Source: Basidiobolus meristosporus CBS 931.73 (lineage: Eukaryota > Basidiobolomycota > Basidiobolomycetes > Basidiobolales > Basidiobolaceae). Taken from it: 61,581 bases of DNA. Shown here in pieces: positions 1 through 61,581 of this stretch. The notes below the pieces were generated by a model. The model searched no databases. It was not told the origin of the DNA and was given only the letters and a program-made list of their open reading frames with translations. Position 1 is the first letter of the stretch, and each line of letters starts with the position of its first letter. The stretch is from positions 1 through 61,581 of the forward strand of contig MCFE01000534.1 in assembly GCA_002104905.1 (NCBI GenBank). The letters run 5' to 3'. Position numbers and translations under genes: made by a program.

Positions 1-660
1 TATCGTAGAGAAACAGCCCATCATCCAATTCAACTGATGTGATTTCCTTCAGAATGTATGGCAAAGTGCACCCCCCCCCCACAACTCTACCAATAAATTA
101 TATTCGAACTAGTGCATTGATTTCAACTCGCATGGCTCAGCCAGGAATGATGCAGAGCACAAAGTATTGGTTGCTTGGAAATATTTACTGGATTGTTTCG
201 ACTTGAGCTACCGGGGTTGCTCTGGTGATGCTCGAGCGCCGGTAGATCAACTCAAATATGTTACAGATGTGAAGGGAGAATAAAATTGTAAATAGTCTTG
301 GAACGGATTCCGTCAACTAGTGCTTACTAACGGGAAAGTAAAAACGATGGCATTCATTACATTAAGTATGTGAAATGTGCGATTTCCGAATGATCAACGT
401 GAAGCCGAACTCTAGAAATCCATGAACCGCCCTCAAAAAACCAACTCATAAAGGATAATGTACATCCAAAAACTATGATACACAATGCAAAAAGATAAAT
501 GAAATACTAACGTCAAGAGGAGCGTTCTTCACCACTTTGGTTGCTTTAGATGGCGCATGTATCACCTCACAACTACGGATTGGAGCCTAAATTGCGGGAT
601 GCATCTTACATTCCATGAAGAAGCTAGCAGCATATCACCAACGAAGCGCACCCTCCGTGC
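1..660. other. Left flank without a recognised gene
   Basis: I see no supported coding region here. There is a C-homopolymer near position 70-80. The rest is probably 3' flank of the zinc-finger gene on the minus strand. Confidence 0.4.
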
Positions 661-1901
<1,241 letters not shown>

Positions 1902-4585
1902 TGTCTCAACGATAATATGAAGTTGTGGAAAAATAAAATACTGTAGACAGTGTAGTTTATGCCTTTGGCTTCGATTAACTGCAAGGCAGGTGATGCGGAT
2001 ATCAAATTGATAAAGAATTTTACGGGAAACTGAGGCAGATGCACCGAATTTATGGGACAAGTTACACAGAACTTCGATAATATGATACGGAAATACTGAT
2101 GAAATAGCCACTAGGAAGCCATACTAGTGGATAATTGACGGGTTGTTGGACCGCCTCAACTGACTCCCGTTCATTGGCCCGAGACACCAAAATTACCACA
2201 ATCTCGTCATTTCCTTGAATCGACTTCCTAATCCGTCACAGTATTGTATTGCATATATATTTGAAGCAAATATGCCTTACAAGAATCCATTTCCTGTATG
2301 GGATAAATATATGAGTGCCATTATATGATCCAGAATTGGGCTAATGCAGAGATACGGATAATTTCAGTTCCCATTCACCAACATCCCGACCATGGAAGTC
2401 GGGTCGTGATGGCTGCGAGTAGGGAACATATAGTGGGAATTAAGCGGCTCAGTGAGTAGGGAAAGGACATTGAATGTTGCAGGAGGTACCGTCCGTACCC
2501 AATGCGATTCAGGAATTCTTCGGATATCCTGCATCAACAGGTCCCATCAAGGGACTAATATATCGGAGCAAGATATGGAATAGATTGTGGCTTGGATTGG
2601 TCAATCGGTTTTATTTTCGGTGAACGCAACATGGTGCACTGTCGGCCATAAGTAGGCCCCACTTCGAGCTGGTGGGTAAATATGCTTACCAATAGTGCTT
2701 GCAGAGCTGCTTATGATTTACCTCGCTGATGGCCACACCTACTGCATTCAAGTGAATGCTCTAGACATGTTACCGCCGATTTAAGGGTGCTGGATATGGA
2801 TGCCGTTTCAATCCAGCTCCCAGAATTCAGTAAAGCGAGACTGATTGGGGGGTGCCACGGGGCTTGTGGTTGGACTTGTGAATAGGCCTTCACAAGCGTA
2901 TCCTGCCCCCCGCCATGGATATGCCAACGCCAGCATCACTTGTGACAAACGTCTGCATTGAAGGATAGCCTTGGTCATCGTGAGCCTGTTTTTAAAACCT
3001 GTTATCGCATTGGCGAAACCTGTGTCTGATGGAATATGGGGTGTTTCGACCTCAACCCAGTCATGCACCAACTCATTTCCTAGATGGTAAGCTGAGTGCA
3101 GGCTTGAAGAGTGAGTCATCCATAGCTGATTGCGGAGTAACATAGGAGTTTAAATTTGTCAATGACGCAGCGAAAGCTGCCTTGGGCGTTAGACAGAATG
3201 CGTCATCCAGCCATACGGCGAGAGCACCGGGCGATCAAAATGCACCCCAATTCCTGTGCAACATAAATGGGTTGATCGAGATCTCTTTTTTACCACTGAA
3301 GGCACCCTTGGGGCGGACTACAGCTTCTGGGAATGCAAGAGTCTAAAGAGGTATGTGGCTTCGATGGTGGAATCCTTATAGGAGGTGGCTCCTGATCTTC
3401 AGCCCGCGCCTCTATTGGCTGGAACAGTAGTCAGCGTATCCGTATCAATAGGTGCTGGAATTTAAACATATTAGTAAGGTATGCGGGCACCACGTGATTC
3501 GTCTGCCGTTGCTCTCCCCGCTGGCGTGAAGGGGTGGCCAATAGGAGCAGGGCACACTGAATCTAGAACTGAGGTTGATTGAATCTCATATACGAGATTG
3601 ATGTTGAAAGAATCCACATCCGTTGACTTGCTGGTGTCTTTTTGGTAGCCCCAGATGATGCTAATTAAATGCTGGACGTGTGCAGTCCAATTAATTCATA
3701 GTGAGACTCAGTTGTAGAGGGTTAAAGGCATGTACGAAGGCTTCATTAGGCACGAACTAACTAAGGCGATTTTACCGGGGTTCACGTACTCGAGTGCGTC
3801 CCCAAAAATCGTTTGTTCACCAGATGGTCATGATGATATATGTAAGATGGAGCGGTAGGGCCGATTGAAACAATCTACCATGTGAAACGGCAAGTGACTT
3901 CAACTCGCATAATCAAGGATTCAGTCCTGATTACCTGTTGCTACTCCAGTGTTCCTAATTCAAGTTCAATAGTCAACATCCCCACACACACAATGTGATA
4001 TGTACATATACGAGCCATTGAGATAGTACTCTGCACCTATATTAAACTACAGTGTTTCATGTGAGGTGTTGCCGTGTTGCTCACGCCATTCAGGTGACAG
4101 AGGACTATTTCGTCTATTGTGGATGGGATAGATTATGCTGCGAACTACAATATATGTATAGATTCATGTCTTACCGAAGCATATCACGTAGTGATGGTGT
4201 GGCATTTGTTGATGTAGCCCCAGCGAGCAGGCAGGCCCCTGGCACGCACTGGTAAGTCAATATATTCCTTAAAAATACTGAGGCATGCGAGCTCAATCAA
4301 TTCTAAAACCATACAAATCACTCCATTACGAGTGTACAGTATGCGTTGATATCCTTCTGCCCAAACTTGGCTCCAACGTAAAAGCAGAATCAGTGAGGCT
4401 TAGCAATACTCATCCTTGGACTGTACATATATAAGCGAAGCCTATATCAAACCCGCAAACCTAATCAATTAAATTATTAGCATTCAGTTGTTTTCTACGT
4501 TTCCCGACAGCCCCAGATTCCGAATAAATTCCATTCCCTAAATTTAGTGATAGGATATCAATTTCCATTCACTTCAGTCTTAATA
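1902..4585. other. Long intergenic stretch, nothing recognised
   Basis: Only short frames without recognisable domains occur here. The part next to 1901 should hold the promoter of the zinc-finger gene and the part next to 4586 that of the Tra2-like gene. I found no convincing RNA gene or repeat. Confidence 0.35.
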
Positions 4586-5587
4586 ATGACTTCGAATGGG
4601 GAGGTAGGTGGCGCTATTGATATCCCAAGACATCATTCATGACGCTTTTTAGCACCTAGACCTTAGTCTTCCAAATCGCGAAATATCCATTGACAAGAGC
4701 GTATCCAGGGATATCCGTTCGAAAGGCTTTTCTGGAGTTCGTCAAAACGAGAGGTCACCTGAAAGGTCTCGCCGTCGAGGTCGATCCAGAGATGGTCGCG
4801 ATAGACATCATCATAGGCTAAGAGACAGGTCCAAGGATAGACCACATGAAAGGCAACGCAATTTATCCAACAGATACCACAAACATCGTGATTCCCGAGG
4901 TAGTCAACGTCGTGATTCCAGGTTTGGTTTTATTCCGAGTGACTATTCCGGTCCTTCCCTTCTTAAAGTCTCCTCATTTTTAGATCTCGAAGCCCTTCCA
5001 GAAGGAAGCATCAGGACAGCAATCTCCTAAAAAGAAAGGTACGGAGCGCTGCTGTATTTCAAGCATTATGTCTAACTCTTATCCTCAGGAGACCCCTCCT
5101 CCGTCAAAAGTCTTGGGTGTTTTCGGACTGAGTTTACACACTCGTGAGCGAGATCTTGAGGAGCTGTTTGACGAGTTTGGCAAGCACGAGAGTGTTACCA
5201 TTGTGTACGATCACAGGGTACCTATTCCAAAAGCTATAGTCTACCTGCTAAATCCTGTGCATAACTTCCTGCCTATAGACAGACCGCTCCCGCGGGTTTG
5301 GGTTTGTTAGCTTCGAGTATGAAGAAGACGCAGTTAGGGCGAAGGAGAAAACCAATGGCTTGGTAGGTGGATTACAGTATTGACTTTGTACTATGTAGTT
5401 GATTCCATTATCATATCAGGAGCTTCACGGTAGACGGATTCGAGTTGACTTTTCAATGACCCAGAAGCCGCATTCACCCACTCCAGGGCAGTATATGGGT
5501 AGACAGACAGAACGCCCTCCGGGTCAACATTATCAACCCAGATCATGGTCTAGGTCCAGATCGAGGGGAAGGAGTCACTCTCGTTAA
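4586..5587 (+). CDS. tra2: Tra2-like SR splicing factor (RRM flanked by RS regions)
   Basis: RNA-binding splicing regulator of the transformer-2 family, expected in the nucleus. Exon model: 4586-4607, 4660-4921, 4984-5038, 5089-5217, 5279-5362 and 5420-5587, giving 239 aa in one continuous frame. Residues about 20-110 are an RS/RD-rich region. The RRM follows, with RNP2-like VFGLSL and RNP1 RGFGFVSF (this exon starts with DRSRGFGF). It ends in [12 protein letters not shown], and the Tra2-typical linker [11 protein letters not shown] comes next, before a short C-terminal RS tail ([12 protein letters not shown]). That linker separates Tra2 from generic SR proteins. The first exon is only 22 nt and its donor is the least certain part of the model. 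The in-frame ATG at 5068 lies in an intron and is not the start. Confidence 0.88.
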
Positions 5588-6062
5588 CCTGCAATGTGTT
5601 CAGCCTGTAATTGCAACCTGTTTTCTGAGTCTCTTGTGTCCGAACAACTTGCACCTGCCTTTCTTGATGTTCAAAATTTCAACTATAGCAAGCATATAGT
5701 AGCAGCCTTTCCCTCAAATGATTATCAAGGCCAAGTGACTCAGAAGTAAACATCGCCTTCACTGACTTAATGACTGCTAACTTATCTACAATAACACTCA
5801 CAGATCAATGGATGTTTGATTGTGATGAGATCCTGGAATACTACCATTTTCTCAGATGCTTTTTGTATATAATCTATACCAGGTGAGTTCTTAGTCACTT
5901 TATTCCTATGATAACTGTAGGAGCAGATTATCATACCATTGCCTCCTGGACACTAATCTTTTATCTACCACCATAGCTCACAAGAGCTATTGTCAAAGAT
6001 ATCAGACCTTCAATGCTTCTCTAGCAGTTCTGGATATATACTTTTTATAGAAACCTACCAGC
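5588..6062. other. Transition from gene 3' flank to repeat-rich DNA
   Basis: No gene is seen. AT-rich sequence here leads into the first copia LTR. Confidence 0.4.
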
Positions 6063-7033
6063 TGTTGTAGAAATCTGTAATTGCACCTAGATATTCACCC
6101 AACTTAGTCACTTACATTGTTTCCTACTAATCTTAGAGAATTCCAAGCAAATTCCTTACTGGCATCTACTTGGAGTATTTCACCAAAACATCAGGTGACC
6201 AGAACAGCAAGATCCTCAAAGATGTCCAAACAGCCCTACACTTTGCACACATCTTTCTAAGATCTTCCTAAGTACATCTACGTGCTCATTCCTTCAAGTA
6301 CTTGTGAAAGTATAAATATCACTTTTTCACTCAATATATCATTAAGTGAAAATTACTGTTCTCCCAATCATTTCCAATATCTCCCAAACTCTTACAACAG
6401 ACTATGAGCCCCAAGCTGTCACCATCTGGAATGCCTACTGCTCACATCACTGTGATTTTTTCCCCTCTACTGCAAGTTCAATGGATTTAACTACTAAATA
6501 TAGAAGATGAATATGAAGATGCTGCTACAGGAAGGAGGCACTTGGAATATTGCTATGGGAAAAGAAGCCTTAGGTACACAAGAAAGAACAGAGCGCCTTT
6601 AACTGCATTTGTCTAAATGCTAAAGACAAATTGCAAACTCAATGTGCAAGAGCAAAAACAGCAAAGAATGCCTGGAAGGCATTAGAAAACATCAATCAGT
6701 CATGTTCCGCTGATAAGAAAATGCATTGTGAACAAAAATCCTTTATCACCAAGATGCTCTCAGGTAAAGAAATGTAGATTTAGTCAACCAGATCAACCTG
6801 TAGGTTGATGAAATGGAATTTATGGGCTTACAAGCTACTGATAATGATGCAATAGCTACCATCATACATAGCCAGACAGACAAGTCTCAGGGCTTTGTAT
6901 CAGCTGTAGAGTCCAGAAGTGAGGACTTGACCTTAAATGGTGCATATAAAAGGCTCCTGGATATGGATTCAAAAAAATCAGCTGCCATTGAGAAGGAAAA
7001 AGAAGATTCAATAAGCAAGGATAACCACCAAAG
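6063..7033 (+). mobile_element. Copia-type element, 5' LTR plus gag relic
   Basis: 6063-6399 is an LTR of the family I call LTR-A (TGTTG...CAACA ends, TATA-like GTATAAATA near 6310). It is followed at once by a decayed primer-binding site (ACTATGAGCCCC) and by gag remnants. The clearest piece is 6813-7073, whose residues resemble the UBN2/copia gag region (EDLTLNGAYKRLLD), matching the minus-strand gag at 11575-11907. The element is cut at 7033 by a solo LTR of a second family. Confidence 0.75.
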
Positions 7034-7378
7034 TGTTGCAACTATTGAGTTGTCACCCAAGTATTCATGCTAACTTAGTCACATAGTCTTATTCAGTGAT
7101 TAGCCTTCTGTCCTGACCAAGTTTCTTGTTGGGATTTACTTCAATGTTAATACTTTATTATAAGATACCCAGATTATGAGCATTCTCAAAGTTGCCCAAA
7201 AGTCCTCAAATTTTGCACCCATATTCTTGGGACCTTCCTTAGCTAACATCACACATTTGCTTGCTCTAATGATTGAATATACAAATACCATAGTTTTGAT
7301 CAATAAACTCACATGTGAATAACTTGTAAATCCTCTAGTTCTCCACATCACTTCCAATACTCCTCATAATTTGCAACA
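7034..7378 (+). mobile_element. Solo LTR, family LTR-B, with CAAAG target duplication
   Basis: A 345-bp sequence with TGTTG...CAACA ends is flanked by CAAAG at 7029-7033 and again at 7379-7383, a perfect 5-bp target-site duplication. It is related to LTR-A but distinct; further copies lie at 9846-10194 and 47994-48340. An AATAAA-type signal lies near its 3' end. Confidence 0.85.
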
Positions 7379-7810
7379 CAAAGGGGTATCTTTTAGTAGA
7401 TCTTCTGTCTTCTAAACTTTGTCCCCAATCAGCATCAGAATATCCCACAAGATCCTTCTGTGAATCCCAATTGGTGTACCATGGAGAGATTTTAGTAGTT
7501 TCTTTTAGGTATTTAAAAATCTGCTTAATGGATGCAATATGATTAGATCCACAGTTATGATTATGCCAGCTGACAACCCCCTCTGAACATGAGATATCTG
7601 AGTGTGTTCTAAGCTTGATATGTATCAAATTGCCAGCCACAGATTGTTAAGGGATTTCTGGGCTTTCAGATGGCACCAAGCTCACTTGAATTGACTGTGT
7701 TTGACCTTGTTGAGGTTTGTTTCCATTGGGGTAGCTGCCTGTTTACAGTCTTTCATTTGGCACTTCTTTGGTATAACTTAAATATACTTGGACTGACTTA
7801 GGGTGATAGT

Positions 7811-8159
7811 TGTTGTAAGAGTCTTGGAGATATCGGAAGTGATTGGGAGAACAAGTAAATTATGTGGTTTTCACTTAATGATTTATTGAATGTAAAAGTG
7901 GTATTTATACTTTTACCTGGTCTTGGCATTACAAACACATAGAATAGGTTAAGGAAGGTCCCAAGAACATGTGTGCAAAGTTTGGGGCTGTTTGGACAAC
8001 TTTGAGAATTTTCATGTTCTGGGTACCTGGCATTTTGGTGCAGATATTATAAGTAAATCCCGACAAGGAATTTGGTCAGTATTCTCTAGGATTTGAAGGT
8101 GATGATCTAAGTGACTAAGTTAGGTGAATATTTAGGTGGAAATACAAATTTTTACAACA
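7811..8159 (-). mobile_element. Solo LTR-A inside copia RT, TSD ATAGT
   Basis: 349 bp with TGTTG and CAACA ends, flanked by ATAGT at 7806-7810 and 8160-8164. It lies inside the RT region of the older minus-strand copia element and is therefore younger than that element. Confidence 0.88.
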
Positions 8160-9758
8160 ATAGTCTGGGCACTTCTGTCTAAGGAGAACTTTATCCTTAA
8201 ATGGTAACTGATCACTCCTATATCAGACATCTTGAACTCCTTAGATAAGCTAGATTTAGTCTATTCCTATGTTTCTTGGTCATTAGTGGCTATTGTAAGT
8301 TCATTAGCACATAGTGCCTATGGAGCTATATTTTCTCTATCTGACTTATAGTAGAAACTATAATCAGCAGTACTGCATTGGAAACTCAAAGACTCCAAAT
8401 AACAATCTATCTTGCAGTTACAGGCTCTTGGTGATTGTTTAAGTGCCATCGTTAAGCTTGCATTCCAAATGGGGGTTATTTTGGTCATCAGATCCATCAG
8501 ACTGGTTCATGTACATGTCTATATCAAGTTTCCCACTGAAAATGCAGATTTTACATCCATATGACTTGTAAAAAACTGTCATTTGGCTGCAATAGCTACT
8601 GTTAATCTGATGGAATTAAACTTGGCTACTGGTACAAAGGTGTCAGTATAGTCAAGTCCTTTTGTTTGAAGGTACTCTTTGGCCACAAGTCTTGCTTTGT
8701 ATTTCCCATTTGTACCATCAGCCTTGTATTTTGTCTTGAAGACCAATCTGCATCCAACTGATTTTCAGTTGATTGGTAATTTAACCAAGTCCCCAGTTTG
8801 ATTTTCATTCAGGGCCTGATACTCCTCAGTCATTGCAGATCTCCAAAACTTTGTCTGAGGGCTATTAAGGGCCTCATTTACAGTCTGGGGCTCATCAATA
8901 CAGACTGAATAGGCATAGGCCAAGTTTGTACCCTGATTGATATAGTAACTAGTGCTATTTCTGGACTGTTTGGATCTTCTGGCCTGGAATACTAGAATAA
9001 TCACTTCTGGGTTATTTCTGGGTATTAATTCAGGCTGAACCATGGGTGTAGAGTCATTTGGAGTGAAAAAATCTTAATTTCTTTGCTCTGATTCAACCTC
9101 AACTATTGGTGGGCCTGAGATCAGATTTTTGTCATCATTTGATGCCAATTTTTGTGAAAAATTTGGATTTCTTCAAACTACACATCTCATGAATTATGTG
9201 GCTTCTTGGCTTTTGTATTGTAGAGTCTGTATGCTTCACTTTGATTGCAGTAGCCCATAAACATGCATTTAACACTTTTTGTCTCACGTTTAGTCTGATT
9301 ACCTGGCAATTTTTTGGCATATAGTGTACACCCCAATATTCTTAGATGTTCTGAACTTGCTTGGCATCCATACTAAGCCTCAAATGAATCAGAATCATTA
9401 AGCCTTCTTTAATAACTCCTATTGTAAGTTATACAGCTGTGGCAATTGATTCCACCCAAAAATTATATGATAATTTTTGATCATGGTTCATATATATGGC
9501 CATATCATTAATTGACCTATTTGCATGTTCTACCTCTCTGTTTTGCAGTGGGGAGTATAGTATAGTAGTCTCTTGCTTCATCCCATGAATTCTGCCAAAG
9601 TGGATGAAGAGTTTTGAGGTGTATTCTTCACCATTGTCAGAGCAAATTTTCTTGAATTTTTTGCCAGTTTCTCTCTCCACTATGGCCTTGCACTCTCTGA
9701 GCCTAGACAGAGCTTCCACCTATCTTTTCATTAAGTAGACCCATGTATATCTTGTGTA

Positions 9759-10452
9759 TGTTGATAGAGTCTATTGGAAGTCATTGTGGTAACAAGTAGA
9801 TCATGTGGTTTCACTCAATAATATATTGAATGTGAAAGTAGTGTTTGTTGTAATTATTAAGTTGTCACCTAAATATTCATGCTAGCTTAGTCACATAGAT
9901 CTTATTCTTTGATTAGCATTCTCTCCTGACCAAATTTCTTGTTGGGATTTACTTAGAATATTCTCACCAAATTATCAGGTACCCAGATTATGATCTTTCT
10001 CAGAGTTGTCCAAAAGCCCCCAAATTTTGCACACATATTGTTGGGACCTTTGTTAACAGGCTCTTCATGTTTGTTTGCTCTACTTTATCAAGTGTATAAA
10101 TACCATACTTTTGATCAATAAATCTACAAGTGAAAAACATGTAAATCCTCTAGTTCTCTACATCACTTCCAACACTCCTTGGAATATTGCATCAGTGGTA
10201 ATATTTTTACATGGTCTTGGCAAGACAAAAGCAAAGCATAGGTTAGGAAAGGCTCCAAGAGCATGTGTGCAAAGCTTGGGGCTGTTTGGATAACTTTGAG
10301 AATTTTCATGGCCTGGGTACCTGATACTTTGGATAAAATATTCAAAGTATATCCCAACAAGGATTTGATCAGTATTCTCTAATATTTGCAGGTATTGATC
10401 TCAGTGGCTGAGTCAGGTGAATATTTAGGTGGAACCACAAACCCTTACAGCT
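9759..10452 (-). mobile_element. Decayed LTR-A split by an LTR-B insertion
   Basis: The two halves, 9759-9845 and 10195-10452, are one LTR-A copy with decayed ends and an imperfect flanking duplication (GTGTA at 9754-9758, GTATA at 10453-10457). It sits inside the integrase region of the minus-strand copia element, giving three nested generations of insertion here. Confidence 0.7.
9846..10194 (+). mobile_element. LTR-B copy nested inside LTR-A
   Basis: About 349 bp, starting TGTTG and ending in a degenerate GCATCA. It is flanked by GTGTT (9841-9845) and GTGGT (10195-10199), a 4-of-5 duplication. TATA-like GTATAAATA and AATAAA signals lie at about 10095 and 10120. Confidence 0.75.
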
Positions 10453-11253
10453 GTATAACCATTGATAAAAGTGATTGATAGTTCATCCCACTGAAGGGTA
10501 AATTTGGCATAGGTCCATACAGTTCTGAGTGAATTAGCTCTATTTTCTCTTAGTTTTGATTTGCCCAGAGCCCTAGAATGGCTGCCTTGCTTGTTTCCCA
10601 TATATGCAGGCTTCACAGTGCTTCAAACTAGCTGGAGATACATTGTTACTTCAGAAAGTAGCTGATATTTCATCATTTTGCACAAATATTCAAAATTGAT
10701 GTATCCAGATCTCCTGTGCCAAAGTATTGGTGTTTCTTCATTTAAGTTACTTATATTGGCTTCCAGATATGATGAAATATAAGTCAACTTGTACTAATTT
10801 TGATCTCTGACACCCAGAGCAACATGGGCACCATTTTGATTGGTGGTCCTGTATCCAGAATTGTCAAAGCTGAAACTGAGTCCTTCTGCTGTGGCCTTGC
10901 TTACAGATAGTAAATTCTTGGCTATTTCTGGCACAAATAATACTTCTTTGAAGGCAAGTGAGTGGCTTCCACCACTGTTTCTAAGGTTTACTTGAAGAGT
11001 TCCTTCTCCCGCTGCATCAAGTGTTTTATCATCACCCATGAAAACCTTCTTCATTGGAATTTCTTGATACTGGATAGAAAGTTTTTTATGGTGTGTAAAG
11101 TGTTGAGATGCTCCAGAGTCAATACACCATATGTGAGAATCCTTTTTTGTAGTCATCTTTGTGCAGATATGAATAGTCTATCCTCAGTTGTTGCAGTGTT
11201 TCTATATTCAGGCTTTTTCTGCTGCCTGTCTCTTTTGAGGCACAGGTCTTATG

Positions 11254-11602
11254 TGTTGTAAGAGTCTTGGAGATATTGGAAGTGATTTGGAGAACAAGTA
11301 GATTATGTGGTTTTCACTTGATGATTTATTGAATATAAAAGTGGTATTTATACTTTTACCTGGTCTTGGCATTACAAACACGTAGAATAGGTTAAGGAAG
11401 GTCCCAAGAACATGTGTGCAAAGTTTGGGGCTGTTTGGACAACTTTGAGAATTTTCATGTTCTGGGTACCTGGCATTTTGGTGAAAATATTCTAAGTAAA
11501 TCCCGACAAGGAATTTGGTCAGTATTCTCTAGGATTTGAGGGTAATGATCTAAGTGACTAAGTTAGGTGAATATTTAGGTGGAAATTACAAATTTTACAA
11601 CA
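11254..11602 (-). mobile_element. Solo LTR-A between gag and protease, TSD TTATG
   Basis: 349 bp with intact TGTTG and CAACA ends. TTATG at 11249-11253 is repeated at 11603-11607. Its sequence is very close to the copies at 7811, 42604 and 46300, so this subfamily was active relatively recently. Confidence 0.9.
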
Positions 11603-12689
11603 TTATGTGTGTCCTTTCCTTTGCTGTAGTTGCAAAATAAGTTACTATTGCCTTTAGAGGGTCTTGAATACCTCTTTTGTTGGTCATCAATGCTTATTAA
11701 AGGATTTTCTTCTTCCTTCTTATAGTTGATTGATTTTCTAAATTCTTCATCCAGGAGGCTTTTATATACATAATTCAAGGTCAAGTCTTCAGTTCTGGAC
11801 TCTAGGGATAATACAGGACCCTGAAACTTGTCTGTCAGGCTATTCAGGATGGTAACTATCACATCCTCATCTGTGGTTGATATGCCCACAGATTTCATCT
11901 CACCCACCAGCAGTGTAGTTCTTTAAATTAGATTCTTCATATCATCTCATGGCAGCATCTTTGTAGTAGAGAAGTTTTTTTTCTGAGATACATTTTTTGA
12001 TCAGCTAAGCATAATTGGTAGGTGTATTCTAATGCCTTTCAGACATTAATTGCTGTTTTTGCACTTGAGCATTATATTAGTAATTAGTCTTTAACATTAA
12101 GGCAAATGCAGTCAAGGGCACTCTGTTCTTTCTTCTGGTACTTTTAAGGTTTCCTCTCCCACATTTTTAGGAGGGCATACTTCTTCCATTACAATATCTC
12201 ATAGGCTTCTTTCTTTTCTCAGCACCTTCTTCACCCTCCACACTTGATAGTTAGCTCCATCCAACTTTTCAGCAGAGGGAAAACTTCCAGTAGTAGCAGT
12301 AGTACACATTACACAGAGTGACAGCTTAGGGCTCACAATCTGCTGTAAGAGTCTTGGAGATATTGGAAGTAATTGGGAGGACAAGTTAATTATGTGGCTT
12401 TCATGTCATGGTTTATTTAATGTAAAAGTAATATTTATACTTTTACATTATCTTGGCATAACAAACATGTAGAATAGGTCTGGGAATATGCCAAGAACAT
12501 GTGTGCAAAGTGTGTGGTTGCTTGGACAACTTTGAGAATTTTCATGCTCTGGGTACTGGGTATTTTAGTGAGAATATTTGAAGTAAGTCCCAACAAGGAA
12601 CTTGGTCAGTATTCTCTAGAATTTGTAGGTAATGATCTACATGATTAAGCTCTATGAGTATTTAGGTGGAATTACAAATTTTCATAACA

Positions 12690-12988
12690 GATTATATGAC
12701 ATTCACTTAATGATTTACTGAATGCAAAACCGGTACTTATACTGTCACATGGTCTTGGCAAAACAAATACATAAAATATGTCTAGAAAGGTCCCAAGAGC
12801 CTGTGTGCACAGCCTGAGTCTGTTTGGACTGCATTAAGAAATTTCATGCTCTGGGCACTTGACATTTTGGTCAAAATATCACAGGTGAATCCTAACAAGG
12901 AATTTGGTCAGAATTCTCATGGATTTGCAGGTAATGATCTGTGACTAGATTAGGGGCATATTCAGGTGTAATGATAAGGTTTGCAACA
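12690..12988 (-). mobile_element. Partial LTR-A, minus orientation
   Basis: It resembles LTR-A from its internal GATTATGTGG-like position to a terminal GCAACA and lacks the first ~50 bp. It abuts the 5' LTR of the minus-strand copia element, which suggests LTR-into-LTR insertion. Confidence 0.65.
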
Positions 12989-13330
12989 ATTTTCATCATA
13001 ACACCAGGCACCAAATCATGAGAAATCTCAAAGTTGTCTAAACAGCCACATTCATTACAGCCCAGGTAAAAGTACAAATACTACTTTTACATTGAGCATA
13101 TGATCTGGTGAAAGCCACAAAATATAAATGTTCCCAAAATCACCAGCAACATCTCCAAGACTCTTGCAACAGGTTATGAGCCCCAAGCTGCCACTCTCTG
13201 GGATGTCTGCTACTGCAATTACTGAATTTTTCCCAATGCAGAAAAGTTGAATGGATCTATCTACCAAGCTGTGAAGGTGAAGATGAAGATGCTGCTGAAG
13301 CTTATTGCGTTGCTACAGGGTATTCACCCA
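12989..13330 (+). mobile_element. Truncated LTR-A plus primer-binding site and gag start, plus orientation
   Basis: The 3' half of an LTR-A copy ends in GCAACA at 13171. It is followed immediately by GGTTATGAGCCCC (13172-13184), the best-preserved primer-binding site in the window, then by the start of a gag leader with the characteristic GAAGGTGAAGATGAAGATGCT stretch. It is truncated on both sides. Confidence 0.7.
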
Positions 13331-13447
13331 AAATTTAATTTGAAAGATATTAGCCAATTCTTATAATTAGTGAAAGTGTGGAAGTTATCAATATTTTCTA
13401 AATAGTCCAAATGTTGCACACAGCTTCCCAGAGTCAAGAGAACACTA

Positions 13448-13796
13448 TGTTGTAAGAGTCTTGGAGATATCAGAAGTGATTTGGGAGGACAAGTAGATTA
13501 TGTGGTTTTTGCTTGATGATTTATTGAATGTAAAAGTAGTATTTATACTTTTACATGGTCTTGGCATTACAAGCATGTAGAATAGATTAAGGAAGGTCCG
13601 AAGAACATGTGCGCAAGTTTGGGGCTGTTTGGATAACTTTGAGAATTTTCATGTTCTGGGTGTCTAGTATTTTGGTGAAAATATTCTAAGTAAATCCCAA
13701 CAAGAAATTTGGTCAGTATTCCCTAGGATTTGAAGGTAATGATCTAAGTGACCAAGTTAGGTGAATATTTAGGTGGAATTACGAATTTTTACAACA
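13448..13796 (-). mobile_element. Solo LTR-A, near-perfect TSD
   Basis: 349 bp with TGTTG...CAACA ends, flanked by CACTA (13443-13447) and CATTA (13797-13801), a 4-of-5 duplication. It marks the right edge of the first retroelement cluster. Confidence 0.82.
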
Positions 13797-15545
13797 CATT
13801 AAGGTATATGAAGTGTTATAAACTGGATAGTTACAACACAAATGAGCTGGTTTTCCCTTCCAACTCTAGTCTCCATGAAGCCTTTGCAACAGAATGCGAT
13901 GGAGACAAATAGAAGGGAAATTGGAACTAAAATGAACTTCCACCAGAACAAACATGATCCCATTGAGAAATCCCCAACTTAGATATCATGTTCTATTTAA
14001 CAAGTTCTATAGCATTCCAATGGTATTCTGCTGACCTTTGTCAAATCTTCAGATAGATGGTTGGATTGTGCAAGCAATTACCAAACCACATCCATGGCCC
14101 ACTTCATCTCTCAATACTTTTTCAAAAAACAGTTGTTACTTTGAAGATGGTGCATATATGGCCATAAAAATAGGGAAAGATGAGTGCATTGGTGTTTTAA
14201 ATGATTGAGGAGCGGTTTTATATTACTAGGAGACACTGCTACACATTGTGAATATTACATGTAATCATGCTTGGTAAATTGTTCGAAATCAATGATTCTG
14301 TTGCAACAAACTCCACTACTCTACAACCACTGAAAGGATAAAGAAGTCACCATACACTCCATACACCTTTCCGTGACTTTCCATAATACACTGCTACCAT
14401 TAGCTTAACAGAGCTTTACAAAACGTACCAGTACATTGCTCGTACGTACCAAAACTAGAGGTGGCAACACACAACTTCAAATCAACTATGTCACTCGCAT
14501 GCTCCCCCCCCCCGTTCCTTGCTTCCGTTATTTGATCAGTGTGGAAGAACGCTGCAATTGGTGGGTTTTATGAGCCTCATCGATATTTGTTTACCGAATA
14601 GTACCCCACTGGAGATTGCTGCTGACACTTGGCTTCTGGCAGGTTGGTTTATTGTGAAAGCGCGTCCGATTCTCGCCAATCGATCCGAATTGGTACCGCC
14701 TTAGGTTGGTGCTTCGTATGGGTCGCAATGGATGGAAATCCAGCCATGGACATAGCCTGACCCGACATACGTCATCATTGGCACATGCGAGCTTGGCAGG
14801 TATTATCTGTCCCAATTGCACGGCGAGGCTGGAGAGACTCCAACAAATTGAAACCTGTTATAATCTCCGAAATCCGCCAGGAGTTGAAGCGATGCGTGGT
14901 GTACATGTTTGGGAGCTTCCACCACGATTGCAACTGCCGGCTTCTCTTTGTGCCCATGGAAGTGGTTCACTCGCTGGCAGATGGGCCAAGTAGCGCCGAG
15001 GTTGGCTGACAAGCCAATATGTACGGACCAGCACCCTCAGCCCCGCCAAGGCTGTGTGTGCTGTGTGTAGCCACATACGCGGGAGCCGTACGTGAAGAGG
15101 CCATACAGTAGCCAGAAGTGATGTGGGTTCATCACGATCCTGTGCATCCTGAGATTCCATACTCTGCTCGTAAATTTAACCCTGTATTGCCATATATATA
15201 TCCACATACCAGTGTGATTCATGAACCATTGGGATTGAAACCAGCATAGTCACCATGTGATTCCATTCAGGATGGGTGACTGATGGATAAATCGTGGCAT
15301 AAATAGCAAATCATTTAAAGGAATCGATATAAGTGGAAAAAAATCAAGAAAAAGAATTGACCAATTAATCCACACCGCCCCCAATCAAGCCTGCCGATGC
15401 TCCGTATTAATCAACGCTTGCACCGGAGGAGGTTCCTTGACCTACGCACTTGTTGGTAAGGGCTCTCAGATTGCATGGTTCATTTCCCATTACCCACACT
15501 CAACGCAACCCATTCTTGATAGATCGTACGAATTGTGAACCTGCT
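13797..15545. other. Intergenic, no gene recognised
   Basis: Short overlapping frames on both strands at 14.5-15.2 kb show no domain and no consistent exon chain. A C10 homopolymer lies at 14504-14513. The right end is presumably the promoter region of the 4E-BP gene. Confidence 0.35.
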
Positions 15546-16220
15546 ATGTCTTCTTTAAATACAACCAAGGTCGCTAGCGCTAGGGACATTCCTGCCGTGA
15601 GAAGGGCGGAGCCAGGAACTCCTCTTCCTGCTGATTACAGTACCACTCCCCACGGTACCATTTTCTCTACCACTCCTGGAGGTAGGTTGGCTTTTCTTTA
15701 TTTCCCCTGATGGTCGCGAGGGGGGGGGGAGGCGAATGAACCAGTGCATGCGTCAAGCGACGGTCTTTGTTCACCAACCCGCCCTCCCTTTCAGCTGCAT
15801 ACCCTTGGAGTTTCAAGCAAGTTGCTTACTTGATATACTGTCATTTAGGAACCAAGATCATTTACGATCGCAGCACCCTTCTGCAACTTCGCAATTCACC
15901 CTTGTCTAGAACCCCTCCTACCAACCTCCCTTTTATTCCTGGAGTAACCCGCGCTTCAGTTGGTACTACAGGCACTTCGGCTCCTCACTCGCATTCACAC
16001 CTGCAACACTCCTTCACCCCAGCCTCTTTGCTTGAAACCCAGCAAGAGGAAAGCGATGAGGAAGAGGAAAGCGCTGACGAGGAACACGGTAAGGATGCTC
16101 TACGTGAACCGATTTTCGGAAAACCCGACCTCGCTAACCCTCGAACCCTCTCCCCCCCCCCACACCAACCCTCTAGATAAACACAAGGACGCCGATGTTT
16201 TCGATATGGAGATGGAATAG
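15546..16220 (+). CDS. eIF4E-binding protein (4E-BP), animal-type architecture
   Basis: Translation repressor that would compete with eIF4G for eIF4E and be controlled by TOR phosphorylation. Exons 15546-15681, 15849-16088 and 16177-16220 give 139 aa in frame. Seen directly: an RDIP variant of the animal RAIP motif (residues 13-16); the duplicated TTP sites [16 protein letters not shown] (31-46, equivalent to human T37/T46); the canonical eIF4E-binding motif YDRSTLL (51-57, YxxxxL-phi); RNSPL and RTPP (equivalent to S65 and T70); an acidic Glu-rich stretch; and a C-terminal FDMEME that matches the TOS consensus (human FEMDI). Every regulatory element of the animal family is therefore present and in order. 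Budding yeast instead uses the unrelated Caf20 and Eap1. Intron 2 (16089-16176) has a C-rich polypyrimidine tract with a C-homopolymer just before the acceptor. Cellular role is inferred from family. Confidence 0.93.
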
Positions 16221-18246
16221 GCCTCTTGAGGATACCTTCAATAGTTCTTGAATTTATAGGAATTATCAGCTGCCGAAAGCCGTTTCGAAGTACTCTCTCT
16301 TCCCTTTCCCCTTCTCTGTTCTTACCTTGCTGTATCATTGGCCCCTTCTCCGGGTCGATATTCTCTATAAATTTTTTCCACTATCTGGTATGATCGAATT
16401 GAATGAGTAACGGGGTGGCGCCCATGCGAGATATCTCGTTCATGGAGGGTTTCACGGGGGGAGAGGGCATCGATGGGCTGAGATGATGCCTCTGTGGAGG
16501 CCGTGGGGCTTGGCGAGTGGAAGATTGGTCTTGAATGCGAGACGAGTAGGACCGAATGTGTTCGTGGGTATGGTGAGATTGGATGGGATTTGGGCTTGGC
16601 TACTGCACAATGTAGCCGGGGGGACTGCTGAACGATTTACTTCACGTATCACCATGCAGTGGCCTTTCCCGACCTCGGATGGGCGTAGAGAGGGATGCGA
16701 TGTGTTCCATCTCTCTTTGAATAGAAAGATCCATTGCGATGTTTATCATGGCCTCTGCGTGGACCATGGGAGGAGATGAGAATCTAGAACGGGCCCTATC
16801 GAGAACTCTAGGTCATGTCATCGCTTGATCTTCATGGTCATGTCATATTGGGCCACCGTGATCAAGTTTCGGCTGGATTGTTGTGGATCACCTGTTTATT
16901 TACCAACGTCTGGCCTTGCTGATTGGTAGCTCTCTGGTGCTCTGACCTCAGATCATGTGACGGAGTGGAAAGGGTCGGGAATCTGAAGTTAATTGTGAAG
17001 AGGAGCATGGTGAAGCGATGTGGGAGGTGTGATGGCAGGGCTTGGTAGCTGGATGAGATGTTTAGGCGAGTTCACTGGTGAGATCCATGTGGATGGATCG
17101 ATAGGAGGTTAATGGGATGCAAGCAGCGGATAAGGAGGGGAGTAAGGGGCTCCTTAATGGAAAAGGTTGGCTGGGTGCATGAAAAGGGGTCTATCTGTGC
17201 TCCGCATAGTACACGCGCCACGACTGGTATTCAATGGAATGGAACACAGGTGGGCGGGTACTAAGATGAGGTGTCGTCCCTAATTTTGCACCAAGCTGCA
17301 TCTATTCCGGTGCTAGCCGAGGTTCAAAATCTAGATGGTAACCAAGTCTTTGGGAATACTCCCGTCTGGTCGCCGATCATTCGTATTCCTTGGCAGTGCT
17401 GCCAAGTCTGTTCATATTCGCATGCCCCAAGGGTTCTGTTCCATGCGATGGTGACTCGAGCATTCCACAATAAGCGGCACGATGGGTCATGCTGACCAAG
17501 CCTCAAACAAGGTTCCGAAATGATCGAGCTTTGGTCCAAAACATGGGATGCAGCCCAACCCGCCACTGCACGAACCGTTGCCATTGCCATTGCCATCGCC
17601 ATCGCCATCATTACTCAAACAAGCTTCTACGTCGATATGACGCTCAACTAATACGCTTATGCAAGCAAGCCTGGCCACTCGAAGCGCTGGCAATTTCTCA
17701 CTTGGTGGCCAGGAGAGTGACCACCAAGCACCAGTCGGTGATGACGTCTCCCGGCCTGATCTCACGCAACAACTAGTTTGCCGTGGTGACGGATGAGTCT
17801 AGGGAACATACCCTCCGAGCAATGCTCCTCATGTGTGAGTACAAAACTCCCTTTAATGAGCACAGATGGGATCCGATGTAACTTAGGAGACTAGAACCAA
17901 TTAGTGGATAGTACTATTCAGCCATTTAGTAACATTGATGGGAATCCAAAAGCTGCATTTGGATGGGAAATATAGCCAATGATTCGGATTGAAATATACG
18001 AAAAAACCTAGTGCCTAAGATAATGGACAATGATGAGGATCAGGTGGCGCGAATTCAAGGGGCCTTGGGGAGGTTCGAATGATTGGGTCGTCACTTAGAG
18101 GATTTACAAGTTTCTTATTTTTGTTGCAGTGGATGTCCAGGTAACCGCACTTTGGAAATACGTTTGTTCATGGGTCCGAGCATCTAGCCACTAGCCAGCG
18201 GGATCCATTGTATACATCGGTTAAGTCCTTGGTGCGAGGCTCCAGG
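16221..18246. other. Intergenic with a short hexamer repeat
   Basis: No gene could be supported. A (GCCATT/GCCATC)n tandem stretch of about 30 bp lies near 17578-17610. Any short frames overlapping it are probably repeat-driven. Confidence 0.35.
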
Positions 18247-19171
18247 TTACTTCATCCGCTTCTTGGATTTCCTCTTTTGAGAGATGGTGCGGTCTTTGCT
18301 TGCTGGTGGAGGGGTGCTTTCGGGCGTTGGTGTGATGGAGGGTGCCTCTTGGAATTTCTGTTTGTCCTGGCCGTTGTAGGAATGGCCGTTTAGCTTGGGC
18401 CGCTTCAGCAGGGACTCGATCTTGGCCTCGCCGTCATCCTCGATTTCGTACTCATCCTCGCTGGCCGAGCTAGCAGAGAACCTGACCCGACCTTTGCTCT
18501 TGGAGCCGTGCCTCCTGGAGTCTAGATTCTCCTCACTGGAGTCGGAGTCGAAGGCCGTTGGCTTGATCAGGGATGGCATGTCGGCGGTCGGTACAAGCTC
18601 AGTTGCGTCCAGAGCAGCGGCGGGCCCCAACTTCGCCTTGTACTCCTCCACCTCTCGCAGGTATCGCTCGTTGTCGCGTATGTGTCTAGTAAGGTAAACC
18701 TATGGGAATCGTGAGTTCTCGGCTCGACAAGAGCTGGTGCAGTGAGGATCCATGCTTACTGCCTTATCCTCCTCGATCAAGCTTTTCCAGGCAACCCCTA
18801 GCTCGCGTGAGATTTGTTGGCTCGTGTAATTGGGGAACTTCTGGCGGATGTTATCTCTCTCATCGTTGCAGAACATGATATATGGTGTGAACGGCTTCTT
18901 TGGGGCGTTCGGGTCCTTGGCTGCCTTCTTCGGAAACAGGCTGCCGTCGTTTTCGACTACCTTCTTGTATATCTCGGCGATGCGGGACATGCTGAGAGCC
19001 AACGATGCGTAGCACTCACTTAGCTGATAGGAAGTTGTGAGTGGATCGTGCGGGAATTTCTGAAAGATCACCAATAGCCTCGCTAGAGAAATGGCTTACC
19101 TGGGCTGCATCTGCTACGCTGAGCTGCGCGGGTATGTTTGCTCCGGGTGTGGTCTTCTTGGGCCTTGTCAT
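18247..19171 (-). CDS. HMG-box protein
   Basis: Chromatin-associated HMG-box protein, 274 aa, from exons 19171-19100, 19059-18760 and 18699-18247 (GT-AG, frame kept). The N-terminus MTRPKKTTPG is followed by a helical region. A single HMG box begins at KDPNAPKKPFTPYIMF and runs through NYTSQQISRELGVAWKSL into the third exon (RHIRDNERYLREVEEYKAK); the box is split by intron 2. The tail is Ser/Asp/Glu-rich and ends in a basic cluster, SQKRKSKKRMK, a likely nuclear localisation signal. KDPNAPKKP is the typical HMGB/Nhp6 lead-in, but the protein is longer than Nhp6; an Nhp10-like role in a remodelling complex is possible but unproven. Confidence 0.88.
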
Positions 19172-20857
19172 CAAGGGGCTGGGCAGAGGGATGGGGATTT
19201 CCTTGACAGAGGACGGGAAGAGGCTGAAGGTGTATGGGGGATCGGGAGGGGAGAGAGATGGAATAGAGATTCAGTGATGCTCCCACAGGTACCAGGAAGC
19301 CTTTTTGTGCTTGAGAATTGATGGGGATCGCAAGAAGGGGGTATGCGATGGGCGGGTTTGCCGAGGGTTACGCTACTATCGAATCGATTGGCTAGGAAGT
19401 AGATAAGGGGAGTTCGGCAGTGGGCGTGGCCAGGAAAGGAGGGTACTTTGTACTAGGACAAGACTCAGGGCGCGAACCTCAAACCTAGGTCCCAGAATAC
19501 TCTCCAGGGCATTGATTGTGCTGAAATCCGGGGGTGGCAGTGTGGACGGCTCGTGGCGGGAGTGGCTACGGCGGAATGCTCAAGATTCGCTTGATGATAG
19601 GTGTTGTAGCCGCTGCGAGGGTAGTCCGGCCCTTGTTTCAGAATCACTGGGTGTCACTGAAAGTGCCCATCAGTTGGTGCAGGCGAGGAAGAATATACCG
19701 CCGCATCGATCCCATGCCGGGGCTCTGGACTACGCTCAGAGAACCGCCGCTATACGTCGCATAAACAGGCTGTCTGTATCCCCAGCCCACTCCAATCAGA
19801 ATTCCCCGAGATCTCAGCAATTTGGCGCGGCTGCAAGAATCATTACCACTCATCAATCTAGCACTGATCCATCTAATCTGCGGGCCTTGACGCGAGCCCG
19901 TAAAACTCGCCATTAGTTATGCACCTCATACTTTCACCGCAAGGATTGTCAGCCTAATATTGGGTCACTCTGTGGCCTTCAAATAAATCCTGCCATATAG
20001 CCGTGTTTTTCCCCACTCCATTGCCAGAATCGGATCGGAGGAGGCCATTCTGCCCAGCAGGTAGCACATAGGCCACTGCTAGTCTTCAAGGCGGAGTCTT
20101 GGATGATGCTGAGTGATGTTTGTTGAAGCGCGGGCAGCCCCACCGCACACAGACTCAAAGTGCTATGTAAAATACCACGCCAGGTGAGCAAGGTCGGTCA
20201 TGCCAACACGTCTCCCGAGTTGTCTGCCCTGTGCTATTGCGCTCAAGCGACGTCCGGTACAGCGCTTGTATTGCAGCTTGGCCGTGGCTGCACCTTTCGG
20301 TCCCTGGCTTTCAGCACAAAGGGATCTTTGGGTAATGTTGGGGCCATGGGCAAGAACAGTCCGCTGAGGAATACTCTAACGCCGTACTTTAGGGCACTTG
20401 GCTCGTTCTCTAGACCTGCTCTTGCAACCCTAAAACTCAGATTGCATTGCACCAGAGGCAGGTGATAAATTGGATCCTCAGAGTATCACGCAGGGCGGAT
20501 TGGTCTGGTTGGTTTACATGGGAACCAGGAGGCAGAGTTATTTGAGGCAGGCCAGTAATTTCAATTGATTCGAATGCTTGGTGCATCTGATCCTAGATTC
20601 TCGAACAATGATGGCCTTGCATTATGACACGTGTCATGCTGGAACAAGTGACTGTGAAATCCAGTATTGGTACACCTACTGATACATCACAGCCGAATTT
20701 CGATCAGGTTCCATTGAGTCGATTCCTCGATTTTGTTCCCCATCCGTCCTTGTCACTCCAACTGCATAATCTCTGCTTTACCTCACTGACTTTTCGCTCT
20801 CATTCCACCGCAAATACCCTCTAAACCTAAGAAATCCCCTCTATTGAACCGAATATT
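19172..20857. other. Intergenic or unannotatable stretch
   Basis: Several moderately long frames exist, for example plus-strand residues ending near 19916 with SVSPAHSNQNSPRSQ, and minus-strand 20243-20452. I could not join them into a gene with credible splice sites or recognise a domain. A real, poorly conserved gene here is possible. Confidence 0.3.
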
Positions 20858-21377
20858 ATGTGTAGTCTAGGCACTTCCATTGGCGGCAACGCAAATTCTG
20901 GCCCTATCATATTGGATTTGCCTTCAACTGTTCGCAGAGAGAGCGATCTTTATCTTAACTCTAGCTTGACGAACTATCACGATAATCAGACAACAGGTCT
21001 TTTGCTTGCATCTTGGCCGAAATTCTCGCCCAGTCACTAACCTCTCGCCTAGATTCGACCTCCAAGCTGAAAGCGGTCACGGCCCAAGCTTCCAGAAGTC
21101 CGGGATCATCAAATTCTGATGCATCAAATACCATGGAATCCCCCACACGGTAGTTTCCTTGCGCTCCCTACGACACGCAAACCTCCCATCATTAACCTAC
21201 TTTCCCTTTGCTAGGTCTGCAGAGACAATCGAGTATCCAACTCTTGATCTATCCACAACTACGGAGTATGTTAGCGATGAAAAAATAGCCACCGACTCTG
21301 AGCTGTCTTACTTGCTTACAGAAATGAGCGTGGACACTTCTGAGCAAACAAAAACTTATATGCCGTACATAGCCTAA
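20858..21377 (+). CDS. Hypothetical Ser/Thr-rich protein, three exons
   Basis: I do not recognise this protein. The model is 20858-20996, 21053-21149 and 21215-21377, giving 132 aa. The 56-bp first intron has a CACTAAC branch-like sequence and a CCTAG acceptor; the 65-bp second intron ends in GCTAG. Phases match at both junctions and no in-frame stop appears, which is good evidence of a real gene. The product is hydrophilic and Ser/Thr/Asn-rich, with several SP sites (ASRSPGSSN, TMESPTR) and an acidic C-terminal third (SDEKIATDSELSYLLTEMS). There is no signal peptide, membrane segment or known domain. It is convergent with ALG10 on the minus strand. Confidence 0.6.
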
Positions 21378-21663
21378 TCTTCCCAGGAACATCAGCACTT
21401 TGCTCCCCAATCTGCAGCACACATCACGCCAGATTGCACCTCATTTTCTAACTGCCTTTCTTTAATCTACACTTCGTCCTGAGTTTTATCCTCTCCCGCT
21501 AGACATGAGCTCCATTTTGCTGTACGTCGCCACAGGAACCAGTCGGAACAACTTCTTTATTCCCTTCTGCCCAATTTATTGCCATATATCCATGGGGAGA
21601 AAACGATTCTTTCGGAAGGAATTGGCTTGTGGAGTTTGAAATAAAACTGGCTTTGACTTGGCT

Positions 21664-23518
21664 CTACCACATAAATCTTTGCAGCTCCTCTACATTAGGC
21701 CAGGTGAAGGGTCGATACAGAAACATGTAGAACGTCAGGGAATTCACAACAACATAGATCGTCAGCTCTAAGAGCAAACGGGTGATGGGCTCACGCTTGG
21801 GTGAAGCGTGAATCCGGATCATGAGGAATGGGAGAATGAAATATCTAAACTCCAACAGTGGAGACGGTACTAGAGCCAATGAGATCGAAACGACGTACAG
21901 TAGGCACCAGTAGACTGGCAACTCCTGAAATGTCTGCCATAATAGCTGGCTTGCCAACAGATAAACTGGAGACAACAGGTATCTGACTGCGCCATGGAAT
22001 CTATAGATCTTCTTCCATACGTAGAAGCTGTAGTGTCTGTTGTCGCTCAGTAGAAATGGGTGCTCGAACCTACGGATGTGAAGCATCGGTAAGTGGGATC
22101 GTGGGCAAGCCCGGGGGGAGACTTACGTGAACTTGTAGATGGCATAATTCATGCCAACTAGAGCCAAAAATAGCTTCGAGACTCTACTGGGGCTGAGTAA
22201 GCAAGTTTAGTAAGACGTGTGGAGGGATCTTTGTGCCGGGGTACGAACCTAAGCGTCCCGAGACTGTGAAGGATTTGCCTGGCATTACCGATGGTGATCA
22301 GGTATGGCGCCAGAAACACAGACGTAAAGGAGACGAAGTAGAAGAGTTGCGGGAAATGTAGGCCAGCAATGTGGTTAGACTTGTCTCCTGCAGGAGGTGA
22401 GGGTTGAGGTTACGGCCGAATGCAAACAAATGGTTGGTTATCCATCTACTGACCAAGCACGATCCCTCCATTCCATTTCAAAAACCCGATGAACAGAAGG
22501 ATATTGATGAGGTAAGGGGCCCCCGCCGCAAAAACTCGTTTCCAGTTTCTCAGGGCGTCGCGAATGGCTTCTCCGATCAGCTGGATCAATTGGCCTGAAG
22601 CGCGGAGTGATCCGACAAAAGCGTTTAGTGTGTTTGACCAATGACGCATGATGGGAATTGGCCATCTTACTGCTGTGTTTGAATTGAGATAATCGCAGCC
22701 CTATGGAGGGGTTGCTACGGCTGGCCGAAACCTCCATCAACTCTGTGCAGACTACATTGCCAAGAATGAAGCAGATCCAAATAATGTTTGTTTGACGAAA
22801 CCAAATGGATATAAACGAGGTCTAAACAAACGACGCGTAAGTACATCTGCAGTTCGGATCTTGGGGATATGGCCGAATAGAACCTGGGCAGCCAAGTAGT
22901 TCCGCTTCTTCAGTGACAGCAGGTAGCTCAAGAGCACAAAGAAAGTTGATCCCGTGTCGGTATAATACATAAAATTATAGAAGAACCCAACCGGGAAGAA
23001 GCTTATTACAAATGCAGTCGCTACATTCCTCGTGGTGGACTGTTGGGGGCGGATATGTTGAAGGAGGCCGATGAGGACCAGGTACACCCCCAAACCAAGG
23101 AGGCAATTTGTAGCTCGAAGAATATTGGTAGAACAAGAAAGCTTTGATCCGGTAAAGTTGAGTAAATTGAGGCCACTAATCAGAGCATTGGAGACCAGAT
23201 AACTACAGAACGAAGAAAGGACGGTTAATTCTCAGGTGAAAGGACGCAAGCAAGAGTCATCTTTACAGCCCGGGCGGCGTTGTTATCTTCGGATCCCAGG
23301 TTTGATAGTCTCCGCTGCAATACACCTGAGCTTGAGGTACATGGAAAATCTCATCCTTTAATAAAGCGGTCAAGATCTGGTAACAAACAGAAGCCAGATG
23401 CGGGAAGTACCATGTAAGGCTGGGGAACGACGGTGTCGACTACTCGTAATAGGTATCCATAAACTGATACGAGGCCGGCAAGGCTAGTCAGTGCTAAGGA
23501 CATGGCTGCTGCTGCCAT
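21664..23518 (-). CDS. ALG10: ALG10/DIE2 alpha-1,2-glucosyltransferase
   Basis: ER membrane enzyme that adds the last (third) glucose to the dolichol-linked Glc2Man9GlcNAc2 oligosaccharide, using dolichyl-phosphate glucose, before N-glycan transfer. At least eight exons: 23518-23411, 23355-23267, 23202-22884, 22821-22671, 22594-22454, then about 22397-22249, 22190-22130 and the last from about 22068 to the stop at 21664. Family signatures seen are DEIFHVPQAQVYC and WDPKITTPPGLY near the N-terminus, FRQTNIIWICFILGN in the middle, FLKWNGGIVLGDKSNHIAG, the HPFLLSDNRHYSFYVWKK block, LEFRYFILPFLMIRIH and the terminal FYMFLYRPFTWPN...LQRFMW. Many hydrophobic segments are present. About 470 aa, normal for the family. 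The two exons near 22.1-22.3 kb were placed by frame and splice consensus and could be off by a few bases. Confidence 0.93.
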
Positions 23519-24095
23519 TTGAAAATACACTGCAGTGACTTAACCAAAACCTTAGATATACACGCTTTGTGATATGATTTTTAAACCAACGCTGACTCTG
23601 ATCTGATTAATGAGTATTGATCAACATCCGAAATACCAAGCGGCTTGATGCCATATATGTAAATACGATCCTATGCGATCTGCCAACGCAACAAGTATCT
23701 CGCCGCTTGCTTGGGTGTGAAAGACTGGCACATGCAGTAGCTCCATACATGCGGACTGGATTTCAGGCCCAGCAGCTCCGTGCTGGAATATTCCTATCCG
23801 ATTGGATGGATGGCATTGCCCACCTTCACTCCCGTGTTCAATGACCTCTAGTCTGACGATACAGGCCTTCCCCTACATTAGGCATACAGCCACTCTCGCT
23901 GTCACGAAGCCGTGAATATTGCCATCGGAATGTCCCCAGGTTTCTTCAGAAACGAAACCAGCCACAGGTGTGTTCGCGCATTTATTTTGTATGATATCAT
24001 AGTTGTATTCTAAATTTCGCTCGAGATCCCCATGAATCCAAGTGAGGACCGATCGTTGAGCGAGCTTGATCGTTTCTTACGGCTAGCGGTAGCCA
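23519..24095. other. Intergenic between ALG10 and AP-1 sigma
   Basis: No gene or repeat is recognised. It contains the ALG10 promoter side and the 3' flank of the next minus-strand gene. Confidence 0.4.
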
Positions 24096-24990
24096 TCAGG
24101 AGGTCAAACTCTCCATGAACTCATTCCTATGGGATTCGTTGGATCAGATTCAACGGTTGGCGCGGGTGCATTGAGACAGTTGCAAGCTACATACTTGAGG
24201 TCAATCCATTTCTTTTCCAGTTTCTCATTTTCGGCATCTTCCATGCTGTCCTGTTCCCCAATAATACGTAGTACCGATTTCTTACTGGATTCCTGCAGTT
24301 CACCGACAACGAGTAGTTCATCCAGAATAAAATAGGCCTGTAAGCAAGGAATGAGCTCAGATATCCTCGGGTCGTCAACAGCAAAAATCCCCCAACGTAC
24401 CTTGTTGAAGTTGAAAATCAGATCCAGTTCACACACCTAGTAAACGAGCCAAACGAGAGCAGCTTAGATAGTGAGCCAGACATACATATATTATGGAGAA
24501 TACCGACGTTTCCAAAGTATTTATCAAGGATTTCCACGTAACGATGAATGATCTCGAGAGTAATAAGCTCGTTATCATCTTGGTTAATTCCAGCAACAAA
24601 GAACAAGCTGGCATATCTGCACATAGGGCTTTCTGTTAAGCACGACACAACGTGGGATACACCCGGTTCGGGATAAATACCTTCTGTATACGACCTTAGT
24701 ATCTATTAAACACAGATGCAGCGATTAGTGAGCCATTTCGCAGGGAGGTTCCAGACGGCCATAGCCTCACCTTTATATTCAAGAAAATTGCACATTTTTG
24801 CTTTTCTAGCAAGTACCATCTGTGACACATCTTTGACGATCTTGGCCTTTTCCTTTTGTGAGAGTGTGACGAACCATTTTGTTAGGCGAACCTTTCCTTG
24901 ACGGCTGACAAGAAGCATATAGTTGATCTACATTCCAAAGACGTTAAACTTGAAGGCACGTTACAGGAATAAGCGAGAACCCACCCCCAT
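24096..24990 (-). CDS. AP-1 adaptor complex sigma subunit
   Basis: Small subunit of the AP-1 clathrin adaptor, acting in trans-Golgi/endosome sorting. Conserved blocks in order: [99 protein letters not shown] and [15 protein letters not shown]. These match AP-1 sigma rather than AP-2 or AP-3 sigma. It has at least five small introns. The last exon gives a short tail ending MESLTS. The start is uncertain: the best model takes ATG at 24990 in a tiny first exon giving MG before INYML. An internal Met two residues after NY is a fallback. Confidence 0.88.
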
Positions 24991-26089
24991 GATAGATGCT
25001 TTGGTGGTAAGAAGTAAATCAAACACAAGGCTGTTTCGCGTAACTATCAAAATGCCGCCAAATTTTGAAAGCTCTCTGATTCTAGGGCTCTGTTTTGGAT
25101 GAAATTGAATTGCTCCACCTGGCCAATAAGCTGCCCAAACTCGAGGCATCTGAGTGCATTATTTTCGGGAGCTACTGCTACTATTTCCGTCCACGCTGGG
25201 TGAGATTGGATTGTGGAGCTCAGATGACTGCACTCCATAGTAGTCTTGAGTAAGCAACCCAGCTCCATCAGCGGGTCTCCATGAAGCACAACATGAGGCC
25301 AATACCAGACGCCACCAGGCCACCAATCAGATCCAAGCAGACGTACAGCAATCCAAGGTGAATATGAAGGAGACTTCAGATCCAGTCGATAATGGACAGC
25401 AATTCAGCGGATTCCGATAGGGATGCACCTCAGGAGTTCACTGAGCCTGCATAAACGAAATGGCCACCATTTCGAGAACAGACCATCTATGAAAAGATAT
25501 ATTGCTTCAAAGATCAGGAAGTCCAGAAAGCCCATTAGGATTTATACAGATGTAGGAGGTCAGAAACGTGTGACGGCTGGACAGAGATGTGTCAAGTAGG
25601 GATGAGCAATGCGCCTGACCAAGCCATCGTAGCCCTCCTACGACCAGAGCCCCACGCCAAGGTACCTTCAAGGCGACCTCAAGTTCGGAAAAGTGGGAAC
25701 AATCGACTTGTTGCTGGCCGCACACCATCGCTGATCGGAGACTAGACTACGTGCACAATTCCAAATCCTTCCTGCTGCGTTAGCCACACTAAGATGGAGA
25801 CATGCAGTGGTCTAAGTACTGGAGAGTCGTTGCTTCGCTAGCATGTACGAGGATGCATCTTCATGCAAGTTGAAGTCGCCACCTCAAATGTAACCCGCCC
25901 TCCCTTGGATGGTTGGGAAAGATATTAAATTCCGGATCAGTATGGAATTAAGCGATCATGAATATACTCTTGTGAACTCTGCTTCCACGCTTGTACTTCG
26001 CACCACATCCTTTTGTAAACCTTCGAAGATCAGTTGACGGCTTTGCTGCTAACATACATCCTTCTCTCGCACTCCCCGGCTATTCACAA
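24991..26089. other. Intergenic, no gene recognised
   Basis: Two minus-strand frames (about 25047-25289 and 25507-25728) lack domains and cannot be linked convincingly. The right part is the presumed promoter of the seven-TM gene. Confidence 0.35.
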
Positions 26090-27148
26090 ATGGTTTCCCC
26101 GACACAAGACTCGTTCCATCCAAAAATTACCTTGCTGGTCTTCGGCATTTCACTTATGTGCTCCACACTTGTGATAGCCATCTTTCTGACCATTCGGTTT
26201 CAATGCAGAGAGATTGGTGATAGAGTCAGCCTGAGGCTTATTGCCTGGCTCTCGCTCTCTAATATACTAGTCATCGTATTCCAGATCTGGAGCCGCTCCA
26301 TCGAACCAGCGAACACGACTTACTGTACATTCAGTGCTTGGGGCCTGATCTTCTCTAAACTGGTGTTCGTTTTTCTGTCCTGCTCAATCTCGTTGAACCT
26401 CCAATTTATCTTTGTCCATCGGCTCCGCAAGTTAAAAAGATTCGAATTCTGCTATGTCTTTGTTTCTATTGTCGGAGCATTCATTCTGAGCATGGTAACG
26501 ATGCCATTCGGGATTACTGGCTACACAGCCAACGGCGACCCAAAATGCTGGTTCCATGAAAGGAACACGACAGGCCCTATGCTTTGGGAGGTCGGTAGCT
26601 TTCTGGTGTGGATGATCCTAGGGCTTTTGTATTGCTTAGGATCATTCATCTGGATTTTCATCCAACTATCGGTTCAACGGGGAAAATTGGCTCGCATGCT
26701 TGTCAGCGCCATTTCACCCCAGGCCACCAGTCTAACACAGCACGACAAGCTCATCAACTTCACGGCCACTAGAATCTTGTTTCAAGTGCTGGTAGCGCCG
26801 GTTAGCTTGACCATCTTCGTGGTCCTGGAGATCCTGAGCTTCTTTGGCCAAGAGGCCACTCCTGATGTCAAGTTCTTGAGCCTCTTGTTTGTCAGCCTCC
26901 AAGGGATTCTCCTCTTGAGTGTGTTCACCTTTGATCCGGCCTTACGCTTGGCCTGGCTACAGTTGAGAAAAAATATGGCACGTAAATATTTTCAGGAGGC
27001 CGACTATAGCATCACCCGGGATGAGTGGAAACGCCGCACGATATCCTGGATCATTCCAAATGCTCAAGTATTAGCAATTGAGACCAAATCCTCCTCTAGG
27101 CCAATTTCCCAGTCACGCAAGAGAACTGATTTGGTTTATTGGATCTAG
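26090..27148 (+). CDS. Seven-transmembrane receptor-like protein A, intronless
   Basis: Predicted plasma-membrane receptor, 352 aa from the first ATG (26090). A longer open frame extends upstream without an ATG. I count seven hydrophobic segments: ITLLVFGISLMCSTLVIAIF, the LIAWLSLSNILVIVF region, LIFSKLVFVFLSCSISL, FVSIVGAFILSM, LVWMILGLLYCLGSFIWIFI, VLVAPVSLTIFVVLEIL and LSLLFVSLQGILLLSVF. The long third cytoplasmic loop (QRGKLARML...) and basic tail fit a class-E or cAMP-receptor-like fungal GPCR, although no diagnostic family motif is conclusive. Two Cys in or near extracellular loops (TYCTF and KCWF) could form the usual disulfide. A paralog-like gene lies at 38310. The ligand is unknown. 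Confidence 0.75.
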   Translation: MVSPTQDSFHPKITLLVFGISLMCSTLVIAIFLTIRFQCREIGDRVSLRLIAWLSLSNILVIVFQIWSRSIEPANTTYCTFSAWGLIFSKLVFVFLSCSISLNLQFIFVHRLRKLKRFEFCYVFVSIVGAFILSMVTMPFGITGYTANGDPKCWFHERNTTGPMLWEVGSFLVWMILGLLYCLGSFIWIFIQLSVQRGKLARMLVSAISPQATSLTQHDKLINFTATRILFQVLVAPVSLTIFVVLEILSFFGQEATPDVKFLSLLFVSLQGILLLSVFTFDPALRLAWLQLRKNMARKYFQEADYSITRDEWKRRTISWIIPNAQVLAIETKSSSRPISQSRKRTDLVYWI

Positions 27149-27778
27149 ATCAGTGAATAGAATATTCATCCAGTTCATGTATACATATTGTCCGCCGGTC
27201 TATCAAAGCTGTACACTTTTCATGAAATAACTACTGCAAGCCTACAATTACTTCTTACCCCAACAGTTGATTGCACGAAGACAACACCCTAGGTTCGATA
27301 CGATTCATTTAATCTATACCCTCCATCGAATTCCCCTGGATGTTCTTGTGGATTCGTACAGCCAGAAAACTCCGGTGTTGTAATACTGCTAGGTACCGAT
27401 TGCTGCTAATGGATTTATGCTGAAATATATCTGGCTCTGTGCGGCTGATCTGCCGGCAGCTCCATTTCACATGATCTGGGTGATTTGCTAGCATATCACC
27501 AGACTCATACCTACTTTCCCTCCTGCCTGTACATTCGCGAGTCTCGATTTTGATAGGACTGTGACGTGATCATAGTTCTACAAAAAATCTGCAAGTATTG
27601 GTGGACTCAGCCACATGGGAATGATTGTGAAATCAGCCCATACCTTCTATCGTCATCAATGGCTTGGCCTTCGTTCCAAGGTACCATAGTTAAATAATTC
27701 CACATTCAAGATTTCTCTGCCATTTCCTCCTTGTATTCTCTATCATTCAAACAAATAAATATTGGAATAGAAACCACC
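27149..27778. other. Intergenic, promoter side of the F-box/RCC1 gene
   Basis: No gene is recognised. The start codon at 27779 is in a good fungal context (ACCACCATGG). Confidence 0.4.
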
Positions 27779-29105
27779 ATGGCCGTAGCTCTCTCTACAC
27801 TACCCCACGAGATATTAACGAAGATCTTCGATTTGCTCCCCGTCACGGAATTCACCCGGCTAAGCTCGGTGTGTAAAGACTTGCACAGCTTTGTGGAGGA
27901 TGAAAAGCTCTGGAGACAACGTTGTTATAGAGATTTCAATATTTCCTTGACACAAACGTTTCGTACGGTCGGCTGGAAGAGGCTATACAAAGCCCTGAAC
28001 GATCCCGTTGTTTATACTTGGGGTGAAAGTAGTCAGGGTCGTTTAGGACGTGAGCTCGAGGATTACGGCAGTACACCAGGCATAGTGGAAGGCATGAGCG
28101 GCAAAGGCGTTACTCAGATAGTATGTGGCGGTTGGTCAATGACTGCACTAACCAAGAAGGGCGAAGTATGGATGTGGGGAACTATGAACCCCGAAACAAA
28201 TCCCAACTTGAACCCTGAGGATTATGATCCCGAAGAGCTTAGCACCGTTCCTCCCTCTTATTTTAGACTGACAAGGTCTGGCCCAACTGCTATCCACCGA
28301 GCTCCTGTTCAAATCGAGGGTTTAATGGGGAAAAATGTAAAGTCTATAGCTTCTGGAAGAGCCCACTCTCTAGCTTTAACAGATCAGGGTCAGTACCTTC
28401 AGCTCATCTTATGTGAACGTGTCGCTTACTTTATTACCTCTAGGGGAAGTGTATCAGTGGAGATCAATCACTAGAGTTCAGAAAATTGATGTGTCTGATC
28501 AGGCACGCATCATTCAAATTGCTGCTGGCTGGACACATTCACTAGCCCTCGCTGAAGATGGGACCATTTTCTCTTGGCAATCTGATAAGCCTGACATGGT
28601 ATCCAGTGACACACTACCTAACGCAAACAAGGATGAGAAATACGTTCTTATCGCCGGGGGGGAGTTCTTTACCATTGCCCTAACCAACTACGGGAACGTT
28701 TACAAATCTGAATCTGGGGATAGCTTGGCCAATTTAAGCCCATTTCCGGGTGCAGTCAACAGAAGATACGCCCACATCAGTGCTGCATTCCGACATTTCG
28801 CTGCCTTCAATAATGAAGGTAAGGTAGCAGTATGGGATGACACAGGAAATGAGGAGATCTACAACGAGCTCCAACACGTAAACCAAGTTACCTTCGGTGA
28901 TTGGCATTTCGGAGCCTTAACTAACGACGGAAAGCTATATACCTGGGGGCAATACTCTGGGGGTGCCTTGGGACTTGGAGCAAACTACGGAGAGGTTAAG
29001 AAACCAACTTTGGTGGAAGAGCTTGAAAATCGTTATGTATTCAACATTGCTTTTGCTGGCTGGCATTCAGCAGCGTTGGTCGTCCCACTGGGTTCGGATG
29101 ATTGA
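27779..29105 (+). CDS. F-box protein with RCC1 repeats (SAF1-like)
   Basis: Probable substrate receptor of an SCF ubiquitin ligase, 423 aa. Exons 27779-28388 and 28444-29105, joined in frame across a 55-bp intron ending CCTCTAG. Residues about 6-50 form the F-box (LPHEILTKIFDLLP, FTRLSSVCKDLHSFVEDEKLWRQRCYRDF). Six or so RCC1-type blades follow, for example VYTWGESSQGRLGRE, SIASGRAHSLALTDQG, IAAGWTHSLALAEDGTIFSW, LYTWGQYSGGALGLG and IAFAGWHSAALV. This F-box plus RCC1 order is that of yeast Saf1, which directs adenine deaminase turnover; the substrate here is unknown. I chose the Met at 27779 over one 48 bases upstream because of its Kozak-like context and the position of the F-box. Confidence 0.88.
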
Positions 29106-29546
29106 GCTTGAGCAATCATCTGGTTGCACGCAGCTTTTTCCAACTGAATAATTCTCCCCTGTTACCCAGAGAACTCTATTTTGACGACTTTTCCCCACTA
29201 TCGAAGGGTTCGCAGCCTGTCGTGCGAATAAAGATTGGTGATGTAATGGAATTTGGCGAATCGATTTATTCAAATCCACGTTTACTAGAATACAAAACTT
29301 TCAAGCCGAAGCAATTACTAACCAACATAGGAAAGAGGCTTCGTGTGGTATCTTGAGAGTAGTAGATCGATGTTAAAACTCGGGTGATTAAAAAGGGTAG
29401 TGAAAAGTGAGATATATATCATAGCTTATCGGCACTGCGTTAAGATATGCGACGTTGTATGCATGCGCGGGTACAGATTCAGGTGTGGGTGCGGGTAAGT
29501 GTGTGTATGCGTTTGTGAGATGAAGACACCAACCGGGTGAATCGGC
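29106..29546. other. Convergent 3' flanks
   Basis: An 84-codon plus-strand frame (29102-29356) overlaps the end of the previous gene but shows no domain; I treat it as 3' UTR. TG/GT-rich low-complexity sequence occurs near 29480-29520. Confidence 0.4.
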
Positions 29547-32500
29547 TTAGAGTCGTCTGTAGTTTAGCCTAACGTGTATAGAGCCTCTAATTACGTCCTG
29601 CAATTCCAGCTTGATGGAGTCCATCTCACGCTCCCCATAATATTCTAATAGCTGTAGACCTAATTTCGCTTGGCCCATGTAAGCTATCAACAGAATTCGT
29701 TAGTAATCAGTTACTACGTTGTGCCTTACTGTGTAGATAAAATACCTGGTTCGGTAAATTTCTCGTAGCTGTAAACTTGCAAATTCAAGACTTCGTCCAG
29801 GCGGGTGACTGAGAACACCAAGGATTGGTTCCATTTGGGGTTTGGCGTGTACTTGATGACTTTGGTTCTCAGCTTCTGTTTAGCGAGTTTCAATTCTACA
29901 TATGGACTAACAATCGTGTTGTTTTGATCCGTAGTAGCTAGATGCTCTCCTTCCAGTACAGTTACCTGCAGCGTTCCAATGGGATGGGCGGGGGGAGTTC
30001 CAGGGCCAAGGGCTTTCTTCTCTACATCCAAATAGTGGGATCTAGCCGCTTCCAGCTCATTCATCCACTTTCGCTTCGTAGAGACACTGGAGCATTTCAC
30101 AGTGATAACCTCCTCGATATGAACAATTTGGAAACTGGTATCATCAACTCCGGACTGGTTAAATCCTCTGGGTATTTCGCGAGCAACCATCTCATTCAAC
30201 GGGATAGGATCGCGATACAATGGGTATCGGTTTGAACCGACATTCTTCAGACTACTCCTTGGAAGTTGGGTAAGCAGAAGCAGATCATTGAACAAGAAAG
30301 CTTGAAGCTTTCTTCCGCTCTTCGCTTTTACCAAGATGCCCTCCATGATAAACTGACGTGCGCCTAGTAATCTAGTGTTTGCCATCAGGTCGAGCTTCTC
30401 TTCGGAGGTAGTGAAATCCACCAAGCCCGAGATTTCTTTGAGCTTTCCTTCGTCTTCTCGAATTTTAGCAATTTGATTGGCTTCGTGAAGTATTCCTTCG
30501 GCTTTCTCAAGAGCTTGCGAGATGTGCTCGTAGTCCTCGTGATCCTTACTGGTGTAATGAAGGATCTGTCGCAGTAGGAGTGGATATCTTGTAATACGCT
30601 GCATTGGCTCCAGTAAGAAGCTTGATAGATCGAGATTTCTACATTGTGGCGAACGCATACAGTCCTTCAAGAAGTTACAAATTCGCTGGTCTTCCCTCTT
30701 CTTCTGCAGTAGTTTGTAAGCATTCATTTGATTTCCACAATACGACAAGTATTGCCGAAACTCTTCAGAGTGATCCAGGAAAATGTCACCAATGCAATCT
30801 ATCATAAAGTGGCTATCGGTTTGACGCTCTTCCAGTTTGCTGAAGAAGTCGGTGTTGCAGAATAGCAACTCCTCAATATTTCCAAAGATGCTAACAAGCT
30901 CATTTTCGGAAACCATTGAACGCATAGGCTCATAAAACACACTTATGATAAGCTGGAGATCTCGGAGGTATGTCTGCTCAGTGGCAATCAATTCGAATAT
31001 GGATTCTTGCCGCTTGCGCTCTTCCGAATTGACAGAGTTTGCGTAATTAGAGCCAACACATTGGGCCCATCTGCGAGCACCAGGAGCTGATTCCAGAATA
31101 TTGGGGTTCGTGAGGGAGTTTAAACTTATTGATCGCCGTATTTGCCTGCTCTCCAAAAACCTGCTGGACGCACTTTCACTCCCCCTTCTTCTTCTCAACG
31201 TTTGATTACGCAAGATAGTGTCATTTCTTAATTCTTCACCCTCTATATCGGTGTCATCGTCCATAGACTCGGTGGCTGTGAGCTTGGGAGTCAGCTGTTT
31301 CGAGAGATTTGATGGACCCAAACCACTGAGTTTCTTACTAGGGCTACCCAAAGCGGAGGCTGAATGTGATCCTCGTCTACCAAGAACTCCAGGATAACTG
31401 CTAGCCGAGAGGGAGGACTTTCTCACTTGCTTCGGAGGAATCGAGGCTTTGCGAAGCTTTCTTTGAATGGGCAACTCCTCAACGTAGTTCGCTGGAACTA
31501 ATCCGGATTTACTCTCGTATTTTGCAAGCCACCAATCTGAATCCGATTTATCGACTACAATGATAACCATGCCTTCACTCAAGCTCATTTCATCCTCCCT
31601 CTGGGCGGTGTAATCGTATAATGCCTTCGCTTTCAGCACTTCCTCATCTGAAGCATCTGGATGACACAAAAATTGTCAACTGTTGTTCCACGAAATCATC
31701 CGCTAGGTCCAAGGCCCTTACCATCGTATTCTGCAACAATCTCTACGTAATTACTGGGGAAGTAGCCAACGTCGTTGGAGTCCTCTAGTCGTCCGTACCA
31801 CCAATCTCCCAACTTGTCAACTGTTTCATCGAGTATGATGATCGAGCCCTTAGAGAAGCTCAAGTCATTGTCGTTTCGTGCTTCGTAAGCATACAAGGCT
31901 CTAACTCGACTTGTGTCTGCAGGGGACAATGGAAAATTCGATATTAGCATTGTTCAATGAGTGTAAATTCTACTACATTACCTTGTACACCAAAATCTTC
32001 AACAGAAGATTGTATATCCGAGTCTCGCCTAGAAGAATAGTCCGAATCGTTGGCGGAGGCGGGACCAGAATGTGTAAGTGTGAATTCAGAGTCCGACTTT
32101 GGATTGACATAGAGATTGGAATTGCTTCGATTGCTGCCAAGCGAGGGATTTTCTGGGCTATTACGATCAGTATACAGCGGGATACCCCAAGGATCGTGAT
32201 CTTGGGAAGATTTTTCTACTTTGTGCCCGGCACTACCTGAAGTCGCTGCGGGCACTTCAGAATTAATAGGGGGTGATTTGGTGCTTCCAGAGCCCGATCC
32301 CAATCCCAGAATCTTCGCTTTCTCGCGCACCGACTTGGTTGAACTACGAAGCATCTGAAGCTCGGCCTCTCGTTCATTTGCCGCTGCCTTTACGCTATCA
32401 GCGAATCCCTTGCTACCCCTTGCAGAACCTAGAGTTGACTCTTGGTGAGACTCGGGGTCAACCTGAGCTGGCTTGACGGCCACGTCATGAGGAATTCCCT

Positions 32501-34643
32501 GCTTGGCAGCAGTCAAGCTCTCCGCAAATGTACGGACTTCATCGGTTAATTCGGCCTGATATTTCAACCACATTCTGTCCTCACAAGTATTCTTCTTGGA
32601 AAAAGCCAAACATTTCTGAACCTCGTTTTCGATGTTCTCGACGCCATCGCATATTTTCTGAATGAAGTTCAAACTGTGGCCCTTCTTTTCTTCGATCGCT
32701 TTGATCTCTGGGCTGGCACTGTTGATCGGATTCGGAGAGGTCTCGGCAGTTGATTTACCGGACAAAGCGTTCATTTTAGTGAATAAAATCTCGGCAGCGT
32801 GTTGCTTCGAGCGATCTCTTTCGTTTGACAGGTGGGGAGAAGCTATTTTCGAGAGATCTAATCTACTACCTGAGCGACTAGACTCCTGCATAGTGAACAG
32901 TTCTAGCTTTGACTGGGCCAGCCTATCATTCAACTCCAAAGCTAAACGTCTCTGTTGGTGTAAATCACCCAACACCCTGAAGATTTCCATTTCCAGCTGA
33001 ATTTTGCTATCCAGAAGATCGATCTTTTCCTGGCTGTCTGGTGCTTGCCCAGCCTCGATACGGTCAATCGTGGTCTGAAGATCCTTTATATCTTGTTGTA
33101 GCTGATCTATCTCATTCCGGGAGATTTCGCACGTGGTTTGACTTAATTTACTCAACTCAGCGCGCCTTTGTTGTATTGCTTTCTTTAGTGCATCCTGTCT
33201 AGCATGCTCTTCAGAAGTGAGCATAGAGGGCTCACCGCCACCGAGGGTTGGCTTGGGGGCCATGCTTGGGCCTGTGGGTAGTTGTTGATAGGAGGTATTT
33301 GCTGGAACCGCGTTGGGTGCTATTAAATTGAAGATGTGCTGCTTCTCTGGTATATTGCGAACCGCGAAAGGGGTTAGCTCCGGTGGAAGCATGGACGGTA
33401 ATTCTTTTCCAGCCAATTTCCCATAAATAAGGTGCATAGCAATGATGAATTCGCTTTCATCTAATTGACCTGATCCACGAGTATCAGCAAGATTCCTAGT
33501 CGCAATCAATCAGTCATAGGTGTCGGTGGATGTAAGAATACCCAGCAAGATTGCACAGCTTACCATATTTGCATCAAGATACTGGGTGAGAGTGCGGTTT
33601 GTAAGAAGAAATTCCTTGCCTGCTCCCCTGTAACGATTGACGAGATCCAGTTAGATTCTTGATGGCAAAGTCAACTATCACCATGGAAAAATGGCGTTAC
33701 CAGAAACATAGCCCAAGCGGGCAGTATCCAGAGCCTTAAACTTGGCCAAAAACTTGGCCTTTTCGTCAGGTGTCATCGTCCAAGAGACATTGGGGGAAAG
33801 AGACGAAAATACGGAATATTTATCTGGCAAATCAAAGGAAGCGTTTGAAATAAGCGGATGGGTAGGTTGACCCCCTCCGCTCCAATCGATGGTGCCGCTT
33901 TTGCTAGAATTTGTTGATAATGTTGAGAACGACGGTGAGCTGGATAGCATGCCAGGCGAACCATAATTTCCGGTGAAGGAGAAATCTAGGTTATAGTTAG
34001 GAGCGCTTGGCTTGATAGGGACGCTGTGAGATTTAGGCATATGCTTGCATTTCTCAATTGCGTCCTGCAACTCCCGTCGCAATTGTTCAGGAAGGCTGCT
34101 GGGCACCTCCAAACCCTTTAGCTTCAAGGTTATCAAATACATTCCAGTAGAAAACTCTGGGTAATTAATGGTATTTCCAGCCGAGGTATTCACCAGTCGC
34201 CTGTTTTTAAACCCATTAATTTCTTGTAAGCACCTTGCCGCTGAAACTCCATTCTTACCAGATGTGGGCCAGGACTTCTGGGCGCAGATTCGACCGAGAA
34301 AAAATTTCTTGTGCGGCATCGGCTACCAGTCGGGACATATAACCGTTAGAAAAACCCCCAAGCAAACTGCTGGTAGGAGCCCCGTACCTGATATTAGACG
34401 CCCATCAGGATGACAACGTTGGGCAAAGAGACCTTCGTACTTCAAGTGATCAGATGGCGAGATAAAAGACACACGAGCTGTCAATGCGTTAGTTTGATGG
34501 AGGTTAAAAAGCAAGAGAAACGAAAACCAACCTTGTCTAAACGTTTGAACACTGCCAAGGCCGCTTTCTGACACCGACGGCGATCTTCCCAAGTACTCTT
34601 GAGACTGATTGAAGGCGCCGAACGAACTGAGACTGTTATACAT
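29547..34643 (-). CDS. Intersectin-like endocytic RhoGEF (EH-EH-coiled coil-SH3-SH3-DH-PH-C2)
   Basis: Scaffold and Rho/Cdc42 exchange factor linking endocytosis to actin, about 1,400-1,500 aa in at least nine exons. Order from the N-terminus: first EH domain, split by introns (SPSDHLKYEGLFAQRCHPDG, then INYPEFSTGMYLITL); second EH (MTPDEKAKFLAKFKALDT, then DTRGSGQLDESEFIIAMHLI, with a canonical EF-hand-like loop); coiled coil (ISRNEIDQLQQDIKDLQTTI); Ser-rich linker; SH3-1 (VRALYAYEARNDNDLSF, GYFPSNYVE); SH3-2 (AKALYDYTAQREDEMSL, GLVPANYVEEL); DH (IATEQTYLRDLQLI to FLLEPMQRITRYPLLL); PH (GILVKAKSGRKLQAFLFND); C2 (LQVTVLEGEHLATTD). The C2 domain finishes in exon 29683-29547. This is the architecture of intersectin-L and Cryptococcus Cin1. 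Baker's yeast has no single equivalent; Pan1 and End3 share the EH part. The first EH exon boundaries are approximate. Confidence 0.9.
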
Positions 34644-35851
34644 AGAGTGCGGAAAGAAAAATATCCTATGGAGAGACGGAATATGGATTTCTTCAAGGTC
34701 TGGTGGCTCTCACCAATGCATAAAAATAGGGCCAGAAGTAAAGAGAAAAGAAGGGGAAAGCTACTTGGTAGGGCTAGGATGTGTATTGAGTAGAGGGCTA
34801 GGGATATAAGTGCGTCAAGGTGAAAAGGTGAGACTGAACTTCACAAGCAAAGTGCCTGTCGTTGGTGAGAGTTCCAATAATTCTTAAGCCAGTCTATAAC
34901 AGTAGCCAACCTGACTAAATAAAGTAGAGCCTAAATCTAGATCACCCCCTACGGCCATAGTAATCGTAAGATTATTTTCACTGGAAATTGATACGAATTC
35001 CTCAACTCGAACACCAATTTGATTCCGAAAAACTGGCATTTCGAGGAATCTAACAATATGAGGTATAAATTGGCCGCCTCGCCTGTACCAAAATCGAAGT
35101 GTTCATGGATCTGAGGTGGGACACCTTGGGAGCCAACCAAATAGGAAAGCGGGTGTATCGTGGCAGCCTAATTAGTCGTCGCTTGCATATATTTAGCTCC
35201 CGTGGAAACTCTAAGTAAGACTTAATAATAGGAAATATGAGCTGAGTGGATAAGAAATCTCGCGCTAGCCAGCGTGTATTAGTGGGTGAGGATAGATTGA
35301 TGAGGTACCTCATTCAGGCGAGGGCCAATCATCGGCCGAGACAGGCCGGATCACTTGATTGGAACGTCGTTGCAGCCAGAGGTATTCGCCATATTCAGGG
35401 TCAATGAATATTTATAGCCTTATCTCACTAATGTGCGCTTACTTAATTAACTCTCGAGTCAGCATTTCTCCACATTAGTGGTCAAATGGCGGCTATGAGG
35501 ATGTGTGCTACCTGCAATTCAATACGATTCAAGCACCAGTGGAGCAAATGGGAGTATGTCTGGAGATTTTTCTGTGGTGTTCCCAGACACGATGGATTCT
35601 TTTATTTGAGGTGAGGGATTTGGTGCTAAACCCATACACATCAGAATCGTGTGATGCACGTCTGTCTCAACAAGAATTCGGAGGTTGAGGTATATTTTTG
35701 GAATAGATCACTATCATGATAGGTTGCGGCGTTGGCTGGGGCAGGGTGATTCCATTGGTCATGGGTTGGTAAGGATGTACAACTGTGCTTTGGCAGTGTT
35801 TAGCACTATGGTCCCAGCTCGGGTGTCAGGTTGGTGGAACGAAGCGTCTGC
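34644..35851. other. Intergenic, no gene recognised
   Basis: Promoter region of the intersectin-like gene and 3' flank of the protease gene. Only short frames without domains are seen. Confidence 0.4.
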
Positions 35852-37309
35852 TCAGGAAGATACCAACTCTGCAATCCCAATCATCTTTCTGTCAGGATCA
35901 AACACAACATACCAGTAGTCGAACCAGCTAAGGCCCAGAATCCATATCCCGTCGGTCCCTTGGATGCCAGAGTAGCATAGCCCCGGATCACTTTTCAGCT
36001 TCCGGATGGTTTGTAGCGATCCTTTCGGGATTGAGAACTGTCGTCCGGAAAAGACAAAGCTTACAGCCGGCACTTCGTTGTCGCAGGGGATGTACCAGCC
36101 GTCATTCTCAATGTACTGTGCGCCCGGGATGTCGGCGTGGATTTGGTTGACCAGTGCGGCATCGATCGAGGTTAGTGCGGAGCCGGTATCGATCACGATG
36201 ATCTCTTTGCCGTCCAGGGACTTTCCGTCAAACAGTATATCATCCAGCCGTAGCTGCCAAGTGTGGTCCCCCGGCACGATGGGCGTGTATGTAATCTCTC
36301 CGCGATAAAGCTTGTCGTTAAGGTGGCCAAACGTGATCTCCGGGTTTTGCCGGTTCTTTGGAAGATAAACGGCAAACTTGTGGGAGCAATTCGGTGCATC
36401 CGATATCAAGGTCTCGATGAAAGGAACAATCCCTGTCGCAAATGGTTATGCTTAGCCGAAAGGTAGTATCGTAGGGGACACATACCATTGACTGTTTCCG
36501 ACCGAAAGCCAAGTCCTAATAGACCGTCGATAGGCTCAGTGATGTAATCCCCTGATATACTGGTGGCGAGAGCAACTTTCTGTTGCTTGATGTTGAGATT
36601 TCCAATGGACAAATTATCCTATGCAAGTGACAACTTAGTACAGGCGAGAGAAAAGTCGGTGGGTGGAAGAATGAACGGGAGCAGATCACTTACAATAGCC
36701 TGGAACCCTTTTGCAAATGAGCTATCTGCATACTCGATCTCCCAGGATTGCCCATCAAGTGTGAAGCTACTGGACATCTCAGGGTAGAACAGCCGCGGCT
36801 TGGATCGGCAGACATCGTTCTCGCAAGGATTGGCATTGACCCAGATATCTGCCGATCCAGTGTCTATGAACAGTTGGAATAGTTGTGGCGGAGTTCCAAT
36901 GCCAACCTCCATGTAGTACTATATCGTGATGAGGTCCAGTTGATTAGTGTCTACACGATCTCTATTGGTTGGTGTGTAGAGCTTACCGCTCCTAATGCTC
37001 CCGCCCTGTAGTAGGTCACGGGGCTTGCTCCAAGGTGCGTGTGTGGGTGATGGGAATCTAAGATCGGCTTAGGACTCTGTGGGGCGTAGAATGATGGACA
37101 GATGCTCGTACCTGCGTTGCTACTCCCGCCGAGTGTGTTTGCTCTCGCGGCAGCAGTTGGGCTGGATCTGTCACGGGTTCCGAGATTTATTCTAAGTGAT
37201 CAAGGGTTAACGAATTGACCGTAGGTCTAGGGTAAGGCGGGACATACTCCGGTGGGGCAGCCAGAACCGCTGCAATTAACACCGAGTTTATTATAATGTT
37301 GATGACCAT
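35852..37309 (-). CDS. Secreted pepsin-type aspartic protease (family A1)
   Basis: Predicted secreted endopeptidase. The first exon encodes a signal peptide (MVINIIINSVLIAAVLAAPP, start at 37309). A short propeptide spread over small exons follows, then the mature enzyme. The first catalytic motif is LFIDTGSADIWVN and the second VIDTGSALTSID, both intact DTGS. The flap region reads WEIEYADSSFAKG, with the conserved Tyr shifted. Other A1 marks are YYMEVGIGTPPQLFQL, IDGLLGLGF, ILGLSWFDYWYVVFD and the terminal GIAELVSS. Three or more Cys occur, including the CENDVC pair early in the mature part. At least six introns; the propeptide exons (37.0-37.3 kb) are placed by consensus only. No GPI-anchor signal is seen, so the product is probably soluble. 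Substrate unknown. Confidence 0.9.
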
Positions 37310-38309
37310 GATGTGTAGATCTCAATGAGCAATGCAGTGATAGCAGGTATCCTTGTGGTAAGTCAGCGTGATCAGGGATTGAGCGCAGGCTTTATACAAA
37401 TCCAGCCTGTTAGCTAATGCAGGCAAAACAACACTTCGAGACTTAATGGATGTCATTTAAGATTACAAGACCATGCATTCAACAGCTTGATGTATCTACC
37501 GAAACACCCAGTTTGGTCGTGAAACCAGTGATTGTTTCCATGTAGACTGCTGTGGACTGGTAATTGGCCTGATCTGGCTGGGAATCTGGGTTTGAGCAGT
37601 GTGCAGTTCGGCTGGTAGGCAGTGGGTTTTCCTCGGCGCCCAAGACTTGCTGGGCGCTTGGGGAGATCCGACCTCACGCACACAGTCATGGCCCGTAATT
37701 AGCGCAATGTTTGTGATGTACATATATGTTTTAATTCCCATGCAAGCCCTGGTATAAGCCTATTCATTCACGGAGATCGGGGCATTCCAGTGGAGCGCGA
37801 TCACACCCACTCATGCAAGTGGAGTGATCATCTTTCTCACATTGACAATCCGTGCCTCTCAAGTGAATCCGGTTTGTTAGGTCAGCCTCTGGTTACGGAA
37901 ATCCTCCGCTACACACCATTACCGTCGCACTGAAACGCGGCCCTCGCTAGCCGAACTGGAATGGCGGGTTCGGACGTGGAGGGCGTTGTTGCTGCCTGGG
38001 GGCTCGACATTCATCCAGTGGAGTCGGAGAAATCTTCTTACCCAAATGTTCCCAATCTCAGACCCCCGGGGGACTCATAAGGCTGCTGGGATTCCTTTGT
38101 CTCTTGTCCTGCAGCCAATATATCTTAACTCGGCTCCGAACAAGCCATCCAGCAGCCTAACTCGTTCGTTATATCCTACGCCTTTTTGTAAATAGTTCAT
38201 TCCTGCTACCTGAGCCTAATACGCGCCGTAGAGATCGCCCTATTCTCCCCGGACCTAACCTTCGCCAGAGTCTGGTTGTTCATACACCCTCCCAACTGGA
38301 GCCTTAACC
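37310..38309. other. Intergenic between divergent genes
   Basis: Shared upstream region of the protease (minus) and the second seven-TM gene (plus). No gene or repeat is recognised. Confidence 0.45.
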
Positions 38310-39536
38310 ATGATTGTGGAAACACAAGGTAGCACGACCCTCAAAGGCTTGTCCGCTGGCCTCAATATTCTGTCTATACTATGCTCGCTGGTTGTCGTGT
38401 CGAGTATCTTGTCCATCCAGCTGTACAGGCCCAGCCTAACTCGACGGGTTTCCTTTCGCTTGCGGCTTTGGATCGCCCTGACCTACATACTGTTCAGCGG
38501 TTTTCAGCTGCTGATGTCCACTCCGTGGGTCAACAGCCAGGTCGGGTGTTCTCTGATAGTGTGGGGATATTTGGAATTCCTAATGGCCTCGTCGTTCCTC
38601 ACCTTAACCATACCCCTTAATCTACATCACGTGTTCTTGAGGAATCAACAGCCTCGCAGGAACTCCGAACTGCTTAATGTCCTGCTCGCAGTATTACTGT
38701 CGCTGGCGTTGACTTCCCCGCCCTATTTCTTGGGTTTGTATGGCCGCAACAACAGCGACAACACCTGTTGGATCCAAGGGGATGCCCTCAAAGTAGCCCT
38801 GCTCCATTGGTTGATACTCTTTATCTGGATGATCCTAAGCATCATTTACATTCTCTGGGTCACCCTGTGGACCTATCAAACCACTAGCAGCGAGAGGATC
38901 AACGAGGTGAAGCCCGACCTACCGCCAATCCAATATCTCTCCAACAACTCTTCCGACATTTCCCCAACCGAGCCCTTGCCACATTGCATTTGGGACCAAG
39001 TTCCGACCGGGGATCGTATTCGAAGCGCGTTGCGGAGAATTACCATCTACCCACTCGCCTGTGCCGTCTTGCAAGCGATCTTCGTAACCTTCGGGGTGCT
39101 CTCTATGCTAGATTGGTCAAGATACAGCGCCCGATTGATGCTTGTCGTTCTTACAGCTATCCACGGGATTGTTCACTCAGTCACCTTTGTCTGGGATCCA
39201 ACCGTCCAGGTGTGCTTGAATACGTTATCAACCGATCTGCTGGAACAGTATCAATCCCACCCGCGGCAAGGAGTGCGGTCACGGTTGATTTACTACTTCT
39301 GTAAGCTGTTATCAGCAGTGGATCAAACCAAGAGCCTTCAGCAGCAGCTATCCAGCCAGAGCAGAGCAGACCTCCAGGCCAGACAGACTCGGCCCGAAAC
39401 CATCTTCGCCAATTCCAAATTCGATCTCACCCTGAAGACCCCTACCCGAGCCCATTTCTTCAACCCGAGCGAGGCGTCGCTCGATCAGTTGCTGACAAGA
39501 AGCCCCGAGAGGAACGCTCATGTAGAATATATTTAA
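38310..39536 (+). CDS. Seven-transmembrane receptor-like protein B, intronless
   Basis: 408 aa, single exon, ATG at 38310. The layout is like the protein at 26090: an N-terminal segment with STLKGLSAGLNILSILCSLV, seven hydrophobic helices in all (among them LRLWIALTYILFSGFQLLM, LEFLMASSFLTLTIPLNL, LLNVLLAVLLSLALTSPPYF, LLHWLILFIWMILSIIYILW, YPLACAVLQAIFVTFGVL and LMLVVLTAIHGIVHSV), a long third intracellular loop and a ~100-aa cytoplasmic tail. Shared features include NLHHVFL after helix 3 (NLQFIFV in protein A), a loop Cys in NTCWIQGD (PKCWFHE in A), WMILSIIY (WMILGLLY in A) and FVWDPTVQVCL (FTFDPALRLAW in A). The two are paralogs. A G-protein-coupled role is inference. Confidence 0.75.
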   Translation: MIVETQGSTTLKGLSAGLNILSILCSLVVVSSILSIQLYRPSLTRRVSFRLRLWIALTYILFSGFQLLMSTPWVNSQVGCSLIVWGYLEFLMASSFLTLTIPLNLHHVFLRNQQPRRNSELLNVLLAVLLSLALTSPPYFLGLYGRNNSDNTCWIQGDALKVALLHWLILFIWMILSIIYILWVTLWTYQTTSSERINEVKPDLPPIQYLSNNSSDISPTEPLPHCIWDQVPTGDRIRSALRRITIYPLACAVLQAIFVTFGVLSMLDWSRYSARLMLVVLTAIHGIVHSVTFVWDPTVQVCLNTLSTDLLEQYQSHPRQGVRSRLIYYFCKLLSAVDQTKSLQQQLSSQSRADLQARQTRPETIFANSKFDLTLKTPTRAHFFNPSEASLDQLLTRSPERNAHVEYI

Positions 39537-40023
39537 ACCCCGTTTACCACGGACCGTCATATATTTGTGTTGATTCTGTGATACGCACCCCCTCAGAAAC
39601 GAATCTTAACCCCACTGTAAGAATAAACGTAAGAGATGATAAGCCCCTAGCTTCTTTATTCACGGTCCCAACGATCTGTTGAAGGCTGTTTCAGTTCACC
39701 CGAGGCCACCGAGGCCTCTATTGTTCTTGGTTAACAGCTCATCAGCCTTGTTTTCACACTTATCACGCTCAGGTGCTGGTGTGAGGCTTTTGGTCTGGAC
39801 AGTATCAGCAGTTGCACATACGCTTTTGTCGTTGCATGCAAAACAAACTGGCGTTGAAGTGTCATGCTGTGTTTTGTTGCCTTCTATCATTATGCCTAGC
39901 TGTACCCACAAAGTCACACCCTAATGCCCGGGGGGGGGGTTGCAAGTGATTCAAACCACAGATTTTTATTAGCCAGAGGGCATTTGCCAGCAAGATGATC
40001 GATCAACTTAATTGAATGGCTAA
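39537..40023. other. Intergenic with a possible small Cys-containing frame
   Basis: A minus-strand frame at 39696-39917 contains CFACNDKSVC and could be part of a small secreted protein, but no signal peptide or exon chain could be attached. A G-homopolymer lies near 39930. Confidence 0.3.
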
Positions 40024-40304
40024 TCAAGCCACCCTTTTTGATGCCACTGAGCCATTCCTGTTTCCCCCCTGATCCTTAGCCACAGCCCTGAGCATTGAGG
40101 TAAGAGTATCCATCTCTAACTCATGGAAAGCATCCTGTTCAAGTACCTTGATTTTGACTTGACCTTCATTAGGGTAGCAGACCTGAGATCACGCTTATCC
40201 AAGGGGTTCTGGGGCCGAGGTCTTGGATCAGAGGATGAATTCACGACATGACAAGCAGCAAAGGCTACTGCGAACAGGAGGACAACAAGTCTCGGCAAGA
40301 TCAT
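40024..40304 (-). CDS. Small predicted secreted peptide, two exons
   Basis: I do not recognise the family. Exon 1 (40304-40245) encodes a hydrophobic signal-type start, MILPRLVVLLFAVAFAACHV. A 62-bp GT-AG intron (40244-40183, acceptor CTCAG) joins it in frame to exon 2 (40182-40024), which begins VCYPNEGQVKIKVLEQD and ends ASKRVA: 72 aa in total. Unspliced, the same start gives a 62-aa product containing a KR dibasic site (NPLDKRDL). The spliced model is preferred because exon 2 reads as normal protein up to its stop. A TATATG-like element lies about 50 bp upstream (near 40355). Role unknown; candidates are an effector-like or structural peptide. Confidence 0.45.
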
Positions 40305-40951
40305 GACGGAAACGGAAGGATAGGGCTTGATGTGCCTTTGGCATGTATGCCACTATTTATATGATGTAGTGGGGATTCCTTTGCAAACAATGTCATGATG
40401 TGGTTTAAACGTGCGATGCCTTGATGTACAACTATCCGTCCAGATGTTTCAGGAGCGTTTCACCCGCAGAAGCGACCCACTTCACTAAGCCCATTTGAGA
40501 TGGGCCCGACATAAAACCGAGTGGCTTTTGCTTTTCATATTTGCTCTTCAGAAAGGAAAAGATATGCCATATAGCTACTACCCAGGTTGACTTACAAAAC
40601 TGCATTCCGACCATCATAATCCGATCATAGTAGCACTAATATCCAACTGATATTAACCTCGGAGAGGTTTGAAACCACCTGATTACCAGAGCTATATGTT
40701 AGAAATATCATCTGTGTTCAGTACTAGGGTTAGGGCTTCTTTACTGCAAATGCGGATTGTTTGGGCCATAGCATGTGTAAGCTATAATTCACTACATACA
40801 TAGTGGCATAGTGGAACTCTCAGGCACTTTAGCAAAAGATTTGAAACTTAAGACTTGTCTTACCAATAGCATCGACTCTTTGCCCTTAAGTAATGAGTAC
40901 AATGTGTTTCCTTTTTCCATCTGTGCAGTGGCTGTCATAAGCTTTGTTATT
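40305..40951. other. Upstream flank of the secreted-peptide gene
   Basis: No gene is recognised; the sequence changes to AT-rich repeat DNA by about 40950. Confidence 0.35.
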
Positions 40952-41067
40952 ACACCTAAATATTCCATAAAGTTGTTACTTATATCTTAGTCAACAAATG
41001 CTAGTGTATTTTGCCCAAACTCCTTGTTGGGATTTACCCAGAACATTTTATCAATATACTAGATACC
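40952..41067 (+). mobile_element. LTR-A 5' fragment interrupted by another LTR
   Basis: About 115 bp similar to the first third of LTR-A in plus orientation (ATTACACCTAAATATTCC, then CTTGTTGGGATTTAC). It stops where a nearly complete LTR begins at 41068. Confidence 0.6.
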
Positions 41068-41780
41068 TGTTGTAAGTCTCTTAATTACACCTGAATACTC
41101 ACCTAACTTAGTCACTTAGATCATTACCTACAAATCTTGAAGAATTCTGACTAAATTCCTTGTTGGAATTTACTTGGAATATTTTCATCAAAATATCTGG
41201 CACCCAGAGCATGAGATTTTGTCAAGTTGTCCAAGCAGCCTTAAACTTTTCATGCATGTTTTTGGGACCTTTCTCAGCATATCCTGTATATTGGTTTTCC
41301 CAAAACAATGTGAATATATATGTACCACCTTTACATTTAATAAATCACTTAGTGAGCACCACATAATCTACCTGTTCTCCCAAGCACTTCCAATATCTCC
41401 CACTTCTTACAGCAGGTTATGTGCCCCAAGCTGTCACTCTCTGAAATGTCTACCACTGCTATTTCAGGAATTCAGCCCTCTGCTGGAAAGCAGGAAGGTG
41501 AAGATGAAGATGCTGATACAGCAAAGAGGCCTTTGAGATATTGTGATGGGAGAAGAATGCCCTCCTGAAGGTGTAGGGGAAGTAGCCCTAAAATGGCAGA
41601 ACAAAGTACAGAGTGCCTTTAACTGTATTTGCTGTAATGATAAAGACAAATTGCTGATTAATGTCCAAGAGTAAAGGTGGCAAAGAATGCCTGGAAGGCA
41701 TAAGAAGGCATCTACCAGTTATGCTCAGCTGCTAAGAATATGCATCTTAGACAAAAATTGGCACATCTAAAAGGGCACCC
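41068..41780 (+). mobile_element. Copia 5' LTR, primer-binding site and gag leader
   Basis: LTR-A of 347 bp (41068-41414, TGTTG...CAGCA) is followed by GGTTATGTGCCCC (41415-41427), a one-mismatch version of the primer-binding site, then by the gag leader found also after the LTRs at 6400 and 13172. Coding capacity is lost. Confidence 0.75.
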
Positions 41781-42603
41781 AGTCACACTTATTACCTTGT
41801 GCATGCTTAGTCAGGTGAGCTTGCGATACCTTTTGGGTCACCTCAGCATTCCAAATATGGCCTGCAGAGTGATAGCTTTAAAGAAGAGGCTCACTGATGG
41901 ATTGAGAGCCTATCTCTCCTCACAACAGTACCCTGGATGGGTCCAGCAAAATCCCAATATGCAATCAGACAATAACTGTAGAGAAAATGCCAACAATACT
42001 TTATGGAGCCAAGTGAGCCCAGTATTCCATCTATTGGTGAATGATGTGATGTTGTAGCTACAGAAATGGTGAGTTTCCACCAATATTAGTAATGGGTGCT
42101 TTGAGGATATACTGCTGCTTCTTACCAAAATCATTCCAGGATGCAACATAACATGTACATGGTACAAATGGACCGCCATCATGCAGCTGGCAACATATGA
42201 CTCAGAGACCAACCCAATACCAGCATGTTCAACAGTTTAATGGCATTCACATCAGAAAATGCCCCCACTGCAAGGTGTTGAACTTGCCAGGAATCCACCA
42301 CCATGGGAGGGAACATCATTCACACTCCAGATATATAACATTGATACTCCATCCTGAATCTGCTGCCAATCTCACAGTATTGGAGCAGATATCTAATGGT
42401 TGTCTCATTGATATCTAGGCCTAAATCACCATTCAACCTGGATAGCTACCTGTGTCCATTGCTGGATGAATTATATATGCTTTCCAGCAGAATACTAGTA
42501 AATGGCTGTTGTGTGAAAGCACATATCATCTTCTGCATTAGAGATACTGTCAGCAAGATAGCTGGCTTTTCTGGGCAAAATGAATGGTATAGCTGAGTGG
42601 GAG
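41781..42603 (+). pseudogene. Relic resembling a Tnp2-type DNA transposase
   Basis: A frame around 42400-42595 reads RPKSPFNLDSYLCPLLDELY followed by a hydrophobic stretch. This resembles the Tnp2 transposase segment (PxxPxxLDSFLxPLxxEL) of CACTA/Plavaka-type elements in fungi. The surrounding frames are broken and no terminal inverted repeats were found. The piece lies between copia sequences; an unrelated chance match is possible. Confidence 0.35.
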
Positions 42604-42952
42604 TGTTGTAAAAATTTGTATTTCCACCTAAATATTCACCTAACTTAGTCACTTAGATCATCACCTTCAAATCCTAGAGAATACTGACCAAATTCCTTGT
42701 CGGGATTTACTTAGAATATTTTCACCAAAATACCAGGTACCCAGAACATGAAAATTCTCAAAGTTGTCCAAACAGCCCCAAACTTTGCACACATGCTCTT
42801 GGGACCTTCCTTAACCTATTCTACGTGTTTGTAATGCCAAGACCAGGTAAAAGTATAAATACTACTTTTACATTCAATAAATCATTAAGTGAAAACCACA
42901 TAATCTACTTGTCCTCCAAATCACTTCCAATATCTCCAAGACTCTTACAACA
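42604..42952 (+). mobile_element. Complete LTR-A, plus orientation
   Basis: 349 bp with TGTTG...CAACA ends; GTATAAATA near 42851 and AATAAATCATT near 42879 are the presumptive promoter and poly(A) signals. No matching 5-bp duplication flanks it (GGGAG against AAATG), so it may be one LTR of a rearranged element or a recombinant. Confidence 0.88.
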
Positions 42953-44240
42953 AAATGTGTGAGATCCAAGGGATTTATTCCATAACACACACATCATCAT
43001 CATTATCCATACACCAATACTAAGAACATCATCTTCCCACAAGAAGAAAGTATAGAATTCAGCATGCAATTGCAACAAAGCCTCCAAGCCATAAGCAATT
43101 GGGCAGAATATGGAGTAAGTCAAAAAACAGAGATACTTAAGATAGAGGGTACCTATTAGAGTAAAAGCTTTCCACTGGGAGCAATCCATTTGCTCCACCT
43201 CAATATCCCTCTACTAATGACCAAGTTGTACATAGGGCAATACAAGCTAAATGAGCCCTTCAAGATACCTGAGAAATCTGAAAGATTTGGCAAGATATTA
43301 CAGAGTATTCAATACCCAAAGTACTTCTCACAAGCTCTAATTAATACTCATACACACATTCAACAATACAAGTGCAAGAACTGTACAAACTGAGTTTGTA
43401 TTTATTCAAGTGGCCTTCTTAAGCAATTTCTGCCCAGAGTGCATTGGAAGCATTAGGAGTCATATGTTAGCATTGTGGAAATACTTATACAGAAGCATTT
43501 CACCAATTCAAATTTAGTGCATCTACAAATTTCATGCAAGGGTGTTGAGACAGGATTTGAGTGGCTTTACTACAAGTATAAAGCTGAATGTGCAGATATC
43601 TGCTGCTTCTAAATGCATTCTCTACTCCATCTTGCTTGGTGTGTGGAGAATATTGGACATTGCTTGAGCTTTTGAGAGTTTCCTATGGCGCCGATGTGAG
43701 GGGAGATAGGAAGAGAAGTCAAGTTGCAAGTACCACCATATTCTAACCTCATTAAGAATACTACCTTCAAGTCTGTCATGGGCATGATGAGTTGGCACAT
43801 GGAGGACAGCCAGGAAGAGTTGCAAAATACTGACCACAGATGTGCACATGTAGACACCTATGCCTTTGGCATTAAGAAGCTATGTTGCTCCAATGTGTGG
43901 GTAACAAGTCAAGGAATGCAAAGTAGGGTTGGGAATAATAGGCAACTAATTTTTACTGGGACAACTTTACCAAAGATGTATATGTTACCAGCAATACAAG
44001 GTAAATGGCTACTTTTCAAGTGTCACACTAAAAAGCCATAACATTGAGGTGTTAGAGGTGTGTCAATTGCTGCTGTTGCACATGTTTAGAGGTTAGTAAG
44101 TAGGAGGCCATAGTTTCTTTTGACTTGAACCATATGTGGAATACCCATGGTAGCAGTGGGTAGGCAAATAAAGAGGGGTGATTCTACAGTGCATTATATG
44201 AATGGCACAAGGGGAGTTCAAAAAATGAAGCACCATTTGG
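42953..44240. other. Degenerate repeat DNA
   Basis: No intact gene. Broken frames (for example minus-strand GLEALLQLHAEFYTFFLWED near 43060) may continue the transposase-like relic to the left, but I cannot show it. Confidence 0.3.
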
Positions 44241-45214
44241 TAAATTGGTATGGTAGCATTATACCAAACTAGCTGTAGGCTGCCATACTACCATGATAAT
44301 AATAACATAATTTAAGGTCAAGTCTTTGGTTTTGAACACTAGAGATGATACAAGGCCCTGAAACCTGACTGCCAGGCTATTCAGGAGGGTAACCATGACA
44401 TTCTCATCTGTAGTTTATATGCCTACTGAATCCATTTCATTAACAGAGGAATTCTGTCAATTAGTTTGTTCATATCTTGTCCTGAGAGCAACTTTGTGTC
44501 AGAGCTCTTGTCTGAGGTACATTTTCTTAGCTGCTGCCCACAACTGGTAGGTGTCTTCCAATGCCCATTAGGCATTCTTGGCCATTTTTGCTCTTCAGCA
44601 TTGAGTTAGAAATTTGTCATGAATATTAAGCAAATGCAGTTGAAATCATTTTTTCCTTGCTTCTGGTACTATTGAGCTTCTCATTTACCTTAAGGGGCAC
44701 ATTCTTCTCCCATGAAAATATCCCAAAGGCCTCTTTCCTGTGGTTGCATTTTCATCTTCATCTTCCAGACTTGACAGCCATATCCATCCAACTTTTCAGC
44801 AGAGTGAAAGATACCAGTAATGGCTGTAGTGCAGATCCCAGAGAGTGGCTACTTGGGGCACATAACCTGATGTATGTGCTTTGGAGATACTGGAAGTGAT
44901 TTGGAGAGCAAGTAGCTTATATGGTTTTCACATAATGTTTTTTTGAGTGTACAAGTAGTATTGATACCTTTACATTGTCTTTGCAAAACAAACACACAGA
45001 ATATCTATAGAAAGGTCCCAAGAGCATGTTTGCCAAGTTTGGAGCTAGATGATTAACTTATCAAAACTTCATGTTGTGGGTACTTGATATCTTGAAGCAA
45101 TTATTACAAGTATATCTCAACAAGGAATTTGGATAAACTCTCTTAGATATGTGGACAAAGATTAAAGTGACAAGTGGGATCAGTACCTTGGTGGAATAAC
45201 AAAACCTACAACAA
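44241..45214 (-). mobile_element. Copia relic, minus strand: 5' LTR, PBS and gag
   Basis: A diverged LTR-A occupies about 44871-45214. Immediately left is the complement of GGTTATGTGCCCC (near 44857-44870). Left again, broken gag sequence matches the minus-strand gag at 11.6-12.3 kb; in complement, 44290-44410 carries the equivalent of the EDLTLN and SLTDKFQG regions. Heavily mutated. Confidence 0.7.
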
Positions 45215-45355
45215 TTACTAAATTCACAACATTTCAGATACAGCACTGTGTACTAAAACATTCATCTTACTATCACAGTTCACTTGGATGAGAAATTAGC
45301 ACAATGCATGAAGAGTGCAGACATAATTTTCCTGCCATAGTGATAGACTCCTCAT

Positions 45356-45705
45356 AGTTGTAAGAGTCTTAGAGATACTGAAAGTGATTGGGAGAACAAG
45401 TAGATAATGTGGCTATCTCTTAATGACTTATCAATATGTAAAAGTAGTATTAATACTTTTACATGGTCTTGGAATAACAAGCATGTAGAATAGGCTTAGG
45501 AAAGTCCCAAGAGCATGTGTGCAATGTTGGGAGCTATTTGGACAACTTATCTAATTTTCATGTTTGGAGTGTCTGATATTTTGGTGAGAATATTCCAAAT
45601 AAATCCCAACAAGAAGTTTGGTCAGTATTCTCTATGATTTGAAGGTAGTGACCTAAGTGACTAATTCAGGTGAGTATTCCGGTGGAATTACAAATTTCTA
45701 CAACA
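45356..45705 (-). mobile_element. Solo LTR-A, TSD CTCAT
   Basis: 350 bp; the left end has decayed to AGTTG and the right end is CAACA. CTCAT is present at 45351-45355 and at 45706-45710, a perfect 5-bp duplication. Confidence 0.85.
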
Positions 45706-45952
45706 CTCATAAGGTAAACACTTGGCAAATGCATATGTTAGTTTGCAAGAATACCTCTCCATCACTATTACCAGAAGGTATTAACTAATAACTGGTTGCT
45801 AGCTGCTCCTGTCACTCAGATCAACATGGACCATGTATATGATAGGTAGCATCCCACTGTGCTTATGTCAGCAACTTAAACCATTAACCTCAGATTTGAG
45901 CAGGAAACCACTTATACCACTACATTAGTCAAAATTGGATTTTTGAAAGGAG

Positions 45953-46300
45953 TGTTGTAAGAGTGTTGGAGATATTGGAAGTGAGTTGGAGGACAAGTAG
46001 ATTATGTGGTTTTCACATAATGATTTATTGAATGTACAAGTAGTATTATACTTTTACATGGTCTTGGCATTACAAACACGTAGAATAGGTTAAGGAAGGT
46101 CCCAAGAACATGTGTGCAAGGTTTGGGGCTGTTTGGACAACTTATCAAATTTTCATGTTCTGGGTACCTGGTATTTTGGTGAAAATATTCTAAGTAAATC
46201 CCGACAAGGAATTTGGTCAGTATTCTCTAGGATTTGAAGGTGATGATCTAAGTGACTAAGTTAGGTGAATATTTAGGTGGAATTACAAATTTTTACAACA
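45953..46300 (-). mobile_element. Complete LTR-A, minus orientation
   Basis: 348 bp with TGTTG...CAACA ends, very similar to the 11254 copy. I see no exact flanking duplication. Confidence 0.85.
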
Positions 46301-46963
46301 GAAATAAAGTCAATACTACCATCTGTGCATGCCCAAAGAAAAATATGTAAGAAAATGTCATTAGAATACTATCTAGATATGAGCTAAATTTCTGGTTGCA
46401 CTAAACTTCCAACTTTCAGTATATCTCAGGGAATGCCTATTTGGCAGAAAAGCCAACATATTCTTCAGAAGGACACTAGGCCCACAGTTACTCATACCAA
46501 ATTTGGTCATGCACTATTCACTGCTTCCACCAAGAATTGCAACTAAAAACTTGAAGAACAAGCACCAGCTGAATCTCAGGCAAATTCTGCTAAAAATACC
46601 AGCACACTATGAAAAATCTCTAAGTTGGGTTTATAGTTGGTATTTTAATGGTTTCTTGCTGGCATTCAGCTGATGCTTATGCTTCAAGCTTTCAGTTGCA
46701 ATTTTGGTGGAAGTAATGAGCAGCTGATCACCAAACTTGGTATGAATGCTAGTTGACCTAGTCTTCCCCTGGAAAGGATGCCTACTGGCCTTCTGTGCAG
46801 CTAGTACCTAAGATATGAGAGTTGTTGCTTCCAAGAAACTTGTAATTCAGGTGATATTATGGTGGTATCCTGCTAGCCTTTTCTCAATTTTTTTCTTAGG
46901 GGCAGAGTACCAGCAGATTATTAGATGCATTCCAACTTTGAGATTTTTCAGAGGGGTGGTTGC
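46301..46963. other. AT-rich spacer, nothing recognised
   Basis: No coding sequence or known repeat is recognised between two LTRs. Confidence 0.35.
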
Positions 46964-46968
46964 TGCAG

Positions 46969-47665
46969 TGTTGTGCATCAACATTTAAAACTTAGCCAAT
47001 TTTACTCCGTTTGAAAATCTAGTACCCTAACTGATTTTCCCTAACCCAAACATAACAAATCCCAGTTACAGTTTATTTTATCCCACCTCAGAATCTATTT
47101 TTAGCTATCACACCTGATCTATTTTCAAATGGTCATTACGTTATCAACCTATCTGCCAAGCCTTCCCAGGTGATTAGTCATCTGAGATCTATCCAACCAC
47201 TGTGCAGTTGCCAAGACATCAGTTGATTGATGATGTAATTTTCATTTATCTTATGCACCTATGAACACCCAAATTGATTTCAATCAATCCAGTCCCTTGG
47301 CGCTGACTAATTCAACTTGATCAGAAAAGTATAAATAAAGTTTACTGAACCTTTTGGTTTAGGGTGTGTCTCAACGAAATTAAGATTCTGTCTCAGTAAA
47401 AATAAGAATCCAACAATTCCGTTCTAGTTTCTATCCAAGCCTAGTATATCTAGCACTCCAAAGAACACCAAGCCTAGCCTGCCTAGCAAACAAATATCAT
47501 TGCCTTTATAGCCAACCCAGCTATATCCAAGACCAATATTAGATCAGAATCTTTCTGCTAATATTTCCGCCACTCTCTGACAATTCTAAGATTCTGCACT
47601 TAATTGTCCCTTTGGTTCAGTTAAACCATTCAAGAGTTTTATTACACTTTCTCTTGGATACAACA
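46969..47665 (+). mobile_element. Solo LTR of a third family (LTR-C), TSD TGCAG
   Basis: 697 bp beginning TGTTGTGCATC and ending ATACAACA. TGCAG at 46964-46968 repeats at 47666-47670, a perfect 5-bp duplication that fixes both ends. A TATA-like GTATAAATAAAG lies near 47329. The first ~258 bp recur at 54706-54963, where the copy is cut off by the telomere-linked array. The internal element is not in the window, so copia or gypsy origin is undecided. Confidence 0.85.
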
Positions 47666-47670
47666 TGCAG

Positions 47671-47993
47671 ACCTGCACAATGAAGTAGCTAACACATTCC
47701 TCAGAGCCATCCCAAGCATAGAAAACCTTATGATAGGAGAAAGTGGATTATAATGTAACATAAACACCACCAGGTCACAAATATCAGAGCTTCAACAATA
47801 GGATGGAGTTAAGCACTTTAAACATATGGACAAACATTGCTGACAGCAACTGATATGATGGCTTGTAACTGATTGAACAGGATTTCTATGGGCAGGAGGT
47901 GCCAAAGAATTGGTTTATTTCAAGCCCCTTCAGGTTCTAAAGTGGCATAGAAGCCAGGTTAATTGACCAATATGCAGTCTGATAGGTTCACTT
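47671..47993. other. Spacer, nothing recognised
   Basis: No gene or identifiable repeat is seen. Confidence 0.35.
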
Positions 47994-48340
47994 TGTTGCA
48001 ATACTCTGAGGAGTATTGGAAGTGATGTAGAGAACTAGGGGATTTATATGTTATTGACTTGTAAATTTATTGATCAAAAGTATGGTATTTATACTTTTGA
48101 TAAAGAAGAGCAAACAAACGTGTAGAATCTGTTAAGGAATGTTCCAAGAATATGTGTGCAAAGTTTGGGGGCTTTTGGACAACTTTGAGAAAGATCATAA
48201 TCTGGGTACCTGATAATTTGGTGAAAATATTCCAAGTAAATCCCGACAAGAAATTTGTTCAGGACAGAATGCTAATCAATGAATAAGATCTATGTGACTA
48301 AGTTAGCATGAATATTTAGATGACAACTTAATAATTATCA
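47994..48340 (-). mobile_element. LTR-B copy, minus orientation
   Basis: About 347 bp, TGTTGCAATACTC at the left and a degenerate ATTATCA at the right. It matches LTR-B at 7034 and 9846, including the stretch equivalent to GATCAAAAGTATGGTATTTATAC. Confidence 0.75.
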
Positions 48341-48773
48341 TTCCAAAGATGGGATTGCTCAAGCCTGCGGCCCCGCAGTTGCCAAAAGCTATCTAAATAA
48401 ATATTTCCAAGCTTGAAATCAGACAACCTCATGATGGCTTGATCTAGATAGAGGGATATGGTTGAGAATAGGAGGATACAACTGGATGTAAAGAAATGCT
48501 GATTATAGCAACTGATGGAATTTCTGGTGTAACTTACTGTAACTCTGACTGGGGCAAAAGTACATATTGAACGCCCTAGTTGTATACCATTCCGCAGCAT
48601 AGGGACGGATTGGATTTTTTGGTGTGTATATACCATTGGTGACAACGAAGATTTTGCATATCTTGATGTTACACACTTTCCTGGCAAAAAATCCGAGCCC
48701 CACCCATTTTATAGTGAGATACAACCTTTGATTCCCTCAGCTCTGTTACGATTGCTAGTTGCTCCAGTGTTGT
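48341..48773. other. Promoter side of the ABC transporter gene
   Basis: No gene recognised; this is the upstream region of the ABCC gene. The retroelement cluster ends abruptly at 48340. Confidence 0.4.
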
Positions 48774-53973
<5,200 letters not shown>

Positions 53974-54153
53974 GGTGAGGGAAAGCCGCCTTATTAATGA
54001 AATCTCTTTCTAAATACCAATCCAAAATACCATACAATAAAGCTGCCAGCTAAGAGATTTAAAATCTAGTATGTTAATATTCTCAGATGGTTTACTCCAA
54101 TCTGATATTGGAATGAATAAAGTATAGCTTATCAGGTAATGACATATGGTTTT
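53974..54153. other. 3' flank of the ABC transporter
   Basis: Unique AT-rich sequence up to the truncated LTR. This is the last unique chromosomal DNA before the repetitive end. Confidence 0.5.
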
Positions 54154-54204
54154 TGTTGTAAGAGTTTTGGAGATATTGGAAGTGACTGGGTGAAGAAGTA
54201 GATT
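54154..54204 (-). mobile_element. LTR-A stub cut off by telomere repeat
   Basis: The first 51 bp of LTR-A (TGTTGTAAGAG...AGTAGATT) are followed directly by TAGGGTTAGGG. In complete copies AGTAGATT continues as ATGTGG. The LTR is therefore truncated exactly where telomeric DNA starts. Confidence 0.85.
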
Positions 54205-54248
54205 TAGGGTTAGGGAGGGAAAGTCACCAAGTTGGTAAAATCTTTAGG
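54205..54248 (-). mobile_element. Tail-only unit T1 at telomere repeats
   Basis: TTAGGGTTAGGG-type sequence (54203-54214) and AGGGAAAG lead into the stem-loop CACCAAGTTGGT and AAATCTTT. Only about 40 bp of the shared tail remain before the next unit begins. Confidence 0.75.
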
Positions 54249-54435
54249 GGAGGGATGGTCACCAAGTGGTGAAATCTTTATTTACCTATGACAAGTATCT
54301 AAAGAATACAGGTTAATCTGAAGTTATTCCTAGAAAGCTAGGTCTCAGAGATATCTTCCTGGTAAGCCAGGTCTGAGAGTTGAGAAGTTGAGTGGTACTA
54401 TATTTCCTAAGTAGCTAGGTCTGACAGAGTTTTCC
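54249..54435 (-). mobile_element. SINE-like unit T2, 5'-truncated
   Basis: Tail stem-loop TCACCAAGTGGTGA at 54259-54272, then AAATCTTTATTTA and the hairpin-array body (CCTAGAAAGCTAGG, CCTGGTAAGCCAGG, CCTAAGTAGCTAGG). It matches the full unit at 58211-58743 but lacks the tRNA-like head. Confidence 0.8.
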
Positions 54436-54568
54436 TTAGGGTTAGGGGTCCAAGTTCTTCTATTGAATCTGATTAAGTATAGTAATACCATTTCAACTTG
54501 ATTCAAGTTGAATAATGCAAATTGTACAAAGTAGTTACATCCATAGTAAGGTAAAGGTGCAAGTACTG
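54436..54568 (-). mobile_element. Unit T3 of unknown type beginning with telomere repeats
   Basis: TTAGGGTTAGGGG (54438-54450) is followed by about 120 bp that match no other unit and lack the usual stem-loop. It contains a perfect 10-bp inverted repeat, TTCAACTTGA-T-TCAAGTTGAA, at 54492-54512. Strand is assumed from the telomere orientation. Confidence 0.45.
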
Positions 54569-54705
54569 CTAAGGGTCAGGGGGGGAGACAGTCACCAACA
54601 GGTGAAATCTTTATTTCAGTTGAAACAAAGAAGCCAGCGCTACTGTTGTAGCTTTGATACAAGAGTGTGTAGCAGAGGGGATTCTGTAGGTAAGTTAATA
54701 AGAAG
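54569..54705 (-). mobile_element. ORF2-LINE tail fragment T4
   Basis: AAGGGTCAGGGGGGGAGACAG and stem-loop TCACCAACAGGTGA (54592-54605), then about 100 bp matching the end of ORF2 at 58770-58870 (AAGCCAGCGCTACTGTTGTAG). It is interrupted at 54706 by LTR-C. Confidence 0.85.
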
Positions 54706-54963
54706 TGTTGTGCATCAACATTTAAAACATATCCTATTTTATTCCTTCAGAAAATCTAGTACCCTAACTAATTTTCCCTAACCCAAACATACCTAATCCC
54801 AGTTATAGTTTATTTTATCACTTCTCAGAATCTATTTTTAGCTGTCACACCTGATCAATTTTCATGTGGTCATTATGTCCTCAACTGATCTGTTAAGTCT
54901 TTCCAATTGATTAGTCATCTGAGATCTATCCAACCACTTAGCAGTTGCCAAGACATCAGCTGA
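54706..54963 (+). mobile_element. LTR-C fragment, truncated at a telomere-linked junction
   Basis: About 258 bp matching 46969-47226, starting TGTTGTGCATCAACA. It ends at ACATCAGCTGA, where TTTAGGGGAGGG and the next tail begin; the remaining ~440 bp of the LTR are missing. It interrupts LINE sequence between AGAAG and the expected TGATGATAG. Confidence 0.8.
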
Positions 54964-55762
54964 TTTAGGGGAGGGAAAGTCACCAAGGTAGGTGAAATCT
55001 TTATTTGATTTCAGACAAGTCTAACTACAAATAAAGAAGCCAGCTGGGAGTAGAAGATTCCCAAAGTAAACACTAGGTTGAATATGAATAAATCTAAGCT
55101 AAAGTTAAGGCAGTATCCCAGAGTACACTGGAGTTCAGGTTCATGGGGGAGTGAAGTAGGTAAGCTTGAGAGATATAATAATCTTTCAGGAAGTGGGTAA
55201 CAGCAGGTGAAGGGGAGTTTCTGATAAGTGAAGTGAATCTTGAGAGCAGAGATTCCTCTAATGAGAAGGTCTTGTAAACTGGAGAATCAGGAAACTCTTT
55301 AAAGGCATGGTCAGTAGGTTCCCAGTAAAACTGGTCAGAGACACTTTGAGAGAATTGTTTAGCAATACTTTTGTCAAGTACTGCCTCCAGAGTGTGATGG
55401 TTGATAAATCTCATGTTAACAATCTTGGATAAATTGTAACCTTGTTGCTTGAGATACATGCTATGCTCAGATATAGGAATAAATTCCACATTGGCAAAGT
55501 AGCAGACAGCCCAGTCAGTAGCAGGAGGCAAATGAGAAGTGGCAGGAAACTATCTTTTAGTCTTGGGAGGAGCAACAGGATGTTTTGAGGGAGCAGAAAC
55601 AGGCTTTTTGACAGCTTCAGAGTAAGAAGAGTGAGCAGGAGCAGATGATTCTTCGGTAGTCTTTTTGGCAGGAAGAGCTGGCACAGAGACAATAGATTCT
55701 TGCAGATCAGAGAAGGCAGAAAATAGCTTTTAAACTTGTTTCTTCAATAGAGCATTTTCAGC
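54964..55762 (-). mobile_element. ORF1-only unit T5, 5'-truncated
   Basis: TTTAGGGGAGGG, stem-loop TCACC(AAGGTA)GGTGA at 54980-54995 and a ~95-bp 3' UTR (AAATAAAGAAGCCAGC) precede an ORF1 reading on the minus strand from about 55760 to the stop at 55094. No ORF2 sequence lies between the ORF1 stop and the tail. The 5' end is cut at TTTTCAGC by TTAGGGTTAGGGG. Confidence 0.82.
55094..55740 (-). pseudogene. LINE ORF1 protein, lineage 1, broken and 5'-incomplete
   Basis: The intact part (55094-55531) contains TDWAVCYFANVEF, ISEHSMYLKQQGYNLSKIVN and FTSLIRNSPSPAVTHFLKDY. It aligns along its length with the 266-aa ORF1 at 57310-58110 but at only about half identity by eye. Further upstream in the same frame are a Pro/Ala/Ser-rich segment (VSAPSKHPVAPPKTK) and one stop codon near 55547. 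The N-terminal coiled-coil part is lost by truncation. Likely an RNA-binding chaperone of a non-LTR element; I see no CCHC zinc knuckle. Confidence 0.7.
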
Positions 55763-56052
55763 TTAGGGTTAGGGGAGGGAAAGTCACCAAGTTGGTGAAA
55801 CCTTTATTTGAGTCAATAACTAATCTAATTACAAATAAAGAAGTCAATTAAGAGGTCTAGAACCTCTCTAGTAAGTAATCTAATTTATGTTTTGTTTCAT
55901 CTCTAATGTTTGTTTCAATAAAGTAAAGCTCATCAGGGGTAAATATAAAAATCAAGGGTTTTTGGGGAGTTCAAATTGCAGATGTTTCTGATCAATATAA
56001 TCTAAGATTGGAACCCAGCCTGGGATTAGGTGTAGTAGGAAAGGTGTGTGGA
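55763..56052 (-). mobile_element. Unit T6 with the shared tail and an unknown body
   Basis: TTAGGGTTAGGGG and the longest stem-loop seen, TCACCAAGTTGGTGA (55784-55798), then AAACCTTTATTTG and ACAAATAAAGAAG, which is the common tail. The remaining ~230 bp match neither ORF1, ORF2 nor the SINE-like body. It may be the 3' UTR of another LINE lineage or another non-coding passenger. Confidence 0.65.
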
Positions 56053-56922
56053 CTTAGGGGGGGGGAGACAGTCACCAACAGGTGAAATCTTTATTTCAGT
56101 TGAAACAAAGAAGCCAGCGCTACTGTTGTAGCTTTGATACAAGAGTGTGTAGCCAAGGGGAATTTGTAGGTAAGTTTACAAGAAGTGATGATAGTTCTTC
56201 AGTGCTCAAGACACTGTTCAGTGGCAAGGGGGGTAGCAAGAGAGGTAAGAATGACTTGTGAACAACATTAATGAGGGGAATGTGATAAGGATTGATATTC
56301 ATCATAAAGGAAGTGTGCTGCTGCAGATATTGCTGCCAAAGGTCTGTCAAGTACTTCAGGTAGGCCAGCTTGGGTTTTTCTGACTGCAGAATATAGTGAG
56401 CAAACTTCTTGACTTCAGGATCTCCAAGTATAGTTCTCCAGCAGGAGCCAGGTGTTGTGTGGTGTGTTCTCTTCCAGGCCTTAATCAGTGGGTTGTTGCA
56501 GTTGTGAAGTCTGAGGTATAATCTGGTTCTAAGGTAGAGAAGTCTGATCTTATAGGGCATAAACCCAAAAGCACCAAGAATAGCATGTCTGTAGGGGCAT
56601 TCAGGCAAATGAGGCACCAAGGAGGTAATGCACCATACTGCAAACTTGTCAAGCTTAGTGCAGTCTCTAGAAGTAAGAGAGAGAAGTGGTAAGCCAAATT
56701 CCAGGACAGGGAAGACAAACTGCTTGAGTAGAAGGAGGCAGCTGGGAGCTGAAGTTGTAGGAGGAGTAGCAGCCAGTAGCTTGTGGAGTGCCTGTCTTGC
56801 CAGGATAATTCTCTTCTTCAGGTGTGCTCCAGAGTCTAGTCCAGTAGGAAGGAAAGGAAAGCCAAGATATGTTGCAGAAACCTGAGCAGGTAGAGTGGAG
56901 TTCTCCAGGCTGATGGGAGAGC
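56053..56922 (-). mobile_element. ORF2-LINE unit T7, 5'-truncated
   Basis: TTAGGGGGGGGGAGACAG, stem-loop at 56072-56085, then about 840 bp nearly identical to 58762-59610, including an uninterrupted C-terminal ORF2 part (166 aa frame 56120-56620 and beyond). It stops at GATGGGAGAGCC, where TTAGGGTTAGGGG follows. Only scattered substitutions separate it from the longer copy, so both are recent. Confidence 0.88.
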
Positions 56923-56970
56923 CTTAGGGTTAGGGGGGAGACAGTCACCAACAGGTGAAATCTTTATCTC
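56923..56970 (-). mobile_element. Tail-only ORF2-type unit T8
   Basis: A 48-bp unit: TTAGGGTTAGGGGGGAGACAG, stem-loop TCACCAACAGGTGA (56945-56958), AAATCTTTATCTC, and then immediately the next TTAGGGTTAGGG. Confidence 0.85.
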
Positions 56971-57162
56971 TTAGGGTTAGGGGGGAGGAAAGTCACCAAG
57001 TGGTGAAATCTTTATTTACTTATGACAAGTATCTAAAGAAGCCAAGTTAATTTGAAGTTATTCCTAGAAAGCTAGGTCTGAGAGATATCTTCCTGGTAAG
57101 CCAGGTCTGAGAGTTGAGAAGCTGAGTGGTACTATATTACCTAGTTAGCTAGGTCTGAGAGA
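56971..57162 (-). mobile_element. SINE-like unit T9, 5'-truncated
   Basis: TTAGGGTTAGGGGGG, stem-loop TCACCAAGTGGTGA (56993-57006), then the hairpin-array body up to AGGTCTGAGAGA, matching 58211-58403. The tRNA-like head is missing. Confidence 0.85.
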
Positions 57163-57215
57163 GGGTTAGGGTTAGGGGAGGGAAAGTCACCAAGTTGGTG
57201 AAATCTTTATTTGAG
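57163..57215 (-). mobile_element. Tail-only unit T10
   Basis: GGTTAGGGTTAGGGGAGGG and stem-loop TCACCAAGTTGGTGA (57187-57201), AAATCTTTATTTGAG, then the next unit begins at TAGGGGGGATG. Confidence 0.8.
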
Positions 57216-58210
57216 TAGGGGGGATGATCATCACCAAAGGGTGAAATCTTTATTTAAATAATAAATAAAGAAGCCAAGTTTGAATATGAATATCTGAGAT
57301 GCAGGAAGCCTACAAGATAAACTTGGACTTTGCTGCATCCCAAATATCCTCAATATCAAAGTCTAGAGGAGAGTGTAGCAAGAGTGCTTGTTCATTGTAG
57401 TGTTTCTTGAGGAAGTTTGTGACTTGAAGGGAAGGAGAGTTTTTCAACAAGCTGGTAAATCTTTTGAGGAGTTCTTTTTCCAGAGAGAATGGCACAAAGA
57501 GTGGAATGTCCAAGTGATGTCTGAATATATGCTCTGAGAGCTCCCAATCCAGCATATTTTTGACTTCTTCTGTAAAATCTTCAACAATATCTTTGTCAAG
57601 AATAACTTCCAAGAGATCCCTAGCAATGTACTGAATGTTAATAATCTTAGGCATATGAATACCTAGGTCCTTGAGGTAGTTTCTTTGTTCTGATATTGGG
57701 AGATATCCTGCATTTCTGAAATAGCAAACAGCCCAGTTGGCAGTAGGAGGAGTATCAGGGCTGACAGGGAATCTTCTTCTGGCTTTAGAGTGCACTGGCT
57801 TAGGAGACTGTCTTGATGGAAGGGCAGCTGGTCTTGGATGAGCTTGAAGTGCTTGAGCGTAGGTCTGAGTATAAGTAGTAGAAGTTCCTGGTTGCCAAGA
57901 ATTTTCAGATTGACTGGATGAAGAGCTAATTGAGGAGTTGCAAGGTAAGGAAGAAGCTGAAAGAGAAGTGGAGAGGGCTGGGTGAAGTTCAGAAAGAGTT
58001 TTGAAAAGAATTTGGATCTGAGATTTCAACATTGAGTTTTCAGCTTCAAGAAGAGAAACTCTTTGTTCAAGGTAAGAAGTCTGTAGAGAGTGAAAGTTGG
58101 GTAAAGACATGGAAGTAATAAATAAGAAGAATGGAGTAGTTGGGGTGGGAGGGTGGGAAAATAGGTAAGAAGAAAAGAGAGGAAAGATCTGAAATTGAAA
58201 ATCTCAGAAT
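57216..58210 (-). mobile_element. ORF1-only unit T11, apparently near full length
   Basis: TAGGGGGGATGATCA, stem-loop TCACC(AAAG)GGTGA at 57231-57244, AAATAAAGAAGCC, an ~65-bp 3' UTR, the complete ORF1 (58110-57310) and about 100 bp of A/G-rich (sense T/C-rich) 5' UTR. It ends against TTAGGGTTAGGGG at 58211. No ORF2 sequence is present. Confidence 0.85.
57310..58110 (-). CDS. LINE ORF1 protein, lineage 2, intact
   Basis: 266 aa, ATG at 58110, no internal stop. N-terminal ~45 residues form a likely coiled coil (YLEQRVSLLEAENSMLKSQ), as in many LINE ORF1 trimers. A Ser/Pro/Gln-rich linker with a basic cluster (SKARRRFP) follows. The conserved C-terminal domain starts at TANWAVCYFRNAGYLPISEQ and includes MPKIINIQYIARDLLEVILD and LLKRFTSLLKNSPSLQVTNF. 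I see no zinc knuckle or RRM motif, so RNA binding is inferred from position and class only. The gene is followed within ~70 bp by the shared stem-loop tail. Confidence 0.8.
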   Translation of the reverse strand: MSLPNFHSLQTSYLEQRVSLLEAENSMLKSQIQILFKTLSELHPALSTSLSASSLPCNSSISSSSSQSENSWQPGTSTTYTQTYAQALQAHPRPAALPSRQSPKPVHSKARRRFPVSPDTPPTANWAVCYFRNAGYLPISEQRNYLKDLGIHMPKIINIQYIARDLLEVILDKDIVEDFTEEVKNMLDWELSEHIFRHHLDIPLFVPFSLEKELLKRFTSLLKNSPSLQVTNFLKKHYNEQALLLHSPLDFDIEDIWDAAKSKFIL

Positions 58211-58298
58211 TTAGGGTTAGGGGGGAGGAAAGTCACCAAGTGGTGAAATCTTTATTTACTTATGACAAGTATCTAAAGAAGCCAAGTTAATCTGAAGT

Positions 58299-58446
58299 TA
58301 TTCCTAGAAAGCTAGGTCTGAGAGATATGTTCCTGGTAAGCCAGGTCTGAGAGTTGAGAGGCTGAGTGGTACTATATTTCCTAGTTAGCTAGGTCTGAGA
58401 GAGGTTTCCTGGAAAGCCAGGCCTGAGAAGTGAGAATCTGAATATA
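58299..58446 (-). repeat. Array of four small hairpins in the SINE-like body
   Basis: On the plus strand: CCTAGaaagCTAGG, CCTGGtaagCCAGG, CCTAGttagCTAGG and CCTGGaaagCCAGG, each followed by a YCTGAGA motif. Stems alternate A-T and G-C at the fourth position with both sides changed together. Copies T2 and T9 carry three of them. Confidence 0.8.
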
Positions 58447-58669
58447 TCTGAGCTAAGTTATACTAGTTTGCGGTAGCTGAATTGTGGCCAGAATGGCCAG
58501 TAGACTGGGGGAACTGAGAGGAATTTCTGGGCAATCACTGGCCAAATTTACTAGGCAAATCTGGCCAATTAGCATTTCAAGGATTTCAGCCAATCAGAGC
58601 CTTTACTTTGCCCAATGGTTGATCAAGCCATCTCCCAATGAGCACACATCAATTTATTAATCAAATTTT

Positions 58670-58735
58670 TGCTGGATCCAGGATTTGAACCCACAACCAT
58701 GGGTATGGAAGGGTTAGGGATAACCACAAGGCTAA
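58670..58735 (-). ncRNA. tRNA-related Pol III promoter region (SINE head)
   Basis: A- and B-box-like sequences are spaced ~33 bp apart, as in Pol III genes. The T stem around TTCAAAT has only two canonical pairs plus wobbles, so I do not call a functional tRNA or its anticodon. Confidence 0.6.
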
Positions 58736-58743
58736 GTGTTCTT

Positions 58744-61581
58744 GGTTAGGGGGGGAGACAGTCACCGACAGGTGAAATCTTTATTTCAGTTGAAACAAAG
58801 AAGCCAGCGCTACTGTTGTAGCTTTGATACAAGAGTGTGTAGCTGAGGGGAATTTGTAGGTAAGTTAATAAGAAGTGATGATAGTTCTTCAGTGCTCAAG
58901 ACACTGTTCAGTGGGAAGGGGGGTAGCAAGAGAGGTAAGAATGACTTGTGAACAACATTAATGAGGGGAATGTGATAAGGATTGATATTCATCATAAAGG
59001 GAGTGTGCTGCTGCAGATATTGCTGCCAAAGGTCTGTCAAGTACTTCAGGTAGGCCAGCTTGGGTTTTTCTGACTGCAGAATATAGTGAGCAAACTTCTT
59101 GACTTCAGGATCTCCAAGTATAGTTCTCCAGCAGGAGCCAGGTGTTGTGTGGTGTGTTCTCTTCCAGGCCTTAATCAGTGGGTTGTTGCAGTTGTGAAGT
59201 CTGAGGTATAATCTGGTTCTAGGGTAGAGAAGTCTGATCTTATAGGGCATAAACCCAAAAGCACCAAGAATAGCATGTCTGTAGGGGCATTCAGGCAAAT
59301 GAGGCACTAAGGAGGTAATGCACCATACTGCAAACTTGTCAAGCTTAGTGCAGTCTCTAGAAGTAAGAGAGAGAAGTGGTAAGCCAAATTCCAGGACAGG
59401 GAAGACAAACTGCTTGAGTAGAAGGAGGCAGCTGGGAGCTGAAGTTGTAGGAGGAGTAACAGCCAGTAGCTTGTGGAGTGCCTGTCTTGCCAGGATAATT
59501 CGCTTCTTCAGGTGTGCTCCAGAGTCTAGTCCAGTAGGAAGGAAAGGAAAGCCAAGATATGTAGCAGAAACCTGAGCAGGTAGAGTGGAGTTCTCCAAGT
59601 TGATGGGAGAGCCCAAAGGTACTGTCTTTGCAATGGAAAGCTGGAGATTATTCTTCTGCAGATACTGGTGGATGGTCTGGGAGTCTTGTTGCACATTGGA
59701 GGAGGATATTCTGATGTCATCAGCAAAGAGAGTAACCAGGCAGTCAGCTGAGAGTCTTGGGAAGTCATTCAGGAAGATGGCAAACAGTATAGGACCAAGT
59801 ACAGAGCCTTGAACCACTCCATTAGGAACTGAGAACACAGCTGATTGCTCACTTGGGTGCAGAATTCTTGCTTGTGGATCCAGAAACAGAGACCTGACAA
59901 GGAGGGTGAGAGAGGTACTGGAGAAGCATTGCAACTTGGACCAAAGCAGATTTCTGTCAACTGAATCAAAGGCCTTAGTAATATCAAACAGAACAGAGGG
60001 ATACTTGCACTGGAGAGAGTGATCTTGGCTAAGTATGACTGCATATTCCAAGGAGAGGCCAGGAACAAAGTCAAACTGTGCAGGATGAAACTTGAGAGAG
60101 TCAGAGTAGAGCTCCTGAGCAAGCAGAAGCTCAAACACCTTTCTGCAGGTGGGCAGCAGAGATATTGGCCTGTAGGAGCTAGGATCCAGGTGCTTTCCTT
60201 TACCCTTGTACAGTGGCAGAACATTTGCAAAGGACCATTCCTCAGGAGTAGAAAGCTGGGCTGAGCATTGCTGAAACAGTGGAAGCAGAAGTGCAGACAT
60301 GGCCTTGGTACTAGTCTTCAGAAGCTCATAGGAGATTGTGTCCACACCTGGAGCAGTAGAGTTGGGAAGCCTCTTGAGCACATTATGGATTCTCCTTTGA
60401 TCAAGTGCAAGTGGGATGGGCAGAGTCTGAAGTCAGGATGAAAGCCAGGAGTTGAGTACTGCTTTGTAGAGAAGAAGATGTTAGCCAGCTGTTCTGTTGA
60501 AGGTAACTTCCTGGAAGAGGGCCTCATTGCCCTGTAGAGTCTTGATACTGTTCTTGTTATAGAGTTGGAAGATTGCAGAGGCAAAGAACTCATAATATGA
60601 TCCCAGAGCTGAGTATGCAGAGTGTGGTGAATTGCCTTGGAGTGGTGTATTGCTGTCAGGAGGAGTTTCTTTGTTTTTGGGTTAGGGAAGCTCAGGTAGC
60701 TTTGTTGCAGGGCTGAAACAATGGATTCCCATTTTCTTGAGGTAACAGCAGTAGTCTTGCATGGCAGTGAGAGGGAGGCAGACACCAGAATCAGATGCTT
60801 CACAAAGAGCCAGGCAAAGTTGAGATCATCTGGCAGAGAAAGTAGCAAACTGGCAAGCTTCAAGTAGTTCCCAAAGTCTTTCTTCTGATTCTTGGTAGCT
60901 TTGTGGGTGAGCACAGTAAGTTTTGGCAGCTTCTTCTTCACAACTGGTTGCATAGAAAGGGACCAGGCTGGGTGGTCAGAGGCTCTCAAGGATCCTAGCT
61001 CAGCTCCAGAGAATTGCTTAACTTCATTCACAAAGTAGAGGGCAGCAGCAGAAGGGCAGATCCAGTCAACACATCTTTTCTCAGATTGAGCACCTAGTGC
61101 TAGCAGGTGGCTTTCTCTCAGGAAGTTCAGTAGGAATGTAGACCTTGGCTTCATTCTTGCAGTCAGAATAGTCTTGTTCTCAGGATGGGGAATGTTGAGA
61201 TCTCCAAGCAAGATAACAGGTGTTGATATAGATTGTTGGTATTGCTGAACCTTCTGGCATATAACTTGCACTTCCTGAAGGGCTAGACTTGGAGGCAGAT
61301 AGCAGAGCACCAGACTGATAGTTGGCAACTGGAGAGCAGCACAGTAAGGGGAGTAAAGAGGAACACAGAGCTGAGGAATATTGATGGTAGAAGAGATGAA
61401 GCAGATAGAGGAGGTATTCTTTGTTCTAGGAGTAGAAAAGCAATATAGATTAGTCAAAAGTATAGAGGGTAGCTGGACATCAATCAAACACAGGAGGGAA
61501 AATCTTGAAAGAAGTCTCTCTAGAGTTGGTCTTGATGGCTGTATGCTGTTGCAGTTAAGCAACAGAACTTCAGGTAGTCAG
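58744..61581 (-). mobile_element. ORF2-LINE unit T13, extends beyond the window
   Basis: GGTTAGGGGGGGAGACAG, stem-loop TCACC(GACA)GGTGA (58762-58775), AAATAAAGATTT in sense, a short 3' UTR and ORF2 with endonuclease and RT. It is the longest copy; the 5' end and any ORF1 linkage lie outside. A frameshift near 60420-60435 breaks ORF2. Confidence 0.9.
58810..61579 (-). pseudogene. LINE ORF2: AP endonuclease plus reverse transcriptase, one frameshift
   Basis: The 5' frame (from about 61578 to the shift) encodes an APE-type endonuclease: LLLNCNSI start, VILLGDLNIPHP and RASDHPAWSL near the end. The 3' frame encodes the RT: LPNSTAPGVDTISYELLK, YKGKGKHLDPSSYRPISLL, FDITKAFDSVD, QGSVLGPILFAIFLNDF and the catalytic FADDIRISS. 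A helical C-terminal region follows to the stop at 58810. I find neither RNase H nor a C-terminal CCHC. In the RT frame a TGA occurs near 60430 just upstream of QRRIHNVLKRLPN, while the EN frame runs on past it; a single small indel near 60420-60435 explains both. Apart from that the protein is intact. Confidence 0.88.

What the first reader, a model, noticed from the sequence alone, without database searches (positions are those of the whole stretch)
54205..61581. Chromosome-end stack of same-orientation non-LTR units punctuated by TTAGGG
About 13 units lie head-to-tail on the minus strand. Junctions read ...TTAGGGTTAGGGG then a shared tail (54203, 54438, 55763, 56923, 56971, 57163, 58211; degenerate at 54249, 54569, 54964, 56053, 57216, 58744). 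On the plus strand the cDNA strand of each element starts directly after TTAGGG, as expected if a G-strand 3' end primed reverse transcription, and the G-strand points right, toward the presumed chromosome end. Several units are 5'-truncated and capped by one to two telomere repeats before the next unit. This resembles end-attachment of telomeric retroelements (HeT-A/TART, SART/TRAS, MoTeR, Athena), but with three different unit types. Telomere targeting is inference.
Basis: partly seen in the sequence, partly recalled or inferred. Interest (0 to 1): 0.92.

Follow-up and report, generated by a model that had tools for sequence, protein, structure and literature searches.

The report
Fungal chromosome-end retrotransposon array with telomerase
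The end of this fungal contig is a head-to-tail stack of five related kinds of telomere-seeking retrotransposon, found at contig ends across the genome and often capped by ordinary telomere repeats, which makes it a good natural case for asking how jumping genes and telomerase share chromosome ends.

Summary
Window 54.2-61.6 kb holds 12 units with a shared 3' tail plus one tailless segment, all minus-strand, separated by short TTAGGG tracts. The window is a whole contig of an 89-Mb fungal assembly (probably Basidiobolus) with a telomerase domain. In four overlapping listings of 100 tail hits, 254 of 255 hits on contigs over 40 kb lie within about 22 kb of the contig end the G-strand points to. 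Eight TTAGGG caps read are about 120-230 nt.

Five families, not three: T4 (ORF1, UGA-CUA, APE-type endonuclease plus RT), T1 (second RT lineage), T2 and T5 (ORF1 only), T3 (short, noncoding). Their RNAs share a 3' end, so T4/T1 probably move the others.

Interstitial tracts are at most 12 nt in 89 of 93 junctions, far shorter than caps. Rare longer tracts sit nearer the tips, and two of 6-7 repeats exist. This fits insertion into telomere repeats followed by loss of arrays beyond fragile long tracts, the rule published for MoTeRs. Those carry a restriction-like endonuclease; this system is APE-type. New variant of a known kind.

The parts
53970..54203 (-). decayed older unit, proximal to the reported array
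   Evidence: TTAGGGTGAGGGAAAG plus a degenerate tail at 53970
54204..54242 (-). severely 5'-truncated T1-like unit preceded by TTAGGGTTAGGG
54243..54435 (-). T3 unit (noncoding), 5'-truncated
   Evidence: tail at 54259; about 178 nt of T3; 93.8% to its nearest copies elsewhere
54436..54568 (-). segment after TTAGGGTTAGGG without the shared tail; unassigned
54569..54963 (-). T4 unit: 119 nt of T4, then about 269 nt of unassigned sequence
54964..55762 (-). T2 unit (ORF1-only family), 5'-truncated
   Evidence: tail at 54980; 785 nt of T2
55763..56052 (-). T1 unit, 5'-truncated
   Evidence: tail at 55784; 272 nt of T1
56053..56922 (-). T4 unit, 5'-truncated (852 nt)
   Evidence: tail at 56072
56923..56969 (-). 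T4 micro-unit truncated just after its tail
   Evidence: tail at 56945
56970..57164 (-). T3 unit, 5'-truncated
   Evidence: tail at 56993
57165..57214 (-). T1 micro-unit
   Evidence: tail at 57187
57215..58209 (-). T5 unit; ORF1-only
   Evidence: tail at 57228; open frame 57310-58110
57310..58110 (-). T5 ORF1, 266 aa: predicted N-terminal helix (coiled coil), disordered linker, RRM-like fold, C-terminal helices
58210..58743 (-). full-length T3 unit (about 0.53 kb)
   Evidence: tail at 58233; same 5' end as other T3 copies
58744..61581 (-). T4 unit running off the contig end; ORF2 open frames 58810-60381 (RT) and 60318-61562 (endonuclease) in different frames; in-frame TGA CTA at 61575-61580

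Best explanation
The region is the terminal part of a chromosome-end array made by a group of telomere-specific, APE-type non-LTR retrotransposons in a telomerase-positive fungus. T4 (and the related T1) supplies endonuclease and reverse transcriptase. T2 and T5 supply only ORF1 RNA-binding proteins and T3 supplies nothing. All five RNAs end in a similar hairpin-rich stretch followed by CCCC(UAACCC), which the T4/T1 RT is inferred to recognise. Reverse transcription starts on the TTAGGG strand, so every unit lies with its 3' end toward the centromere. The units are often 5'-truncated, and the new end is capped by telomerase. Only insertions with about two or fewer repeats beneath them persist, because longer interstitial tracts are lost, most likely by breakage and re-healing as published for MoTeRs. 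Shown: terminal location, orientation, families, shared tail, tract lengths, caps, presence of a telomerase domain. Inferred: trans-mobilisation, nick versus free-end priming, the breakage filter, and RNA binding by ORF1.
For: Terminality: of listed tail hits on contigs >40 kb, 80 of 81 (one search list), 83 of 83 (one search list), 50 of 50 T3 and 41 of 41 T4 lie within about 22 kb of the end that the G-strand points to (lists overlap, most contig lengths are interpolated, errors up to about 1.3 kb). A telomerase RNA-binding domain match is present. T4 encodes RT (8.8e-25) with APE motifs; T2 and T5 show ORF1 only, with pN/pS 0.29-0.58 between the open copies. The consensus of 6 tails from the five families keeps two hairpins. 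Tracts are 12 nt or less in 89 of 93 junctions (one locus counted twice). Genome-wide there are 348 exact G4 tails, 41 with at least two repeats and 10 with at least three. Junctions with three or more repeats lie nearer the contig end: median 1.8 kb (10) against 4.8 kb (58) and 4.4 kb (27), one-sided p 0.007, two-sided 0.014. Two junctions with 6-7 repeats were read. Proximal units are more diverged (51 units in 11 arrays, within-array permutation p 0.005). Of 79 units matched to a reference, none is seen to be interrupted by another array unit and then to resume.
Against: One exact tail hit is internal (C558, 98.7 kb from the end it points to). The endonuclease scores below Pfam's curated cut-offs (PF14529 21.0 against 27.4 bits) and its catalytic glutamate position reads Asp, so activity is unproven. 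The position test rests on 10 junctions and the one-repeat list is cut at 100 places. Not all contig ends are chromosome ends. Two of 11 arrays run against the age gradient and one is flat. Of the 79 units, 13 end in more than 60 nt of unmatched sequence. No microhomology at 5'-truncated junctions beyond chance (24 of 43 against 20.5 +/- 3.2). The tail alignment has almost no covariation, and T5 alone folds differently at the second hairpin. The pN/pS values come from 3 copies each, chosen for being open. No RNA data.
Confidence: 0.7

Rival explanations
1. End-healing attachment: the RT adds elements only to ends that have lost their telomere, and the one or two TTAGGG repeats at each junction are copied from a CCCUAACCCUAA 3' end of the element RNA, much as HeT-A is added to broken ends.
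For: Sharp fall after 12 nt with peaks at exactly 6 and 12 nt; several junctions read TTAGGGTTAGGG directly after a truncated unit without microhomology; micro-units of about 25-50 nt.
Against: Junctions with 3 repeats (10) and 6-7 repeats (L088, L089) exist, and the longer tracts lie nearer the tips, which an RNA-encoded tract does not predict. The caps, presumably made by telomerase, also begin with TTAGGG or GGG.
Confidence: 0.2
2. Most array growth is by recombination (break-induced replication or unequal exchange between ends) and transposition is rare.
For: Some junctions recur: two neighbouring T3 units of L040 share one breakpoint and tract, and L075 has two 120-bp T4 units cut at nearly the same base. 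BIR is described for MoTeR arrays (PMC7367193, passages).
Against: Of 43 junctions that directly abut a 5'-truncated unit, nearly all differ in breakpoint or tract; the two L040 junctions share both, and L046/L013 is one locus listed twice. In the five-unit T3 run of L074 the tracts differ from junction to junction.
Confidence: 0.08
3. Assembly artefact or an internal heterochromatic cluster mis-joined at contig ends.
For: Assemblies break in repeats, and there is a strong right-end bias (632 against 71 hits).
Against: (TTAGGG)6 shows the same orientation bias (6568 against 68; reversed-pattern controls 0 and 11), and caps adjoin array units in several contigs. The bias is therefore most likely an orientation convention of the assembler.
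Confidence: 0.02

Closest known systems
MoTeR1/MoTeR2 of Magnaporthe oryzae
   Same: Head-to-tail arrays in TTAGGG telomeres of a telomerase-bearing fungus, autonomous plus non-autonomous partner sharing the 3' end, telomeres attached to truncated copies, short interstitial tracts stable (PMC7367193, passages seen)
   Different: MoTeR1 is likened to SLACS/CRE1 with a restriction-enzyme-like endonuclease. MoTeR2's own region has no obvious function, whereas T2/T5 here carry ORF1. MoTeR tracts range from half a repeat to more than 20; here rarely more than 2. Five families here.
FoTeRs of Fusarium oxysporum
   Same: Telomere-only non-LTR elements with telomeric repeats at the 3' junction (PMC12857005, abstract and sections 16, 18, 19 read)
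   Different: CRE clade with REL endonuclease; 3.0-8.0 TAACCC copies at the 3' ends of intact and truncated elements in its Table 3; no ORF1-only partners reported in the parts read
SART/TRAS of Bombyx (recalled)
   Same: APE-type endonuclease, insertion in telomeric repeats, telomerase-type repeats present
   Different: Poly(A)-ended R1-clade elements as recalled; here 0 of 94 junctions have a run of five or more T before the tract. Clade not tested.
HeT-A/TART/TAHRE of Drosophila (recalled; PMC5537684 seen only in a search listing)
   Same: Ends built by several elements in one orientation, one of which carries only the gag-like protein while another supplies the RT
   Different: Drosophila lacks telomerase and TTAGGG; this genome has a telomerase domain and TTAGGG caps

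Membership tests
MoTeR/FoTeR (CRE-clade telomeric elements) | restriction-enzyme-like endonuclease with CX2C...H...C motif after the RT | tested here: not met
   No CX2C after the RT in the 922-aa ORF2 (sequence, by inspection); instead an N-terminal APE-type region with GDxN and DH
MoTeR/FoTeR (CRE-clade telomeric elements) | confined to telomeres, one orientation, head to tail | tested here: met
   254 of 255 listed hits on contigs >40 kb, one internal exception; array order
APE-type non-LTR retrotransposons (LINE superfamily) | APE-like endonuclease upstream of a LINE-type RT | tested here: met
   RVT_1 2e-26; PF14529 3e-4 but below its cut-off; motif alignment; best PDB match LINE-1 ORF2 protein 5e-14
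APE-type non-LTR retrotransposons (LINE superfamily) | ORF1 with coiled coil and RRM (L1 type) | tested here: inconclusive
HeT-A/TART | replaces telomerase | tested here: not met
   Telomerase RNA-binding domain match and TTAGGG caps
SART/TRAS | R1 clade by RT phylogeny | not tested
   No reference sequences fetched
SINE (T3) | tRNA-, 7SL- or 5S-derived pol III head | tested here: inconclusive
   ARAGORN none, no Rfam tRNA match; B-box-like GGTTCAAATCC in 7 of 7 heads, but the heads were picked by their sequence

The most novel reading that the evidence does not exclude
A telomerase-positive fungus keeps a five-member consortium of telomere retrotransposons with Drosophila-like division of labour (ORF1-only elements and RT donors sharing one 3' tag), maintained because the arrays serve as a back-up or buffer for chromosome ends.
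Probability: 0.15. Interest if true: 0.85.

Novelty: new variant of a known kind. Interest (0 to 1): 0.62.

Why it matters
The fungal telomeric non-LTR elements in the papers I read (MoTeR, FoTeR, Cnl1) belong to the CRE clade; an APE-type system would be a separate origin of telomere targeting in fungi. ORF1-only units that seem to be conserved beside RT-bearing units resemble the HeT-A/TART division of labour, but with telomerase still present. That makes it possible to ask which features need telomerase loss. Hundreds of junctions give a natural data set for the rule that about two TTAGGG repeats are tolerated inside a chromosome and longer tracts are not.

Tried and rejected
Considered and dropped: tRNA-derived SINE origin of T3 (no ARAGORN or Rfam support; only a B-box-like motif). 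Microhomology seeding at 5'-truncated junctions (24 of 43 against 20.5 +/- 3.2 expected: no excess). The idea that junction repeats are wholly encoded by the element RNA was my first preference and was lowered. The RhoGEF search named no Basidiobolus among its 84 hits; the genus rests on the three ORF1 hits, all in B. ranarum, and the species is open. No L1 ORF1p row appeared in the rows shown by Foldseek or VIA-align. RT phylogeny was not built for want of named references. Full-length T1 was not found. One search was a wrong-frame translation and was discarded. One search timed out and was redone smaller. The position test was first run with 50 one-repeat places and two interpolated lengths later found off, then with 54, and last with all 58 listed on contigs >40 kb; the result held each time. 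Papers: PMC12857005 abstract and three sections; PMC7367193 passages and the start of its abstract; PMC7466969 passages; others only in listings. My searches listed no description of telomeric elements in Basidiobolus; they cover only the held open library.
Full report
What was checked. The window is the whole of contig C796 in an assembly of 89.0 Mb and 1311 contigs. Its last 7.8 kb were read directly. Exact TTAGGGTTAGGG lies at seven places, all in the array, and with one mismatch the window holds 12 matches against 0.23 in shuffled sequence. A tail of the form TCACC(loop)GGTGAAATCTTTAT follows nearly every tract on the plus strand and was not found on the minus strand of the window. Counting the degenerate tail after 54204 there are 12 tailed units, one tailless segment (54436) and an older decayed tail at 53970.

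Families. Sorting by tail and body gives five families. T4: longest copy read 3.96 kb (other copies continue slightly further), with an ORF1 of up to 379 open codons, then an in-frame TGA CTA in 5 of 5 copies examined, then a 922-codon frame with endonuclease and RT in intact copies; the window copy has its ORF2 in two frames. T1: a second RT lineage, about 68% identical to T4 in DNA over 504 nt; no full-length copy was found. T2 and T5: about 1 kb, ORF1 only. T3: about 0.53 kb, no frame of 90 codons in the 7 T3 units scanned. ORF1 proteins of T5 and T2 are 48% identical, and each is 32% identical to T4 ORF1 over about 200 codons. Among copies with a frame of at least 200 codons (3 of 4 T5 units, 3 of 9 T2 units) pN/pS is 0.29-0.58, and 0.20-0.43 among four T4 ORF2 copies. 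This suggests purifying selection, but only open copies were compared and significance was not tested. A 269-aa ORF1-only relative is annotated in Basidiobolus ranarum, 60% identical over 99%, so such units are probably old and kept. This also makes Basidiobolus the likely genus. The first-stage count of three types is therefore too low.

Shared 3' end. The consensus of six tails from the five families (two from T5) has two hairpins followed by a C-rich run; most of the tails then show CCCTAA or part of it. The second stem (UCACC/GGUGA) is complementary in 6 of 6 without variation; the first keeps its lower pairs in 6 of 6 and loses up to two sequences at its upper pairs; one pair covaries, and the covariation term is slightly unfavourable (+0.22). 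Folded singly, T1-T4 form both hairpins, while T5 pairs the second stretch differently. The argument is therefore conservation of the same arrangement in otherwise different sequences, not covariation. No junction of 94 has a run of five or more T before the tract, so no poly(A) tail seems to have been copied.

Location. T1/T2-type junctions: 632 forward and 71 reverse (up to 3 mismatches). T1 tails: 202 and 25. T3: 449 and 35. T4: 814 and 85. Patterns with mismatches may cross-match families. Each listing shows only the first 100 places, and the listings share units; places on contigs of 40 kb or less (19, 17, 50 and 59) were set aside as uninformative. Of the rest, 80 of 81, 83 of 83, 50 of 50 and 41 of 41 lie within about 22 kb of the end that the G-strand points to. 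Most contig lengths were interpolated from length rank, with errors up to about 1.3 kb. The exception, C558 at 98.7 kb, contains decayed and fresh units in one orientation (L073) and may be an internalised relic or a mis-join. The right-end bias is shared by (TTAGGG)6 (6568 against 68) and so is most simply an assembler convention. Of ten right ends (ten of the twenty rank anchors) seven carry array families and three of these end in 200-233 nt of TTAGGG. Of twenty left ends (only 120 bases each) one carries a T4 end, in the expected reverse orientation, and none a cap. Of nine right ends fetched, mostly chosen because they had hits, five have caps of about 119-223 nt; the L037 cap does not directly follow a recognised unit. 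The window itself ends without a cap. A telomerase RNA-binding domain is encoded on C880 in two pieces, one with an internal stop as read without introns.

Junctions. Of 94 junctions, 93 could be parsed (locus C142 contributes one junction twice). The TTAGGG-periodic tract is 12 nt or less in 89, with peaks at 6 nt (23) and 12 nt (17), and a maximum of 28 nt. Many of these junctions came from loci selected for TTAGGGG. The genome-wide exact counts avoid that: 348 G4-type tails, of which 195 follow TTA, 41 have at least two repeats and 10 at least three (the patterns differ slightly at their 3' side). A six-repeat version with up to 2 mismatches has two hits, both T3; reading them showed truncated T4, six or seven repeats, then T3 (L088, L089). 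The caps read are therefore some ten times longer than nearly all interstitial tracts.

Growth. Within arrays, proximal units are more diverged from their nearest relatives than distal ones (51 units in 11 arrays, permutation p 0.005); L074 and L075 run the other way and L040 is flat, and units without a usable match were left out. Among 79 units matched to a reference none is seen to be interrupted by another array unit and then to resume; 13 of the 79 end in more than 60 nt of unmatched sequence. The one interrupted T2 copy carries a different 349-bp insert flanked by about 5 repeated bases. In that sample 8 of 19 T3 and 5 of 18 T2 copies reach the reference end, and T4 copies stop at many places, some only because the fetched stretch ends. 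At 43 junctions a 5'-truncated unit directly abuts the tract. So units are added outward and are often truncated at the 5' side.

Mechanism. Three readings give short tracts: addition only to nearly bare ends, repeats encoded by the RNA, or insertion into the telomere followed by loss of arrays with long interstitial tracts. The third predicts that longer tracts survive mainly near the tip. The ten junctions with three or more repeats have a median distance of 1.8 kb against 4.8 kb (58 one-repeat places, the internal C558 hit included) and 4.4 kb (27 two-repeat places): one-sided p 0.007, two-sided 0.014. Earlier runs with fewer places gave 0.008 and 0.009, and 0.011 (median) after adding 0.8 kb noise. 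The two junctions with six and seven repeats lie about 0.8 and 0.25 kb from their contig ends. [quoted passage not shown] I therefore prefer insertion or priming at telomeric repeats plus a breakage filter, at about 0.7, with end-healing by RNA-encoded repeats as the main rival. Gradual shrinkage of long tracts with age would give the same gradient. Whether priming uses a nick or a free 3' end cannot be told from sequence.

Comparison. It works like MoTeR and FoTeR but is not a member: their defining REL endonuclease is absent. It shares the APE-type enzyme with SART/TRAS and a division of labour with HeT-A/TART (both recalled), but clade membership was not tested. Literature searches listed no description of telomeric elements in Basidiobolus; only the held open papers were searchable. 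Verdict: a real, well-supported, new variant of a known kind.

Noticed in passing
window 61575-61580 (minus); L047, L038, L035: T4 ORF1 and ORF2 lie in one frame separated by a single TGA followed by CTA in 5 of 5 copies, with no Met at the start of ORF2; suggests stop read-through or re-initiation (TGA-CTA as a read-through context is recalled).
   Followed up: partly
L073 1-2901 (contig C558 near 98.7 kb): Only clearly internal exact junction in the list of 100; decayed and fresh units in one orientation, possible internalised relic or mis-joined contig.
   Followed up: partly
L038 4331-4679; also L032 and L042: A different mobile element has landed in array units; the 349-bp insert in a T2 copy is flanked by about 5 duplicated bases, and longer related inserts sit in a T4 copy (L032) and after a T3 tail (L042).
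   Followed up: no
L019, T2 unit from 1516: 5' region of T2 carries about three 101-bp tandem repeats.
   Followed up: no
L075 145-504: Two 120-bp T4 units cut at nearly the same base stand in tandem, suggesting local duplication or repeated stopping of the RT.
   Followed up: no
window 49958-53585: ABC transporter reading frames lie directly proximal to the array.
   Followed up: no
window 29726-33509: RhoGEF/SH3/PH/C2 protein (intersectin-like) and an EH-domain frame; the top named relatives are Glomeromycotina and chytrids at about 38-47% identity.
   Followed up: partly
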